This document shows positions 1-64,000 of a stretch of DNA of 64,000 nucleotides, piece after piece. The notes beneath the pieces are model-generated. The model was not told where the DNA came from, did not search any database, and saw only the letters and a list, made by a program, of their open reading frames with translations. The stretch covers positions 5,518,001 to 5,582,000 of the forward strand of contig NZ_CP050975.2 in the NCBI RefSeq assembly GCF_012273515.2, given 5' to 3'. This DNA is from Streptomyces sp. RPA4-2. Lineage in GTDB: Bacteria; Actinomycetota; Actinomycetes; Streptomycetales; Streptomycetaceae. Each line of letters starts with the position of its first letter. Position 1 is the first letter of the stretch. The position numbers and the translations under genes are program-made.

Positions 1-198
1 CAGCGGCAGCACCAGCAGGGCCCAGCCGACGATCGCCGCGAGCGCCAGCAGCCAGAGCAGCAGCACCCGGTGCACCCCGAGGCTCCGCCCGCGCAGTTCC
101 TCCAGCGCCCGCCCCCGGTCGGCCAGCAGTGCCGCCCGGTCCGGCCAGGAGCGGATGTGCGCGGGCGGCGGAGGCGGCGGCAGCAGGAAGCCGGGCAT
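1..198 (-). CDS. Putative membrane protein, N-terminal fragment (cut by window edge)
   Basis: The minus strand is open from an ATG at 198 to the window edge (66 codons, no stop). A GAGAGG ribosome-binding site lies 5 nt before the ATG. The fragment starts with a proline-rich stretch (residues 7-12), then a charged segment with IRSWPDRAALLADRGRALEE-like amphipathic character, then a hydrophobic segment at about residues 45-65 that looks like a first transmembrane helix. I do not recognise the family. The C-terminal part lies outside the window. Confidence 0.6.
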   Translation of the reverse strand, partial: MPGFLLPPPPPPAHIRSWPDRAALLADRGRALEELRGRSLGVHRVLLLWLLALAAIVGWALLVLPL

Positions 199-293
199 CA
201 GGACCTCTCGGACGACGGAACGGAGTCCGCGTCGACGCTACCGCGATCCACCCCCGCGCCCCCACTACGCCGATCCGCCCCGGCGTCTTCGCG

Positions 294-332
294 CCACCCG
301 GGTGGACCTGTGGGCTCAGGCCACCCGGGTGG
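294..332. repeat. Two copies of a 12-bp palindrome near the NlpC/P60 gene end
   Basis: CCACCCGGGTGG occurs at 294-305 and again at 321-332. The second copy lies in the last codons of the minus-strand endopeptidase gene and the first just downstream of it. The two copies can pair with each other or fold separately, so they may act in transcription termination. No U-run follows. Confidence 0.4.
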
Positions 333-1398
333 CTCCCGCGAACGGCATCTCGTCGACCGGCGCGAGACGCACCGGCGCGGTGGGGTTCGGGGCGTGGATC
401 ATCATCCCGTTGCCCACGTAGATCCCCACATGGCTGATGCCCGAGTAGAAGAACACCAGGTCACCGGGGAGGAGTTCGGAGCGTGAGACCCGTCGGCCCG
501 CGTTGATCTGGGAGTACGTCGTGCGTGGCAGCTGGACACCCGCCGAGCGGTAGGCGGCCTGGGCCAGGCCCGAGCAGTCGAAGGCGTCGGGCCCGGTGGC
601 GCCCCAGACGTAGGGGCTGCCGAGCTTCCCGTAGGCGTAGGAGACGGCGGCGGCCGCACGGGAGTTGGGGGCCGCGACGGAGCCGGACGAGGGCGACGAG
701 GGCGCCGGGCCCAGGTCCCGCGCGGCGGAGCGGGAGGCGTGCCCGACCGTGTCCGCCGCACCGCCGGCCGCCCCGAGGCGCGCCCGCTGCTCGTCGGTGA
801 GCCGCGACAACAGCTGCCGCGCGGAGTCCAGTTTTCCGGTGATCGTCCGCTTGGCCCGCTTCAGCTCCGCCTGCCGCGAGGTGAGCGACGCCAGCTCGAC
901 GTGCGCGGCCCCGCGCAACTGCTCGATCTCCCGCAGTTGCTTGCGTACCCGGGCTACCGCCCCGGCCTGCCGGTCACCGACCCGCTCGGCGAACGCGGCC
1001 CCGTCCAGGTACTCGTCGGGCCGATCGGAGAGCGCGAGCTGCAGAGCGGGGTCGAGGCCTCCGCTGCGGTACTGCGCCGCGGCGATCGAACCGAGTGCGT
1101 TCCGCGCCGCGTTGAGCCGGTCCTCCTTGCGCGCCGTCTCGTCGCGCAGGTCGTGCAGTCGCCGTGACGCCTGGTCGGCCTTCTCCTTCGCCCCGTCGTA
1201 CTTCTCCGTGGCGACCTCGGCCTCTTCGTACAACTTGTCGACCCTGGCCTTCACCTGCGCCGGGGACAGTTGCGGCTCCGCGTGCCCGGTGCCCTCGAAT
1301 CCGGCCGTCGTCGCCGCGCCGGCGAGGGCGATGGTCGCGGCCGTGCGGACCGTATGGCCGCCGAGTGAGCGCTGTCTGGGCTTGCGGTGCGCTGCCAC
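316..1398 (-). CDS. NlpC/P60 family peptidoglycan endopeptidase
   Basis: Secreted cell-wall hydrolase of the C40 family (360 aa), expected to cut the D-Glu to diamino acid bond in peptidoglycan stem peptides. Residues 1-40 form a signal peptide ending near GHAEP. Residues 45-215 are a long coiled coil (two charged helical stretches) of the RipA/CwlO type. An Ala/Ser/Pro linker follows, and the NlpC/P60 domain starts near residue 247. Catalytic Cys275 is in DAFDCSGL; His323 (ISHVG) and His335 (MMIHAP) complete the site. I chose the GTG at 1398 because its first residues (AAHRK) align with the paralogue at 3360-4520 and a GGAAGG lies upstream; an ATG at 1410 is an alternative. Unlike the paralogue, it has no visible c-di-AMP riboswitch. 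Confidence 0.88.
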   Translation of the reverse strand: MAAHRKPRQRSLGGHTVRTAATIALAGAATTAGFEGTGHAEPQLSPAQVKARVDKLYEEAEVATEKYDGAKEKADQASRRLHDLRDETARKEDRLNAARNALGSIAAAQYRSGGLDPALQLALSDRPDEYLDGAAFAERVGDRQAGAVARVRKQLREIEQLRGAAHVELASLTSRQAELKRAKRTITGKLDSARQLLSRLTDEQRARLGAAGGAADTVGHASRSAARDLGPAPSSPSSGSVAAPNSRAAAAVSYAYGKLGSPYVWGATGPDAFDCSGLAQAAYRSAGVQLPRTTYSQINAGRRVSRSELLPGDLVFFYSGISHVGIYVGNGMMIHAPNPTAPVRLAPVDEMPFAGATRVA

Positions 1399-1803
1399 GA
1401 GGGCCCACATCCTTCCCGGGGGACGTGACCGCCGGGGAGAGCGCGGTCATCGGTGAGGCGTCCGGCGACGGCCCACACAGGGGGAGCGGGTCGCCGCCGG
1501 ACCTTTCTCGGCGGTGGTGTCCGACTGCCGCCCCTGGCCCGGGCGGCGGTGGGGAGCCGGGCACCTGGTGGAGGACGCTAAACCTGAGTGCGAGGGCTCG
1601 GTAACACCATGTACGGAACTGGCGTAACTGGATCGCCGGGTGACCTCATGTGACCGTGATCCCGGTCCTGCCCCGGCGACTTCACACAGGGTGATGACCG
1701 ATGGGACGGTTCCGGGACAATCGGGGACTCTCAGGTGCTACGGGTCGCCAAAGGGTGGGCCGGTGCCAAGGGGGACACCCCTGGCCGATTAGGCTCCGGC
1801 CCC
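1399..1803. promoter_or_regulatory. Divergent intergenic region with a promoter for the NlpC/P60 gene
   Basis: This 405-bp spacer separates divergent genes. On the minus strand, TTACCG (1599-1604), an 18-nt spacer and TAGCGT (1575-1580) make a plausible SigHrdB promoter with a leader of about 170 nt. The leader contains a strong hairpin (GTCCGGCGGCGAC pairing with GTCGCCGGAC) but not the conserved c-di-AMP riboswitch blocks. On the plus strand, TAGGCT ends 8 nt before the ATG at 1804, so that gene is probably leaderless. No gene is visible inside. Confidence 0.45.
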
Positions 1804-2157
1804 ATGGACGTACTCATCCATCTCTTCGTGGGCCTGCACATCATCGGCGTCGCCTCGCTGCTCGGCGGCTTCCTCACCCAGATGAAGGCGATGGGCCGGG
1901 GCACCGCCCGGTTCGTCCCCGCCATGCTGCACGGCGCGCTGACCATGCTGGTCACGGGTGTCGTCCTGGTCGGGCTGAACCAGGCCGACGACCACCCGGT
2001 CAACACCGTCAAGATCGGCGTGAAGCTGGCCCTGCTGATCGTGATCCTCGGGCTGGTCTATGTGAAGCGGGACGACGAGAAGGTCGACAAGGGCCTGTTC
2101 GGGCTGGTCGGGCTGCTGACGACCGCGAACATCTTCATCGCGGTGCTGTGGACCTGA
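1804..2157 (+). CDS. Small integral membrane protein
   Basis: A protein of 117 aa made almost entirely of four hydrophobic segments: about residues 3-22, 42-60, 71-87 and 98-115. They are joined by short charged loops (QMKAMGRGTAR; KRDDEKVDK). The ATG at 1804 is preceded by TAGGCT ending 8 nt upstream, which fits a leaderless start, and upstream in-frame sequence does not look like protein. Its 3' end overlaps the convergent gene by 23 bp. The layout resembles small, widely conserved actinobacterial membrane proteins of unknown function. Confidence 0.75.
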   Translation: MDVLIHLFVGLHIIGVASLLGGFLTQMKAMGRGTARFVPAMLHGALTMLVTGVVLVGLNQADDHPVNTVKIGVKLALLIVILGLVYVKRDDEKVDKGLFGLVGLLTTANIFIAVLWT

Positions 2158-3112
2158 TGGTTCCGGCCGCCACCAGCAGCCAGGCGGCCACCGAGATCCA
2201 CAGCAGTACCTGCCCGAGCCCCCTGAGCCAGGCGAAGCCGACGGCGTCCGCGACCGACAGGGCCGCCGCCGCCGTCATGGCCATCGGGAACACGGTCGCC
2301 CAGCGCCGCACGTCGTACCGCGGACGCCGCCACAGCAGCTCCGCGACGGCCAGCACGGCGTACCAGGCGAGCGTCAGCATGATCAGAGCCTGGGACACCC
2401 AGCGCATCACGCCGTAGTCGTCGTAGTTCCACAGGTAGCCGTCCGCCTGGTAGGCGAGGACCAGCTTCGACGCGGCCAGCGCCGAGATCGCGAGCGCGCC
2501 GCCGGCGATCCACTGGTCGCCGCCCCCCGTGGCCGTCTCCCGGAAGTCGAAGCACGTCAGCGCCACCACGTACAGCACGAGGAACCCCAGCCAGAACAGC
2601 ACCAGTGCCGCGTACGCCGGCCAGTCCGCGCGCGCGGCCTCGGCGAGCGACGCGGCGAGCACCGCGAGGCCCTGTGTGGCCACGCACCCGAGGAACACGC
2701 TTCCGGGCATACGGAGCCGCAGCCCTCGTACGAGCAGGTAGAGCAGCCCCGGCCACAGCACCGCGGCGAGCGCGAGCAGTACCTCGGCGGCCCCGAGCCA
2801 CCCCAGGTCGGTCAGCCGGGTGCCGAGTACGGCGGTCGCGGCGACCCCGGTGAGCGCGCTCGGCGTGCCGGCCTCCGCCAGCCACCGTTCCCGCTCCCGC
2901 AGCAGGCGGACCGTGAAGTCCACGGCGAACCCGAGCCAGGTGACGGCCGCCAGGACCAGCGCGATCCGGGACAGGATCTCGTCACCGGTCTCGTGCAGCC
3001 CGACCGAGAGGATGCCGGTGGCCAGGACGGCGGCCGCGGCGGCGGGCGGGCTCTCCGCCCACCAGGTGCGGAGTCGGACCCACGGGCTGCGGGGCGGCGA
3101 GGTGGCTGGCAT
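2135..3112 (-). CDS. TDT/SLAC1-type (tellurite resistance/C4-dicarboxylate) transporter family protein
   Basis: Integral membrane protein of about 325 aa with roughly ten hydrophobic segments. The central FDFRETATGGGDQW stretch followed by an Ala-rich helix (ISALAASKLVLA) and the overall layout match the tellurite-resistance/dicarboxylate transporter (TehA/SLAC1) superfamily, whose members are anion channels or carriers. I start it at ATG 3112: TAGCAT ends 7 nt before it, which suggests a leaderless transcript, and the residues upstream (rich in Arg and Pro) do not look native. The substrate cannot be read from sequence. It converges on and overlaps the small membrane gene by 23 bp. Confidence 0.72.
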   Translation of the reverse strand: MPATSPPRSPWVRLRTWWAESPPAAAAAVLATGILSVGLHETGDEILSRIALVLAAVTWLGFAVDFTVRLLRERERWLAEAGTPSALTGVAATAVLGTRLTDLGWLGAAEVLLALAAVLWPGLLYLLVRGLRLRMPGSVFLGCVATQGLAVLAASLAEAARADWPAYAALVLFWLGFLVLYVVALTCFDFRETATGGGDQWIAGGALAISALAASKLVLAYQADGYLWNYDDYGVMRWVSQALIMLTLAWYAVLAVAELLWRRPRYDVRRWATVFPMAMTAAAALSVADAVGFAWLRGLGQVLLWISVAAWLLVAAGTIRSTAPR

Positions 3113-3302
3113 GGCCCCGATGCTAGGGATCTCCGAGCGTGTTGCCCGCGGGGCGCGCTGACACGGGGGCACGGCAACACGGGAACGGGGAGGGGGCGCA
3201 GGGTCGTGGGGCCACGGGGACGACGTAGGGGCGCGGGGCGGGGCGCAGGGGATGGGGGTTACTGGCGATGCGGGGAGCGGCGATGCGGGGGACGCGGGGC
3301 GC

Positions 3303-3347
3303 GGGCACGCGCGCGTGGAGCCCGGGAGGCCTCACGCGCGCGTGCCC
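3303..3347 (-). terminator. Long GC hairpin downstream of the riboswitch-controlled NlpC/P60 gene
   Basis: A perfect 15-bp stem (GGGCACGCGCGCGTG pairing with CACGCGCGCGTGCCC) with a 15-nt loop that itself contains CCCGGG. It lies just 3' of the minus-strand gene ending at 3360. It is typical of Streptomyces terminators that lack a clear U-tract. Confidence 0.65.
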
Positions 3348-3359
3348 CGCGCCGGGCGC

Positions 3360-4520
3360 TCAGGCCGGGCGCACCACGCTGTGGATGATCGACTCGCCGG
3401 CGTAGAAGATCGACTCCTCGCGGACGTACGCACCCGGCTTGGGGGCGTGGATCATCATCCCGTCGCCGATGTAGAGGCCCACGTGGCTGATGTCGTCGTA
3501 GAAGAAGACCAGGTCTCCGGGCTCGATGGCGGACAGGGGGACCGTGGTGCCCGCGTTCACCTGGTCGTAGGTGGTACGCGGGAGGGTGACGCCGGCGGCC
3601 TTCCAGACGGCCTGGGTGAGACCGGAGCAGTCGTACGAGCCGGGCCCGGTCGCGCCCCACACGTACGGCTTGCCGATCTGGGCGCGGGCGAAGGCGATGG
3701 CCTTGCCGGCCTTGGTGGCGTACGAGGAGTCGGTGGCCGGGGTCCCGGAAGTCCCCGTGGTTCCGGACGACGTGCCCTGCTGGGGCTCCGTCTCCCGGGC
3801 CTTCTTCTCCGCCGCGGCCCGCTGGGCCGCCAGCTCGGCCGCCTCGCGGTCGGCCGCTTCCCGCTTCTTCCGCGCGATCGCGGCGAGCCGCGCCTTCTCG
3901 TCGGCGGTCAGCTTCGAGAGCAGTTCGCGGGCCGCGGCGAGCTTGCCCTGGACGTCCGCCTTGGAGGTCCTGAGCGCGTCCTGCGACGTGGTGAGCGTCC
4001 GCAGGCTCCGGGAGGCCTCCCCGCGTTTCCTCGAGGTGGCTGCCTGCTCGGTGACGTAGTCGTCGACGGCCGCCTTCTGGCGGGTGGTCAGACGGTTCAT
4101 CAACTGGGTCTGGTCGAAGTAGTCCTGCGGGTTGTCGGCCAGCAGCAGGCTCGCGCTGCCGGGTGCGGACGCCCCGGTGCGGTACTGCGCCGCGGCGAAC
4201 GAACCCAGCTCCTCGCGCGCGGTGTTGAGTTTCTCGGTGCGCCGGGCCACGTCGTCGAGGAGGGAGTCGACGCGCTTGCGCTGCTTGGCGGTCTTCTCCC
4301 TGGTCGCGTTGTACTTCTCGGTGGCCGTCTCGGCCTGGTGGTAGAGGTCGTCGACCTTCTTCTCGACCTCTTCGAGGCTCGGCCGGGGCTCTGCCGAGGG
4401 TGCGGCGACGGCCGTCTGCGAGAGCAGGGCCACGGAGGTCAGGGCGGCCGTGGCGAGGGCCGGGGTCCGTATGCCCGTCCGGCGTGTGCCCGGCGGACTC
4501 CACTTGCGGTGCGACGCCAA
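3360..4520 (-). CDS. NlpC/P60 family peptidoglycan endopeptidase under c-di-AMP control
   Basis: Secreted C40 hydrolase of 386 aa, paralogue of the gene at 316-1398. Signal peptide about residues 1-40 (TAALTSVALLSQTAVAAP). Long coiled coil about 48-243, including an Ala/Glu/Lys/Arg-rich helix (RKKREAADREAAELAAQRAAA). Gly/Ser/Thr linker to about 265, then the catalytic domain with Cys298 (SYDCSGL), His346 (ISHVG) and His358 (MMIHAP). The start is TTG at 4520, set 9 nt after GGAAGGAG and matching the paralogue's N-terminus. A 218-nt leader carrying a ydaO-type riboswitch precedes it, so expression should fall when c-di-AMP is high, which links wall turnover to osmotic or potassium status. Confidence 0.92.
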   Translation of the reverse strand: MASHRKWSPPGTRRTGIRTPALATAALTSVALLSQTAVAAPSAEPRPSLEEVEKKVDDLYHQAETATEKYNATREKTAKQRKRVDSLLDDVARRTEKLNTAREELGSFAAAQYRTGASAPGSASLLLADNPQDYFDQTQLMNRLTTRQKAAVDDYVTEQAATSRKRGEASRSLRTLTTSQDALRTSKADVQGKLAAARELLSKLTADEKARLAAIARKKREAADREAAELAAQRAAAEKKARETEPQQGTSSGTTGTSGTPATDSSYATKAGKAIAFARAQIGKPYVWGATGPGSYDCSGLTQAVWKAAGVTLPRTTYDQVNAGTTVPLSAIEPGDLVFFYDDISHVGLYIGDGMMIHAPKPGAYVREESIFYAGESIIHSVVRPA

Positions 4521-4541
4521 GAGAGGCGACTCCTTCCGTCA

Positions 4542-4672
4542 TCCGCCTACCGGGTTAGCTGTCGGGTTCGGGCGGGTGCTTCCGGAAGGTTTGCCCTACG
4601 GTCCTTGCCCCAGGGGCGGTGGGACCGATTCACCCCAAAGTCGGTTGGGTCCCCGGCTCCGGTCGCCGCACG
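4542..4672 (-). ncRNA. c-di-AMP riboswitch (ydaO/yuaA type)
   Basis: Read on the minus strand, the leader contains the blocks shared by actinobacterial ydaO riboswitches ahead of cell-wall hydrolase genes: CCGGAGCCGGGGACCC, then GGGGTGAATCGG, then the tail CCCGCCCGAACCCGACAGC followed by TAACCCGGTAGGCGG. The tail ends about 22 nt before the TTG start, close enough to control the ribosome-binding site or an early terminator. In this class, c-di-AMP binding generally turns the downstream gene off. I identified it from remembered conserved blocks, not by covariance search; the ends are approximate. Confidence 0.85.
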
Positions 4673-4744
4673 GGCGCGCCGGACTCGGCGGAGGCCGCCC
4701 GGCCCGGCGACGTTCGCCGGTTGCTGTCGAGCGGTCTGCCCGGC

Positions 4745-4774
4745 ACGCTAGCCAACGCGTAAGTGTTCTGTGAA
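4745..4774 (-). promoter_or_regulatory. Promoter for the riboswitch leader
   Basis: On the minus strand, TTCACA (4769-4774), 18 nt, then TAGCGT (4745-4750). This is a good SigHrdB-type match and would start transcription near 4738, just ahead of the riboswitch fold. The same TAGCGT -10 is used by the paralogous endopeptidase gene. Confidence 0.6.
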
Positions 4775-4961
4775 GTTTGATGTGCGATATGCCCGATACA
4801 TTTTCGTGACCTGAGCCGCCGGGACACCCGGAGTGGCCGACGGTAGCGGCGTGACGTCGCAAGGTGAGGGCGCGCCGGTGCGGGAAGGGCGGCCCGGTTT
4901 CCATGGCACTTCGCTCCGGACCCCGTGGGAAATCCGGCCCAGTTTCCGGGGTGGCGGCGGG

Positions 4962-4984
4962 TTGTCAGTGCGGCCGCCTAGACT
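4962..4984 (+). promoter_or_regulatory. PafBC-type (RecA-independent) DNA-damage promoter of pcrA
   Basis: TTGTCAGTG (4962-4970), exactly 8 nt, then TAGACT (4979-4984), ending 9 nt before the pcrA ATG. This is a perfect match to the TTGTCRGTG-N8-TANNNT promoter described for RecA-independent DNA-damage genes in mycobacteria and other actinobacteria, which is activated by the WYL-domain regulator PafBC. The predicted start site is at or very near the ATG. Confidence 0.85.
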
Positions 4985-4993
4985 CGGAGAGCG

Positions 4994-7552
4994 ATGAGCA
5001 GCCTCTTTGATGACAGCTTCCTGGCGGACCTCAAGCCTTCCGGGGCCCATGAGGAAGAGCCCCCGCCGCCGCCCGAGGACGAGTCGGCGGAGCCGCTTCC
5101 GGACGACCTGTTCGGCGGCCGCTTCGACGTGCCCCCGGACCGCGACGCGTACTACCGCGACGGCGCCCACCGGCCCGCCGTGGACCCGGCGGCCCTGCTG
5201 GACGGGCTGAACGAGAACCAGCGCGCGGCCGTGGTGCACTCCGGCTCCCCGCTGCTCATCGTCGCCGGCGCCGGCTCCGGCAAGACCCGGGTGCTCACCC
5301 ACCGGATCGCGCACCTGCTGGGCGAGCGCCATGTCCACCCCGGCCAGATCCTCGCGATCACCTTCACGAACAAGGCCGCGGGCGAGATGAAGGAGCGCGT
5401 CGAGCAACTCGTGGGCCCGCGCGCCAACGCCATGTGGGTGATGACCTTCCACAGCGCGTGCGTGCGCATCCTGCGCCGCGAGTCGAAGCGGCTCGGCTTC
5501 ACGTCCTCGTTCTCGATCTACGACGCCGCCGACAGCAAGCGCCTGATGGCCCTGGTCTGCCGCGACCTGGACCTCGACCCGAAGCGTTTCCCGCCGAAGT
5601 CGTTCAGCGCGAAGATCTCCAACCTGAAGAACGAGCTGATCGACGAGGAGGACTTCGCGGGGCAGGCGGCCGACGGTTTCGAGAAGACCCTCGCGCAGGC
5701 CTACGCGATGTACCAGTCGCGGCTGCGCGAGGCCAACGCCCTCGACTTCGACGACCTGATCATGACGACGGTCAACCTGCTCCGTGCCTTCCCGGACGTC
5801 GCCGAGCACTACCGCCGCCGCTTCCGTCACGTCCTGGTCGACGAGTACCAGGACACGAACCACGCGCAGTACGCCCTGGTCAGGGAGCTCGTGGGCCCGG
5901 CGAGCGGCGACCGCCCCGAGGACGTGCCGCCGGCCGAGGGAGACCTCGGGCCCGCCGAGCTGTGCGTCGTGGGCGACGCCGACCAGTCGATCTACGCCTT
6001 CCGCGGCGCGACCATCCGCAACATCCTCCAGTTCGAGGAGGACTACCCGGACGCGACGACCATCCTCCTGGAGCAGAACTACCGCTCCACCCAGACGATC
6101 CTCACCGCGGCCAACGCGGTCATCGAGCGCAACGAGTCGCGCCGCCCCAAGAACCTGTGGACGAACGCGGGCGCGGGTTCGAACATCACGGGCTACGTCG
6201 CCGACACCGAGCACGACGAGGCACAGTTCGTCGCCGACGAGATAGACCGTCTCACCGACGCGGGCGAGGCGAAGGCGGGCGACGTCGCGGTCTTCTACCG
6301 GACGAACGCCCAGTCCCGTGTCTTCGAGGAGATCTTCATCCGCGTCGGCCTGCCCTACAAGGTCGTCGGCGGTGTCCGCTTCTACGAGCGCAAGGAGGTC
6401 CGGGACGTCCTGGCCTACCTGCGGGTCCTGTCCAACCCCGAGGACTCCGTCCCGCTGCGCCGGATCCTGAACGTCCCCAAGCGCGGGATCGGTGACCGCG
6501 CCGAGGCGATGATCGACGCCCTCTCGCAGCGGGAGCGGATCAGCTTCCCGCAGGCGCTGCGCCGCGTCGACGAGGCGTACGGCATGGCGGCGCGCTCGAC
6601 GAACGCCGTGAAGCGGTTCAACACGCTCATGGAGGACCTCCGTACGATCGTCGAGTCCGGCGCGGGCCCGGCGACGGTCCTGGAGGCGGTCCTCGAGCGC
6701 ACCGGCTATCTCGCCGAGCTTCAGGCGTCGACCGACCCGCAGGACGAGACCCGCATCGAGAACCTCCAGGAACTCGCGGCCGTGGCACTGGAGTTCGAGC
6801 AGGAGTCCGGTCGGGGCGAGGACGGTGCCGGAGCGGCTGCCGGGGGCGCAGCGGCCGGTGGGGCTGGAGCGGCCGGGGCGGCCGGCGGACTCTCGGAGTT
6901 CCTGGAGCGGGTCGCGCTCGTCGCCGACTCCGACCAGATCCCCGACGAGGACGACGGCAACGGCGTCATCACCCTGATGACCCTGCACACCGCCAAGGGC
7001 CTTGAGTTCCCGGTCGTGTTCCTCACCGGCATGGAGGACGGCGTCTTCCCGCACATGCGTGCGCTGGGGCAGGTCAAGGAGTTGGAGGAGGAGCGGCGTC
7101 TCGCGTACGTCGGCATCACGCGCGCGCGGGAGCGGCTCTACCTCACCCGCTCGTCCATGCGCAGCGCGTGGGGCCAGCCCTCGTACAACCCGCCCTCCCG
7201 CTTCCTGGAGGAGATCCCGGACACGCATCTGGAGTGGAAGCGCACGGGCGCGACGGCTCCGGTGCCCTCCGGCCCGGTCTCGGGCGTGGCGGCCTCGTTG
7301 TCGTCCTCGCTGTCGTCCTCGCGCTCGCGGTCCGCGGCGTCCGGGGCCTCCGGTTTCGCGACGCGCCGCGGGGCGTCCGAGAAGCCGGTCGTCTCGCTGG
7401 CGGTGGGTGACCGGGTCACCCACGACCAGTTCGGGCTCGGCACGGTGGTCGGCGTGAAGGGCACGGGGGCGAACGCGGAGGCCACGGTCGACTTCGGAGA
7501 GCCCAAGCCGAAACGGCTGCTGCTGCGGTACGCGCCGGTGGAGAAGCTCTAG
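4994..7552 (+). CDS. pcrA: ATP-dependent DNA helicase PcrA/UvrD (superfamily 1A)
   Basis: A 3'-5' DNA helicase for nucleotide excision repair and removal of RecA or stalled RNA polymerase. 852 aa. An acidic, Pro-rich N-terminal extension (residues 1-65) is followed by the SF1 motifs in order: Walker A GAGSGKT (92-98), ITFTNKAAGEM (Ia), LVDEYQDTN (II), GDADQSIYAFRGA (III), QNYRST (IV), TLHTAKGLEFPVVF (V) and YVGITRARERLYL (VI). A flexible Gly/Ala insert sits in the 2B region (about 610-635). The last 50 residues (GDRVTHDQFGLGTVVGV) form the Tudor-like RNA polymerase-binding module typical of PcrA. GGAGAG lies very close to the ATG; the transcript may be nearly leaderless from the PafBC-type promoter. 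Confidence 0.96.
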   Translation: MSSLFDDSFLADLKPSGAHEEEPPPPPEDESAEPLPDDLFGGRFDVPPDRDAYYRDGAHRPAVDPAALLDGLNENQRAAVVHSGSPLLIVAGAGSGKTRVLTHRIAHLLGERHVHPGQILAITFTNKAAGEMKERVEQLVGPRANAMWVMTFHSACVRILRRESKRLGFTSSFSIYDAADSKRLMALVCRDLDLDPKRFPPKSFSAKISNLKNELIDEEDFAGQAADGFEKTLAQAYAMYQSRLREANALDFDDLIMTTVNLLRAFPDVAEHYRRRFRHVLVDEYQDTNHAQYALVRELVGPASGDRPEDVPPAEGDLGPAELCVVGDADQSIYAFRGATIRNILQFEEDYPDATTILLEQNYRSTQTILTAANAVIERNESRRPKNLWTNAGAGSNITGYVADTEHDEAQFVADEIDRLTDAGEAKAGDVAVFYRTNAQSRVFEEIFIRVGLPYKVVGGVRFYERKEVRDVLAYLRVLSNPEDSVPLRRILNVPKRGIGDRAEAMIDALSQRERISFPQALRRVDEAYGMAARSTNAVKRFNTLMEDLRTIVESGAGPATVLEAVLERTGYLAELQASTDPQDETRIENLQELAAVALEFEQESGRGEDGAGAAAGGAAAGGAGAAGAAGGLSEFLERVALVADSDQIPDEDDGNGVITLMTLHTAKGLEFPVVFLTGMEDGVFPHMRALGQVKELEEERRLAYVGITRARERLYLTRSSMRSAWGQPSYNPPSRFLEEIPDTHLEWKRTGATAPVPSGPVSGVAASLSSSLSSSRSRSAASGASGFATRRGASEKPVVSLAVGDRVTHDQFGLGTVVGVKGTGANAEATVDFGEPKPKRLLLRYAPVEKL

Positions 7553-7566
7553 TCCACGAGGCTCGG

Positions 7567-7593
7567 AGGCCGGGCGGGGCTTCCCGTCCGGTC
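7567..7593 (+). terminator. Candidate hairpin terminator after pcrA
   Basis: GGCCGGGCGGG and CCCGTCCGGTC can pair (with G-U pairs) around a GCTT loop, 15 nt after the pcrA stop codon. It sits between pcrA and the convergent M23 peptidase gene. Confidence 0.4.
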
Positions 7594-7666
7594 GCGAAGC
7601 CCGGCGGTGGACCGCGGCGGGTGAGTCACGGCGGGTGGGTTTACCGAGAGTGGGGCACGGCGGGGC

Positions 7667-9229
7667 TCACGTCGGGTCCAGGCCGTGGCTGCGCAGCCAC
7701 GGCAGGGGGTCGATGGCCGCGCCGCCCGCGGGCCGGACCTCGAAGTGCAGGTGCGGCCCGGTCGAGTTCCCGGAGTTCCCGGAGAACGCGATCTGCTCAC
7801 CGGCCTTCACGACGGTGCCCGACGGCACCTTGTAGCTGGAGAGATGGCAGTACCAGGTCTCCGTGCCGTCCTTCGCGGTGAGGATGGCCATGTTCCCGTA
7901 CGCGCTGTTCCACTGCGTCCGTACGGTTCCGTCCGTCGCGGCCATCACCGTCGTGCCGTACGACACGGGGAAGTCGATGCCGGTGTGCACGGACATCCAG
8001 TTGACCCCCGCCTGACCGAAGTAGGCGCTGAGTCCTTTCTGCGTGACCGGAAGGACGAACTTGGGCCGCAGCCGCTCCTTGCGGGCCGCCGCGGCCGCCG
8101 CCTTCTGCTGCTCGGCGGCCCGCTGGGCCTTGAGGTCGATGCGTTCCTGGGTGCGGCTGGCCCGGTCGGCGAAGTCGTCCGCACCCGCGGACAGGCTCTG
8201 GAGCTGGGTGTCCAGCTTGTTGTTGGCGGTGGACGGCTTCACCGCGGTCGCGTCGGGCGCGCTGGCCGTCGTGTTCTTGGTGTCGTCCCCGCCGATGGTG
8301 CCCACGGAGGCGGCGGCGATACCCGCGACGCCCATCACACAGGCGGAGGGCACGGCGACGGTGAGCAGCGCGGAACGCTTGGCCGGGGAGCGGCGGCGGG
8401 AGCGGGACGCAGGCCGGTTCGCGGCACGGGGGGCCGGAGCGACCTCTTCCATGTCGTCGAGCAGCGGAGCCTCGTGCGCGGGATCGGCGTCCTCGAAGTC
8501 GTACTCGTCCTGCAGTTGCTCGAAGGCGGCGGTCGCCTGCTGCTCGAAGGGCTCGGGATCGGCCTGGTGCTCGTACGGGTCGGCGGCGGCCTGGTGCTCG
8601 TACGGGTCGGCGGCGGCCTGCTGCTCGTACGGGTCCGCCGTGACCTGGTGCTCGTACGCGTCGGCGGCCGGGTGCTCGTGCGACTCGCCCTGCTGGGGGT
8701 GCTCGTAGGCCTCGTACGGGTCGTGCTCACCGGCGGTGTTCCACTGCGTGGCGTCGTACGCACCCGTCTCCTGGGTGGGGGCGCTCCACTGCTGGGTCTG
8801 GCCGGCCGGTTCGGCCTGGAGCCAGGCGGCCGCGTCCCACTGGCCCGTGGCGTCGGGGCCCGGATGCTGCGCGGGGATGTCGGCGAGCTGCTGGTAGCCG
8901 GTCGTCCAGGCGGTGGTGTCGTAGCCGCCGGTGTCGTACGCGGTCTGGTGCTGCGCGGCGTACGGGTCGTAGGCCGGCGTCTGGTGGCTGCCGGTGTTCC
9001 ACTGCGTCGCGTCGTACGAACCCGTGCCGTCGCCACCCGACATGTCGCCGAAGAGAGGGTCGGACTCGAAACTCGCGGTCGCGTAGGCGCCGGTTCCGTT
9101 GTAGCCGTCGTACACGGTGAAGTCGCCGTACTGGACTTCCTGGCCGGCGTACGACGCGTAGTGCGCCGAGGCGGCATCGGAAGCCGGGGCCGGGGGGGTC
9201 ACGGTCCCCGACGGGTGACGGTCGTTCAC
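7667..9229 (-). CDS. M23 family metallopeptidase with repeat-rich cytoplasmic N-terminus
   Basis: Membrane-anchored LytM-type endopeptidase of about 520 aa. Residues 1-290 are very rich in Asp, Gln, Tyr, His and Ala, including about five 10-residue repeats of the form DPYEHQAAA. A basic RSRRRSPAKR patch and one transmembrane segment (about 308-330) follow. A coiled coil with RAAEQQKAAAAAARKERLR comes next, then the M23 domain. Zinc ligands are visible in SVHTGIDFP, WYCHLS and HLHFEV. I chose GTG 9229 because AAAGAGAAG lies directly upstream; the residues before it (SRPRTAGYSRR) look like shadow sequence. The N-terminus on the cytoplasmic side suggests a scaffold or protein-contact role, which is inference. 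Confidence 0.87.
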   Translation of the reverse strand: MNDRHPSGTVTPPAPASDAASAHYASYAGQEVQYGDFTVYDGYNGTGAYATASFESDPLFGDMSGGDGTGSYDATQWNTGSHQTPAYDPYAAQHQTAYDTGGYDTTAWTTGYQQLADIPAQHPGPDATGQWDAAAWLQAEPAGQTQQWSAPTQETGAYDATQWNTAGEHDPYEAYEHPQQGESHEHPAADAYEHQVTADPYEQQAAADPYEHQAAADPYEHQADPEPFEQQATAAFEQLQDEYDFEDADPAHEAPLLDDMEEVAPAPRAANRPASRSRRRSPAKRSALLTVAVPSACVMGVAGIAAASVGTIGGDDTKNTTASAPDATAVKPSTANNKLDTQLQSLSAGADDFADRASRTQERIDLKAQRAAEQQKAAAAAARKERLRPKFVLPVTQKGLSAYFGQAGVNWMSVHTGIDFPVSYGTTVMAATDGTVRTQWNSAYGNMAILTAKDGTETWYCHLSSYKVPSGTVVKAGEQIAFSGNSGNSTGPHLHFEVRPAGGAAIDPLPWLRSHGLDPT

Positions 9230-9448
9230 CAACTTCTCTTTCGCCTCGACAACAGGGGCTGGCAGAGCAGTGCGGCGACTGTACCCGGCGGTACGCGGGC
9301 GCGACAATCTTCGGCAGGTTTCCTCCGCTCAGGAAACGGGCATTCGGCCGTCTTTCGGGGGAGTGCGGGCACGGGCTTGGCCTGGCGTTCGATGAATGTT
9401 CGAAATCGAGGCGTCGTCCGGCCCCCGTCCGGCCCCCATCCGACCGCC

Positions 9449-9486
9449 GTCCGGGCCCTCTCCGGTCGTCGGGAGAGGTCCCGGAC
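9449..9486 (-). terminator. Hairpin terminator after the lipase gene
   Basis: GTCCGGGCCCTCTCC (9449-9463) pairs with GGAGAGGTCCCGGAC (9472-9486) with one mismatch, starting 20 nt downstream of the minus-strand lipase stop codon. Confidence 0.55.
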
Positions 9487-9505
9487 GGGGGTTGCCCGAA
9501 GGGCG

Positions 9506-10381
9506 TCACGCCACGGTGAGGCCCCCGGCTTCGGCCACGGCCTCGGACGCGCCGGTGCGGACGGTGGTCTCCTCGCTGTCGAGCGCCTGGCGTATTCCGG
9601 TGGCGACGGCGGGGTGGACCGGCAGGGCGAGATGCCCGATACCGCTCACCTGGACGCTCTGCGCGAGCAGGTCCGGGTGGTCGATGGCGGCGGTCTCCAG
9701 CGGGTCCATCAGGTGGTCGAGGTCGCTCCAGAAACTCACGAAACGCGTACGGCAGTCGGGCGCCGGCTCGCACAGCTCCTTGATCACCTCGGAACCCGGG
9801 CGCATCTGACGGACGATCGGGTGCGCGTTCATCAGCGGGACGACCCGGGTGCCCGAGTGCGGTGTGCCGAGCGTGACCAGCGTGCGGACCCGCAGGTCGC
9901 CGCCGAGGCGCTGCACGTAGTACCGCGCGATCAGTCCGCCGAGGCTGTGTCCGACGATGTCCACCCGGTCGCGCCCCGTGCGCTCGCAGATGTCCTCTAT
10001 GTGCCGGCCGAGCAGCTCCGCCGCGGTGCGGATGTCGTACGTCAGCGGTGAGTAGTTGAGCGATTCGATGTGCTGCCTGCCGTGCTGCGCGAGGTTGCGG
10101 CGCAGCAGGACGAAGACGGAGCGGTTGTCGATGAAGCCGTGCAGCAGGACGACCGGGGGCTTGGTCCCGGTGGGCAGCCGGGTGGCGTCGGACGGAGGGA
10201 GCGCGGGGGAGGTGCGGCGCTCCTGGACGATGCCGGAGGGATAGAGGAGGAGATGCCCGGCGAGGATCGCGATCTCCAGAGCCGTCGCCTTCAGCAAGGC
10301 CACCGAGAGTCCTGTCAGCCTGCCTGGCAACAGGCGCTGACGGAGCGGGATAAGGGGCGACTCTGTCCCGGTGACCTTCAT
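9506..10381 (-). CDS. Alpha/beta-hydrolase lipase/esterase
   Basis: 291 aa. A hydrophobic N-terminal segment (about residues 20-48) is followed by an alpha/beta-hydrolase fold. The oxyanion-hole motif VVLLHGFIDN and nucleophile elbow GHSLGG (Ser in VDIVGHSLGGLIARYY) are clear, with a probable acid in FWSDLDHLMDP and a catalytic His in GIGHLALPVHP. The order and the TLGTPHSG motif match actinobacterial triacylglycerol lipases/esterases. It is likely anchored to or exported across the membrane. GGGAGG lies 7 nt before ATG 10381. It is divergent from icmB. The substrate is unknown. Confidence 0.85.
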   Translation of the reverse strand: MKVTGTESPLIPLRQRLLPGRLTGLSVALLKATALEIAILAGHLLLYPSGIVQERRTSPALPPSDATRLPTGTKPPVVLLHGFIDNRSVFVLLRRNLAQHGRQHIESLNYSPLTYDIRTAAELLGRHIEDICERTGRDRVDIVGHSLGGLIARYYVQRLGGDLRVRTLVTLGTPHSGTRVVPLMNAHPIVRQMRPGSEVIKELCEPAPDCRTRFVSFWSDLDHLMDPLETAAIDHPDLLAQSVQVSGIGHLALPVHPAVATGIRQALDSEETTVRTGASEAVAEAGGLTVA

Positions 10382-10875
10382 GGCCGACCTCCCGTCGGCA
10401 CGCGAAGGGACCGCTCTGTCCCCCGTGTGCCCTTGCGGAAAGCCGGGGTGGCGGAGGCCGACGGTGCGTTCGCGGCGCGTGGTGCGCCGGTGGCGCGGCG
10501 GGGATCCCTGCCGTCGTGCTCCCGCCGGTGTGCCGCACCGTCGCCGCGCCTCGTCGGCGTGGTGCCGGTGCCGCCACCTGCTGGCGGCTCTCCTTGCGCA
10601 GGCTCCGGTCGTGGCCCGCGCGTCGCAGGTTCCTGCGGCGCGTGTGCCGCTGAAGCGCGGAGCGGTGCGCGGCGAATGTGTCCCACCGTGTGATTTCCCC
10701 CTCGCTCTTCAGCGGGAAACTGTGGTTTGCACGGATCTGACGATAACGTTCGTTCACTTCCCCGGCCGGTGCGGTGCGGGGCGCCTGTGCCGCAGAGGTA
10801 CGTCCCGCGCGGTGAGCGGCGGAATGTTCGATATGTGTCGGTACGGGTCGTTGTAGTCGGTTCATGGAGGCAGTG
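10382..10875. other. 494-bp divergent spacer between lipase gene and icmB
   Basis: No convincing gene is seen here. The lipase-proximal 300 bp are very GC-rich and open in several frames on both strands with Arg-rich, low-information translations. The half near icmB is less GC-rich, including AACGTTCGTT around 10750 and TTGTAGTCGG just before the start, and probably holds the icmB promoter. I could not assign firm -35/-10 pairs. Confidence 0.4.
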
Positions 10876-11292
<417 letters not shown>

Positions 11293-11384
11293 CGCCTGGT
11301 AAGCGGGGGTCGGAGTGTGCGGGCTTCTGCTCTGGCCGCGCCCGCCCGCCCTCGGGCGAGGGGTCGTTGTCCGCGGGTGGGTGG

Positions 11385-11493
11385 GGGCTGGTCGCGCAGT
11401 TCCCCGGACCCCTGACGGAGCGCTGGGGACCCTCCGGCGCTCAGGGGCCCCGGCCCCGGTGTTCAGGGCGTCGTCGGCGCCCGTCAGGGGTCC
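11385..11493. repeat. Intergenic repeat and inverted repeat between convergent genes
   Basis: GGGGCTGGTCGCGCAGTTCC near 11386-11406 matches a short element I know to be scattered through Streptomyces intergenic regions. It is followed by GGACCCCTGACG (11407-11418), the perfect inverse of CGTCAGGGGTCC (11482-11493), which reaches the stop of the minus-strand gene. A smaller GAGCGC/GCGCTC hairpin lies inside. Together they could terminate transcription from both sides. Confidence 0.5.
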
Positions 11494-13109
11494 GGCACCG
11501 TCAGTTCCGCGGTCATCTTCGCGCGCAGCCGCAAGGTGGTGACGAGGCGCTGGAAGGCCTCGGCCCAGTAGCCGCCGGCCCCCGGCGCCGTGTTCTCCGT
11601 CTCGTCGGTGATCGCCGTGAGCGCGTCGAGCCGACCCGCCTCCAGTGGATCGAGGCACCGCTCGGCCAGCCCCATCACCCCACTGAAGCTCCATGGATAA
11701 CTCCCCGCGTCGCGCGCGATGTCGAGCGCATCGACCACCGCCCGCCCCAGGGGCCCGGCCCACGGCACCGCACAGACCCCCAGGAGCTGAAACGCCTCGG
11801 ACAAGCCGTGCGTGTCGATGAACCCCGCCACCCACTCGGCCCGTTCGGCCGGACCCAGCGTGGCGAGCAGCTTCGAGCGCTCCGCCAGCGACACCGCCCC
11901 CGGTCCGCCGGCCTCCGGGGCGGAGGGCGCGCCGAGGAGCGCCCGGGACCACCCGGGGTCCCGCTGCCGTACCGCCGCCCGGGACCACGCGGCGTGCAGT
12001 TCGTTCCGCCAGTCGTCCGTCACGGGAAGCGCGACGATCTCGTCCGGTGTGCGTCCCCCCAGCCGCCGCGGCCATGTCCCGAGCGGCGCTGCTTCGACCA
12101 ACTGGCCCAGCCACCACGACCGTTCCCCCCGTCCCGCCGGAGCTTTCGGTACAACACCGTCCCGCTCCATGCTCGCGTCGCACTCGTGCGGCGCCTCGAC
12201 GACGATCGAGGGCGTCCCCCGGGTACGGTCGACGGCCACGCACGAACCGGCCCGTGCCGCCATCCGGGCGGCCAGCGCCGAACCGGGCAGTGCGGACAGC
12301 AGCTCCGCCGCCGTGGCCCGCACATTGCGGCTCCGGTCGGTGAGCGCCCGCTCCAGGAACGGCTCGTCGGCCGGGCCCAGCCCTGACCGCAGCGAGTCGA
12401 GGAACATCAGCCGGTCCTCGGCCCGCTCCGTCCCCCAGGTGGTGGCGAGCAGCTCGCGCGCGGTCGCCGGACGACGGGCCCGCAGCGCCGTGAGCAGCGC
12501 GACCCGCTCGGCGAACAGGCCCTCCTGCCACAGCTGTTCCGTGCGTCCGGGCTCGTCGGGGCCGGGCAGCGCGGCGCCGCCGCCGGGCAGGGAACGCAGC
12601 GCGAACCGCCAGTCCGGGTTCAGCCGGGCCAGCCACAGGGCGCGCGGTCCGGCGAAGGCCAGCGCGGCCGGCCGCAGATCCGTACGGCCCCGGGCCGCGT
12701 CGAGGAGTGCGGGCAGCGTTTCCGCGGGAGCCGCGAAACCGTGCGCGTTGGCCAGCGCGAGCCACTGGGGCAGCAGTTCCATGAGGTCGGGTGCCGTGCC
12801 CCGGCGGCCGGCCCCGGTGCCGGGCCGGTCGGCCAGCAGCACCGCCAGCCGGTGGGCCGCGGCGGGCGGGAGGGGACGTCGTGGGTCGGGCGCCGCGGGC
12901 TCGGGCCGGGCGGCCGCCCGGCCCGGCCGCATCCCGGCCCGCCGCCGCAGGGTCGCCACGGCGGCCGCGTCCAGGACGGCCACCGGCACCTCGCGCCCGG
13001 CCGCCCAGGCGGGCGGTGTACGCCGCTCGGTACCGAGCAGCGCCACGGTGACGAGCTCTTCCCAGGAGCTCTCGACGGGTGCGCCCGCCGAAGCGGAGGT
13101 CGCGTTCAT
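11484..13109 (-). CDS. DUF5691 family protein
   Basis: 541 aa, soluble, rich in Ala, Arg and Leu helices. It starts with a conserved-looking SSWEELVTVALLGTERRTPP and continues as repeated helical pairs (TARELLATTWGTERAEDRL, PFLERALTDRSRNVRATAAELLSAL), which look like HEAT-type repeats. No catalytic motif is seen. AAAGGA lies 5 nt before ATG 13109. It follows the SWIM zinc-finger gene by 90 bp on the same strand, so the two are probably co-transcribed from the damage-type promoter at 14563-14585. In other actinobacteria this family travels with SWIM, MoxR, DUF5682 and VWA proteins. Function is unknown. Confidence 0.8.
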   Translation of the reverse strand: MNATSASAGAPVESSWEELVTVALLGTERRTPPAWAAGREVPVAVLDAAAVATLRRRAGMRPGRAAARPEPAAPDPRRPLPPAAAHRLAVLLADRPGTGAGRRGTAPDLMELLPQWLALANAHGFAAPAETLPALLDAARGRTDLRPAALAFAGPRALWLARLNPDWRFALRSLPGGGAALPGPDEPGRTEQLWQEGLFAERVALLTALRARRPATARELLATTWGTERAEDRLMFLDSLRSGLGPADEPFLERALTDRSRNVRATAAELLSALPGSALAARMAARAGSCVAVDRTRGTPSIVVEAPHECDASMERDGVVPKAPAGRGERSWWLGQLVEAAPLGTWPRRLGGRTPDEIVALPVTDDWRNELHAAWSRAAVRQRDPGWSRALLGAPSAPEAGGPGAVSLAERSKLLATLGPAERAEWVAGFIDTHGLSEAFQLLGVCAVPWAGPLGRAVVDALDIARDAGSYPWSFSGVMGLAERCLDPLEAGRLDALTAITDETENTAPGAGGYWAEAFQRLVTTLRLRAKMTAELTVPDP

Positions 13110-13199
13110 GAACGTCCTTTCCCTATCGAGGGACTGGGGTGCGGGAAGCGCGCGGTGGGCGGGAGGAGGGAGGCCAAGCGGCGGACGGGGTGTCGCGGG

Positions 13200-14555
13200 T
13201 CAGCACAGCCGCACCGCCTCGCCCGTCCCCTCCGGCCAGGCGGTCAGCGGAGCGAAGCCACGGTGACCGCACTCGCCGAAGACCGTGACGGGGGCGCCGC
13301 CGGAGAGGGCGGCCAGCCGCCACAGCCCGGGTCCGGAGAGCGCCGAGGGCGTGAGGGGGAGCGCGGAGTCGCCTTCCGCGTCCGCCAGTTGCCAGGTGTC
13401 CCCGTCGGGGGTGGGTATGACCCGGGACAGCGTGACCGGGCAGGCGTCGAGCCAGGGATCGTCCCGCAGCGCCTCGCCGTAGCGGGTCGCCGCGCGGAGT
13501 GTGCTCACTCCCGGCGGACGGGTGCGGGTGGGTGCCGGGAGGGTGAACCGCTCGCCCAGGGCGGCCCGGAGCCGTCCCGTGCCGGGGTACGCGGACACCT
13601 CCGCCTCGAAGGCCAGGCCCACCGGCAGGGTCAGCTCCGGCGCGCGGCCGGCCGGCCCGTAGGAGAGGACCCGGACCGTGCGGCCGGACTCCGCGCCGTA
13701 CAGCCAGATCCTGCGGGTGGTGAGACGGCTGTCCGCCGTGTCGTACTGGGCGAGGACCAGCCAGCGGTCCCGCAGTGGGGGGCCGCCCGCGGAGCCGGTC
13801 AGACCGACCCGGGAGCGGACCGTCGCGGCGAGCCCGTCCGGCAGCGACTCCCGGCGCAGCCAGCCCTGGTCGAGGAGATGGAGCAGCGCGCACTCCTCCA
13901 GCAGCCGTACGGGCCAGCCCGGACCGGAGGCGGGGATAGCGCCCAACTCCCGCACCCGCGTGGCCAGTCCGGGCGCCTGCGCGTCGACCATGCGGGCCGC
14001 CGTCTCCTCCCACATCCCGTACCCCGCCTGCTCGGCCGCGGCGAGGCCACCCCGCAGCAGGTCGGCCAGCCGCCGCTCCAACTCCCCCGCACCGGCGGTG
14101 ATCCGCGCGGCCCGGCGCTCCGCCCTGCGCCGGGCCGCCTCCGGGTCAGCCGGTGACGCCGTCCCAGATGCCCCGCCCGTCGTCCGATTCGCCGCCGCTC
14201 GCTCCCTTCTCCCCTCTGTCCATCGCCCCGCCCAGTCCGGCACAGGTCCCCGCGGCACCGTGCCTTCCCCGCCCGCCCAGAGCAGCAGCAGTCCCAGCGT
14301 GTGTTTGCACGGGAACTTCCGGCTCGGACAACTGCACGTGTACGCGGGCCCGGTGGAGTCCGCGATGTCGATGACCGTCTGATAAGGCGTGCTGCCGCTT
14401 CCTCTGCACAGTCCCCATAGCGTCCCCTCGTCAGAACTGCCTGTTTCCGACCACGGCCCGGCGGTGCCGAGCTTGCTGCCCGCTCTGCGTGACGCCGTGT
14501 CAGGAGCCAGTGCCAGCACCTGATCCGCCGTCCAGCGCACCCCCTGCTGAGTCAT
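13200..14555 (-). CDS. SWIM zinc-finger domain protein
   Basis: 451 aa. The SWIM motif CxCx6CxH is at about residues 72-83 (YTCSCPSRKFPCKHTLGLLL), a fold used for DNA or protein binding in recombination- and MuDR-linked proteins. The rest is a large alpha/beta region with no motif I recognise. I start at ATG 14555 (MTQQGVRWTADQVLALAPD): the promoter TTGTCAGTG-N8-TACCTT ends 7 nt before it, so the message is likely leaderless, and the ten upstream residues would lie in the promoter. It heads the minus-strand half of the divergent MoxR/VWA block and is probably co-transcribed with the DUF5691 gene. Damage-inducible expression is inferred from the promoter. Confidence 0.88.
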   Translation of the reverse strand: MTQQGVRWTADQVLALAPDTASRRAGSKLGTAGPWSETGSSDEGTLWGLCRGSGSTPYQTVIDIADSTGPAYTCSCPSRKFPCKHTLGLLLLWAGGEGTVPRGPVPDWAGRWTEGRRERAAANRTTGGASGTASPADPEAARRRAERRAARITAGAGELERRLADLLRGGLAAAEQAGYGMWEETAARMVDAQAPGLATRVRELGAIPASGPGWPVRLLEECALLHLLDQGWLRRESLPDGLAATVRSRVGLTGSAGGPPLRDRWLVLAQYDTADSRLTTRRIWLYGAESGRTVRVLSYGPAGRAPELTLPVGLAFEAEVSAYPGTGRLRAALGERFTLPAPTRTRPPGVSTLRAATRYGEALRDDPWLDACPVTLSRVIPTPDGDTWQLADAEGDSALPLTPSALSGPGLWRLAALSGGAPVTVFGECGHRGFAPLTAWPEGTGEAVRLC

Positions 14556-14562
14556 GTCATCG

Positions 14563-14585
14563 AAGGTAGGTCCCACCACTGACAA
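14563..14585 (-). promoter_or_regulatory. PafBC-type DNA-damage promoter of the SWIM gene
   Basis: On the minus strand, TTGTCAGTG (14577-14585), 8 nt (GTGGGACC), TACCTT (14563-14568), then 7 nt to the ATG. This fits TTGTCRGTG-N8-TANNNT exactly and implies a leaderless transcript. Confidence 0.82.
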
Positions 14586-14623
14586 TCGCCCCTCGTGAGC
14601 ACGTTTGCGCAGGTCAGAGCCGA

Positions 14624-14646
14624 TTGTCAGTGGCGTGGTGCACGGT
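14624..14646 (+). promoter_or_regulatory. Divergent TTGTCAGTG promoter element for the MoxR-DUF5682-VWA operon
   Basis: TTGTCAGTG at 14624-14632 is followed after 8 nt by CACGGT (14641-14646), which keeps the A and final T of TANNNT but not the first T. The element faces away from the SWIM promoter 38 bp off, so both arms of the block carry the same activator-type site. A 37-nt leader with GGAGGGGGGA leads to the ATG at 14690. The -10 is weaker than in the other two sites. Confidence 0.6.
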
Positions 14647-14689
14647 GGAACCAGATCCGAACCGGCCGAGCTGGAGGGGGGACCGAGCC

Positions 14690-15877
14690 ATGACCGTGTC
14701 CGTCGAGTCCGTGGAACCGACGTCCGTCGATACGCCCGCGGAACAGGCTGGGGGAACGGCCCCGGGCGGGAGCGCGGGGAGCGCCGGCGGCCACGCGGAC
14801 GAGGTGCTGCGGCCGCACGCCGAGCACGCCTTCGCCGCCGAACTCGCCGCGCTGGCCGCGCAGGACGACCGGCCCCGCCCGGCCCGCTGGCGGCTGTCGC
14901 CGTGGGCGGTGGCGACCTATCTGCTGGGCGGCACCCTGCCGGACGGCACGGAGATCACCCCGAAGTACGTGGGCCCGCGCCGCATCGTCGAGGTCGCGGT
15001 CACCACCCTCGCCACCGACCGCGCCCTGCTGCTGCTCGGTGTGCCCGGCACCGCGAAGACATGGGTGTCCGAGCACCTGGCCGCTGCGGTCAGCGGCGAC
15101 TCGACGCTGCTCGTGCAGGGCACCGCCGGCACGCCGGAGGAGGCGATCCGGTACGGGTGGAACTACGCGCGGCTGCTCGCGCACGGCCCCAGCCGGGACG
15201 CGCTCGTGCCGAGTCCGGTCATGCGCGCCATGGCCGAGGGCATGACGGTCCGCGTCGAGGAGCTGACCCGTGTCCCGGCGGACGTACAGGACACGCTGAT
15301 CACGATCCTGTCCGAGAAGACCCTGCCCATACCGGAGTTGGGCCAGGAGACGCAGGCCGTCCGCGGCTTCAACCTGATCGCCACGGCCAACGACCGCGAC
15401 CGCGGGGTGAACGAGCTGTCCAGCGCCCTGCGCCGGCGCTTCAACACGGTGGTGCTGCCGCTGCCGGAGAGTGCCGAGGCGGAGGTGGACATCGTCTCGC
15501 GCCGCGTCGACCAGATCGGCCGCTCCCTCGACCTCCCGTCGGTCCCGGACGGCGTCGACGAGATCCGCCGGGTCGTCACCGTCTTCCGAGAGCTGCGCGA
15601 CGGAGTGACGGCGGACGGGCGTACGAAACTCAAGTCGCCCAGCGGCACGCTGTCCACCGCCGAGGCGATCTCCGTCGTCACCGGCGGCCTGGCGCTGGCC
15701 GCCCACTTCGGCGACGGCGTCCTGCGCGCCTCGGACGTGGCCGCCGGCGTCCTCGGCGCCGTCGTCCGCGATCCGGCGGCCGACCGGGTGATCTGGCAGG
15801 AGTACCTGGAGGCGGTCGTCCGCGAGCGTGAGGGCTGGAAGGACTTCTACCGGGCCTGCCGGGAGGTGAGCGCGTGA
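14690..15877 (+). CDS. MoxR-type AAA+ ATPase
   Basis: 395 aa. A Thr/Gly/Ala-rich disordered N-terminus (1-40) precedes an AAA+ core. Walker A is GVPGTAKT (117-124), Walker B VRVEELTRVP, and sensor 1 lies in LIATANDRDRGVNELSSALRRRF, which also supplies the arginine finger. MoxR ATPases act as chaperones that remodel or load metal into VWA-domain partners, and a VWA gene lies two genes downstream. ATG 14690 follows GGAGGGGGGA by 7 nt. It is the first gene of the plus-strand operon and its stop is close to the DUF5682 start. Confidence 0.9.
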   Translation: MTVSVESVEPTSVDTPAEQAGGTAPGGSAGSAGGHADEVLRPHAEHAFAAELAALAAQDDRPRPARWRLSPWAVATYLLGGTLPDGTEITPKYVGPRRIVEVAVTTLATDRALLLLGVPGTAKTWVSEHLAAAVSGDSTLLVQGTAGTPEEAIRYGWNYARLLAHGPSRDALVPSPVMRAMAEGMTVRVEELTRVPADVQDTLITILSEKTLPIPELGQETQAVRGFNLIATANDRDRGVNELSSALRRRFNTVVLPLPESAEAEVDIVSRRVDQIGRSLDLPSVPDGVDEIRRVVTVFRELRDGVTADGRTKLKSPSGTLSTAEAISVVTGGLALAAHFGDGVLRASDVAAGVLGAVVRDPAADRVIWQEYLEAVVREREGWKDFYRACREVSA

Positions 15878-16021
15878 CCGGACCAGGGGGAGGGGACGGC
15901 GGAGGAGCGCGGCCCCGGCGTGCGGGGAGGGGCGGAGAGGGGGGAGCCCGGTGTGCGGGAGGAGGGGACGCGGGGCGAGGAACCCGGCGCGGGGGAAGGG
16001 GCGGAGACCGAGGAGCCCGGC

Positions 16022-18541
16022 ATGCGGGAAGGAACGCGACGCGCGGCCGGTGCGGGAGCGGAACGGATGCCGCCCGCGCGGGCGGGTGGCCCGCTGCTGC
16101 TGGGGGTGCGGCACCACGGGCCCGGCTCGGCGCGTGCCGTACGGGCCGCCCTGGACGCCGCGTCACCCCGGACCGTCCTGATCGAGGGACCCCCGGAGGC
16201 CGACACTCTCATTCCGCTCGCCGCCGACCCCGACATGCGTCCTCCGGTCGCGCTCCTGGCCCATGCGGTGGACGAGCCCGGCCGCTCCGCCTTCTGGCCG
16301 CTGGCCGAGTTCTCCCCGGAGTGGGTGGCGATCCGGTGGGCGATCGACCACGGTGTCCCGGCCCGCTTCATCGACCTGCCGGCCACGCACACGCTGGCAT
16401 GGGAGAAGGAGGAACCACCCCGGTCACCCGCCGAACCCACGGCTGACGCCGTGCGGATCGACCCGCTCGCCGTGCTCGCGGAGACGGCAGGTCACGACGA
16501 CCCCGAGCGCTGGTGGGAGGACGCGGTCGAGCACCGGAGCGGAACCGGCGCCGATCCGTTCGCGCCGTTCGCCGTCCTGGAGGAGGCGATGGGAGCACTG
16601 CGGGAGGCGTACGGGGGCGGCGGACACGACCGGGACCCGGAGCGGGAGGCGTACATGCGGCTCCAGGTGCGCGCGGCACAGCGCGAGTTCGGGGACGACG
16701 TGGCCGTGGTGTGCGGGGCCTGGCACGTGCCCGCGCTGCGCCGCGGCACCACGGTCGCCGCCGACCGGGCGCTGCTCAAGGGGCTGCCCAGGACCAAGGC
16801 CGACATGACATGGGTGCCGTGGACGCACCGCAGGCTGTCCCGGGCCGGCGGGTACGGCGCGGGCATCGACTCACCGGGCTGGTACGGACACCTCTTCGGC
16901 GCCCCCGACCGCCCGGTCGAGCGATGGATGACGAAGGTGGCCCGGCTGCTGCGCGACGAGGACCTGATGGTCTCCGCCGCGCACGTCATCGAGGCGGTGC
17001 GGCTCGCCGGCACGCTCGCCGCCGTACGGGGCCGCCCGCTGCCCGGACTGACCGAGACCACCGACGCCGTTCGGGCCGTGATGTGCGAGGGCTCGGACGT
17101 GCCGCTGGGGCTCGTGCACGACCGGCTCGTGGTCGGCGATGTGCTGGGCGAGGTGCCGCGGTCCGCCCCCGCGGTGCCGCTGCAGCGCGACCTCGCCCGG
17201 CTCCAGAAGCGGCTGCGGATCAAACCCGAGCCGCTGGAGCGGGAGTTGGAGCTCGACCTGCGGGGCGAGACCGACGCGGGGCGCAGCAGGCTCCTGCACC
17301 GGCTGCGGCTGCTCGGCATCGGCTGGGGCGAGCCCGCCGCATCCCGTGGCAGCACCGGCACCTTCCGGGAGACCTGGCGGCTGCGCTGGGAGCCGGAGCT
17401 GTCCGTGCGGGTCGCCGAGGCCGGGGTGTGGGGCACGACCGTGCTGTCCGCGGCGACCGCCAGGGCGGAGGCGGACGCCGTCGCCGCGCCGGCCCTGGCC
17501 GACGTCACGGCACTCGCCGAGCGCTGTCTGCTCGCCGGGCTCACGGACGCCCTGCCCGTGGTGATGCGGGTCCTCGCCGACCGGGCGGCCCTGGACACGG
17601 ACGTCGGCCACCTCGCGCAGGCGCTGCCCGCGCTGGTCCGCTCGCTGCGCTACGGGGACGTTCGCGGCACGGACACACAGGCCCTCACCGAGGTCGCCGC
17701 GGGCCTCGCCGAGCGGATCTTCGTCGGTCTCCCGCCGGCCTGCGCGGCACTCGACGCCGAGGCCGCCGAGGACATGCGGCGCCATGTGGACGCGGTGCAC
17801 GGCGCGGTGGGACTGCTGGGGGAGACAGGACTGTTGGGAGAGACGGCCACGGCAAGACCGTCCGCCGGCGGACCGCCCGGCACGGGGATGCGCGGTCGCT
17901 GGCACTCCGTGCTGCGGGTGCTGGCCGGCCGCGACACCGTCCCCGGCGTGCTCCGTGGGCGGGCCGTGCGACTGCTGCTGGACGACGGCGAGCTGGGGCA
18001 GGAGGAGGCCGCCCGGCTCATGGGACTCGTGCTGTCGCCGGGCACGGAGCCGGCGGACGCGGCCGCGTGGATCGAGGGGTTCGTCGGCGGCGGCTCCGGC
18101 GGAGGCATGCTGCTCGTGCACGACGAGCGGCTGCTCGGACTGGTCGACGCGTGGCTGACGGGGGTGCCGGCGGAGGCGTTCACCGATGTGCTCCCGCTGC
18201 TGCGGCGCACGTTCTCGGCGTACGAGGCGGGCGTGCGCAGGACGTTGGGGGAGCTGGTCCGGCGCGGCCCGGGGGCGCGGGGGAGCGCCGCGGCCGCCGC
18301 CGGCATACCCGGGTTCGACCCGGAGCTGGACGCGGGGCGCGCCGACGCCGTCCTGCCGGTGCTGCGTCTGCTGCTCGGGCCGGACGACAACGAGACCGTC
18401 GATGGCAACGAGACCGCTCACGACAACGACACCGAAACCGCCGACACCGAAGCCGCCGACACCGAAGCCGCCGACGCAGACGAATTCAACGGGGGCGAGG
18501 AATCCACCGACGCCGACGACCTTGTGGGGGCGGACCGATGA
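16022..18541 (+). CDS. DUF5682 family protein
   Basis: About 839 aa. Near the N-terminus are LLLGVRHHGPGSARAVRAAL and VLIEGPPEADTLIPLAAD, followed by PARFIDLPATHTLAW. This His/Gly- and acid-rich layout recalls TraB/ChaN-type hydrolase folds and suggests a binding or catalytic pocket, but no enzyme activity is established. The middle is helical, and the last 50 residues are an acidic repeat tail (DTEAADTEAADADE). The start is uncertain: ATG 16022 has GAGGAG 6 nt upstream and is preferred; GTG 15920 and ATG 16067 are alternatives. The 145 bp after moxR are GGGGA-rich and poor as protein. The stop overlaps the VWA start (ATGA), so the two are translationally coupled. Confidence 0.8.
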   Translation: MREGTRRAAGAGAERMPPARAGGPLLLGVRHHGPGSARAVRAALDAASPRTVLIEGPPEADTLIPLAADPDMRPPVALLAHAVDEPGRSAFWPLAEFSPEWVAIRWAIDHGVPARFIDLPATHTLAWEKEEPPRSPAEPTADAVRIDPLAVLAETAGHDDPERWWEDAVEHRSGTGADPFAPFAVLEEAMGALREAYGGGGHDRDPEREAYMRLQVRAAQREFGDDVAVVCGAWHVPALRRGTTVAADRALLKGLPRTKADMTWVPWTHRRLSRAGGYGAGIDSPGWYGHLFGAPDRPVERWMTKVARLLRDEDLMVSAAHVIEAVRLAGTLAAVRGRPLPGLTETTDAVRAVMCEGSDVPLGLVHDRLVVGDVLGEVPRSAPAVPLQRDLARLQKRLRIKPEPLERELELDLRGETDAGRSRLLHRLRLLGIGWGEPAASRGSTGTFRETWRLRWEPELSVRVAEAGVWGTTVLSAATARAEADAVAAPALADVTALAERCLLAGLTDALPVVMRVLADRAALDTDVGHLAQALPALVRSLRYGDVRGTDTQALTEVAAGLAERIFVGLPPACAALDAEAAEDMRRHVDAVHGAVGLLGETGLLGETATARPSAGGPPGTGMRGRWHSVLRVLAGRDTVPGVLRGRAVRLLLDDGELGQEEAARLMGLVLSPGTEPADAAAWIEGFVGGGSGGGMLLVHDERLLGLVDAWLTGVPAEAFTDVLPLLRRTFSAYEAGVRRTLGELVRRGPGARGSAAAAAGIPGFDPELDAGRADAVLPVLRLLLGPDDNETVDGNETAHDNDTETADTEAADTEAADADEFNGGEESTDADDLVGADR

Positions 18542-19791
18542 CCTCAGTACCGCTGGACCCGGCCGACGCGCCCCGACCCGACGGCGGCGCGCCCCGGCCG
18601 GTCGACGCGCGCCGTGCGAACGCCTCGGCCGACGAGCGGCTGCGGCGCTGGCGACTCGTGCTCGGCGGCGACGAGGCCGACGGCACCGGACGCGCGCTCG
18701 CCGGGCAGGACGCGGCGATGGACGGCGCGCTCACCGCGTTGTACGGAAAGGGGAGCGGGACGCAGTCGGGGCGGGACCGCTCGGCGGGGCTCGGGGCGTC
18801 CGCACCGTCGGTCGCGCGCTGGCTCGGGGACATCCGGACGTACTTCCCCTCGTCCGTCGTGCAGGTCATGCAGCGCGACGCGATCGACCGGCTCGGGCTG
18901 TCCGCTCTGCTGCTGGAGCCCGAGATGCTGGAGGCGGTGGAGGCCGACGTGCATCTGGTGGGCACCCTCCTCTCCCTCAACAAGGCCATGCCGGAGACGA
19001 CGAAGGAGACCGCGCGGGCCGTCGTGCGCAAGGTCGTCGAGGACCTGGAGAAGCGGCTCGCCACCCGCACCCGCGCCTCGCTCTCCGGCGCCCTCGACCG
19101 CAGCGCCCGCGTCACCCGCCCCCGCCACCACGACATCGACTGGAACCGCACGATCGCGGCCAACCTGAAGCACTACCTGCCCGAACACCGCACGGTCGTT
19201 CCCGAGCGGCTGATCGGTTACGGACGTGCCTCGCGGTCCGTGAAGAAGGAGGTCGTCCTGTGCGTCGACCAGTCGGGCTCGATGGCAGCGTCCGTCGTCT
19301 ACGCGTCCGTCTTCGGGGCCGTCCTCGCGTCGATGCGGTCCATCGCCACCCGGCTCGTCGTCTTCGACACGGCCGTCGTGGACCTCACCGACCAGCTCGA
19401 CGACCCGGTCGACGTCCTCTTCGGCACCCGGCTCGGCGGCGGAACGGACATCAACCGGGCGCTCGCGTACTGCCAGTCGCAGATCACCCGGCCCGCCGAC
19501 ACCGTGGTCGTGCTCATCAGCGACCTCTACGAAGGAGGCATACGCCACGAGATGCTGAAGCGGGTGGCGGCGATGAAGGCGTCGGGGGTGCAGTTCGTGA
19601 CGCTGCTGGCGCTGTCCGACGAGGGGACGCCGGCCTACGACCGGGAGCACGCGGCGGCACTCGCGGCGCTGGGCGCACCGGCGTTCGCCTGCACCCCCGA
19701 TCTGTTTCCCGACGTGATGGCGGCGGCGATCGAGAAGCGTCCGCTTCCCGTGCCCGACGTCGGGGGACGAGAGCCGAAAAACCGGACATGA
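18538..19791 (+). CDS. VWA (von Willebrand A) domain protein, MoxR partner
   Basis: 417 aa. An N-terminal helical domain (about 30-235) precedes a VWA domain with a complete MIDAS: DQSGS (244-248), the Thr in GGGTDINRAL, and the Asp in LISDLYEGG. MIDAS VWA domains bind a metal and a protein ligand, and in MoxR systems the ATPase is thought to act on them. ATG 18538 overlaps the DUF5682 stop as ATGA, so the pair should be made in equal amounts. The protein has no membrane segment and is probably cytoplasmic. The target of the system is unknown. Confidence 0.9.
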   Translation: MTSVPLDPADAPRPDGGAPRPVDARRANASADERLRRWRLVLGGDEADGTGRALAGQDAAMDGALTALYGKGSGTQSGRDRSAGLGASAPSVARWLGDIRTYFPSSVVQVMQRDAIDRLGLSALLLEPEMLEAVEADVHLVGTLLSLNKAMPETTKETARAVVRKVVEDLEKRLATRTRASLSGALDRSARVTRPRHHDIDWNRTIAANLKHYLPEHRTVVPERLIGYGRASRSVKKEVVLCVDQSGSMAASVVYASVFGAVLASMRSIATRLVVFDTAVVDLTDQLDDPVDVLFGTRLGGGTDINRALAYCQSQITRPADTVVVLISDLYEGGIRHEMLKRVAAMKASGVQFVTLLALSDEGTPAYDREHAAALAALGAPAFACTPDLFPDVMAAAIEKRPLPVPDVGGREPKNRT

Positions 19792-19922
19792 ATACCCATC
19801 GGTAACAGGGGGCTTGCGCAACCTCGGGAGTCCCGTGCGAGGATCAGCGCCTCTTCGAATCGAACGGTGCGCCGCGTTCCGTCCCGTACCGCCCGGCCCG
19901 CCGCACGGAGGCTCTCCCCGTC

Positions 19923-21131
19923 TTGATCCCGACCGCCGCACCGCCCGTCGCCGGTGCCGCTCTGCGCCTGCTGCGCACGGCGGCGGGACGGCGTGCGCTG
20001 CAAGCGGCGGTGCTGGTGGGCGGGGTGTTCGCCCTCGGCTTCCTCTGCGGGGAACAGGCTCACGCGGTGGACGGCCGGACGCCCACGGCTCCGCCCACGT
20101 CAGTGGCTTCGGTGGTGGAACGGGTCGCGCAGCCGATGCGCGCCGCGACGACCGGACCACCGGCCGGGCAGCCCGCGGGCAACTCGACCGAGCGGAAGCC
20201 GCGGCCGCGCCCGCAGCCGAACCAGAAGCGGAAGTCGCAGCCGGAGTTGTTCCAGAGGCTGGAGTCGCTCCAGAAGTCGCAGCCGGAGCCGGAGTTTTTC
20301 CAGAAGCTGGAGTCGCTCCAGGAGTCGCGGAAGCCGCAGAAGTCGCAGCCGAACCCGGAGTCGCTTCTGAAGCCGCGGAAGCCGCAGGAGGCACGGCAGC
20401 CGCGGCAGAAGCACCTCGCGGCACGGACGGAAGTAGCCCGGATGTCGTCGTCGGCCGACCGTGCCGGCTCCCTGGTCACCGAGACCGTCGGCAGCGTCGT
20501 ACGACCGGTTGCCGACACCGTCGTCCGGTCGGTCGGCGATCCAGCGGAAACGCTCACCGGGAAACTGGTCGCATTCCTGCCGGGCACCCTTCCGGGACTG
20601 TCGGTACCGCCGGCACCCCCGGTACGCCCGGCGGTCCCGCGGGTGCCGGCCGTCCCGTCGCTTCCGTCCCCGTCGTCGCGTGCCGGTGCGCTCACGTCCC
20701 CGGACCACCCGCGACGGGCGGGCGCGGTGGGCGCGCCGGTTCCGGACCCGGTGGCACCCGACGCCGCCGGGAGGGAGCCGGGCTCCGCGGCTGTCCTCAC
20801 GTACGGCCCCGCGGGCCTCGGCGTGGACGGCCGGGCGGATGCCACGCACCGCGCACACGGCCGGTACGGACAGCACGGCCGACATGGCCGGCACCGCAAC
20901 CGGGGCCCGGTGGCAGGACCGGCTCCCGCGCGTCAGGCGCCGGCCGGTGACTCCTCGGGCGCGCCGGGCGACCGGCCGGCGGTCGACGGCGGCGGGGCAT
21001 GGCACGGCGACGCGTATGCCGTCGCCCCGGACCACCGCGCGCCCCTGCCGCTCGTGTCCGTTCCGTCCGAGGCCGTGACCGCGGCCGGGACCCGGGACAG
21101 GTACCGGGACATACCGGTTTTCCCCGGCTAG
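19923..21131 (+). CDS. Secreted or membrane-anchored repeat-rich protein of unknown function
   Basis: 402 aa from a TTG at 19923, 11 nt after CACGGAGG. An Arg-containing N-terminus and a hydrophobic segment (about 28-45, AAVLVGGVFALGFLCG) ending at EQAHA look like a signal peptide. Residues 88-155 are degenerate charged repeats (FQRLESLQKSQPEPE, FQKLESLQESRKPQ), also seen as GAAGTCGCAG-type DNA repeats. The rest is Pro/Ala/Val-rich, with a central amphipathic stretch (SLVTETVGSVVRPVADTVVR) and a Gly/His-rich tail. I recognise no domain. It lies between the VWA gene and sucC, with a strong hairpin after it. Confidence 0.65.
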   Translation: MIPTAAPPVAGAALRLLRTAAGRRALQAAVLVGGVFALGFLCGEQAHAVDGRTPTAPPTSVASVVERVAQPMRAATTGPPAGQPAGNSTERKPRPRPQPNQKRKSQPELFQRLESLQKSQPEPEFFQKLESLQESRKPQKSQPNPESLLKPRKPQEARQPRQKHLAARTEVARMSSSADRAGSLVTETVGSVVRPVADTVVRSVGDPAETLTGKLVAFLPGTLPGLSVPPAPPVRPAVPRVPAVPSLPSPSSRAGALTSPDHPRRAGAVGAPVPDPVAPDAAGREPGSAAVLTYGPAGLGVDGRADATHRAHGRYGQHGRHGRHRNRGPVAGPAPARQAPAGDSSGAPGDRPAVDGGGAWHGDAYAVAPDHRAPLPLVSVPSEAVTAAGTRDRYRDIPVFPG

Positions 21132-21662
21132 GACTCCCCTTTCCTGGTCGGTGCCCCGCTCCCGCGAGCACGGCACGCGTCCCACCAGGCGCCCGCCGCG
21201 AACGGCGATGTCCGGGACATGACCGAACCGGCCGTCCCGCGCACCCGACACACCTGACCCATCCGTACACACCCAGACTCCGCGGGGCCGCAGCCCCGGA
21301 CGGCCGAAACCCGTCGGATCCGTCCGGCCGTACCCCGCGGACGGGACAGGTGGTCCCCATTGGGGTGGGGAACACCGGTCCCGGGCCCCTCAAGGGCCTG
21401 TTCAAGGGGCCTCACCGGGCCAACCCCAGCCCGGTGAGGCCCTGCCCCGCCAAGGGGCCGGCCGGATCTGTGACAGGTATCACCGCTGAGGTGTGATCTG
21501 CGATTTAGGGACCCGCGTCCCACGGCGATAACCTGCGAGACGGACATGCCGCGCGCTCGGACATCGTGTGCGCCACCCTTGTGACAGCGGACGTCACGTT
21601 GCCCTTCGCGGCACGCCCACGCATCCAACGAACCGCGAGATCACTGATAGGGACGGACGCGC
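21132..21662. promoter_or_regulatory. Spacer with the sucCD promoter region
   Basis: 531 bp without a visible gene. The first 275 bp are GC-rich; a terminator sits at 21407-21442. Beyond it the base composition relaxes. GATTTAGGGACC... and TAACCT near 21528 may form a -35/-10 pair for sucCD, giving a leader of about 130 nt. A GGGACGGACG Shine-Dalgarno-like stretch directly precedes the GTG at 21663. Confidence 0.4.
21407..21442 (+). terminator. Perfect 14-bp hairpin upstream of sucC
   Basis: GGGCCTCACCGGGC (21407-21420) and GCCCGGTGAGGCCC (21429-21442) form a perfect stem around an 8-nt loop. It probably ends transcripts of the secreted-protein gene before sucCD. Confidence 0.65.
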
Positions 21663-22841
21663 GTGGACCTGTTCGAGTACCAGGCGAGGGACCTCTTCGC
21701 CAAGCACGGTGTACCGGTGCTGGCCGGTGAAGTCATTGACACGCCTGAGGCAGCCCGCGAGGCGACCGAGCGTCTTGGCGGCAAGTCCGTCGTCAAGGCC
21801 CAGGTGAAGGTCGGTGGCCGCGGCAAGGCCGGCGGCGTCAAGCTCGCCGCCACCCCGGACGAGGCCGTCGCCCGCGCGACGGACATCCTCGGCATGGACA
21901 TCAAGGGCCACACGGTCCACAAGGTGATGATCGCCGAGACCGCGCCCGAGATCGTCGAGGAGTACTACGTCTCGTACCTCCTCGACCGCACGAACCGCAC
22001 CTTCCTCGCCATGGCGTCCGTACAGGGCGGCGTGGAGATCGAGGTCGTCGCGGAGGAGAACCCCGAGGCCCTCGCGAAGGTCCCGGTCGACGCCAACGAG
22101 GGCGTCTCGATCGAGAAGGCCCGCGAGATCGTCGCCCAGGCGAAGTTCCCGGCCGAGGTGGCCGAGCAGGTCGCCGAGATCCTGGTGACTCTGTGGGACA
22201 CCTTCATCAAGGAGGACGCCCTCCTCGTCGAGGTGAACCCGCTCGCCAAGGTCGCCTCCGGCAAGGTCATCGCCCTTGACGGCAAGGTGTCGCTGGACGA
22301 GAACGCCGAGTTCCGTCAGCCGGACCACGAGGCGCTCGTCGACCACGCGGCGGCCAACCCGCTCGAGGCCGCCGCCAAGGCGAAGAACCTCAACTACGTC
22401 AAGCTCGACGGCGAGGTCGGCATCATCGGCAACGGCGCGGGTCTCGTCATGAGCACCCTGGACGTCGTCGCGTACGCCGGTGAGAACCACGGTGGCGTGA
22501 AGCCCGCCAACTTCCTCGACATCGGCGGTGGCGCCTCCGCCGCCGTCATGGCGAACGGCCTGGAGATCATCCTCGGCGACCCGGACGTCAAGTCCGTCTT
22601 CGTCAACGTCTTCGGTGGCATCACCGCCTGTGACGAGGTCGCCAACGGCATCGTCCAGGCGCTGCAGCTGCTCGCCGACAAGGGCGAGGAAGTCACCAAG
22701 CCGCTGGTCGTGCGTCTGGACGGCAACAACGCCGAACTGGGTCGCAAGATCCTGTCGGACGCCAACCACCCGCTGGTCCAGCGCGTGGACACCATGGACG
22801 GCGCGGCCGACAAGGCCGCCGAGCTCGCGGCTGCGAAGTAA
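21663..22841 (+). CDS. sucC: Succinate-CoA ligase (ADP-forming), beta subunit
   Basis: 392 aa, the usual length. With SucD it interconverts succinyl-CoA and succinate with substrate-level phosphorylation in the TCA cycle. The N-terminal ATP-grasp domain starts [35 protein letters not shown] forms nucleotide-binding loops, EVNPLAK carries metal ligands, and the C-terminal CoA-ligase domain includes [12 protein letters not shown] and [16 protein letters not shown] start at 21663 after GGGACGG. SucD follows after 21 nt. Confidence 0.97.
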
Positions 22842-22862
22842 GGGACGAGGGAAACAACCGCC

Positions 22863-23747
22863 ATGGCTATCTTCCTCAACAAGGACAGCAAGGTCATCGT
22901 CCAGGGCATGACCGGTGCCACGGGCATGAAGCACACCAAGCTCATGCTCGCGGACGGCACGAACATCGTCGGTGGCGTGAACCCGCGCAAGGCGGGCACG
23001 TCCGTCGACATCGACGGCACCGAGATCCCCGTCTTCGGCACGGTCGCCGAGGCGATCGAGAAGACGGGCGCCAACGTGTCCGTCCTCTTCGTGCCGCCGG
23101 CCTTCGCGAAGGCCGCCGTGGTCGAGGCGATCGACGCGGAGATCCCCCTCGCGGTCGTCATCACCGAGGGCATCGCCGTCCACGACTCCGCCGCCTTCTG
23201 GGCGTACGCGAAGGCGAAGGGCAACAAGACCCGCATCATCGGCCCGAACTGCCCCGGTCTCATCACCCCGGGCCAGTCCAACGCCGGCATCATCCCGGGC
23301 GACATCACGAAGCCGGGCCGCATCGGCCTGGTCTCGAAGTCCGGCACGCTGACGTACCAGATGATGTACGAGCTCCGTGACATCGGCTTCTCGTCCGCCG
23401 TCGGCATCGGTGGCGACCCGGTCATCGGTACGACGCACATCGACGCGCTCGCCGCGTTCGAGGCCGACCCCGACACCGACCTGATCGTCATGATCGGCGA
23501 GATCGGCGGCGACGCCGAGGAGCGCGCGGCGGACTTCATCGCCAAGAACGTGACGAAGCCGGTCGTCGGCTACGTCGCGGGCTTCACCGCGCCCGAGGGC
23601 AAGACCATGGGCCACGCCGGCGCCATCGTCTCCGGCTCCTCCGGCACGGCCGCCGCGAAGAAGGAGGCCCTCGAGGCCGCCGGCGTCAAGGTCGGCAAGA
23701 CGCCGACCGAGACGGCGAAGCTGGCGCGCGAACTGCTCAAGGGCTGA
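22863..23747 (+). CDS. sucD: Succinate-CoA ligase, alpha subunit
   Basis: 294 aa. The CoA-binding Rossmann domain includes [13 protein letters not shown] and [13 protein letters not shown]. The phosphorylated active-site His is in [16 protein letters not shown], and [16 protein letters not shown] sits at the subunit interface. Start ATG 22863 follows AAGGGACGAGGGA. It is co-transcribed with sucC, and a 16-bp perfect terminator hairpin starts 14 nt after its stop. Confidence 0.97.
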
Positions 23748-23760
23748 CACGCAGCAGCGA

Positions 23761-23794
23761 GACGGGCCCGCACCCCCTGGGGTGCGGGCCCGTC
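23761..23794 (+). terminator. Strong hairpin terminator after sucCD
   Basis: GACGGGCCCGCACCCC and GGGGTGCGGGCCCGTC form a perfect 16-bp stem with a 2-nt loop, 14 nt after the sucD stop. It may serve both strands, since the convergent gene ends at 23904. Confidence 0.8.
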
Positions 23795-23884
23795 CGCGTT
23801 CGCGCCGTCTGCGTTCGCGCCGTCTGCGTTCGCGCCGTCTGCGTTCGCGCCGTCTGCGTTCGCGCCGTCTGCGTTCGCGCCGTC
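23795..23884. repeat. Tandem 15-bp repeat, six copies
   Basis: Six head-to-tail copies of TGCGTTCGCGCCGTC (the first with C at position 1) directly abut the sucD terminator, followed by a degenerate seventh with CGGTTCGCGCCG. It lies in the spacer between convergent genes and is probably not translated. Such arrays usually vary in copy number between strains. Confidence 0.9.
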
Positions 23885-23903
23885 CGCGCGGTTCGCGCCG
23901 TTC

Positions 23904-25214
23904 TCACCGCGGATCCGGGACCAGTCGCTCCGGACCGCTCGCCGTCGCCGCCTTGAGCCGGGCGCGCAGGGCCAGCTCCTCCTGGGACAGCGGCCCGGGA
24001 GCGATCCGCGGCGGCAGACCGTTCACCGTCGCGCCCGGGGCCAGGGGCGGTTCGTAGTGGTCGGGGGCGGCCCTGAGGGTCAGCGAGGTGATGCCGATGA
24101 AGACGGCTGTCAAGGCCATCGCCGCACGCGTCCAGCGCAGGACCCGGCGCTCGCTGGCCCAGCGGACCATGAAGGGTTTCCCGGCGTCCGGCCGCTCCGT
24201 CCCGGCCACCTCGGCGAGCCGCCGGTGCAGGTTCTCGGAATCCGCGAGCTCCGGCAGTCGCGTGGCCACGGTCTCGCGCGCGTGCAGCAGCCGGTTGGCC
24301 GCCGCCGGCGTGCTCGCCTCCGTCTCGGCCGCCGTCTCCGGCAGGTCGAGCCCGACACCGTCGTAGAGCAGCAGGGTCCGCCGGTGCATCGGCGGCAGTT
24401 CCAGGAGTACGGAGAGCAGCGCGCGGTCGTCGGTGTCGGCGGGCGGTGGCTCCGCGTGCCGGTACCGCGGCCGGAACCGGTGCCAGGGCGAGAGCGCGTA
24501 CTCGTACGCGACCGCCCGCACCCACCCCGCCGGATCCCGGTCCACGGCCACCTCGGGCCACCGCTGCCAGGCCGACTGGAAGGCCCGCTCCACCGACTCG
24601 CGCGCCAGTTCGCGCCGTCCGGTGAGCAGATAGGTCTGCCGCAGGAGGGCGGGGGCGCAGAACCCGTAGAGCGCGTCGAAGGCCTGAGCGGGCGTCAGAC
24701 CGATGGGGACGGGCTCGTACCCCGGACCCCACTCGGGCCCGGCCGCGGGCTCCGCCCCGGAGCCGGTCGGTGCCGCCGGCGGGTTCGCCGGTCTGGGCGG
24801 CGGCTGTACGGGGCCGGCGGCGACGCCGGCCAGGACGGGGGCGGCGGCCTCGTCCCGCGGGCCGCCCGGACGCGCGTCCCCTCCGTCGTCGCCGCGACGG
24901 CCGAGGCCCCGGATCCTCCGGCGGTCGCTCCGGTGGTCGTCGCGAGCGTCGGGGGCATCGGGGTTCTCGGGGTTTCCGCGGACGCCCTCCTGATGGCCAG
25001 TCACCTGGCTGGACGTCAGTAGCCGCGCGTACGCATCCCGTTCGCGCCCGCACGGTGTCGCACGACCGGACTCCCACGAGCGCACGGTCGCGGCCGTGAC
25101 GCCCACCTCGGCCGCGATGTCGGCGTGGCTCAGCGACTTGGCCTCGCGCAGCCGGCGGCGCTCCTCGCGGCCGGGCAGGGGGGTTACGGGGTCTCCTGGC
25201 GTTGCGGGCCCCAC
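23904..25214 (-). CDS. XRE-type HTH fused to an ECF-sigma-like region and a membrane anchor
   Basis: About 436 aa. An N-terminal helix-turn-helix ([32 protein letters not shown]) is followed by a Pro/Ala/Asp-rich linker (to about 165). Then comes a region resembling ECF sigma region 2 ([39 protein letters not shown]) and a region-4-like segment ([29 protein letters not shown]). A single transmembrane segment (about 367-386) and a short tail close the protein. GTG 25214 has GGAAGG 8 nt upstream. It lacks the clear DNA-contact helix of a working sigma factor, so it may be a membrane-bound regulator. It is divergent from the DUF6350 gene. Confidence 0.7.
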
Positions 25215-25319
25215 CGGACTGCCCTTCCGTACGAAAAGGTACATAGCTGCATATTGAGCGACACATCCAAGCTTTGCCCGTTACGACGAGAAAGCGCGTG
25301 TCGTTGGGAGCATGGCGGG

Positions 25320-26992
25320 GTGACACAGATGACCGACCACAGGCTTTCGTTGTCGCTCCTGATCACCCGGATGCGTCGCCGATCACCCGGACTGGCCGCC
25401 GGCTTCCTGGGCGGTGCGCTCGCGGCGGGGCTCGGGCTCGGCTCGCTCGCCGTCCTCGTCATGATGCTGTGGATCAGCTCGCCGTACCCGGACAGCGGGC
25501 CCGGTGGCGCGCTGCACGTCGCGGCCGCGCTGTGGCTGCTCGCGCACGGAGTGGAGCTGGCGCGCACCGACACCCTGTCGGGCCTGCCCATGCCGGTGGG
25601 TCTCACCCCGCTGCTCCTGGCGGTGTTCCCCGCGTGGCTGGTGCACCGCGCGGCGCGCGACGCCGCCGACGCCGACGCGGGGGCCTCGGGACGCACGGTG
25701 TGGGCCGGGACCGTCGCGGGCTATCTGACCTTGAGCGTGGCGGCGGTGCTCTACACCGCGGGCGGGGAACTGCGGCCGTCCTGGGCGTGGTCGGGGCTGT
25801 GCCTGCCCCTGCTCACCGCGAGCGCGGCGGGGGCCGGGGTGTGGACGGCCTACGGGCACCCGCGCGGACCCGTGCCGTTCTGGGTGGGCCGGGCTCTCGC
25901 CCGTCCGCCGGTACCCGCCGGGGTACGGCGCTGGGCCACCGGCGAGCCGCCGGCGCCGTGGGTCGGACGGTGGCTCGGCGCCTCGGCGCGGGCGGCGCTC
26001 GCCGGGGCGGCGGTGCTCGTCGGGGGCGGGGCGCTGCTGGTGGGGGTGTCGCTGGTGTGGCACGGCGATCTGGCGCGAGACTCCTTCCAGCAGCTCACCG
26101 CGGTGTGGTCGGGGCGGTTCGCCGTCCTCCTGCTCTGTCTGGCGCTGGTGCCGAACGCGGCGGTGTGGGGGCCGCGTACGCCCTCGGTCCCGGTGTGGTG
26201 CTGGGGGCCGGACAGGTCGCGGGGCCGTTGTCCGCGGCGGCGCCGGAGCCGTTGCTGCTTAAGCGTTTCCCCTGTTGGCGGCGGTGCCGGAGGCCGGGGG
26301 GCCGTGGAGTTGGCGGGGGCGGCCGTGCCGGTGGCGGCCGGGGTGACGGTGGTGTGGTTCCTGCGGAAGGCGGCTCGGGGCAGCGGGGCCGTGGAGATGG
26401 GCGGGGACGAGGGCTGGTCCCGGGGGCGGGTCGTCGCGGGGGTGGGGGTCGCGGGCGTCCTGTGCGGTCTCGTGATGGCGCTGCTCGCCGGGCTGGCGGG
26501 CGGGCCGCTGGGGGTTGGCGCGCTGGCTCACTTCGGGCCGGTGTGGTGGCAGGCGGGGGGTGCCGTGGTGGTGTGGACGGTGGGGGTCGGGGTGCCGGTG
26601 GGGGCGGTGGTGCCGGGGATCGGGCGGCGGCGGATTTCCTGGGCGGCTGCGTCGTCCGTGGTGTCCGTGGTGTCCGCGGTGTCCGTGCTTAAGCGTGGTT
26701 GTCGTGGACTCCGTGGCGGGCGCGTGAGGGCGGGGCGCGGGTGGCGGAGCCGGAGTCCGCGTCGATGTCGGGGGCGGCGTCGGGGTCCGTGGTGTCGCAG
26801 GCGACCGGGGGGTCGGTCCTTGTGGCGGACCCGGAGGGTGAGCGGGATCCCAGTCATGCGCCGTACGACCTGCTGCCGTCCGACGACATGGGGATGGCGT
26901 GGCACGAGGATGTGGTCAGGGAGGCGCGGTGGGCGGCGTTGCGGGAGGCGTCGGCGTCGCTGGAGCTGCCGGATCCGGAGCCGGAGCGCTGA
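25320..26992 (+). pseudogene. DUF6350 multi-pass membrane protein, reading frame broken at least four times
   Basis: The N-terminal 280 residues are intact and clearly membrane-embedded ([38 protein letters not shown]). The frame then breaks at a G5 run near 26166, where [18 protein letters not shown] continues one frame over. It breaks again at GCTTAAGC (26257), at a G6 run near 26302 (back to [16 protein letters not shown]), and near a second GCTTAAGC (26687) to about 26728. The native C-terminus ([18 protein letters not shown] ... LPDPEPER) ends at 26992. All pieces remain conserved-looking, so sequencing or consensus error in homopolymers is more likely than decay. Start GTG 25320 (GGGAG upstream) or ATG 25329. 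The role is unknown; relatives are annotated as integral membrane proteins. Confidence 0.75.
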
Positions 26993-27078
26993 GGTGACGG
27001 ACGGGTTCCTCGCCCCCGCCGCCCCAGACCCCGCCAAGGGGCTGCCGCCCCTGGACCCCCGCTTCGCCCGAAGGGCTC

Positions 27079-27199
27079 GTCCTCAAACGCCGGACGGGCT
27101 GATGGTGCTTAAGCCTGGGCTGCGGATTTTCAGCCCGTCCGGCGTTTGAGGACAAGGCCCTCAAGGCCGACCGGGGGTCTGGGGGCGGAGCCCCCAGAC
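27079..27199. repeat. Streptomyces intergenic hairpin repeat, copy 1, with terminator
   Basis: A perfect 24-bp inverted repeat (arms 27079-27102 and 27130-27153, core CGCCGGACGGGCTGA/TCAGCCCGTCCGGCG) is followed by a second hairpin GTCTGGGGGC-GGA-GCCCCCAGAC (27177-27199). It lies between convergent gene ends. The left flank (27031-27078) reappears in inverted orientation beside copy 2 at 35.7 kb. Its loop contains GCTTAAGC where copy 2 has GCGGGCC. Confidence 0.8.
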
Positions 27200-27210
27200 G
27201 TGGGGACGCG

Positions 27211-28056
27211 CTAGTTCTGCGTACCCAGCAGACCCCGCAGATCCTTCGGCAGAAGCTCGTTGCAGGACTGCTTCGCCGCATGGGTGAGCGCGTCGTTCGT
27301 GCACGAGTAGTAGTCGCTGTAGACGAGCTGCGCGGAGAACATCGCGGCGACCATGGCGATGGCGAGGGACGCGGTGACGAGACCGCTGACCGCCGCGGTC
27401 GTCTGGGGGCGGCCGGTCGGGTCGGGTGCCGGCGCGTCCGGATCCGGCTTGCGAGGCTTGGCGCGCAGGGCGCTGACACCCCAGTACAGCGCGAGCGCGC
27501 CGAGCAGCAGGGCCACGTACGGCCAGCTGAACAGGGCGAAGAAGAAGGCCCACATGCCGGAGAGCAGCGCGTAGCGCGCCCGGCGCTGGGCGGGGTCCGT
27601 CGGGTCCCAGCGCATTCCGGAGCCCGGACCTCCACCGGGTCCTTCCGGGCCGCCCTGGCCCTGGGGGGCACCGGGTCGCTCACCGAAGCCGCCGCCGGGC
27701 GAACGGCCCGGCTGCTGGTCGCTCCACTGATTGCCCCGGGGGGAGTGCTGCCCGGAGCCGCCGTTCTCGTCCGGGTCCTGTCCGCCCGCGGGGCGTCTGG
27801 GCTGCCAGGGCCGGTCGGGCGTGCCCTCCGGCGGCGGAGCGAACGGATTGTGGTCGTCGGGGCCGGAGCCGGACCCCGAGCCGCTCCCACCTGCCGAGCC
27901 GCCCCCGCCCGAGGCGTTGCCCTCGCCCGAGGAGCCACGTCCGCCCGAGGAGTCGCCCCCGCCCGAGGGCGCGTTCCCGTTCTCCTGCGGCGGGGTGGGC
28001 GAAGGGCGCCGCTCGCGCAGCAGGAGCGGAGGGAGTCGGAGACTGCGGTCCGGCAT
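27211..28056 (-). CDS. Membrane protein with long Gly/Ser/Pro-rich N-terminus
   Basis: 281 aa from ATG 28056 (AGGGGAAG about 11 nt upstream). Residues 20-150 are low-complexity Gly, Ser, Pro and Asp. Then come [18 protein letters not shown] and three hydrophobic segments (about 168-186, 187-202 and 222-245) separated by a basic loop ([15 protein letters not shown]). The C-terminus carries two Cys ([19 protein letters not shown]) that could form a disulfide outside the membrane. The layout resembles DUF4190-like actinobacterial proteins. It is divergent from purN; function unknown. Confidence 0.72.
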
Positions 28057-28437
28057 CAGGTGTGCGTCTTCCCCTTGGTGGTTCTGGCGGGCGGCGTGTC
28101 CGCACGGCTTCGTGCTCGCGACGCGTACCCCGGGTTTCCTGTCCAGGACTGGCACCCAGGGCTCGTACCCCGGACGTTCGTCCCCGGGGCGTGCCCCGGA
28201 TGTTCCTGTCCGTCCCTGGTCAACGTCCCGCAGACACAGGGCGTTCCCCATGCCGAACGGTGTTCCCGGGAGGTTCCTCCCCAGACGCTACCTTCCGGCC
28301 ACGCCCCCGTCCCGTGGGGGCTGCCCGGTGTGCCGGTATCGTTGCTGACGGTCGGCCGGTTCGTAGACTTCCCCGTATCCCGGGGCGCGAAGCATTCGTA
28401 CGACCGTACAAACGCTCCCCCGAGAAAGGGCCCCGTC
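28057..28437. promoter_or_regulatory. Divergent spacer with purN promoter
   Basis: 381 bp without a gene. On the plus strand, TTGCTG (28342-28347), 16 nt, TAGACT (28364-28369) is a good promoter for purNH. On the minus strand a TAGCGT hexamer (28285-28290) could serve the membrane-protein gene with a long leader. I looked for a ZTP or other purine-related riboswitch here and saw none. Confidence 0.45.
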
Positions 28438-29058
28438 GTGGCCAAGGCCAAGCGCCTCGTCGTGCTGGTCTCCGGATCAGGCACGAATCTGCAGGCACTG
28501 CTCGACGCCGTCGCGGAGGCCGGGCCCGAGGGCTACGGGGCCCGGATCGTGGCCGTCGGCGCCGACCGCGACGGCATCGAGGGGCTCGCGCGCGGCGAGC
28601 GGGCGGGACTGTCCACCTTCGTCCGGCGCGTGAAGGACTACGGCAGCCGGGACGAGTGGGACGCGGCGCTCACCGAGGCGGTCGCCGCCCATGAGCCCGA
28701 CCTCGTGGTCTCCGCCGGGTTCATGAAGATCGTGGGGAAGCGGTTCCTCGCCAGGTTCGGCGGGCGGATCGTCAACACGCACCCCGCCCTGCTGCCGAGT
28801 TTCCCGGGGGCCCACGGTGTGCGCGACGCGCTCGCGTACGGCGCGAAGGTCACCGGATGCACCGTCCACTTCGTCGACGACGGCGTCGACACCGGGCCGA
28901 TCATCGCCCAGGGCGTGGTCGAGGTCCGGGACGAGGACGACGAGAGCGCTCTGCACGAGCGCATCAAGGAAGTCGAGCGAGAACTGCTCGTCGATGTCGT
29001 GGGGCGGCTCGCCCGCAACGGCTATCGCATTGAGGGACGAAAGGTAGTTATCCAGTGA
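28438..29058 (+). CDS. purN: Phosphoribosylglycinamide formyltransferase
   Basis: 206 aa; transfers formyl from 10-formyl-THF to GAR, step 3 of purine synthesis. Motifs: [16 protein letters not shown] (GAR phosphate loop), [15 protein letters not shown], then [17 protein letters not shown] with the catalytic Asn/His pair, and [16 protein letters not shown] with the catalytic Asp. Start GTG 28438 follows GAAAGG by 8 nt. The stop overlaps the purH GTG (GTGA), so the two formyl-THF users are translationally coupled. Confidence 0.97.
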
Positions 29059-30644
29059 CCGCCGACAGCACAGTCACGGCCGAGGGCACTGCGGGCACCA
29101 GGCGGGCCATCAGGCGCGCGCTCGTCAGTGTCTACGACAAGACCGGGCTCGAAGAGCTCGCGCGCGGGCTGCACGAGGCCGGTGTCGAGCTGGTGTCCAC
29201 CGGCTCCACCGCCGCCCGCATCGCCGCGTCCGGCGTCCCCGTCACCAAGGTCGAGGAACTCACCGGCTTCCCCGAGTGCCTCGACGGCCGCGTCAAGACC
29301 CTGCACCCCAGGGTCCACGCGGGCATCCTCGCCGACCTGCGGCTCGCCGGCCACCGGGAGCAGCTCGCCGAGCTCGGCGTCGAGCCGTTCGACCTCGTCG
29401 TGGTGAACCTCTACCCCTTCCGCGAGACGGTCGCCTCGGGCGCGACGCCCGACGAGTGCGTCGAGCAGATCGACATCGGCGGTCCCTCGATGGTGCGGGC
29501 GGCCGCCAAGAACCACCCGTCCGTCGCCGTCGTCACCAGCCCGGACCGGTACGCCGCCGTCCTGGCCGCCGTCGAGGAGGGGGGCTTCGACCTCACCGCC
29601 CGCAAGCGGCTCGCGGCGGAGGCCTTCCAGCACACCGCCTCGTACGACGTCGCCGTCGCCTCCTGGTTCGCGGACGACTACGCAGCGGCCGACACCAGCG
29701 GCTTCCCCGACTTCCTCGGGCACACCTACGAGCGGAAGAACACCCTGCGGTACGGGGAGAACCCCCACCAGGGTGCCGCGCTCTACGTCGACGGCACGGG
29801 CGGCCTCGCCGAGGCCGAGCAGCTGCACGGCAAGGAGATGTCGTACAACAACTACACGGACACGGACGCCGCGCGCCGTGCCGCGTACGACCACGAGGAC
29901 CCCTGCGTCGCGATCATCAAGCACGCCAACCCGTGCGGCATCGCGGTCGCGTCGAACGTCGCCGAGGCGCACCGCAAGGCGCACGCCTGCGACCCGCTCT
30001 CCGCGTTCGGCGGCGTGATCGCGGTCAACCGGCCGGTGACGAAGGAGATGGCGGAGCAGGTCGCGGACATCTTCACCGAGGTCATCGTGGCGCCGGAGTA
30101 CGAGGACGGCGCGCTCGAAGCCCTCACCAAGAAGAAGAACCTCCGGGTCCTGCGCTCCCACCGGGCGCCCGCCAACCCGGTCGAGGTCAAGCAGATCGAC
30201 GGCGGCGCGCTGCTCCAGGTCACCGACCGGCTCCAGGCCGACGGCGACAACCCGGCGAGCTGGACCCTGGCCACCGGTGACGCGCTCGGCCAGGGCGAGC
30301 TGGACGAACTGGCCTTCGCCTGGCGGGCCTGCCGCGCGGTGAAGTCCAACGCGATCCTGCTCGCCAAGGACGGCGCCTCGGTCGGCGTCGGCATGGGCCA
30401 GGTCAACCGCGTCGACTCCGCGAAGCTGGCGGTCGAGCGGGCGGGCGCCGAGCGGGCCCGTGGCGCCTACGCCGCCTCGGACGCGTTCTTCCCGTTCCCC
30501 GACGGTCTGGAGATCCTTGCCGAGGCGGGTGTCAGGGCCGTGGTGCAGCCGGGCGGTTCGGTCCGTGACGAGCTGGTGGTGGAGGCCGCGAAGAAGGCCG
30601 GCATCACGATGTACTTCACCGGGACGCGTCACTTCTTCCACTGA
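29055..30644 (+). CDS. purH: Bifunctional AICAR transformylase/IMP cyclohydrolase
   Basis: 529 aa; the last two steps of IMP synthesis. An N-terminal cyclohydrolase (MGS-like) domain holds [18 protein letters not shown] and [15 protein letters not shown]. The C-terminal transformylase domain holds [25 protein letters not shown] (catalytic Lys-His) and [21 protein letters not shown] start at 29055 overlaps the purN stop. A bidirectional hairpin (30682-30734) follows. Confidence 0.97.
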
Positions 30645-30681
30645 GCGCTGATCACCGATCGCTCATCGCCGAGCGCACGGG

Positions 30682-30734
30682 CCTGACGGCGGTTTCCGGC
30701 TCCCTTCCGGGGAGGGCTGGAAACCGCCGTCAGG
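30682..30734. terminator. Bidirectional hairpin between purH and the convergent membrane gene
   Basis: CCTGACGGCGGTTTCC (30682-30697) pairs perfectly with GGAAACCGCCGTCAGG (30719-30734). The loop contains a smaller CCCTTCCGGGGAGGG hairpin. Confidence 0.75.
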
Positions 30735-30792
30735 GCGTTGGCGGACCGGTGTCGGTGGCAGCGGGCCATGAGCGACGGGCAGGGGGCGGGGC

Positions 30793-31395
30793 TCAGTACT
30801 TCGGTCGGTTGAACCAGGCCTCGCCGTCGGACTTGCCGACGAACACCGCGATGAGGATCGCGAGCACGGTGTGCGCCAGACCGATGACGATGAACGGGTA
30901 GATGCCGAGGATCGCCGTCAGGATGCCGAACACCATCGCGGTGATGCGCACGCCGTTCCCGCCGTTGGCGCACTTCACACCGAGCCAGATCGCGAGGACG
31001 CCCCAGGCCAGCACCGCGACCGTCACGCCCCACAGGGCGCCCGCCGAATAGTCGGCGAGCTGCTGGAACCGGACGTCGTCCTTGAGCTCCGCGTTGTTCT
31101 TGGCGGCCGAGACGGCCACCGCGGAGAACGCGATCAGGATGGCGCCGAGGACCTGGAGACCGGCGATGACGAACAGCATCACGCGCGCGGACTTCACTCC
31201 GCCGGGCATCACCATCGGGCCGCCGGGGTAGCCGCCGTACGGCGACTGCTGGACCGGCGGGGCCTGCGGGTAGCCGTATCCGGGCTGCTGCGGGGCGCCC
31301 TGGGGGTAGCCGTAGCCGGGCTGGCCCTGGGACGGGTATCCCGACGGCTGGCCCTCCGGGGGACCGTAGGGGTTGTTCGGGTCGCCGAAACTCAT
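30793..31395 (-). CDS. Four-helix membrane protein with Pro/Gly/Tyr-rich N-terminus
   Basis: 200 aa. The N-terminal 65 residues are repeats of the type [20 protein letters not shown]. Hydrophobic segments follow at about 73-100, 119-140, 151-170 and 172-190. The C-terminus is [16 protein letters not shown] 31395 has GGAGGA 9 nt upstream. Such P/G/Y-rich cytoplasmic tails are common on small Streptomyces membrane proteins; function unknown. It is convergent with purH and divergent from folD. Confidence 0.78.
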
Positions 31396-31670
31396 GGCGG
31401 GAATTCCTCCGTTGCCTGGTGCGGGGACGAGGCGCGGCACGGTGTGGAGGAAAGTTCTGCAGAGCGGTCCGTCCCCCCGGTACTGCCCGCGGCACTGTGT
31501 CGCTCAATCGTTCTCAATGCCTTCCTTATTTGTCCAGAGTGCTTCCGGTTGCGTTGTGCATGTGTTGTGTAAGTGCAACATCACTGATCACGGCTGAATC
31601 GGGGGAGATGAGGGCGCACGGGAGGGTCCCGGATTGGAACCGGGAGCGGGTCATCCGCGAGGATGGGACC

Positions 31671-32525
31671 ATGACCGCCCAGATTCTCGATGGCAAGGCC
31701 ACCGCAGCCGCGATCAAGTCCGATCTGACCGTCCGCGTGGCGGCCCTGAAGGAGAAGGGCGTCACGCCCGGCCTGGGGACCGTCCTGGTGGGCGACGACC
31801 CCGGCAGCCAGAAGTACGTCGCGGGCAAGCACCGCGACTGCGCGCAGGTGGGTATCGCCTCCATCCAGCGTGAACTGCCCGCGACCGCCACACAGGAGGA
31901 GATCGAGGCGGTGGTGCGGGAACTCAACGAGGACCCCGCCTGCACCGGCTACATCGTTCAGCTCCCGCTCCCCAAGGGCATCGACGAGAACCGCATCCTG
32001 GAGCTGATGGACCCGGACAAGGACGCGGACGGACTCCACCCGATGAACCTCGGCCGCCTCGTGCTGAACGAGCCGGCCCCGCTGCCCTGCACCCCGAACG
32101 GCGTCCTCACCCTCCTGCGCCGCTACGGCGTGGAGATCAAGGGTGCCGAGGTCGTGGTCGTCGGCCGCGGGGTGACCATCGGCCGGCCGATGCCGCTGCT
32201 GCTGACGCGGCGCAGCGAGAACGCGACCGTGACCCAGTGCCACACCGGTACCCGGGACCTCTCCGCGCACCTGAAGCGCGCCGACATCATCGTCGCCGCG
32301 GCCGGCTCCGCGCACCTCGTGCGTGCGGAGGACGTGAAGCCGGGCGCCGCCGTCCTCGACGTCGGAGTCTCGCGCAGCGCCGAGGGCAAGATCGTCGGCG
32401 ATGTCCACCCGGATGTCGCCGAGGTCGCGGCGTGGATCTCCCCGAACCCGGGCGGCGTCGGCCCGATGACCCGTGCCCAGCTTCTCGTCAACGTGGTGGA
32501 AGCGGCGGAGCGCAGTGTCGGCTGA
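31671..32525 (+). CDS. folD: Bifunctional methylene-THF dehydrogenase/cyclohydrolase
   Basis: 284 aa. Converts 5,10-methylene-THF to 10-formyl-THF with NADP, supplying PurN and PurH. The catalytic Lys is in [13 protein letters not shown], the active-site loop is QLPLPKGID, and the Rossmann nucleotide site is [18 protein letters not shown]. The C-terminal [13 protein letters not shown] signature is complete. ATG 31671 has a GAGG 8 nt upstream. It overlaps the next gene by 11 nt. Confidence 0.97.
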
Positions 32526-33204
32526 GGGCAGCTCCGAGAGGGCCGACTCCGCATCAGCCGTACGGGAAGCGGAGGCAGTGGCGGAAGCCACCGTGCGGGC
32601 CGAGGGGTCCGCACGGGCGGAGACAGAAGGTGACGCGCGGGCGGAGGGTGCCGCGCCGGACGTGACGGGGGATCGGGCCGAGCCCGAGGCCCCGGACGAC
32701 ACCAGGTCCGTAGACGACGCGAGGTCCGGGGACGACGCGGAGGCCGGGGACGACGCGGAGGGCGACCCCGGTGTGATCGACGCCGTGAGTGCCCCGGACG
32801 CCGAGGGGCGGCCGCGCCGCACCACCCGCCGCTTCCCGCTGTTCACGAGGGACACCGCGCGGCCCGAGGGCGGCGGCCGGGCGGCATCGGGCGACGCCCC
32901 GGCGCCGGCCCGCCAGTGGCCCATCCTGGCCGTGCTGTCGACCGTCGGACTCGGCCTGCTGCTGGTCGCGCTGGACGCGTTCCGGTTCGGCACGATCCTG
33001 ATCGGGGCCGCCCTGCTGGGCGGTGCCGTGATGCGCTGGATGGTGCCCGACGTGGGCATGCTCGCGGTCCGTTCCCGCTTCACGGACATGGTCACGTACG
33101 GGGTGCTGGGTCTCGCCATCGTGCTGCTGGCGCTGATGGCACAGCCCACCCCGTGGCTGGTGATCCCGTTCCTGGACGACACGCTGCACTTCACGGTGCG
33201 CTGA
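32515..33204 (+). CDS. DUF3017 family membrane protein
   Basis: 229 aa. Residues 1-120 are acidic low-complexity ([21 protein letters not shown]). Three transmembrane segments follow (about 134-152, 155-172 and 190-208), with a conserved-looking [20 protein letters not shown] between the last two. GTG 32515 lies inside the end of folD with GGAG 4 nt upstream, so translation is probably coupled. In actinobacteria this family usually follows folD; function unknown. Confidence 0.82.
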
Positions 33205-33229
33205 GCCCCACGCGCCGTCCGCGCACGGC

Positions 33230-33271
33230 GCCGCGGCCCGTCCTCTCCCCCGAGCAAGGACGGGCCGCGGC
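33230..33271 (+). terminator. Hairpin terminator after folD-DUF3017
   Basis: GCCGCGGCCCGTCC (33230-33243) and GGACGGGCCGCGGC (33258-33271) form a perfect 14-bp stem, 26 nt after the DUF3017 stop. Confidence 0.7.
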
Positions 33272-33481
33272 CGGGCGGCCGGGCCGCCCGGGGACAACCC
33301 TTCTGCACAGGAAGGGGCCTTACAACAGCCGACGGCCCGCTGTGGCACGGAAGTGACCGTTCCGCCACCGTGTCCGCGCCGCGTGACGGGAACCGTCCCA
33401 CCGCCCGGCGCCGTCCCTCGCTCACGGGGAACGACGGAGGCGGACGAACGCCCCCGGAACGCCGCAGGAGGTGGGTGAGCG

Positions 33482-34033
33482 ATGGGTGCCTGGCAGCCGC
33501 TGCCGGAGGAACTTCCCATGGAGGTACGGCACTTCGTCGAGCAGGTGCGGCTGCTCAAGGACAGCACCGGGCTGAGCCTGGTCGCGCTGGGCGCGCGCAC
33601 CGCGTACAGCAAGTCGTCCTGGCAGCGGTACCTCAACGCGACCCAGCCGCCACCCCGGCAGGCGGTCGCGGCGCTGTGCCGGGTCGCGGGTCTCACGGGC
33701 GCGGAGGCCGAACGGTTCGGCGTGCGCTGGGAGTTGGCGGTACGGGTCTGGCCCCGCGAGCCCGCGCCCTTACGTCTCCCCGTGGGCGGGCCCGTCCCCG
33801 GTGGGCGTGACGGCACGCACGACGGACACGACGGGCATGACGGCGCGCGGCAGGGCGTGGACGACCGTGCGGGCGCGTGCGGGTACGAGGAGGACCCCAC
33901 GCTTCCGTGGTGGGACCTGCTCGACGAGGAACCCCCGCCCGGTCCGCGCACGGGACGTCTCCTCCTCTACGCGGCCGTGCTCGTCCTCGCGCTCCTCCTC
34001 GCCGCTGTCGCGGGTGCCGTCACTCTCGGGTGA
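33482..34033 (+). CDS. XRE-like HTH protein with C-terminal membrane anchor
   Basis: 183 aa. An N-terminal helix-turn-helix region (about 15-65: VEQVRLLKDSTGLSLVALGA, TAYSKSSWQRYLNATQPPP) is followed by helix (RFGVRWELAVRVW), a His/Asp/Gly repeat (DGTHDGHDGHDGA) and an acidic segment. One transmembrane helix lies at about 160-180 with almost nothing after it. ATG 33482 has GGAGG 10 nt upstream. The HTH is clearly homologous to that of the next gene. Membrane-tethered HTH proteins of this kind are thought to be regulators, but no target is known. Confidence 0.78.
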   Translation: MGAWQPLPEELPMEVRHFVEQVRLLKDSTGLSLVALGARTAYSKSSWQRYLNATQPPPRQAVAALCRVAGLTGAEAERFGVRWELAVRVWPREPAPLRLPVGGPVPGGRDGTHDGHDGHDGARQGVDDRAGACGYEEDPTLPWWDLLDEEPPPGPRTGRLLLYAAVLVLALLLAAVAGAVTLG

Positions 34034-34389
34034 CCCGGGCACTTCCATCCCGTTGGTGAGAGCGGCCGGGACGCTCCCGCGCGTCCTGCGCGAAGGCCGA
34101 GAGCACATCCGTGCGGAGGTCGCGAGTCCGTTTGGTCGGCACGGGGGAAATGGGACACTGGGACCGCAGCCCGACGGGCGTGCGACGGCGCATGCCCCGG
34201 CCCGAACGCTCCTGTGCGCCCCGGTTCCGGGAACTGGGGTCCTGGCCGGACGCATCCCTGTGGGTAACCAGAACGGGGACTCGGCGGCGATGGGCCCCTT
34301 CCCTGCCCGCGTGCGGGGGAGAGCCCGGGGGAGCCGCGCGGGGGAAATGTCAGGCACGCACGGGGGGAAAGAAGCAGGGGGGAAGAGCA
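34034..34389. other. 356-bp spacer before the second HTH gene
   Basis: No gene with convincing codon pattern is seen. The sequence is rich in GGGGGA-type purine runs (the gene start is preceded by AGGGGGGAAGAG). The plus-strand frame of the downstream gene is open through much of the spacer, but its translation is Arg/Pro-rich and unlike protein. Confidence 0.4.
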
Positions 34390-35603
34390 ATGCCTCGTTG
34401 GAAGGCCTTGCCGGATGAACTCGATCCGCAGGTCAAGGAGTTCGCTGTCCAGCTGCGCCGTTTGGTCGACCGGAGCGGGCTGGGTATCGCCGCCCTGGCC
34501 GACCGTACGGGCTACAGCAGGACGTCGTGGGAGCGTTACCTCAACGGCCGGCTCCTCGCGCCGAAGGGCGCGATCGTCGCCCTGGCCGAGGTGACCGGGA
34601 CCAGTCCCATTCATCTCACCACCATGTGGGAGCTCGCCGAGCGTGCCTGGAGCCGTTCGGAGATGCGCCACGACATGACCATGGAAGCGATCCGCATCTC
34701 CCAGGCGCGGGCCGCGCTCGGGGAGTCCGGCGCGGCCGCGGTGAACGGGAGCGACGGCAAGCAGGCACGCAAGGGGCGCGGCGCGACCGTGACGCCCGGG
34801 ATCGCGGGGCCCGCGGGTGTGGTGCCGTCGGTGCCGCCGCAACCGACCGCGGCGGACGTGGAGGGCTCGGCGTCCGGGGCCGCGCCCTCGAACGCGGGTG
34901 GTGCGCGCGACGGTTCCTCGTCCGGAGGGGCTTCGAAGGGGGGTGGCGGTGGCTGGGGGTCGTCGCCACGCCGCCGTCCGGGGACGCGGGGCGGTTCGGG
35001 CCGCCGGTGACGGCCGGTCCGGCCAGGCCCGCCGCGTCCGCCGGGGGTTCGCCGGAGGGTGCCGGGCCGTCCGTCGGAGCGGCGTCGGACGGCGCGTCGT
35101 CCGACGGGGCTCGGCGTAAGCGGCGGTTGACGATGTTCCTCGCGGGTGTCGTGGGTGCGCTCGTCGTCATCGCCGTGGCCGTTCTCCTCACGGGCGGTGG
35201 CGGTGACAAGAAGGAGCAGGGCACGGTCAGGACGCCCACGACGTCCGCCTCCGTCCGTCCCGACCTGCCGGCCGGGGTGAAGTGCAGCGGCAGCGACTGT
35301 ACGGGCAAGGATCCGGAGAACATGGGCTGCGGGGGGCAGTTGGCGACCACCCCCACCAGCATCACCGTCGGTACGACGCTGGTCGAGGTCCGCTACAGCA
35401 AGACCTGTGGCGCGGCGTGGGCTCGCATCACGCAGGCCGTGGCCGGTGACTCGGTCGTGGTGTCCGCGGGGGGCGCGCCTGGGCAGACCGGTTCGGTGGA
35501 CACCGACACCGATGCGTACACGCCGATGATCGCCGTCAAGGATGCCGGGGAGGCGAAGGCGTGCGTGACGTTGAAGTCGGGGCAGCGGGGGTGTACGCGG
35601 TGA
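34390..35603 (+). pseudogene. XRE HTH-TM-DUF2690 protein with one frame break
   Basis: ATG 34390 opens an HTH domain (RRLVDRSGLGIAALADRTGY, SRTSWERYLNGRLLAPKGA) much like the preceding gene, then helix (WELAERAWSRSEMRHDMTME) and an Ala/Gly/Ser linker, but the frame stops at 35010. One frame over, the expected remainder continues to 35603: basic RRKRRLTM, a transmembrane helix (FLAGVVGALVVIAVAVLL), then a DUF2690 domain with CSGSDCTGKDPENMGCGG and a Cys-rich extracellular fold. A single missing base in one of the G runs between 34930 and 35000 would restore one protein of about 400 aa. True mutation, programmed frameshift or sequence error cannot be separated here; error is most likely. Confidence 0.75.
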
Positions 35604-37083
<1,480 letters not shown>

Positions 37084-37117
37084 GCCCTCGCACCCCACCG
37101 CACCTCGCGGTACCTCA

Positions 37118-37154
37118 CGCAGGCCCCGCCCGGCCTTCCCGGGCGGGGCCTGCG
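37118..37154 (+). terminator. Hairpin terminator after mdh
   Basis: CGCAGGCCCCGCCCGG pairs with CCGGGCGGGGCCTGCG around a 5-nt loop, 35 nt after the mdh stop. Confidence 0.75.
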
Positions 37155-37264
37155 CCGTTCCTGTGAATAAACGCGGCGGGGATGCCGCACGACCCCTATG
37201 CTGTGACGCCGGACACACCAACGCGTGTGCGGAACACGGCAGTTCACGCCTCGGGGGAGCAGCG

Positions 37265-39112
37265 TTGACGCAGACATTCCAGTTACCTCAGCAACCACGG
37301 CCACCACGGGCCACTGTGACCGGCGAGCCGGGTGTGCCGCCGGGGGCGAGTGAGGCGACGCGGCTGCTCTGCGCGGGCACCTACCTGGACGCGGGCTACC
37401 GCGACGCGGTGATCGAGGAGCTGTACGTCCACGAGGAGCGCCTCGCCGCCCCCTCGCTCGGCCACGACGCGGCGCGCGTCCTGGCCCACGCCCTGCGCGC
37501 ACGCCGGCTCGAAGTGGGCTGGGCGGCGGCGATCCTGGGACTGTGGGCGGTGGGTTTCCCGCTCTCCAACTACCTGTTGGCCGCCCTTCTGCTCCCGTGT
37601 CTGGTGCTCGCCACCGCCTCCTGGATCCGGGGCGCGCAGGAACGTCCCCCGTGGTACCGGAGGTTCCCCGCGTGGTGGCTGCGCTGGTGGGGGCGGATTT
37701 TCCTGATCTACGCCTCGGTCACGACGGTGCGCGCGGCCTTCGGCGTCGTGGACCAGCGGGAGCTCTTCGAATTCTTCGATGCCTTCCTCCCCACCCCGCT
37801 GGCGACGGCGCTCTTCGAGAACGGCGGGGTGCGCATCCAGCCGGTCAACGCGTGGTCCGCGCTGCTCGTCCTGCTGCTGGTGGCGGTGTGCGTCGCCCTG
37901 CAGCGCAGTCAGTTCGCGCGGGCGCTCGCGCACGAGCTGCACCCGGCGCGTTTCGGAGACATGGCCGCCGACCCGGCCGAACTCGCCGAAGGACGGCGCT
38001 TCCAGCGGCTGCGGCAGCGCATCCGCGTCGAGCAGCACTCGCCCCTGGTGATGTACCACGCGGCGCACCCCTTCTGCGGTGCCGGGCGGGCGTACGACAC
38101 CTGGAGTCTCGCCGTCGAGCTACGGCCGGACCCGGAGCGCCGGGAGCCGCCGCTTCCCCTCAACAACCGGGTGATCCTCGACCGCATCCACGAGCTGCTG
38201 TCGCGCTTGCGGCTGCCCTCGCCGCACGCCGGGGGCGCGGTCCGGGACCGGCTGCGCCGCCTGGAGATCGACGAGTGCGTGTTCCTGCCGGTGGCGGGGC
38301 TGCCCCGCAGGGACCTCGCGCCGTACCACCAGGACGCGTTCGTCGTGCACAGCGCCGAGTCGGTCGAGGAGGGCGGCGAGACCCGCCGGCACTTCCTGCG
38401 GGCACGGGTCGGCGGCTGGGAGGAGGAGGTCGTCACCACCGTCTTCGTCCGCGTGCACACCCAGGGCGGCATGCTGATGCTGGAGATCGCCCCGCACGTC
38501 CTGCTGCCGGTGCGCGCCGACTTCGAGAACGCGGACCGCATCGCCCACCAGCACCGTCACAACAGCCCGCTGGGCAAGGCGGTGTGGGCGCTCGCCCGTA
38601 CGCCTCGATCGGCGCCCCTCGCGGTCGCGACGGTGGGCCGGGGGGTGGCCCTGACCTGGCGGATCCTCACCGCGGGCTACGGCGCGGCGATGCCGGACGG
38701 GCCCGCCCGGTCGGTGCGCGAGCTGGGCTCCGGGGACACCGCCTCGCTCTTCCAGGACATGGACGTCACCCGCTATCTCAAGTCGATCCAGGACCGGGTC
38801 GCGCAGGGAGTGCGGCAGGTTCTGAAGGACTCGGGCTACCGGACCGACGAGTTCGCCCAGAAGGTCGTCAACGTGAGCGGCGGCAGCACCCTGATCGAGA
38901 ACGCGCAGGGGGCGTTCGCCCTCGGCGACAACAACGTCGTCACCAACAGGGCGCCGAGTGCGCCGAGTGCGCCGAGTGCGCCGAGTGCGCCGAGTACACC
39001 GACTACGCCGAGTGCGCCGGGCGCGCCAAGTACGTCCGGTGCGCCGGGCGGGTCGAACGCGCCGGGCACACCGGGCACACCGAACGGGGCGGGAGGGGAT
39101 GGGAATGGCTGA
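37265..39112 (+). CDS. Large membrane protein with C-terminal RHIM-like motif
   Basis: 615 aa from a TTG at 37265, 5 nt after GGGGGAG. Four transmembrane helices at about 86-103, 104-121, 143-162 and 196-213 are followed by a cytoplasmic region of about 320 residues without known domains. Near the end (536-561) is a Gly/Asn-rich segment ending [13 protein letters not shown], which repeats in the next gene as GAFAIGDGNNVVN. It resembles RHIM-type amyloid signalling motifs. A Pro/Ser/Ala tail follows, encoded by nine-base repeats GCGCCGAGT (38951-39000). The stop overlaps the next start by 8 nt. A signalling or cell-death role is inference only. Confidence 0.75.
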
Positions 39113-39482
39113 CGAGCAGGCCGCCGGAAGAGGATCCATCAACATCAGCGGTGTCAGCGGGGCCTTCGCGATCGGCGACGGGAACAACGTCGTCAATCAG
39201 CCGGGCGCCGGAGCGCCGCCACGCGACCCGGCGCACGAGGAGCTGCTGCGGCAGGTGCGTGAGCTCCGCGCCGACCTGGGGCGGCTGGTCGCCAGCAGCC
39301 AGACCGCCGGGCTGGACAGCGAACTCGCCGTGGCGCAGGCCGAGATCGAGGAGTCGGGCCGGGCGGGGCAGAGCCGGCTCACCCGGCTCCGGCAGGCCCT
39401 CACGGACGCCGGCGCGCTGACCGGGCTGCTGGCCTCGGCGGGCGCGGTGGCCGAATCCGTCGCCGCGCTGCTGGGGAACTGA
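39105..39482 (+). CDS. Small coiled-coil protein with N-terminal RHIM-like motif
   Basis: 125 aa. The N-terminal motif (residues 12-32, SGVSGAFAIGDGNNVVNQPG) matches that at the C-terminus of the preceding membrane protein. A heptad-like helix (HEELLRQVRELRADLGRLVAS), a second charged helix and a hydrophobic Ala/Gly/Leu helix (TGLLASAGAVAESVAALL) follow; the last could insert in a membrane or pack in a bundle. ATG 39105 lies inside the upstream gene's stop region. Motif-plus-helical-bundle is the usual layout of bacterial amyloid-signalling adaptors or effectors, but no activity is shown. Confidence 0.75.
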   Translation: MADEQAAGRGSINISGVSGAFAIGDGNNVVNQPGAGAPPRDPAHEELLRQVRELRADLGRLVASSQTAGLDSELAVAQAEIEESGRAGQSRLTRLRQALTDAGALTGLLASAGAVAESVAALLGN

Positions 39483-39484
39483 CC

Positions 39485-40622
39485 GTGGTCAAGCAAGGAC
39501 GAGGTCCACTGGAACGCCGAGACGCAGAGCTGGGGAGACGGGCGGCGCGCCGCAGAGCCGCTACACCCCGCCGCCTCCGCCGCGCCCCGGGTTCGAGCCG
39601 GTCCACCCGCCCGGCCCCGCGCCTGCGCCCGGCCCCGCGCCTGCGCCCGGCCCCGCGCCTGCGCCCGGCCCCGCGCCTGCGCCCGGCCCCGCGCCCGGTA
39701 CGGCTCCTGTCCCGGGCCCGGGGGACGGGTCCGGTTCCGCCGGCGATTCCGGCTCCGGCTCCGGTTCAGCCTCCGGCTCCGGCCCCGGTTACGACCAACG
39801 GAGCCAGTACCCGGCCCCCGCCCTCTTCCCGGCCCCCGACCAGGGCGGATACCACCCGCCCTATCCGGCCTACTCGACACCTGGTCCCCTCCCGCTCCAG
39901 GTCCCGCCTCGAGGCCCTCGGTGCGGCGCGTGGTCGCGGTGCTGACCGCGGCCCTGCTCGTCGGCGGGGCGGCGGGGTTCGGCGGCTGGTACGTGTGGAG
40001 CAGGGACGGCGGCGGCACGCACAAGGACGACGCCCGTACCAAGGTGTCCACCGCGCCCACCGGCCCGAGCGCCCAGGAATCCACACCCGTACCCGGCTCC
40101 GCCTCCACCCCCGCACCGACCCTGGACGCCACCTCCGCGTCCCCCTCGGCGAGCGCTCTCCCGGCCGGATACCACCGTGTTGCGAACGGCGAGTTCGGCA
40201 TGGCCGTACCGGACGGCTGGCAGCCGGAGACGCAGAGCGGCAAGAACGGCGTCACGATCTACTTCTTCAGGGAATCCGGCGGAGGTCCCCGCTATCTCCA
40301 GGTCTTCCGGGTCAGCGAGGACGACCCCACCCCGCGCGGCACGCTCACGGAGGCCGAGAAGGACCTCAGAAAACAGCTCCCGGGTTATCACCGCAACGGT
40401 CTCGAGGCCGTGCCCGACGCCCGGGGCGAGGCCGCCGAGCTCGACTACTCCCACCCCAGCCAGAAGTGGGGCGTCGACCTGCGCACCCTGGACCGGGTCA
40501 TCCCGGCCGGCGGCGGTGAGCTGTACGCCGTCCTCACCTCGGGACCGGTCGACGCGTGGCCCGAGCAGCGGCAGGTCCAGGAGGCGGCGGTGACGTCGTT
40601 CTGCCTGGCCGGCGCCTGCTGA
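39485..40622 (+). pseudogene. Secreted/membrane Pro-rich protein with broken N-terminal frame
   Basis: The expected N-terminus DEVHWNAETQSW is readable at 39498, then the frame shifts at a G4 run (39532) into SRYTPPPPPRPGFEPVHPP, and again near 39912 into RRVVAVLTAALLVGGAAGF. After that it is open to 40622. The Pro-rich part is an 18-base repeat (PGPAPA units, 39611-39690). The intact 234-residue C-terminal part has one transmembrane helix, a Ser/Thr/Pro stalk and an extracellular domain (YHRVANGEFGMAVPDGWQP ... VTSFCLAGAC). Related C-terminal domains occur on actinobacterial kinases and membrane proteins. Homopolymer error is the likely cause of the breaks. Confidence 0.6.
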
Positions 40623-40665
40623 ACCGAGGCACCGGCGGCCGCCACGGCAGCGGCTCCGGGAACGA

Positions 40666-41553
40666 TCAGAGTCGCTTCTCGAACCAGTGAGCGGCGTAGA
40701 CGTTGTCGTCGTACCGGGGGATCTCCTCGTATCCGCAGGCCCGGTACATCGACTGCGCCTCGGTGAGCACCTCGTGCGTGTCGAGCCGTACGACCGCGCA
40801 ACCGCGTCCGGCGGCCTCCTGCTCCAGCCCGTGGAGGATCCGTCGCGCCAGACCGAGCCGCCGGGCGCCTGGACGCACCCATACATGGCGGATCTCGCCG
40901 ACCCCGGACCCCAGGAGCCGCAGCGCCCCGCACCCCACGGGACGCCCTTCCTCGTACGCGACGAGGAAAGCACCCGAGTCCCCGGACACCTCGTCGGGCC
41001 GTACGAGGGCGGCGGGGTCGAACCCTTCCGGGAACCGCTCGTCGATGTCGGCGGCGTACGCGGCGAGGCAGTCGCGCGCGTCGCGGGAGGCGCCGTCGAC
41101 GGACTCGACGGTGATGGCCGCCAGCCGCAGCAGCCGCTCGGCGGCGCCGATGGCGGCGGTGAGTTCGTCGCGCCGCCGCTCGTCGAGTCCGCCGAGCAGT
41201 CCTTCGGCGAGCGCGTCGGCCCGCCGGTTCTGCTCCTCGACCTCGGCGCGGCCGGCCGGCGTGAGCTCCGCGACCCGTAGCCGGCTGTCCTCGGCCGGCA
41301 CGCTCACCCGAACCAGCCCCTGCGCCTCCAGCGCCCGGACCATCCGGCTCAGATATCCGGCGTCCAGGCCGAGCCTGTTCCGCAGCTCGCGCAGGGACAC
41401 CCCGCTCCCGATCTCGAACAGCAGCCGTGCCTCGCCGAGCGGCCGGTCCTGTCCGAGGTAGCGGTCGTCCAGGACTCCGATGCGGCGGGTGAAGTACCGG
41501 TTGAAGCGCCGAAGCGCCCGGACGTCCTCCGCCGACACTGCCTCCGTCGTCAT
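40666..41553 (-). CDS. MarR-family regulator fused to a GNAT acetyltransferase
   Basis: 295 aa. Residues 1-150 are a winged-helix MarR domain (LGEARLLFEIGSGVSLRELRNRLGL, DAGYLSRMVRALEAQGLVRV, SVPAEDSRLRVAELTPAG). Residues 155-295 are a GNAT domain with the acetyl-CoA loop VRPGARRLGLARRILHGLE and the C-terminal MYRACGYEEIP. An 18-bp palindrome overlaps its own -10 (TAAGGT, 6 nt before the ATG), so it probably represses itself. It is divergent from the betaine operon, 230 bp away, and may also sense a related small molecule; that is inference. Confidence 0.9.
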   Translation of the reverse strand: MTTEAVSAEDVRALRRFNRYFTRRIGVLDDRYLGQDRPLGEARLLFEIGSGVSLRELRNRLGLDAGYLSRMVRALEAQGLVRVSVPAEDSRLRVAELTPAGRAEVEEQNRRADALAEGLLGGLDERRRDELTAAIGAAERLLRLAAITVESVDGASRDARDCLAAYAADIDERFPEGFDPAALVRPDEVSGDSGAFLVAYEEGRPVGCGALRLLGSGVGEIRHVWVRPGARRLGLARRILHGLEQEAAGRGCAVVRLDTHEVLTEAQSMYRACGYEEIPRYDDNVYAAHWFEKRL

Positions 41554-41554
41554 T

Positions 41555-41572
41555 CTTTGACCTTAGTCAAAG
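41555..41572 (-). promoter_or_regulatory. MarR-type operator over a leaderless promoter
   Basis: CTTTGAC-CTTA-GTCAAAG is a perfect inverted repeat with 7-bp arms. On the minus strand it contains the TAAGGT -10 hexamer ending 6 nt before ATG 41553. Binding here would block transcription directly. Confidence 0.7.
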
Positions 41573-41654
41573 AAGAGGGAAGGGGGAAGGAGGGAAGACC
41601 GGGCCGGCCACCCCGCCGTGCGCCGTATCTGGTCACGTTTCCACCGATTTTTCA

Positions 41655-41747
41655 GTGACACGGCGCACTTCCGGTCACCGATCGTGCATGCAATCCAGGT
41701 CGGGGGGCATGCGCTCCCGGTCCCCGTGAGTGACACGTGTGTGACAC
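41655..41747 (+). promoter_or_regulatory. Three GTGACAC boxes upstream of the betaine operon
   Basis: GTGACAC occurs at 41655-41661, 41730-41736 and 41741-41747. The last two are 11 bp apart (one helical turn) and flank the palindrome ACACGTGT. They precede betB by 36 bp and are candidate sites for an activator or repressor of the operon. Confidence 0.45.
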
Positions 41748-41783
41748 AGGGGAACGGATCAGGAACGGAAGGCAGCACCGACC

Positions 41784-43304
41784 ATGGCCGGACACCAGGC
41801 TCAGCAGGCAGAACAGACTCTCCACGTGGGCGGGGAATGGCGCGCGGCCGCATCCCGCGCGACCCGCGAGATCCTCGATCCCGCGGATGCGAAGCCGTTC
41901 GCCGTGGTCGCGGAGGGTGACGAGCGGGACACCGACGCGGCCGTGGCGGCCGCGCGCGCCGCCTTCGACGCGGGCCCGTGGCCGCACACCCCCGTCGCCG
42001 AGCGGGCGGCGCTGCTGCGCCGCGTCGCCGACCTCCTGGTCCGCGACCGCGAGGAGCTCGGGCTGCTGGAGAGCCGGGACGCGGGCAAGACGGTCGAGGA
42101 GGGGCGCGTCGACATCGACTGCGTCGCGGACGCCTTCCGGTACTTCGCCGATCTCGTCGTGGGGGAGGGCGGCGGCCGGGTCGTCGATGCCGGGTCCGAG
42201 GACGTCCACAGTGTCGTCGTGCACGAGCCGGTGGGCGTCTGCGCACTGATCACGCCCTGGAACTATCCGCTGCTGCAGGCCAGTTGGAAGGTCGCACCCG
42301 CGCTGGCCGCCGGGAACACCTTCGTGGTCAAGCCGAGCGAGATCACGCCGCTGACGACGGTCGCGCTGCTGCGGCTGCTCGTCGAGGCCGGTCTGCCGGC
42401 CGGGGTCGCCAATCTCGTCACCGGCCCGGGGCACACGGTCGGTGCCCGCCTGGCCGAGCACCCCGACGTCGACCTCGTCTCCTTCACCGGTGGCCTGGTC
42501 AGCGGGACGAAGGTGGCCAGGGCCGCCGCCGACACCGTCAAGAAGGTCGCCCTCGAACTCGGCGGCAAGAACCCCAACGTCGTCTTCGCGGACGCCTGCG
42601 CGACGGACGAGGACTTCGACACGGCCGTCGACCAGGCGCTCAACGCCGCCTTCATCCACAGCGGCCAGGTCTGCTCGGCGGGCTCCCGTCTCATCGTCGA
42701 GGAGTCCGTGCGCGAGCGCTTCGTCGCCGAACTCGCGCGCCGGGCCGGGCGGATCAGGCTGGGCCGCGGCACCGAGGAAGGTGTCGAGTGCGGCCCGCTC
42801 GTCTCCGAGCAGCAGCGGGAGAAGACCGAGGCGTACGTCGCCTCCGCGCTGGCTGAGGGCGCGGTGCTGCGGGCCGGCGGGCAGCGTCCGGAACCCTCCG
42901 GCAGCAGGCCCGCCACCGGCTACTTCTACGAGCCGACCGTCCTCGACCAGTGCCACCGCGGGATGAAGGTGGTCCGTGAGGAGGTCTTCGGACCCGTCCT
43001 GACGGTGGAGACCTTCCGCACGGAGGAGGAGGCCGTCGCGCTCGCCAACGACACCGAGTACGGGCTCGCGGGTGCCGTCTGGACGTCCGACGCGGGCCGC
43101 GCCCGCCGGGTCGCCGGACGGCTGCGGCACGGCACCGTCTGGATCAACGACTTCCACCCCTACCTCCCGCAGGCGGAGTGGGGCGGCTTCGGCAAGAGCG
43201 GTGTGGGGCGCGAGCTGGGCCCGGCGGGCCTCGCCGAGTACCGCGAGACGAAGCACGTCTACCAGAACCTCGCGCCCAAGCCGGTCCGCTGGTTCGCGGG
43301 CTGA
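41784..43304 (+). CDS. betB: Betaine-aldehyde dehydrogenase-type aldehyde dehydrogenase
   Basis: 506 aa; NAD(P)-dependent oxidation of betaine aldehyde to glycine betaine is the likely reaction given its neighbours. Motifs: CALITPWNYPLLQASWK (catalytic Asn), KPSEITPLTTVALL (cofactor), FTGGLVSGTKV, LELGGKNPNVV (catalytic Glu) and HSGQVCSAGSRL (catalytic Cys). Two Cys next to the active site fit BADH-like enzymes. ATG 41784 follows GGAAGG. It heads an apparent operon with the GMC oxidase and the betaine ABC transporter. Confidence 0.86.
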   Translation: MAGHQAQQAEQTLHVGGEWRAAASRATREILDPADAKPFAVVAEGDERDTDAAVAAARAAFDAGPWPHTPVAERAALLRRVADLLVRDREELGLLESRDAGKTVEEGRVDIDCVADAFRYFADLVVGEGGGRVVDAGSEDVHSVVVHEPVGVCALITPWNYPLLQASWKVAPALAAGNTFVVKPSEITPLTTVALLRLLVEAGLPAGVANLVTGPGHTVGARLAEHPDVDLVSFTGGLVSGTKVARAAADTVKKVALELGGKNPNVVFADACATDEDFDTAVDQALNAAFIHSGQVCSAGSRLIVEESVRERFVAELARRAGRIRLGRGTEEGVECGPLVSEQQREKTEAYVASALAEGAVLRAGGQRPEPSGSRPATGYFYEPTVLDQCHRGMKVVREEVFGPVLTVETFRTEEEAVALANDTEYGLAGAVWTSDAGRARRVAGRLRHGTVWINDFHPYLPQAEWGGFGKSGVGRELGPAGLAEYRETKHVYQNLAPKPVRWFAG

Positions 43305-43354
43305 CCCCAGTGCCGCGACCCCCCACCGCACACAGCACCCTGGAGCACGACCAC

Positions 43355-44890
43355 ATGCACGAGAACACGTACGAGAACACGTACGACTACGTCGTCATCG
43401 GAGGCGGAACGGCCGGCTCCGTGATCGCCTCCCGGCTCACCGAGAACCCCGACGTCACCGTCGCGGTCATCGAGGGCGGCCCGAGTGACGTCGGCCGCGA
43501 GGACGTCCTCACCCTGCGCCGCTGGATGGGCCTGCTCGGCGGCGAACTCGACTACGACTACCCGACCACCGAGCAGCCCCGCGGCAACTCGCACATCCGG
43601 CACAGCCGGGCCCGGGTGCTGGGCGGCTGCTCCTCGCACAACACGCTCATCGCTTTCAAGCCGCTGCCCTCCGACTGGGACGAGTGGGAGGCCGCCGGCG
43701 CCGAGGGCTGGGGCGCGGTGCCGATGGAGGCGTACTTCGCGAGGCTCCTCAACAACATCGTCCCGGTCGACGAGAAGGACCGGAACGCCATCGCCCGCGA
43801 CTTCGTCGACGCCGCCCGGTCCGCGCTGGGCGTTCCTCGCGTCGAGGGCTTCAACCAGCAGCCGTTCACCGAGGGCGCCGGCTTCTTCGACCTCGCCTAC
43901 CACCCCGAGAACAACAAGCGGTCCAGCGCGTCGGTCGCCTATCTGCACCCGGTGATGGAGGAGCGGCCCCACCTCACGCTGATGCTGGAGACGTGGGCGC
44001 ACCGGCTGGAGGTGACCGGGACGCGCGCGACGGGCGTGCACGTCCGCACCAAGGACGGCGAGGAGATCCTCGTACGGGCGAAGCGCGAGGTCGTGCTGTG
44101 CGCGGGCGCCGTTGACTCGCCGCGGCTGCTGCTGCACTCCGGCATCGGACCGGCCGCCGATCTGGAGGCGCTCGGCATACCCGTCGTCCACGACCTGCCC
44201 GGCGTCGGCGAGAACCTGCTCGACCACCCCGAGTCGGTCATCGTGTGGGAGACGGACGGCCCCATCCCGGAGAACTCCGCGATGGACTCCGACGCGGGTC
44301 TCTTCGTGCGCCGCGACCCCGAACACGCGGGCCCCGACCTGATGTTCCACTTCTACCAGGTCCCCTTCACGGACAACCCGGAGCGGATCGGCTACGAACG
44401 CCCCGCGCACGGCGTCTCGATGACCCCGAACATCCCCAAGCCGCGCAGCCGCGGACGGCTTTACCTGACGAGCGCCGATCCGTCGGTCAAGCCCGCCCTC
44501 GACTTCCGCTACTTCACGGACGAGGACGACTACGACGGCCGCACCCTCGTCGACGGGATCCGCATCGCCCGCGAGATCGCGGCGACCGAGCCGCTCGCGG
44601 GCTGGCTCAAGCGTGAGGTGTGCCCCGGCCCGGACGTCACGGGCGACGAGGAACTGAGCGCGTACGCGCGCCAGGTCGCGCACACCGTCTACCACCCGGC
44701 GGGCACCTGCCGGATGGGAGCGGTGGCGGACACCGACGCCGTGGTGGACCCCGAACTGAGGGTGCGCGGCCTCGACGGCCTCCGCGTCGCCGACGCGTCC
44801 GTCTTCCCGACGATGCCCGCCGTGAACCCGATGATCGGGGTGCTCATGGTCGGGGAGAAATGCGCCGAGCTGATCGGAGGTGGTGCGTGA
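43355..44890 (+). CDS. Choline oxidase/dehydrogenase-type GMC flavoprotein
   Basis: 511 aa; expected to oxidise choline to betaine aldehyde (and perhaps onward). The FAD Rossmann motif is [30 protein letters not shown] places His95 at the position of the His that covalently holds FAD in Arthrobacter choline oxidase. [12 protein letters not shown] carries the substrate Glu region; [12 protein letters not shown] and [13 protein letters not shown] carry the catalytic His and Asn. The Thr after CSSHN replaces the Ser of choline oxidase. By remembered alignment it is closer to CodA than to BetA. GGAG lies 9 nt before ATG 43355. The stop overlaps the ABC ATPase start. Confidence 0.85.
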
Positions 44891-46020
44891 TGAGTACCAG
44901 CGCCAGTAGTCCTGCCAGTAGTGCCGTTAGTGCCAGTAGCGCCAGTAGTGCCGGTACGGCGAGGGGCGCCGACAGCCCCGTCTTCTCCGTAGACGGCCTG
45001 TGGAAGGTTTTCGGACCCAGGCCCGAGCGGGTCCCCGCCGACCCCGAACTCGCCGCCCTCACCCCCGCCGAACTCCGCTCCCGCACCGGCTGCACCGCCG
45101 CCGTCCGGGACGTCGGCTTCGACGTGCGCAAGGGCGAGGTCTTCGTCGTCATGGGCTTGTCCGGCTCGGGCAAGTCCACCCTCGTACGGTGTCTGACCCG
45201 GCTCATCGAGCCGACCGCCGGCACGATCGCCATCGACGGCGAGGACGTACGCGCCATGGACCGGGCCCGGCTGCGCGAACTGCGCCGCCACCGCGCCGCG
45301 ATGGTCTTCCAGCACTTCGGCCTGCTCCCGCACCGCTCCGTCCTCGACAACGTCGCCTACGGCCTGGAGATCCAGGGCGTCGGCAAGGCGGAGCGCCGCG
45401 AGCGGGCCGCCGGGGTCGTCGCCAAGGTCGGCCTCGAAGGCATGGAACACCGCAGGCCGGGCCAGCTCTCCGGCGGTCAGCAGCAGCGCGTCGGGCTCGC
45501 CCGGGCCCTCGCCGTCGACCCCGAAGTACTGCTCTTCGACGAACCGTTCAGCGCGCTCGACCCGCTCATCCGGCGTGACATGCAGGAGGAGGTCGTCCGT
45601 CTCCACCACGACGAGGGCCGCACGATGGTCTTCATCACCCACGACCTGAACGAGGCCCTGCGCCTGGGCGACCGCATCGCCCTGATGCGCGACGGCCGCA
45701 TCGTCCAGCTCGGCACGCCCGAGGAGATCGTCGGCTCGCCCGCCGACGACTACGTCCGCGAGTTCGTCCGGGACGTGCCGCGCGAGCAGGTCATGACGGT
45801 GCGTACGGCGATGCGGGCCGCGTCCGCGGACGAGGCCGCACGGGGCCCGGCGGTGGCACCGGAGACGACCGTCTCGCAGGCCATCGAGGCGGTGGCGCGC
45901 TCCGGTGCCCCGGCACGCGTCATGGAGAAGGGACGCTGCCTCGGGGTCGTGGACTCGGCGGCCCTGCTCGGGGTGGTGGCGGGGACGGACTCCGCGGCCC
46001 GCGGTGAGGAGGTGGCCTGA
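44890..46020 (+). CDS. Glycine betaine/proline-type ABC transporter ATP-binding protein
   Basis: 376 aa, ProV/OpuAA-like. A Ser/Ala low-complexity N-terminus ([16 protein letters not shown]) precedes the nucleotide-binding domain: Walker [11 protein letters not shown]-loop [10 protein letters not shown], signature LSGGQQQR, Walker [13 protein letters not shown] and H-loop [10 protein letters not shown]. The C-terminal 90 residues form a partial CBS-like region, as in osmosensing ProV proteins. ATG 44890 overlaps the upstream stop (TGATG). It drives the fused permease encoded next. Confidence 0.92.
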
Positions 46021-46021
46021 G

Positions 46022-47980
46022 ATGGCCGCCGTCACCGCGACCGTCGGGCACACCGGCGTCTCCGCCCTGCTCAAGAGCGCCACCCGGCACCGCGCCGTCG
46101 CCAAGATCCTGCTGCTCGCCGTCGCCGCGGCCGTCCTCGTCCCGGTCCTCGACTCCCGCTGGGCCAGCGGCACCTGGCCGCACGCGCTCACCGTCGACCT
46201 CGCCGCGCCCCTCGGCAGAACCAGCGACTGGATCATCGACAACCGGGACAGCCACCCGCTGTTCCTGTACTTCTTCGGCTATGTCAGCAACGCCGTCGTC
46301 CTGTGCGTACGCGCCGTCTATCTGGTGCTGCTCGCGGCGGGCTGGGCCGGCGTCACGGTGGCCGCGGGGCTCGTCGCCTGGCGGGCCGCCGGCATCCGGC
46401 TCGCGCTCGGAACGACCGCCGCCTTCCTCGCCTGCGGGCTGCTCGGCATGTGGGTGCCCACCCTCCAGACGCTCGCGCTGATGGTGGTCGCCGTCCTCGC
46501 GTCCGTCGCCCTCGGCGCGCTGCTCGGCCTCGCCGCCGGACTCTCCGACCGCACCTACCGCGCGCTGCGCCCGGTCCTCGACACCATGCAGGTGCTCCCG
46601 GCCTTCGCCTACCTGCTGCCCGTCGTCCTGGTCTTCGGGATCGGCGTCCCCGCCGCCGTCCTCGCCACCGTCGTGTACGCGGCGCCGCCCATGGCCCGCC
46701 TGACCGCGCTCGGCCTGCGCGACGCCGACACCGGCGTGATGGAGGCCGTCACCTCGCTCGGCGCCACGGCCCGGCAGCGCCTGCTGACCGCCCGCCTCCC
46801 GCTGGCCCGCAAGGAACTCCTGCTGGGCCTCAACCAGACGATCATGATGGCGCTGTCGATGGCGGTCATCGCCTCCGTCATCGGCGCGGGCGGCCTCGGC
46901 GACCGCGTCTACCAGGCCCTCGCCTCCGTCGACGTGGGCGCCGCGCTCGCCGCCGGCATCCCGATCGTGCTGCTCGCGGTCGTCCTGGACCGGGTGACCG
47001 GCGCCGCGGGCGAACGGCTCGGCACCCGCACCGGGGGAACCGCCCTGCTCTGGGCGTACGCCCTCGCCGCGGCCGTCGCCGTGGCGCTCGCCGGACGCCT
47101 CACCGGCCGGCTCGACTGGCCCGGCACCTGGACCCTGCACATCGCCGAGCCCGTGAACCGCGTCGTCGGCTGGATGACCGACCACCTCTACTCCGGAGTG
47201 CCCTACCTCGGCGGCACCGCCGACTGGGCCGGCCACTTCACCACGTGGGTCCTGGACCCCCTCCGGGACGGCCTCCAGTCGCTGCCCTGGTGGTCCATCC
47301 TGCTGATCGTCGCCGCCCTCGCCTGGCTGATCGGCACCTGGCGCACCGCCCTCACCGCGGTCCTCGCGATGGCCGCGATCGGGGTCCTGGGCGTGTGGAA
47401 GCCCTCCCTCGACACGCTCTCGCAGGTGCTCGCGGCCGTCGCCGTGACCCTCGTCCTCGGTTTCGCGACCGGCGTGGCGGCGGCGCGCAGCGAGCGCGTC
47501 GAGCGGCTGCTGCGGCCCGTCCTCGACGTCTTCCAGACGATGCCGCAGTTCGTGTACCTCATCCCCGTGGTGGCGCTGTTCGGCGTCGGCCGCGCGCCCG
47601 CCGTCGCCGCGGCCGTCGTCTACGCCCTGCCCGCCGTCGTCCGCATCACCACCCAGGGACTGCGCGCCGTCGACCCCGCCGCGCTGGAGGCGGCCCGCTC
47701 GCTCGGCGCCACCGGCACCCAGCAGCTGCGCCAGGTCCAGCTCCCGCTGGCCCGGCCGGCACTGCTCCTCGCCGTCAACCAGGGGGTCGTGCTGGTCCTC
47801 GCCGTCGTCATCATCGGCGGCCTGGTCGGCGGCGGCGCGCTCGGCTACGACGTCGTGTTCGGCCTCGCCCAGGGCGACCTGGCGACCGGCCTGGTGGCCG
47901 GAGCGGCGATCGTCTGCCTCGGCCTGATGCTCGACCGGGTGACCCAGCCGACCCGGCGGTCCACGAAGAAGGGAGCGTGA
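46022..47980 (+). CDS. ABC transporter permease, two fused permease domains (betaine-type)
   Basis: 652 aa, about twice the usual OpuAB/ProW length. Each half has a set of hydrophobic helices and one binding-protein-dependent permease signature: SLGATARQRLLTARLPLARKE in the first, and SLGATGTQQLRQVQLPLARPA in the second. Both are the EAA loops that contact the ATPase. One polypeptide therefore likely forms the whole channel. ATG 46022 is 1 nt after the ATPase stop; the binding protein follows after 1 nt. Confidence 0.9.
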   Translation: MAAVTATVGHTGVSALLKSATRHRAVAKILLLAVAAAVLVPVLDSRWASGTWPHALTVDLAAPLGRTSDWIIDNRDSHPLFLYFFGYVSNAVVLCVRAVYLVLLAAGWAGVTVAAGLVAWRAAGIRLALGTTAAFLACGLLGMWVPTLQTLALMVVAVLASVALGALLGLAAGLSDRTYRALRPVLDTMQVLPAFAYLLPVVLVFGIGVPAAVLATVVYAAPPMARLTALGLRDADTGVMEAVTSLGATARQRLLTARLPLARKELLLGLNQTIMMALSMAVIASVIGAGGLGDRVYQALASVDVGAALAAGIPIVLLAVVLDRVTGAAGERLGTRTGGTALLWAYALAAAVAVALAGRLTGRLDWPGTWTLHIAEPVNRVVGWMTDHLYSGVPYLGGTADWAGHFTTWVLDPLRDGLQSLPWWSILLIVAALAWLIGTWRTALTAVLAMAAIGVLGVWKPSLDTLSQVLAAVAVTLVLGFATGVAAARSERVERLLRPVLDVFQTMPQFVYLIPVVALFGVGRAPAVAAAVVYALPAVVRITTQGLRAVDPAALEAARSLGATGTQQLRQVQLPLARPALLLAVNQGVVLVLAVVIIGGLVGGGALGYDVVFGLAQGDLATGLVAGAAIVCLGLMLDRVTQPTRRSTKKGA

Positions 47981-47981
47981 C

Positions 47982-48938
47982 ATGCGACTTCGTACGATTT
48001 CGGTGACAGCCGGGGTGTCCGCGCTGCTGCTGCTCACCGGCTGCGGCGCGGCCGACATGACCAAGCAGGCCTCGCCCTTCGCCGGCGCCCAGGGCGCCGG
48101 GACGGTGACCCTGTCCGTGCAGTCCTGGGTGGGAGCGCAGGCCAACGTGGGTGTCGCGCAGTACCTGCTGGAGCACGAGCTCGGCTATCGCGTCGACACC
48201 GTGCAGGTCGACGAGGTCCCCGCGTGGGACGCGCTCAGCCAGGGCCGGGTCGACGCCATCCTCGAGGACTGGGGCCACCCCGACCAGGAGAAGCGGTACG
48301 TCGAGGACAAGAAGACGATCGTCCCGGGCGGCGGGCTGGGGGTCACCGGGCACATCGGCTGGTACGTGCCCACGTACTTCGCCCGGCAGCACCCGGACGT
48401 CACCGACTGGAAGAACCTCGACAAGTACGCCGGACAGCTGCGCACCGCGGAGAGCGGCGGCAAGGGCCAACTGCTGGACGGCTCCCCGTCGTACGTCACC
48501 AACGACAAGGCGCTGGTCGGCAACCTGAAGCTGAACTACCAGGTGGTGTTCGCCGGTTCGGAGGCCGCGCAGATCACCCAGATGAAGCAGTTCGCGAAGG
48601 AGAAGAAGCCCTTCCTCACGTACTGGTACTCACCCCAGTGGCTCTTCCAGAAGGTCCCGATGACGGAGGTGAGGCTGCCCGCCTACAAGGAGGGCTGCGA
48701 CGCGGACGCGGCGAAGGTCGCCTGCGCCTATCCGCACACCCCGCTCCAGAAGTACCTCAACACGGACTTCGCGAAGAACGGCGGCAAGGCGGCCGCCTTC
48801 CTGAAGAAGTTCAAGTGGACCACCGAGGACCAGAACGACGTCTCCCTGATGATCGCCAACGACAAGCTGTCGGCGCAGGAGGCGGCGAAGAAGTGGGTGG
48901 ACAGCCACGCGTCGACCTGGCGGGCGTGGCTGTCGTGA
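47982..48938 (+). CDS. Glycine betaine/choline substrate-binding lipoprotein
   Basis: 318 aa, OpuAC/ProX-like. The signal peptide ends in a lipobox (LLLLTGC, Cys about 22), so the protein is tethered outside the membrane. The mature part has SWVGAQANVGVAQYLLEHELGY, DEVPAWDALSQGRVDAILEDWG and HIGWYVPTYFARQHPDVTDW, with the Trp and Tyr residues that cage quaternary amines in this family. It completes the uptake system beside the synthesis genes, so the locus both imports and makes osmoprotectant. Confidence 0.92.
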   Translation: MRLRTISVTAGVSALLLLTGCGAADMTKQASPFAGAQGAGTVTLSVQSWVGAQANVGVAQYLLEHELGYRVDTVQVDEVPAWDALSQGRVDAILEDWGHPDQEKRYVEDKKTIVPGGGLGVTGHIGWYVPTYFARQHPDVTDWKNLDKYAGQLRTAESGGKGQLLDGSPSYVTNDKALVGNLKLNYQVVFAGSEAAQITQMKQFAKEKKPFLTYWYSPQWLFQKVPMTEVRLPAYKEGCDADAAKVACAYPHTPLQKYLNTDFAKNGGKAAAFLKKFKWTTEDQNDVSLMIANDKLSAQEAAKKWVDSHASTWRAWLS

Positions 48939-48999
48939 CCCCGGCCGGCTCAGTCCCGTGAGGAGCTCCGCGGCGCCGCCGCCGCTGTCACCGCCGCCG

Positions 49000-49542
49000 T
49001 CAGTTGTACTGTCCCGGCGTGTAGTGGCCGGGTACGAGCCGGCAGGTCACCCCGAACCGGTTCCACGCGTTGATGACCGTGATCGAGGCGATCAGCTGCG
49101 CCAGCTCCGCCTCCTCGAAGTGCCGGGCGGCGCGTGCGTAGACCTCGTCGGGCACGAAGCCGTCGGTCAGTACGGTGACCGCCTCCGTCAGCTCGATCGC
49201 CGCGAGCTCCTTCTCGGTGTAGAAGTGCCGGGACTCGTCCCACGCGCTGAGCTGCACGATCCGCTCGACGCTCGCGCCCGCGGCGAGCGCGTCCTTGGTG
49301 TGCATGTCGAGGCAGAACGCGCAGTGGTTGAGCTGTGAGGCACGGATCCGCACCAGCTCGCCCAGCTTCGGGTCGAGCCCCTGCTGGGCCGCCGTGTCGA
49401 GCCGGACCATGGCCTTGTAGACGTCGGGGGCCAGCTTGGCCCAGGCCAGCCGGGGGCTGTGCTCGGGGGCGTACTCCTCGGCGGTGCCGGTGCCGGTGCC
49501 GGTGTCGGTCGCGGTGTCGGTGGGGGCTTCGTTCGTCGTCAT
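49000..49542 (-). CDS. AhpD-like carboxymuconolactone decarboxylase family protein
   Basis: 180 aa. The AhpD signature is HCAFCLDMHTKDA: a redox CxxC with a following His, preceded by Glu in LGELVRIRASQLN. Such proteins are thiol-dependent peroxidases or reductants. The N-terminus is a short Thr/Gly repeat (TDTATDTGTGTGTAEE), encoded by GTGTCGGT-like DNA repeats. It is divergent from the MocR-type regulator with 46 bp between, so the regulator probably controls it. Confidence 0.88.
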   Translation of the reverse strand: MTTNEAPTDTATDTGTGTGTAEEYAPEHSPRLAWAKLAPDVYKAMVRLDTAAQQGLDPKLGELVRIRASQLNHCAFCLDMHTKDALAAGASVERIVQLSAWDESRHFYTEKELAAIELTEAVTVLTDGFVPDEVYARAARHFEEAELAQLIASITVINAWNRFGVTCRLVPGHYTPGQYN

Positions 49543-49588
49543 GCCTCGACCCTACGAATGAGGCAGCCCAGGAGTATGGTCCATTTCC

Positions 49589-51007
49589 ATGGCGGAATCT
49601 TGGGCCACTTTCGGGATCGACCTCCATGTCGAGCCGACCGGATCGGGTGTCCGCAAGGGGCTGACGGACGCCCTGCGGGAAGCGGTCCGCGGCGGCCGGC
49701 TGGCGCCCGGCACCCGGCTGCCCTCCTCCCGCTCCCTCGCCGCCGACCTGGGCATCGCCCGCAACACGGTCGCCGACGTGTACACCGACCTGGTGGCGGA
49801 GGGCTGGCTCACCGCACGCCAGGGCTCGGGCACGAGCGTCGCCGAACGTCCGGTGTCCGCGCCGTCGGCCGCCCCGGAACCGCGCCGCGCCCGCTCCCGG
49901 CCGGTGTACGACCTGATGCCCGGCAGTCCGGACCTGTCCTTCTTCCCCCGCGCGGCCTGGCTGAAGGCCTCCCGGCGGGCTCTGGCGACGGCTCCGTACG
50001 ACGCCCTCGGCTACGGCGACCCGCGGGGCCGGGTGGAACTGCGCACCGCCCTGGCCGGCTATCTGGCCCGGGCCCGCGGAGTCCGCGCCGACCCGGAGCG
50101 CATCCTGATCTGCGCCGGTTTCGCGCACGGGCTGATGCTGCTCGGCCAGGTGCTGCGCGAACGGGGAGCGCGGGCGCTGGCCGTGGAGCCGTACGGGCTG
50201 GACGTGTACTGGGACCTGCTGGAACGAGCCGGCCTGCGGACACTGCCGCTCGGCTTCGACGGACTGGGCACGCGCACGGAGGAGTTGACGGCCGGTGACC
50301 TGCCCGGGGCGCGGGCGGTGCTGCTGACCCCCGCGCACCAGTTCCCGATGGGGCTGCCGCTGCACCCCGAACGGCGGGCCGCGGTGGTGGACTGGGCGCG
50401 GCGCGGCGACGGGCTGATCCTGGAGGACGACTACGACGGGGAGTTCCGCTACGACCGCCAGCCGGTCGGCGCGCTCCAGGGCCTCGACCCAGACCACGTG
50501 GTCTACCTGGGCACGGCGAGCAAGTCCCTGGCCCCGGGCCTGCGGCTGGGCTGGCTGGTGCTGCCGCCGTCGATCGCGCCGGAGATGGTCGCGGCGAAGG
50601 GCTGGGCGGACTGGTCCTGCGGGGTGCTGGACCAGCTGACGCTGGCGGAGTTCCTCACCTCGGGCGCGTACGACCGGCACGTCCGCGCGGCCCGCCTGCG
50701 CTACCGCCGTCGCCGGGACGCGCTGGTGGCGCAGCTCGCGGACCGTGCCCCCGGAGTCCGGGCGACCGGGATCGCGGCGGGTCTGCACGTGATGCTGCGA
50801 CTGCCGCCCGGCACGGAGCGGCCCGCGCTGCGGGCGGCGGCCTGGCACGGACTCGCCGTCCACGGACTGGACCGCTACCGCCACCCGGACTCGACGGCCG
50901 GCCGCACGGACGCGCTCGTGGTGGGGTACGGGACACCACCGGACCACGGGTGGGCCGGGGCGCTGGAGGCACTGTGCGCGACCTTGGCCTCCGCCGCCGG
51001 CGGATAG
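49589..51007 (+). CDS. MocR/PdxR-type GntR regulator with aminotransferase domain
   Basis: 472 aa. The N-terminal GntR winged helix (LTDALREAVRGGRLAPGTRLPSSRSLAADL, ARNTVADVYTDLVAEGWL) is fused to a fold-type I aminotransferase-like domain. The PLP Lys is in YLGTASKSLAPGLRLGW and the cofactor Asp in ILEDDYDGEFRYDRQP. MocR proteins sense PLP or amino compounds and regulate neighbouring genes. The target is probably the divergent AhpD-like gene, which shares its 46-bp promoter region. Confidence 0.9.
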   Translation: MAESWATFGIDLHVEPTGSGVRKGLTDALREAVRGGRLAPGTRLPSSRSLAADLGIARNTVADVYTDLVAEGWLTARQGSGTSVAERPVSAPSAAPEPRRARSRPVYDLMPGSPDLSFFPRAAWLKASRRALATAPYDALGYGDPRGRVELRTALAGYLARARGVRADPERILICAGFAHGLMLLGQVLRERGARALAVEPYGLDVYWDLLERAGLRTLPLGFDGLGTRTEELTAGDLPGARAVLLTPAHQFPMGLPLHPERRAAVVDWARRGDGLILEDDYDGEFRYDRQPVGALQGLDPDHVVYLGTASKSLAPGLRLGWLVLPPSIAPEMVAAKGWADWSCGVLDQLTLAEFLTSGAYDRHVRAARLRYRRRRDALVAQLADRAPGVRATGIAAGLHVMLRLPPGTERPALRAAAWHGLAVHGLDRYRHPDSTAGRTDALVVGYGTPPDHGWAGALEALCATLASAAGG

Positions 51008-51045
51008 GCCCGGAACCGCCGTCCGGGACGGAGCGGCGCACCGGC

Positions 51046-51180
51046 GAGCCGTGCCGAGTCGTGCCGAGCCGAGCCGAGCCGAGCCCAGTCGTGCCGAACC
51101 AAGCCGAACCAAGCCGAACCAAGCCGAACCAAGCCGAACCAAGCCGTGCCGAGCCGTGCCGAGCCGTGCCGAGCCGTGCC
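51046..51180. repeat. 10-bp tandem repeat array in two alternating forms
   Basis: A strict 10-bp period runs for 135 bp. GCCGAACCAA is repeated five times in the middle, flanked on the left by GAGCC/GTGCCGAGTC-type units and on the right by four copies of GTGCCGAGCC. It lies between the stop of the MocR-type gene and the EamA-half genes. There are no spacers, so it is not CRISPR. Ten base pairs is about one helical turn, so the C/G-rich and A-rich halves are phased on one face. Confidence 0.85.
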
Positions 51181-51297
51181 GGGGTCAGCGACGGGCGGCG
51201 TCCACGCCGCGCCCGGCCGGCTGCCGCTTGAGACGGGCGAAGACGCTCGCCCCGACCCTGCGCGGGGGCCGCCCGGCCCGCTCCCTCGTCGTTGTCG

Positions 51298-51744
51298 TCA
51301 GCCCTCCTCCACCGGGGCCTCCCCGAACCGTGCCAGGGCCAGCGCCCCGGCCACCGCCACCAGGAACCCGAGCACCGCCAGCCACTCCAGCCCCTCCCGC
51401 GTACGGTCACCCAGCCAGACCACGCCCACCAGGGCCGGCCCGATGGTCTCGCCGATCACCAGGCCCGCGGTCGCCGTCGTCACCGAGCCGCGCTGCAGCG
51501 CCGTGGTCAGCAGCAGGAACGCGGCACCTCCCCCGACCAGCAGCGCGTACACCGCCGGATTGCGCACCAGCGTTCCCGGCGCGAGGTCGTCGATCAGCCG
51601 CACGGACACCTCGACCACGCCGAACCCGAACCCCGCCCCCAGCCCGAGCACCAGCGCCCGCCCGCGCCCCGACAGCCGTCCGCCCACCAGCCCCAGCAGC
51701 AACACCAGTACCGCGGTCCCCAGCATCACGTACTTCAGCGTCAT
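51298..51744 (-). CDS. EamA/DMT-type membrane protein, C-terminal half
   Basis: 148 aa with about five transmembrane helices (TLKYVMLGTAVLVLLLGLVG, AVYALLVGGGAAFLLLTTAL, TREGLEWLAVLGFLVAVAG). ATG 51744 overlaps the stop of the upstream half as ATGA. Together they have the size and helix count of one 10-helix drug/metabolite transporter. This could be a genuinely split, translationally coupled pair or one gene with a single-base frame break; the ATGA junction favours the former but does not prove it. Confidence 0.7.
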   Translation of the reverse strand: MTLKYVMLGTAVLVLLLGLVGGRLSGRGRALVLGLGAGFGFGVVEVSVRLIDDLAPGTLVRNPAVYALLVGGGAAFLLLTTALQRGSVTTATAGLVIGETIGPALVGVVWLGDRTREGLEWLAVLGFLVAVAGALALARFGEAPVEEG

Positions 51745-52148
51745 GGAGCCCGCCCGGTCCCCTCGGCCCCGGACGCCAGCCCGAGCATCCCGAGCCCCGC
51801 GCACACCACCCCCACCGCCGCCCACTCCGACCCGCTGAGCCGCACTCGCAGCAGTCGCGCCGCCACCACCGCGGTCACCGCGAGGCTCGACGCCAGCGCG
51901 GCCCCCACCGCGTAGATGGGCAGGGACCGCAGCGCCGCGATCTGGAACACGAAACCGAGCCCGTCCAGCGCCAGCCCCGCGAGATACCGCCACTGCCGCA
52001 GTGCCCGCAGCAGCAGCGCCGCGTCCCCGCCCGGGCCGCCGGTGCCGGTGCCGGTGTCGGCCGCCGTCCGTGCGGCGATCGCCTGCAACACCGTCGCCGT
52101 ACCGAAACAGACCGCCGCACCAAGCGCGCACATCATTCCAAAGAGCAC
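51741..52148 (-). CDS. EamA/DMT-type membrane protein, N-terminal half
   Basis: 135 aa with four to five helices (MMCALGAAVCFGTATVLQAI, ALASSLAVTAVVAARLL, AAVGVVCAGLGMLGLASG). The GTG at 52148 lies 6 nt after TACAGT, a typical leaderless start, and the sequence upstream of it reads poorly as protein. It ends at the ATGA that begins the C-terminal half. Substrate unknown. Confidence 0.7.
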   Translation of the reverse strand: MLFGMMCALGAAVCFGTATVLQAIAARTAADTGTGTGGPGGDAALLLRALRQWRYLAGLALDGLGFVFQIAALRSLPIYAVGAALASSLAVTAVVAARLLRVRLSGSEWAAVGVVCAGLGMLGLASGAEGTGRAP

Positions 52149-52268
52149 GAAGTGACTGTAGGGGAAGCCGAATCGGAGGGGGTCACCGCGTACCGGCCGC
52201 GACCGGTCTCTACGCTGATCGCCGGCGCTGAGCCGGACGAACTCATCTGGACCACGGGGAGAGCGAAC

Positions 52269-52625
52269 ATGGCGGACACACGACGGCGACTGCGCTCCGG
52301 CACGGTCGTGCTCGGCGGCATGGGACTGCTCGCGGCGACCCTCACCGCCTGCTCCTCGGATCCCGACAAGCGCTGTGTCGACCGGGACAGCTACCAGGCG
52401 CTCAAGGGCTACAAGGTCGTCGCGGACAAGAACTGCACGTCCACGAAGTCGGCCACGCACGGCACGTGGTACTACGGGGGCGACAAGAAGCACAGCTGGG
52501 TGGACGGCGGCTCGTTCACCAAGCTGGGCAAGGGATCCGGCTCCTCCGGAGGCAGCCACGGCCACGGCGTGGACCGCGGCGGCTTCGGCGGCGGCAAGGG
52601 CGGGAAGGGCGGCTCCGGCGGCTGA
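52269..52625 (+). CDS. Small putative lipoprotein
   Basis: 118 aa. The signal peptide carries a lipobox-like LLAATLTACSS (Cys about 28). The mature part has CVDRDSYQALKGYKVVADKNC and THGTWYYGGDKKHSWVDGGSF, then a Gly/Ser/His/Lys-rich tail (GGGKGGKGGSGG). GGGGAGAG precedes ATG 52269. Gly-rich extracellular tails of this sort are common on small Streptomyces lipoproteins; function unknown. It lies 57 nt upstream of the ATP-grasp gene and may be co-transcribed with it. Confidence 0.75.
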   Translation: MADTRRRLRSGTVVLGGMGLLAATLTACSSDPDKRCVDRDSYQALKGYKVVADKNCTSTKSATHGTWYYGGDKKHSWVDGGSFTKLGKGSGSSGGSHGHGVDRGGFGGGKGGKGGSGG

Positions 52626-52681
52626 GCGCGCCGACGCCACCGACCCCGTACCGCCCAGCACCCGATCGGACACATGACGCC

Positions 52682-53866
52682 GTGGAACGCCGTCCCCTCG
52701 AACCCCGCGCCGACTGGCAGCAGACCGTCGAACGGCAGGGCCTCATCTACCCGCTGACCCGCTACCCGGACGACTCCCTGCGCCCCTACTGGGACGAGAG
52801 CGCGTACTACGCCTTCTCGCTCCCCGAGGTCGAGGCCCTGGAGGACACCGTCGCGGAACTGCACCGCATGTGCCTCGCGGCGGCCGGGCACATCGTCGAG
52901 GCGAACCGCTTCGCCGACCTCGGCATCACCGACCCGAGGGTCGTCCGGGCGGTCACCGAGGCCTGGCACCGCCGTGCCGAACTGCCCTCCGTCTACGGCC
53001 GCTTCGACCTGCGCTACGACGGTACGGGCCCCGCCAGACTGCTGGAGTACAACGCCGACACCCCGACCTCGCTCGTCGAGGCCGCGAGCCCCCAGTGGTT
53101 CTGGATGGAGGATCGTTTCCCCGGCGCCGACCAGTGGAACTCCCTGCACGAACGCCTCGTCGCCGCCTGGCGGAAGCAGGCCGCCCTCCTCCCGCCGGGC
53201 AGCCCCCTGTACTTCGCGCACTCCGCGGAGGACGAGCTCGGCGAGGACCTGATGACCGTCGCCTATCTGAAGGAGACCGCCGAACAGGCGGGCCTCGACA
53301 CCGACTGGATATCGGTCGAGGAGATCGGCTGGGACCCCCTGTCCGGCCGCTTCGTCGACAACCGGCTCCGCTTCATCCGCGCCTGCTTCAAGCTGTACCC
53401 CTGGGAATGGCTCACCACCGACCGCTTCGCCGGCCACGTCCTGGACACCCTCGACAACGGCGGCGGTACGGGCTCGACGATGTGGATCGAGCCCGTCTGG
53501 AAGATGCTCCTCAGCAACAAGGCGCTTCTGGCGATCCTCTGGGAGCTGTACCCGGGCCACCCCAACCTGCTGGCCGCCCATCTCGACGGCCCGCGGGACC
53601 TGGCCGCGACCACGGGGTACGTCGCCAAGCCGCTGCTCGGCCGCGAGGGCGCCGGCGTCACCGTCCACGAACCCGGCGCGGACCCCGTCCTGCGGGACGA
53701 ACCCTGCTGCTACCAGGAGTTGGCCCCGCTGCCCTCCTTCGACGGCAACCGCGTCGTGCTCGGCGCCTGGGTGGTGGAGGACGAACCGGCCGGACTCGGT
53801 ATCCGCGAGTCGGCGGGCCTGATCACCGACGAGTACGCCCGCTTCCTGCCGCACGTGATCGTCTAG
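52682..53866 (+). CDS. Glutathionylspermidine synthase-family ATP-grasp protein
   Basis: 394 aa. It matches the C-terminal synthetase domain of Gsp (and YgiC/YjfC): RFDLRYDGTGPARLLEYNADTP near residue 110 supplies metal and substrate ligands, EPVWKMLLSNKALLAILWE and YVAKPLLGREGAGVTV form the ATP-grasp, and CCYQELAPLPSF and VLGAWVVEDEPAGLGIRE close it. Such stand-alone proteins probably ligate a peptide or amine, but actinobacteria make no glutathione, so the product is unknown. GTG 52682 is chosen by frame; the ribosome-binding site is weak. Confidence 0.85.
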   Translation: MERRPLEPRADWQQTVERQGLIYPLTRYPDDSLRPYWDESAYYAFSLPEVEALEDTVAELHRMCLAAAGHIVEANRFADLGITDPRVVRAVTEAWHRRAELPSVYGRFDLRYDGTGPARLLEYNADTPTSLVEAASPQWFWMEDRFPGADQWNSLHERLVAAWRKQAALLPPGSPLYFAHSAEDELGEDLMTVAYLKETAEQAGLDTDWISVEEIGWDPLSGRFVDNRLRFIRACFKLYPWEWLTTDRFAGHVLDTLDNGGGTGSTMWIEPVWKMLLSNKALLAILWELYPGHPNLLAAHLDGPRDLAATTGYVAKPLLGREGAGVTVHEPGADPVLRDEPCCYQELAPLPSFDGNRVVLGAWVVEDEPAGLGIRESAGLITDEYARFLPHVIV

Positions 53867-53920
53867 GAGCTGCCGCGAGGTCGCCGGCAGGTGCGCCCGC
53901 CGGGGATCACGGGACAGCGC

Positions 53921-55126
53921 TCAGACGCCCAGCACGCCACGCAGCTGTGCCAGCCCCCAGTCCAGGTCGTCCTTGCCGATCACCAGTGGCGGGGCGATCC
54001 GGATCGTCGCCCCGTGGGTGTCCTTGACCAGGACGCCCCGGTCCATGAGCTGCTCGGAGACCTCACGGCCCGTCCCGTACGCCGGGGCGATGTCCACGCC
54101 CGCCCACAGCCCGCGCCCGCGGACCCCGGTCACCCGGCCCGTGCCGGCCAGCAGCCCCAGCTCCCGGTGCAGATGAGCCCCCAGCTCCGCCGCCCGCCGC
54201 TGGTACTCGCCCGTCCGCAGCATCGCGATCACCTCCAGGGCCACCGCGCAGGCCAGTGGATTCCCGCCGAACGTGGACCCGTGCTCGCCGGGCCTGAACA
54301 CGCCGAGCACCTCACCGCTCGACACCACCGCCGACACCGGCACGACCCCGCCACCGAGCGCCTTGCCCAGCACGTACATGTCCGGCACCACACCCTCGTG
54401 CTCGCACGCGAAGGTCTTCCCGGTCCGGCCCAGACCCGACTGGATCTCGTCCGCGACGAACAGCACGTTCCCCTCGCGTGTCAGGGCCCGCACCTCGGTG
54501 AGATAGCCGTCCGGCGGCACCACCACCCCCGCCTCGCCCTGGATCGGTTCCAGGAGCACGGCGACCGTCTCCTCGGTGAGCGCCGCCCGCAGCGCGTCCG
54601 CGTCCCCGTACGGCACGATGTCGAAGCCCGGCGTGAACGGACCGAAGTCCGCCCGCGCCTCCCGGTCCGTGGAGAAGCCGACGATGGTCGTCGTACGGCC
54701 GTGGAAGTTGTCGGCCGCCACCACGATCCTCGCCCGGCCGTCGGGAACGCCCTTGACGCGGTACCCCCACTTCCGGGCCGTCTTCACGGCCGTCTCCACC
54801 GCCTCGGCGCCCGTGTTCATCGGCAGCACCATCTCCATGCCGCACAGCTCCGCCAGCTCCGCGCAGAAGGCGGCGAACCGGTCGTGGTGGAACGCCCGGG
54901 ACGTCAGGGTCACCCGCTCGAGCTGCGCCTTGGCCGCGTCGATCAGCCGCCGGTGGCCGTGTCCGAAGTTCAGCGCCGAGTAGCCGGCCAGCAGGTCGAG
55001 ATAGCGCCGGCCCTCGACGTCCGTCATCCAGGCGCCGTCCGCCGTCGCCACGACGACCGGCAGCGGACGGTAGGTGGGCGCGCCGTGCGCGTCGGCAGCG
55101 GCGATGAGCCGTTCGGTGAGGGTCAC
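53921..55126 (-). CDS. rocD: Ornithine aminotransferase
   Basis: 401 aa class-III PLP aminotransferase converting ornithine and 2-oxoglutarate to glutamate semialdehyde. The N-terminus LLAGYSALNFGHGHRRLIDA, the cofactor loop MNTGAEAVETAVKTARKWGY, DNFHGRTTTIVGFS, LFVADEIQSGLGRTGK and the PLP Lys in YVLGKALGGGVVPVSAV are characteristic. GTG 55126 follows AGGAGACGGAGA. It is divergent from glyA. The arginine/dimethylarginine hydrolase gene often beside rocD in Streptomyces is not present here. Confidence 0.93.
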   Translation of the reverse strand: MTLTERLIAAADAHGAPTYRPLPVVVATADGAWMTDVEGRRYLDLLAGYSALNFGHGHRRLIDAAKAQLERVTLTSRAFHHDRFAAFCAELAELCGMEMVLPMNTGAEAVETAVKTARKWGYRVKGVPDGRARIVVAADNFHGRTTTIVGFSTDREARADFGPFTPGFDIVPYGDADALRAALTEETVAVLLEPIQGEAGVVVPPDGYLTEVRALTREGNVLFVADEIQSGLGRTGKTFACEHEGVVPDMYVLGKALGGGVVPVSAVVSSGEVLGVFRPGEHGSTFGGNPLACAVALEVIAMLRTGEYQRRAAELGAHLHRELGLLAGTGRVTGVRGRGLWAGVDIAPAYGTGREVSEQLMDRGVLVKDTHGATIRIAPPLVIGKDDLDWGLAQLRGVLGV

Positions 55127-55239
55127 GGAGTCTCCGTCTCCTGCGGCACCAGGGCCTTCCTCCCATCGTCGCTCGCCCGGGGCGCCGGCGGCGAGCGCGC
55201 GCCCCCGGCGTCGCGTGGCCCGTGATCCGGCGTGCCCGG

Positions 55240-55335
55240 TAGGGTGAACGGCGGAGCCGTGACTGGCGCGCTGGGATGGGACCGACCATCGGGGAGCGGC
55301 TCCGTGAACTGTGTGCCGTGCGCCTGGGCCGACCC
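55240..55335 (+). ncRNA. ZTP (pfl) riboswitch leader of glyA
   Basis: After a TAGGGT -10 (55240-55245), the leader reads CCGTGACTGGCG, then CTGGGATGGG, then CATCGGGGAGCGG, and after an 18-nt linker GCCGTGCGCCTGGGC. These are the conserved 5' and 3' subdomains of the pfl/ZTP motif. ZTP (AICAR triphosphate) builds up when 10-formyl-THF is short, and binding generally turns on folate genes such as glyA. The 3' subdomain ends 33 nt before the ATG. It was identified from the remembered consensus, not a covariance search; the end is approximate. Confidence 0.85.
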
Positions 55336-55367
55336 GTGAACGCCGAACGCCACGTCCGGAGGCCGTC

Positions 55368-56813
55368 ATGTCCCAGCCCCTGTCCACCGAGTCCACCGCC
55401 TTCCGCAGCGCCCTCGACGTGATCCGGGCCGTGGAGCCCCGGGTCGCGGACGCCATCGGCCAGGAAGTCGCCGACCAGCGCGCCATGCTCAAGCTGATCG
55501 CGTCCGAGAACTACGCCTCCCCGGCCACGCTGCTGGCCATGGGCAACTGGTTCAGCGACAAGTACGCCGAGGGCACCGTCGGCCGCCGCTTCTACGCCGG
55601 CTGCCGCAACGTCGACACCGTCGAGGCCCTCGCCGCCGAGCACGCCCGCGAACTCTTCGGCGCCGAGCACGCCTACGCCCAGCCGCACTCCGGCATCGAC
55701 GCCAACCTCGTCGCCTTCTGGGCCGTCCTCGCCGACCGCGTCGAGGCCCCGGCCCTCGCCAGGGCCGGCGTCCGCAACGTCAACGATCTCTCCGAGGCCG
55801 ACTGGGCCGAACTGCGCCAGGCCTTCGGCAACCAGCGCATGCTCGGCATGTCCCTGGACGCCGGCGGTCACCTCACCCACGGCTTCCGCCCGAACATCTC
55901 CGGCAAGATGTTCGACCAGCGCTCCTACGGCACCGATCCCGCCACCGGCCTCATCGACTACGAGGCCCTGCGTGTGTCCGCCCGCGAATTCAAGCCGATG
56001 ATCCTCGTCGCCGGATACTCCGCCTACCCCCGCCTGGTGAACTTCCGGATCATGCGGGAGATCGCCGACGAGGTCGGCGCGACGCTGATGGTCGACATGG
56101 CGCACTTCGCCGGTCTCGTCGCCGGCAAGGTCCTCACCGGCGACTTCGACCCGGTCCCGCACGCCCAGATCGTCACCACCACCACTCACAAGTCGCTCCG
56201 CGGCCCGCGCGGCGGCATGGTCCTGTGCGACGAGTCCCTCGCCGAGCAGGTCGACCGCGGCTGCCCGATGGTCCTCGGCGGCCCGCTCCCGCACGTCATG
56301 GCCGCCAAGGCCGTCGCGCTCGCCGAGGCCCGCCGCCCCGAGTTCCGCGACTACGCCCAGGCCGTCGTCGACAACGCCCGCGCCCTCGCCGAGGGTCTGA
56401 TGCGCCGCGGCGCCACCCTGGTCACCGGCGGCACCGACAACCACCTGAACCTGATCGACGTCGCCTCCTCCTACGGCCTCACCGGCCGCCAGGCCGAGTC
56501 CGCGCTGCTCGACTCGGGCATCGTCACCAACCGCAACGCCATCCCCGCCGACCCCAACGGCGCCTGGTACACCTCGGGCATCCGCATCGGCACGCCCGCC
56601 CTGACCACCCGTGGTCTGGGTACGGCCGAGATGGACGAGATCGCCGGCCTGATCGACCGCGTCCTCACCGTCGCGGAGCCCGGCACCACCGCCAAGGGCA
56701 GCCCGTCCAAGGCCCAGCACGTCCTGGACCCGAAGATCTCCGACGAGATCTCGCACCGTGCCACCGATCTGCTGGCCCCCTTCCCGCTGTACCCGGAGAT
56801 CGACCTCGGCTGA
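55368..56813 (+). CDS. glyA: Serine hydroxymethyltransferase
   Basis: 481 aa; interconverts serine and glycine, charging THF to 5,10-methylene-THF. The N-terminus [20 protein letters not shown], then [38 protein letters not shown] and the PLP Lys in [16 protein letters not shown] are all present, as is the C-terminal [24 protein letters not shown] places ATG 55368. Its longer central insert fits the actinobacterial form. Expression should rise under folate stress through the upstream ZTP riboswitch. Confidence 0.97.
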
Positions 56814-56842
56814 CCCTCCCGGAGGGGCGGGCCCAACCTGTC

Positions 56843-57931
56843 CTACAGGTCGATCAGCTCCTGTCGTGGTTCCCGCGGCGGTCCGGCAGCGTCACGCCGG
56901 GCCGCCGCGCGGCGTATCAGCAGGGTGCCGCCCGCACCGCCCAGCAGGCCCACCGCCAGTCCGGTCACCGCCCACTTCGCGCACACGCCCGGACCGGCGG
57001 CCCGCGCCGCCGCGGGCACCTCCGGGGCCCCCGGACCGATCGGACCCCCGCGCTCCACCAGCCGGTCGAACACCGAGCGGGGCGCCCGGTGCCAGCGGAT
57101 GTCGTCGTCCGCCACGTCCGGCGAGGGATCCGACCGCACCCAGGGAGTGCCGTCCGGCGCCAGGAACACCTGGTCCTCACGCTCGATGGCGACGTCCCCG
57201 CCGGGTGCCCGGCTCGTCTGCGGCCAGCCTCCGACGCCCGTCATCCCCCAGATCACGGTGGCGCGCACCGGCGGATAGTCGCCTGCCGCCCACGCGTCGG
57301 GCACTCTCTCCGTCCCCGTGAACCGGGGTGCGAGCAGGCGCCAGAGCAGGGCGAAGTCCCGGTCCCCGGAGCGCAGGAGAGTGGTGTGCCCGGTGCCTCC
57401 GGCGACGACCAGGGCCATGTCCGGTGTGTCGGCCCGCGCGGCCATCGCGCCGGGAGCCGAGGCCCGGGCCGGCGAGGCGCCGAGCGCGGCCAGCACCAAC
57501 GACACCAGGAGCGGCAGCCACCACCGCGCACGCCCACCGGACCACTCCGTTCGACCCCGCCGCCACCACGCCGCCCAGCCTTCTCGCCACCACGCCGTCC
57601 GGCTCTCGCGCCGCCTCGCCGCCCGCTCGTCCCGGCCCACTGCTCCGGCGGCTCGCCACCGCACCGCCCGCTCGGCCCCGGGCCGCGCCCGCTCGTCGCG
57701 GCGGTGTTCCGTCCGCTCGCCGCGGTCCTCGGCCGTCTCACCGCGGTGGTGTCCCGTCCGCTCGCCCCTGCTCTCGGCCGCTTCGTCGCGGCGGCGTTCC
57801 CTCCCCCACTCCGGTATCCCGTCCCGCCGTCCCCCCGACGCTCCGTCCCCCTGTTCCGTAATTCCGCCCGAGGGGCTTATCCCGCCCATCCGGCCCCCTC
57901 GGCTGCCCGTACGCAGGACCCGCCACCTCAT
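56843..57931 (-). CDS. Membrane-anchored protein with extracytoplasmic domain, unknown function
   Basis: 362 aa from ATG 57931 (GGGGGGA 4 nt upstream). Residues 1-130 are strongly basic and repetitive (RGERTGHHRGETAEDRGERT), which may be a cytoplasmic or disordered tail, or may be over-called upstream sequence. A transmembrane or signal helix (about 138-158, LPLLVSLVLAALGASPARA) precedes an external domain (MALVVAGGTGHTTLLRSGD, DYPPVRATVIWGMTGVGGW) and a second helix (about 328-345), followed by a short basic tail. I do not recognise the domain. It converges on glyA with 29 bp between. Confidence 0.65.
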   Translation of the reverse strand: MRWRVLRTGSRGGRMGGISPSGGITEQGDGASGGRRDGIPEWGRERRRDEAAESRGERTGHHRGETAEDRGERTEHRRDERARPGAERAVRWRAAGAVGRDERAARRRESRTAWWREGWAAWWRRGRTEWSGGRARWWLPLLVSLVLAALGASPARASAPGAMAARADTPDMALVVAGGTGHTTLLRSGDRDFALLWRLLAPRFTGTERVPDAWAAGDYPPVRATVIWGMTGVGGWPQTSRAPGGDVAIEREDQVFLAPDGTPWVRSDPSPDVADDDIRWHRAPRSVFDRLVERGGPIGPGAPEVPAAARAAGPGVCAKWAVTGLAVGLLGGAGGTLLIRRAAARRDAAGPPREPRQELIDL

Positions 57932-58196
57932 CCGTTCCCCCCGACCCTCGTAGGCCCGAACCGCCCCTCATCCCTTCCCCGGCCCCGAGCCGATTCGCGC
58001 GCCCGGCCGCCGGTACTGGTACTTCACCCACCGTCTTCGCCTGCCCGGGTGTCTCGTGCCCGCCCGCGCCCCGCATCCGGCCGCCGGTTTCACAGGCCCC
58101 GCGGCAGCGCCACCGCCGCGGCCCCGCACGCCGTGTGTCACTTCTGGTACACCGCTCGACCCGCCGGGGTTCCCACTCCCGGCCCGCCTCTTTCCG

Positions 58197-59082
58197 CTAT
58201 GCCCGCCGTTCCAGCGACCGCGCGATCTCCATCGCGCGCGCCTTCGACGCCACGCCCTCCAGACGGAGGGTCACCTCGCCCCCGTGCATCCAGAGCAGCG
58301 TGGGTCCCGCGGTCCGCTCCGAGCGGGTGAAGCGGTCGCCGGACGTGTCGATCAGCCAGAAGCTGATCAGATGCGGCCGGGGGAACCACAACGCCGGATC
58401 ACCGAAGCCCTCGTCCCCGCTCCCGCTGCCGTCCCCGCCCAGCGACACCCACTCCGGCGGCTCTCGCACCGTCTTGGCGAAGCCGATGTCGAGGCCGGCC
58501 GGATACTCGTCCAGCCGGATCGTGTGTCCGTGCTCGCGCCAGCACAGGGTCGTCAGGAACCGCACCTTCGGCTCCCGTGTCACCGTGACCGCGTCCGGCA
58601 CCCCGAGGGCGCCGGGCACGAGCGGCGCGAACCCCGCCCGCCGGCCCGCCTCGGCCAAGGTGAGCGACGGGCCGCAGCCCGGCACCTCGGCCCCCGGCGA
58701 CGGGACCGCCGACGGGTCGTACCGCACCTCGACCCCGCCGAAGCCGAACCAGTCGACGACCGCGGCGCGCACCGGAGGCGTGAGCACGAGCACCGTCAGC
58801 AGGCCGCACAGGCCCGCGGCCAGCACCCGCCCCCTGAGCCGCACCCAGCGACGCACCGCGCGCACACGCTCACCGGGCCCCGGCCGGACGGCCACCGGGA
58901 CCGGGATCCGCTCGGCGAGTATCCGCTCCAGCACCCGCTCGGCCATCGACTCGTCCCCGGCCCCGCCCGGCCCGTCCAGCGACCGCCCGAGCGCGCGCAA
59001 CTCCGCCGCGAGTCGCGGGGCGCCCTCGCGAGCGGCCCGCTCCCTCTCACCGGAGGGCCCCGAGCCCTGGTCCCCGTACGGC

Positions 59083-59090
<8 letters not shown>
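58197..59090 (-). CDS. Membrane-anchored partner (probable anti-sigma) of the ECF sigma factor
   Basis: 297 aa. A cytoplasmic part of about 85 residues precedes one transmembrane helix (about 87-107, VLAAGLCGLLTVLVLTPPVR) and an external domain with DWFGFGGVEVRYDP, AGFAPLVPGALGVPDAVTV and SWLID-like strands resembling DUF4367. ATG 59090 overlaps the sigma gene stop by 8 nt with AGGGGG upstream, so the two are made together. That layout is typical for an ECF sigma factor and its membrane regulator, although no zinc-binding anti-sigma motif is visible. Confidence 0.72.
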
Positions 59091-60811
<1,721 letters not shown>

Positions 60812-60969
60812 GAGCGCCCGCGCGACACCGTTCGACAGTCCGTACGAGACGAGAGCAACACCGGTACGACGGCCGGTATCGGGCCGTATCGCCGTACAGT
60901 CGATAGCCGAACGGGTAGTCGTTCCCGCGCGCGGGAACACCGGACATCGACACAACGACAGGAGACGAC

Positions 60970-61551
60970 GTGGGGACCGTAACGATCGGAGTGTCGATCG
61001 CGGTCCCGGAGCCTCACGGCAGCCTGCTCCAGGAGCGGCGCGCGGGCTTCGGTGACCCCGCGGCTTGTGGCATTCCCACACACGTCACCCTGCTGCCTCC
61101 GACGGAGGTGGACACCTCGGCGCTGCCGGCGGTCGAGACGCACCTCCTGGAGGTCGCGGCCGCCGGGCGCCCCTTCCCGATGCGACTGCGCGGCACGGGC
61201 ACCTTCCGGCCGCTGTCGCCCGTCGTCTACGTCCGGGTCGTGGAGGGCGCCGAGGCCTGCACCTGGCTGCAGAAGCAGGTCAGGGACGCGTCGGGGCCGG
61301 TGGCCCGCGAACTCCACTTCCCGTACCACCCGCACGTCACCGTGGCGCACGCCATCGACGACGCGGCCATGGACCGGGCCTACGAGGAGCTCGCCGGGTA
61401 CGAGGCCCAGTGGCCGTGCACCGGCTTCGCCCTCTACGAGCAGGGCACCGACGGCGTCTGGCGCAAGCTGCGCGAGTACGCGTTCGGCGGCGCCGTCGTC
61501 CCGCCGCAGGCCTGCGCGCCCGCGGACCAGGACACCACGCTGACGGCCTGA
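60970..61551 (+). CDS. 2'-5' RNA ligase/2H phosphoesterase family protein
   Basis: 193 aa. The two HxT motifs of the 2H superfamily are present: THVTLLPP and PHVTVAH. These enzymes ligate or cleave 2'-5' phosphodiesters or cyclic nucleotides; the real substrate in actinobacteria is unknown. GTG 60970 has GGAGACGAC upstream. It follows trpS with 158 bp between and may be co-transcribed. Confidence 0.88.
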   Translation: MGTVTIGVSIAVPEPHGSLLQERRAGFGDPAACGIPTHVTLLPPTEVDTSALPAVETHLLEVAAAGRPFPMRLRGTGTFRPLSPVVYVRVVEGAEACTWLQKQVRDASGPVARELHFPYHPHVTVAHAIDDAAMDRAYEELAGYEAQWPCTGFALYEQGTDGVWRKLREYAFGGAVVPPQACAPADQDTTLTA

Positions 61552-61568
61552 GGGCCGTCCGGGCCCCG

Positions 61569-62324
61569 TCAGATCGGCAGCCGCCGGAACACCGCCCGCG
61601 GCAGGTGCCGCAGCGCCGACATCACCGGACGCAGCGCCCCCGGCACCCACACCGTCTCCGAGCGCCGGCGCAGCCCCACCTCGATGGCCGTCGCGACCGC
61701 CTCCGGAGTGGTGGACAGGGGGACGTCGTCGAGGCCGGCCGTCATCTTCGTGCGGACGAAGCCGGGGCGTACGACCATCACGTGTACGCCGGTGCCGTAG
61801 AGCGCGTCGCCCAGGCCCTGGGTGAAGGCGTCCAGGCCCGCCTTGCTGGACCCGTAGATGAAGTTGGAGCGGCGGGCCCGCTCACCCGCGACCGAGGAGA
61901 GCACCACCAGCGAGCCGTGCCCCTGCGTCTGGAGGGACCGGGCACACACCAGTCCCGCGGACACCGCGCCCGTGTAGTTGGTCTGCGCGATCCGTGCCGC
62001 GGCCAGCGGCTCCCGCTCGTCGCGCGCCTGGTCGCCGAGGACCCCGAAGGCGAGCAGCACCATGTCGAGGTCGCCCTCGGCGAAGACCTTGCCGAGCACC
62101 GCCTCGTGGGACTCGCAGTCGAGTGCGTCGAAGGCGACGGTACGGACGTCCGCGCCGAGTCCGCGCAGGTGCTCGGCGTCCTGTTCCAGGGCCGCCGAGG
62201 GCCGTCCCGCGAGCCACACCGTGTGGGTGCGGCGCGCGATCAGACGGCGTGCGGTGGCGAGCGCGATCTCGGACGTGCCGCCGAGGATCAGCAGGGACTG
62301 GGGGGCACCGAAGGCGTCCTTCAT
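61569..62324 (-). CDS. dprE2: Decaprenylphospho-beta-D-erythro-pentofuranosid-2-ulose 2-reductase
   Basis: 251 aa short-chain dehydrogenase. The NAD loop is LILGGTSEIALATARRL, the Ser is in VVLSSVAGERARRSNF and the catalytic Tyr/Lys in YGSSKAGLDAF. Together with DprE1 it epimerises decaprenylphospho-ribose to the arabinose donor used for cell-wall polymers. GGAG lies 5 nt before ATG 62324, 42 nt after the dprE1 stop on the same strand, so the pair forms an operon. Confidence 0.92.
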   Translation of the reverse strand: MKDAFGAPQSLLILGGTSEIALATARRLIARRTHTVWLAGRPSAALEQDAEHLRGLGADVRTVAFDALDCESHEAVLGKVFAEGDLDMVLLAFGVLGDQARDEREPLAAARIAQTNYTGAVSAGLVCARSLQTQGHGSLVVLSSVAGERARRSNFIYGSSKAGLDAFTQGLGDALYGTGVHVMVVRPGFVRTKMTAGLDDVPLSTTPEAVATAIEVGLRRRSETVWVPGALRPVMSALRHLPRAVFRRLPI

Positions 62325-62366
62325 GTCAGCTCCTAGAGGGTGGGGGCGTGGGGCGACGTGCGTTGC

Positions 62367-63796
62367 TCAGAGTCCGAGCCGGCGGGACAGGTCCGAGGTG
62401 AACACGCCGCCGGGGTCCAACTCGGCGCGCAGCCGCCGGAACTCGGCCAGCCGCGGGTACATCCGGCCGAGCAGCTCGGGCCGCAGCCGTGCGTCCTTGG
62501 CGAGGTAGACGCGCCCGTCCGCCCCGGCCACCTCGTCGTCCAGTTCGTCGAGAAAGGTGCCGAGGCCGGGCAGGTTCGCCGGGATGTCCAGGGCGAGGGT
62601 CCAGCCGGGCATCGGGAAGGACAGCCAGCCGGGGTCGGCCGTTCCGAAGCGCTTGAGGACGGCGAGGAAGGAGGGGCAGCCGCGCTCCGAGACGCGCCGC
62701 ACGATCCGGCGCAGGGTCTCCTCCCGGCCGTGTCCGACGACGAACTGGTACTGCACGAAACCGGCGCGCCCGTAGATCCGGTTCCAGTGCGGCACCCCGT
62801 CGAGGGGGTGGAAGAAGGCCGGGATCGTCTGTAGTTCACCGGTGCGCGCGCGGGGCGCCCTGCGGTACCAGAGCTCGTTGAAGAGGCCGACCGTGGTCCG
62901 GCCGAGCAGTCCCCGCGGCACGAAGGCGGCCGCGGCCGGAAACCGCCCGGGGCGGAACGCGAGGGGCTGTCTGCGCGCGCGGGCGGGCACGGTGTCGAGG
63001 GGGGCGTGCTCACCCCGCGTCAGCACCGCGCGTCCCGTCGACCGGCCGCGCGCGAGCAGGTCGATCCAGGCGACCGAGTAGCGGTAGCGGTGGTCGGTGG
63101 CGGTGAGGCGGGCCATCAGGTCGTCCAGGTCCGTCGCACGTTCGGTGTCGACGGACATCAGCGAGGTCTCCACGGGCAGGAGCCGGACCGTCGCCGACAG
63201 GATCACGCCGGTCAGGCCCATGCCGCCGGTGGTGGCGTCGAAGAGGGCGCTGCCGCGTTCCACGGTGCGGATCCCGCCGTCCGCGGTCAGCAGCTCGAAG
63301 GAGAGCACATGGCGGGAGAACGAGCCCGAGCCGTGGTGGTTCTTGCCGTGGATGTCCGCGCCGATCGCCCCGCCGACCGTCACATAGCGGGTGCCGGGCG
63401 TGACCGGTACGAACCAGCCGAGCGGGAGCAGGACCTCCATCAGCCGGTGCAGGCTCACCCCCGCGTCGCACAGCACGGTGCCGCAGACGGCGTCGACGGT
63501 GTGGACGCGGTCCAGGCCCGTCATGTCGAGCACGGCCCCGCCCGCGTTCTGCGCCGCGTCGCCGTACGCCCGGCCGAGCCCCCGTGCGATGCCGCCGCGC
63601 GCCCCGCACATCCGGACCGCGGCCGCCGCCTCCGCGTGGCTGCGCGGGCGTACGAGCCGCGCGGCGGTGGGGGCGGTGCGGCCCCAGCCCGTCACGGTGA
63701 CGGTCTCGGCCGTGACGGGAACGGATACGCGCCCGGGGGCGGGAGGGGGAGGGGGCCGGTGTCGGAGCCGGCGTCGGAGGCGGTGTCGGCAGGCAT
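62367..63796 (-). CDS. dprE1: Decaprenylphospho-beta-D-ribose oxidase (FAD), with apparent N-terminal frame break
   Basis: About 476 aa. The FAD domain starts VTGWGRTAPTAARLVRPRSH and includes GLGRAYGDAAQNAGG and YVTVGGAIGADIHGKNHHG; the C-terminal ALO-like domain has QYQFVVGHGRE. It oxidises the ribose 2'-OH that DprE2 then reduces. The best start is the leaderless ATG 63796 (TACGGT ends 7 nt before it), but its first residues (MPADTASDAGSDTG) lie one frame off the body; a C-rich run near 63745 seems to lack one base. The body itself is open from 63827. Homopolymer error is likely. Confidence 0.88.
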
Positions 63797-63938
63797 GACC
63801 GTGACCGTATCGCCGAAAAAGGTGCATAACACCCCGCTCTCACGGGTGCCAACCGCTCCTCACCGAAATGGGTGATTAATGAGATGTCATCACAGATTGC
63901 CGTAATTCTGTGGTCACTCTCTAGAAGAGTGGGATCAC

Positions 63939-64000
63939 ATGGACGACCTTGACGACATGGACCGCCGGGTGCTGTCGGCATTCCAGGCGTGCGGCACGGA
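63939..64000 (+). CDS. Unknown protein, N-terminal fragment (cut by window edge)
   Basis: An ATG at 63939 opens MDDLDDMDRRVLSAFQACGT and runs off the window. The upstream AT-rich stretch (ATTAATGAGATGTC, CTCTAGAAGAGTGGG) looks like a promoter region. Only 20 residues are visible, too few to assign a family; the DDMDRRVLSAF start loosely recalls small winged-helix regulators. Confidence 0.4.
   Translation, partial: MDDLDDMDRRVLSAFQACGT

Follow-up and report, generated by a model that had tools for sequence, protein, structure and literature searches.

The five-gene locus at 11484-19791 of the window, the 64,000-nucleotide stretch of Streptomyces sp. RPA4-2 DNA that was analysed, is on balance likely, judging from its sequence, to encode a DNA-damage-induced YehL-type AAA+ remodelling complex with exchangeable recognition proteins. 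By homology, its MoxR, DUF5682 and VWA proteins are a YehL-type MoxR-VWA system, in which a SWIM and DUF5691 pair replaces YehQ.

Genes, distribution and relatives of the locus

All five open reading frames were confirmed by ORF and Pfam checks. The features are as follows.

11484..13109, minus strand: DUF5691 protein P0001, 541 aa (PF18944, E 1e-174); second gene of the leftward unit
13200..14555, minus strand: SWIM zinc-finger protein P0002, 451 aa (PF04434, E 5.2e-5); first gene of the leftward unit
14563..14585, minus strand: predicted RecA-NDp/PafBC-type promoter of SWIM-DUF5691, TTGTCAGTGG-N7-TACCTT; perfect pattern
14624..14646, plus strand: predicted RecA-NDp/PafBC-type promoter of MoxR-DUF5682-VWA, TTGTCAGTGG-N7-CACGGT; one -10 base off
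14690..15877, plus strand: MoxR-family AAA+ ATPase P0003, 395 aa (AAA_5, E 7.7e-37)
~15920..18541, plus strand: DUF5682 protein P0004, up to 873 aa (PF18934, E 1.2e-298); start uncertain
18538..19791, plus strand: VWA (CoxE-type) protein P0005, 417 aa (VWA_CoxE, E 2e-62)

The SWIM match scored 23.1 bits against a cut-off of 19.6, and the zinc motif CSCPSRKFPCKH (CxC-x6-CxH) was invariant among seven aligned sequences. The MoxR protein carried the Walker A motif GVPGTAKT, and its gene was preceded by a Shine-Dalgarno-like GGAGGGGG. Start candidates of the DUF5682 gene ranged from GTG 15920 to ATG 16067. This gene and the VWA gene shared an ATGA overlap at 18538-18541, and the MIDAS residues DQSGS, GGGTD and SDLYE of the VWA protein were read by eye by the present authors. 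The intact motifs, the ATGA coupling and the MoxR-VWA pairing described in a previous, sequence-only reading were thus all recovered, the pair being homologous to YehL and YehP. The DUF5691 protein possibly contains helical repeats, as suggested by a HEAT match that fell below the cut-off (E 0.029).

An AlphaFold2 model of the DUF5682 protein (pLDDT 77) consisted of an N-terminal alpha/beta domain, in which a His, a Glu and an Arg were invariant in eight sequences, and a C-terminal helical part. In a viral fold library its highest-ranked hit was a TraB family protein; Foldseek gave this hit a probability of 1.00, but with E 9.1e-3 and a TM score of 0.44 to the target. Against PDB folds no match was obtained at E 0.001 or better, helical-repeat matches being placed over ~410-729. 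Searches of PDB sequences gave no believable match for DUF5682 profiles, none for the VWA protein, and NorQ and midasin as relatives of the MoxR protein. The structure model of the SWIM protein (pLDDT 49) was too poor for use. The SWIM protein is putatively DNA-binding-like and the DUF5682 protein putatively pocket-bearing, as they had been labelled.

DUF5691 was found in 63 of 296 genomes. All 63 also encoded DUF5682, at most 10 kb away in 62, against 12 of the 233 genomes without DUF5691 (Fisher p ~1e-52, which is no strict probability because the genomes are related). The adjacency count drew on each of the 63 DUF5691 and 75 DUF5682 genomes, with most second copies left out. Phyletic co-occurrence had been named beforehand as a refutation test; together with the adjacency, the result speaks for a co-evolving five-gene unit. 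Outside the genus the gene order was that of a single operon, SWIM>DUF5691>MoxR>DUF5682>VWA, the same colinear operon being present in Methylosinus and Deinococcus loci. In Streptomyces the unit was split into two divergent arms with a promoter box ahead of each. DUF5682-VWA fusion ORFs occurred at two loci, and the DUF5682 gene adjoined or was fused to the core in all loci examined by reading.

Compared with E. coli, the MoxR protein was 40% identical to YehL over 360 columns, the DUF5682 protein 30% identical to YehM over 560 columns (PF18934 matched YehM at E 2e-98), and the VWA protein 37% identical to YehP over 366 columns. The order L-M-P of yehLMPQ is kept, and a SWIM protein is present in the cluster. 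YehQ and the SWIM protein, however, shared the common zinc motif only, as far as tested: BLASTP gave no match of note and hhalign a probability of 0.5% (shallow profiles of 7 and 2 sequences), and identification of the SWIM gene product as YehQ was rejected. Since a YehQ-type SWIM protein is absent, the locus is a variant of the YehL type and not the E. coli form. DUF5691 had no match in E. coli in the search controls, and E. coli further differs in the WGR (yehF) and DUF4132 (yehI) genes upstream of yehLMPQ. The previous designation of the locus as an undescribed system was rejected, the core being homologous to yehLMP and YehL being already a named subfamily of MoxR (PMC3893208).

A cluster in a same-genus genome (L171), with the order WGR-DUF4132 > MoxR > DUF5682 > VWA > YehQ, had the same core and a RecA-NDp box before its lead gene, but contained a WGR-DUF4132 lead and a true YehQ (30% identity to E. 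coli) instead of SWIM and DUF5691. In the literature searched, which covered few subscription journals, no mention of DUF5682 was found, nor of DUF5691 among the matches listed. For the yeh genes, the matches listed comprised one genome note and passing or unrelated mentions, with no function found.

Damage-type promoters

The two arms diverge from a single control region (14556-14689) between the SWIM and MoxR genes, as had been read previously. It contains two exact TTGTCAGTGG boxes, one facing each way (plus strand, 14624-14633; minus strand, 14585-14576). Where the full pattern has TAnnnT, the MoxR promoter has CACGGT, a CAnnnT variant common to other sites in the RPA4-2 genome. In 77 of 80 Streptomyces loci (L056, L060 and L071 were left out, gene ends being unusable), the boxes were the top conserved intergenic 9-mers, present at 71 loci on the SWIM side and 68 on the MoxR side, against 16 for the median 9-mer. 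From the first base of its box to the SWIM ATG the distance is 30 nt; recA in the RPA4-2 genome has an equal offset, and the SWIM mRNA is therefore probably leaderless. No sigma-70 consensus promoters were found. The damage-type promoters of the sequence-only reading turned out to be a conserved RecA-NDp/PafBC-type pair, one per direction, and damage regulation of the locus is strongly inferred from the sequence.

Sites with the TTGTCAGTGG pattern numbered 43 in the RPA4-2 genome, compared with 5 for the reversed pattern. The gap between box and -10 was N7 at 31 of 42 sites, with at most 2 sites at any other gap. Site contexts were fetched for 40 sites (one of the 43 was left out, and L025 and L040 were without a scanned ORF). 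Sites preceded recA, ruvA, dnaX, holA and the genes for delta', Lhr, MgsA, RecD2 and MGMT, as well as gyrA/parC-like genes; many boxes preceded genes without a known repair tie. An Imm21-like gene and a HEPN gene were also located behind the box. Tandem pafBC-like WYL genes were present at 2077555-2078737 (minus strand), ~2.4 kb downstream of a Pup-ligase gene, and from this position we infer that they encode PafB and PafC. It is ssDNA that activates PafBC, which recognises a -26 promoter motif (PMC11804915). A recA promoter of the same form can be induced by UV in S. rimosus, and S. coelicolor has 67 genes with related motifs ahead of them, 13-20 being repair genes (PMC2375139). Another RecA-NDp gene was UV-induced in S. 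coelicolor, and deletion of the RecA-NDp gene SCO6735 caused no significant UV or MMS sensitivity (PMC5087735). Because of the latter result, and because many boxes precede non-repair genes, a damage promoter is no proof of a repair role.

In other genera, the strict pattern TTGTC-N12-TAnnnT was found ahead of SWIM at 11 of 23 loci, and at none of the 23 with each of 15 other spacers (5-20). The 859 kb examined on both strands contained no match beyond these 11, all of which fell in the search windows ahead of SWIM. By family, ten were from f62 (of 12 loci) and one from f17; the 12 loci without a strict match belonged to f3, f26, f63, f71, f85 and f62 (two loci), and four of them missed by one base. 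This test covered 23 of 25 loci, as L174 is without SWIM and L183 ends inside it. Upstream of recA, the strict pattern was present at only 4 of 23 recA loci from these other-genera genomes (the recA search gave no match in G247 and G279 and three in G042). No LexA-type or RecA-NDp patterns were found in the Rhizobium, Methylosinus and Hymenobacter loci. In Deinococcus taeanensis, the best RDRM-like match (12/17) was located 36 bases ahead of SWIM and is weak, since the next best in 19 kb was already 11/17.

In YehL-type paralogues headed by other lead genes, the box preceded the lead gene at 19 of 21 same-genus loci: at 8 of 8 evaluable loci in a first set and at 11 of 13 in a later test of the remaining ones, where seven boxes were within 750 bases of the homology start. 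All 11 matches in the 227 kb of the later test were on the lead-gene strand and ahead of the lead gene. The counts of the first analysis keep L165, L169 and L170, whose sequence begins within the lead gene or close to it; for L169 and L170 the upstream part was read again under L249 and L250. Within the genus, the box was carried by paralogues with three other lead-gene types. Outside the genus it was found at 1 of 15 loci, or at 3 of 15 if the boxes 0.7-0.8 kb ahead in L228 and L229 are included.

Proposed role

Following damage, ssDNA-activated PafBC would switch on both arms along with repair genes including recA and ruv. The YehL-like MoxR ring would then engage the YehP-like VWA protein as NorQ does NorD, by the mechanism described for NorQD (PMC13036017), and pull or twist a client. 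DUF5682 may serve as a third core subunit, possibly an enzyme with a TraB/TIKI-like fold. SWIM and DUF5691 would form an exchangeable recognition and scaffold part directing the machine to a target that is most likely a protein-DNA complex arising after damage. Their place would be taken in the paralogous systems by different lead proteins, WGR-DUF4132 among them.

More tentatively, and with rather less than even confidence, YehL-type MoxR-DUF5682-VWA complexes, yehLMPQ included, may be a general bacterial DNA-damage-response remodelling machine. One AAA+ core would be combined with at least four interchangeable lead modules (SWIM and DUF5691; WGR-DUF4132 with YehQ; two unknown families) for different damaged or blocked protein-DNA structures. 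Each lineage would have wired it to its own damage regulator. In Actinobacteria this would be PafBC; in E. coli the link would be a LexA-like box upstream of yehF; the corresponding observation in Deinococcus is that DUF4132 and WGR proteins go up when DdrO is depleted. The YehL branch of MoxR is near-universal in the E. coli genomes searched, and no role for it was found in the literature searched. A single damage promoter common to YehL-type clusters with different lead genes in Streptomyces offers a concrete functional hypothesis for this branch, and the two DNA-damage-type promoters make a role in damage survival directly testable. The sites also add evidence for a large RecA-NDp regulon in Streptomyces, a point left open by a recent LexA study (PMC9380542).

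Alternative explanations

It is very unlikely that the boxes are an ordinary housekeeping promoter, or that of a regulator other than PafBC, and that the genes are not damage-induced. The promoters were identified from sequence alone, and in that LexA study the M. smegmatis PafBC motif did not seem conserved in S. venezuelae by an initial search (PMC9380542). Against this stand the sites at recA and many repair and replication genes, their fixed spacing, and the S. rimosus and S. coelicolor promoters of like form mentioned above. A maturation chaperone, inserting metal into or remodelling one metabolic or respiratory enzyme that the damage promoter merely renews after stress, is rather improbable as well. 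The VWA protein is CoxE-type, many RPA4-2 boxes precede non-repair genes, and NorQ-NorD and RavA-ViaA, which likewise combine a MoxR hexamer with a VWA partner, act on respiratory enzymes. The abstracts on these two systems mention no DUF5682, SWIM or DUF5691 partners. Against the chaperone, no metabolic neighbour was shared by the 4 alphaproteobacterial, Bacteroidota and Deinococcus loci examined. The box also precedes same-genus paralogues of three further lead-gene types, and the WGR domain found in one lead gene is reported to recognise DNA breaks in PARPs.

A conflict system directed against phages or mobile elements, with the damage response as alarm, was also considered and is, by a little, more doubtful still than the chaperone. 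MoxR ATPases with vWA co-chaperones and a third component form the core of the MoxR-vWA-VMAP ternary conflict systems, as described in PMC7159879. The MoxR protein scored 26.3 bits with bpMoxR, just under the cut-off of 27 (Pfam), the lead genes of YehL-type systems differ from one another, a variability often seen in the components of conflict systems, and the Imm21-like and HEPN genes share the box. Yet the Pfam scan of the five proteins turned up neither an effector domain nor any VMAP, beta-propeller, iSTAND or FtsH family. PADLOC returned only generic AAA matches (E 0.008 or weaker), and among 50,697 phage records one had a match to the MoxR protein. A patchier distribution is usual for defence systems. 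The core-chromosome position, and the fact that PADLOC matched the locus to no described defence family, disfavour phage defence. Taken as a whole, the sequence-only reading stood in its five-gene unit, MoxR-VWA pairing and damage-type promoters, and failed in its 'undescribed system'; its 'conflict response' proved the weaker half. In Streptomyces the chromosomal place is fixed: of the 28 same-genus genomes in the class draw, 27 had the system, and it was near sucC in 61 of 62 long loci. The E. coli yehLMPQ stretch had a match in 5301 of 5426 genomes, and in 5162 of these the match covered at least 80% of its length.

Gene set, distribution and kinship

The host genome consists of a single contig of 9.86 Mb. 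All five genes were recovered at the positions proposed by the sequence-only reading, and matched DUF5691, SWIM, AAA_5 (MoxR), DUF5682 and VWA_CoxE:

11484–13109, minus strand, DUF5691 gene
13200–14555, minus strand, SWIM gene; best start ATG 14555, at an offset from the promoter box (exactly 30 nt) that recA also shows in this genome
14690–15877, plus strand, MoxR gene; start 14690 preceded by GGAGGGGG
about 15920–18541, plus strand, DUF5682 gene; start uncertain
18538–19791, plus strand, VWA gene

Co-occurrence of the families, on which the proposal of a five-gene system turned, was assessed in a phylum sample (149 genomes) and a class sample (296 genomes). In the phylum sample, 10 genomes had DUF5682, 10 had DUF5691 (9 above cut-off) and 11 had the SWIM protein; all three lay close together in 9/149, the window's own genome among them. 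One genome in this sample (G124) had DUF5682 and lacked DUF5691 and SWIM; the surplus DUF5691 and SWIM matches were weak. In the class sample, DUF5691 was present in 63 genomes and DUF5682 in 75 (73 above cut-off), and every DUF5691 genome also carried DUF5682 (63/63; Fisher p about 1e-52). Both genes were at most 10 kb apart in 62 of these 63 genomes and on separate contigs in the remaining one. They were divergent in 27 genomes and on the same strand in 35; by reading of the rows, all divergent pairs belonged to the window's genus.

At 25 loci outside the genus, the genes formed a single-strand operon, SWIM>DUF5691>MoxR>DUF5682>VWA. At L162 and L186, DUF5691 was missed by tblastn and a fragment was placed there by Pfam searches; SWIM (L174) and VWA (L183) were lost at contig ends. 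The operon is annotated in full in Methylosinus and in Deinococcus taeanensis, where it includes a small additional ORF, and near-complete operons occur in Rhizobium and Hymenobacter. The window's arrangement with all five genes was found at 69 of the 80 Streptomyces loci. At 9 of the other 11, the missing gene's side comprised at most 340 bases of sequence, and at L097 and L108 it comprised 1.0 and 1.7 kb.

In E. coli K-12, four genes follow one another: yehL (annotated as a MoxR ATPase), yehM (uncharacterised), yehP (VWA protein) and yehQ (SWIM protein). Identities of the window proteins were 40% (MoxR to YehL), 30% (DUF5682 to YehM) and 37% (VWA to YehP), and YehM itself is a DUF5682 protein (E 2e-98). 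The window SWIM protein had the zinc motif and no further homology in common with YehQ (hhalign probability 0.5%). Among 14 control genomes, only that of Deinobacterium chartae gave a DUF5691 match; E. coli gave none. Because of these matches and differences, the core is assigned to the YehL type, with the SWIM-DUF5691 pair as the distinguishing mark of the window variant. YehL is one of seven MoxR subfamilies in a 2014 paper (PMC3893208).

RecA-NDp boxes in the genome and at the locus

TTGTCAGTGG was found at 43 sites in the genome and the reversed string at 5. Among 42 sites read, YAnnnT followed at exactly 7 bases in 31, 20 of which had TAnnnT; at other gaps from 2 to 19, YAnnnT was seen at no more than 2 sites each. 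This motif is known from the recA gene of Streptomyces as the RecA-NDp promoter (PMC2375139, PMC5087735). Its mycobacterial reader is PafBC, activated by ssDNA (PMC11804915); in S. venezuelae, the PafBC motif was not found conserved in an initial search, according to PMC9380542. The genome carries a tandem WYL gene pair downstream of a Pup-ligase gene.

Downstream genes were Pfam-scanned at 38 of 40 fetched sites outside the window. They included RecA, RuvA, MgsA, HHH_RecD2, MGMT, DNA polymerase III delta, delta' and gamma/tau, Lhr and two other DEAD helicases, a gyrase/topoisomerase IV A subunit and an RNase_T exonuclease. Repair- or replication-type genes followed at 13 of the 38 sites, the rest being unrelated or without known role. 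The predicted RecA-NDp regulon of this strain is large, with starts that are often short-leader or leaderless. Boxes also precede a HEPN_SAV_6107 gene (2695600–2697300 of the genome) and an Imm21-like immunity gene (9222250–9224000).

The damage-type promoters claimed for the locus were borne out by two boxes, facing SWIM-DUF5691 and MoxR-DUF5682-VWA. Of 80 Streptomyces loci, 78 had TTGTCRGTG on the side of MoxR and 71 on that of SWIM. The boxes were the most widely kept 9-mers (71/77 and 68/77 Streptomyces intergenic regions), compared with a median of 16/77 for all 126 9-mers of the window's intergenic region.

In other genera, TTGTC-N12-TAnnnT preceded SWIM at 11 of 23 loci, and 15 other spacers (range 5–20) gave no occurrence there. 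Across both strands of these loci (859 kb), the pattern matched 11 times, each time in a SWIM-upstream window. Since 10 of the 11 matching loci belong to one family (f62, 12 loci examined; the other to f17), they are not independent; the bases between TTGTC and TAnnnT vary among them. Four of the 12 non-matching loci were just one base off (f62, f3, f26 and f85). As a control, 23 recA loci (21 of the same genomes) gave 4 matches and none with other spacers; the pattern is thus strict, and some recA promoters there do not fit it. On this evidence, the promoter is conserved in Streptomyces and at least one further family.

Paralogous YehL-type loci

A further 25 loci, chosen by DUF5682 matches, keep MoxR and VWA, with DUF5682 tblastn-detectable in most, and differ in the lead gene:

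Type B, 8 loci: lead DUF4132 (WGR too in L171), YehQ in 6/8; box ahead of lead gene in 2/8
Type C, 10 loci: lead an uncharacterised protein of about 1800 aa; box in 4/10
Type D, 7 loci: lead an uncharacterised 670-aa protein; box in 3/7

DUF5682 and VWA share a single open reading frame in L169 (6654–10451, 1266 aa) and L170 (6923–10942, 1340 aa), both behind an approximately 1800-aa gene with no Pfam match above cut-off. In L172, a 670-aa protein without Pfam match (1593–3602) heads a VWA>MoxR pair; relatives are L232–L236, L238 and L251–L253. For this 670-aa type, the box lay within about 100 bases upstream of the homology start at 3/7 loci and 3/3 further same-genus loci.

TTGTC-N12-TAnnnT occurred within 700 bases at 10/25 loci, and other spacers at 0/25. 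Searching 845 kb on both strands yielded 14 matches, 9 of them inside the 21 kb of upstream sequence. By kinship, 8 of the 9 lead-gene boxes fell in the window's genus, representing 8/8 same-genus loci with the upstream side covered. Outside the genus, a box was found at 1/15 loci, or 3/15 counting the more distant boxes of L228 and L229.

The 13 remaining same-genus second copies, including the upstream sides of L169 and L170, were added as a test. Exactly one match was obtained at 11, each upstream of the lead gene and on its strand. The distance to the homology start was at most 750 bases at 7 loci and 0.8–1.2 kb at the other 4, where ORFs may lie between. L244 and L249 had no match, and other spacers none across the 13 loci. 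Combined, 19/21 same-genus paralogous loci have a box. Because the box returns in front of lead genes of different kinds, the damage response would include the machine as a whole and not one accessory gene, at least within the window's genus; no other observation points to this as strongly.

Role and mechanism

The window system is a real, widely conserved and co-evolving YehL-type MoxR-VWA variant under a DNA-damage-type promoter. Its predicted damage regulation is well supported by sequence, and a role in repair or fork rescue appears likely. A conflict role, also considered plausible in the sequence-only reading, is less likely, because the system was present in 27/28 same-genus genomes, synteny of the Streptomyces loci is kept, matches in phage records are scarce and PADLOC gave no match of note. 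One phage record, MT835988.1, holds a MoxR relative (L219 355–1350, 54% identity); this unverified 14-kb faecal 'Bacteriophage sp.' record is possibly bacterial DNA.

Elsewhere, two observations serve as leads on damage wiring. In E. coli, a LexA-like box just ahead of yehF (13/20 against the consensus) ranked among the two best within 25 kb; the start of yehL lies approximately 300 bases past yehK, and yehL may be driven by a separate promoter. In Deinococcus radiodurans, depletion of the damage repressor DdrO raised a DUF4132 protein and a WGR protein, and E. coli MolR is described as a LexA-regulon member (both according to PMC8533742).

In NorQD, a VWA-domain finger is inserted in the MoxR hexamer pore, and the proposed action of the ring is to twist and stretch its partner (PMC13036017, PMC9976466). 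By analogy, the VWA finger of the window system would enter the MoxR pore and the ring would twist and stretch a partner. In the N-terminal alpha/beta domain of DUF5682, the R, H, H and P of GxRHHxP, a Glu, SPE, RExxM and VVxGxxH were invariant in 8 diverse sequences; the C-terminal half is helical. The best viral fold match of DUF5682 was a TraB family protein (probability 1.00, E 9e-3), a likeness that is suggestive only. SWIM-DUF5691 may form the targeting part of the machine. In eukaryotic Shu complexes, SWIM proteins partner RecA-family recombinases. The usual Walker B form is Asp-Glu; that of the window MoxR protein (14690–15877) is Glu-Glu (VRVEELTR), as in E. coli YehL (FEEITR).
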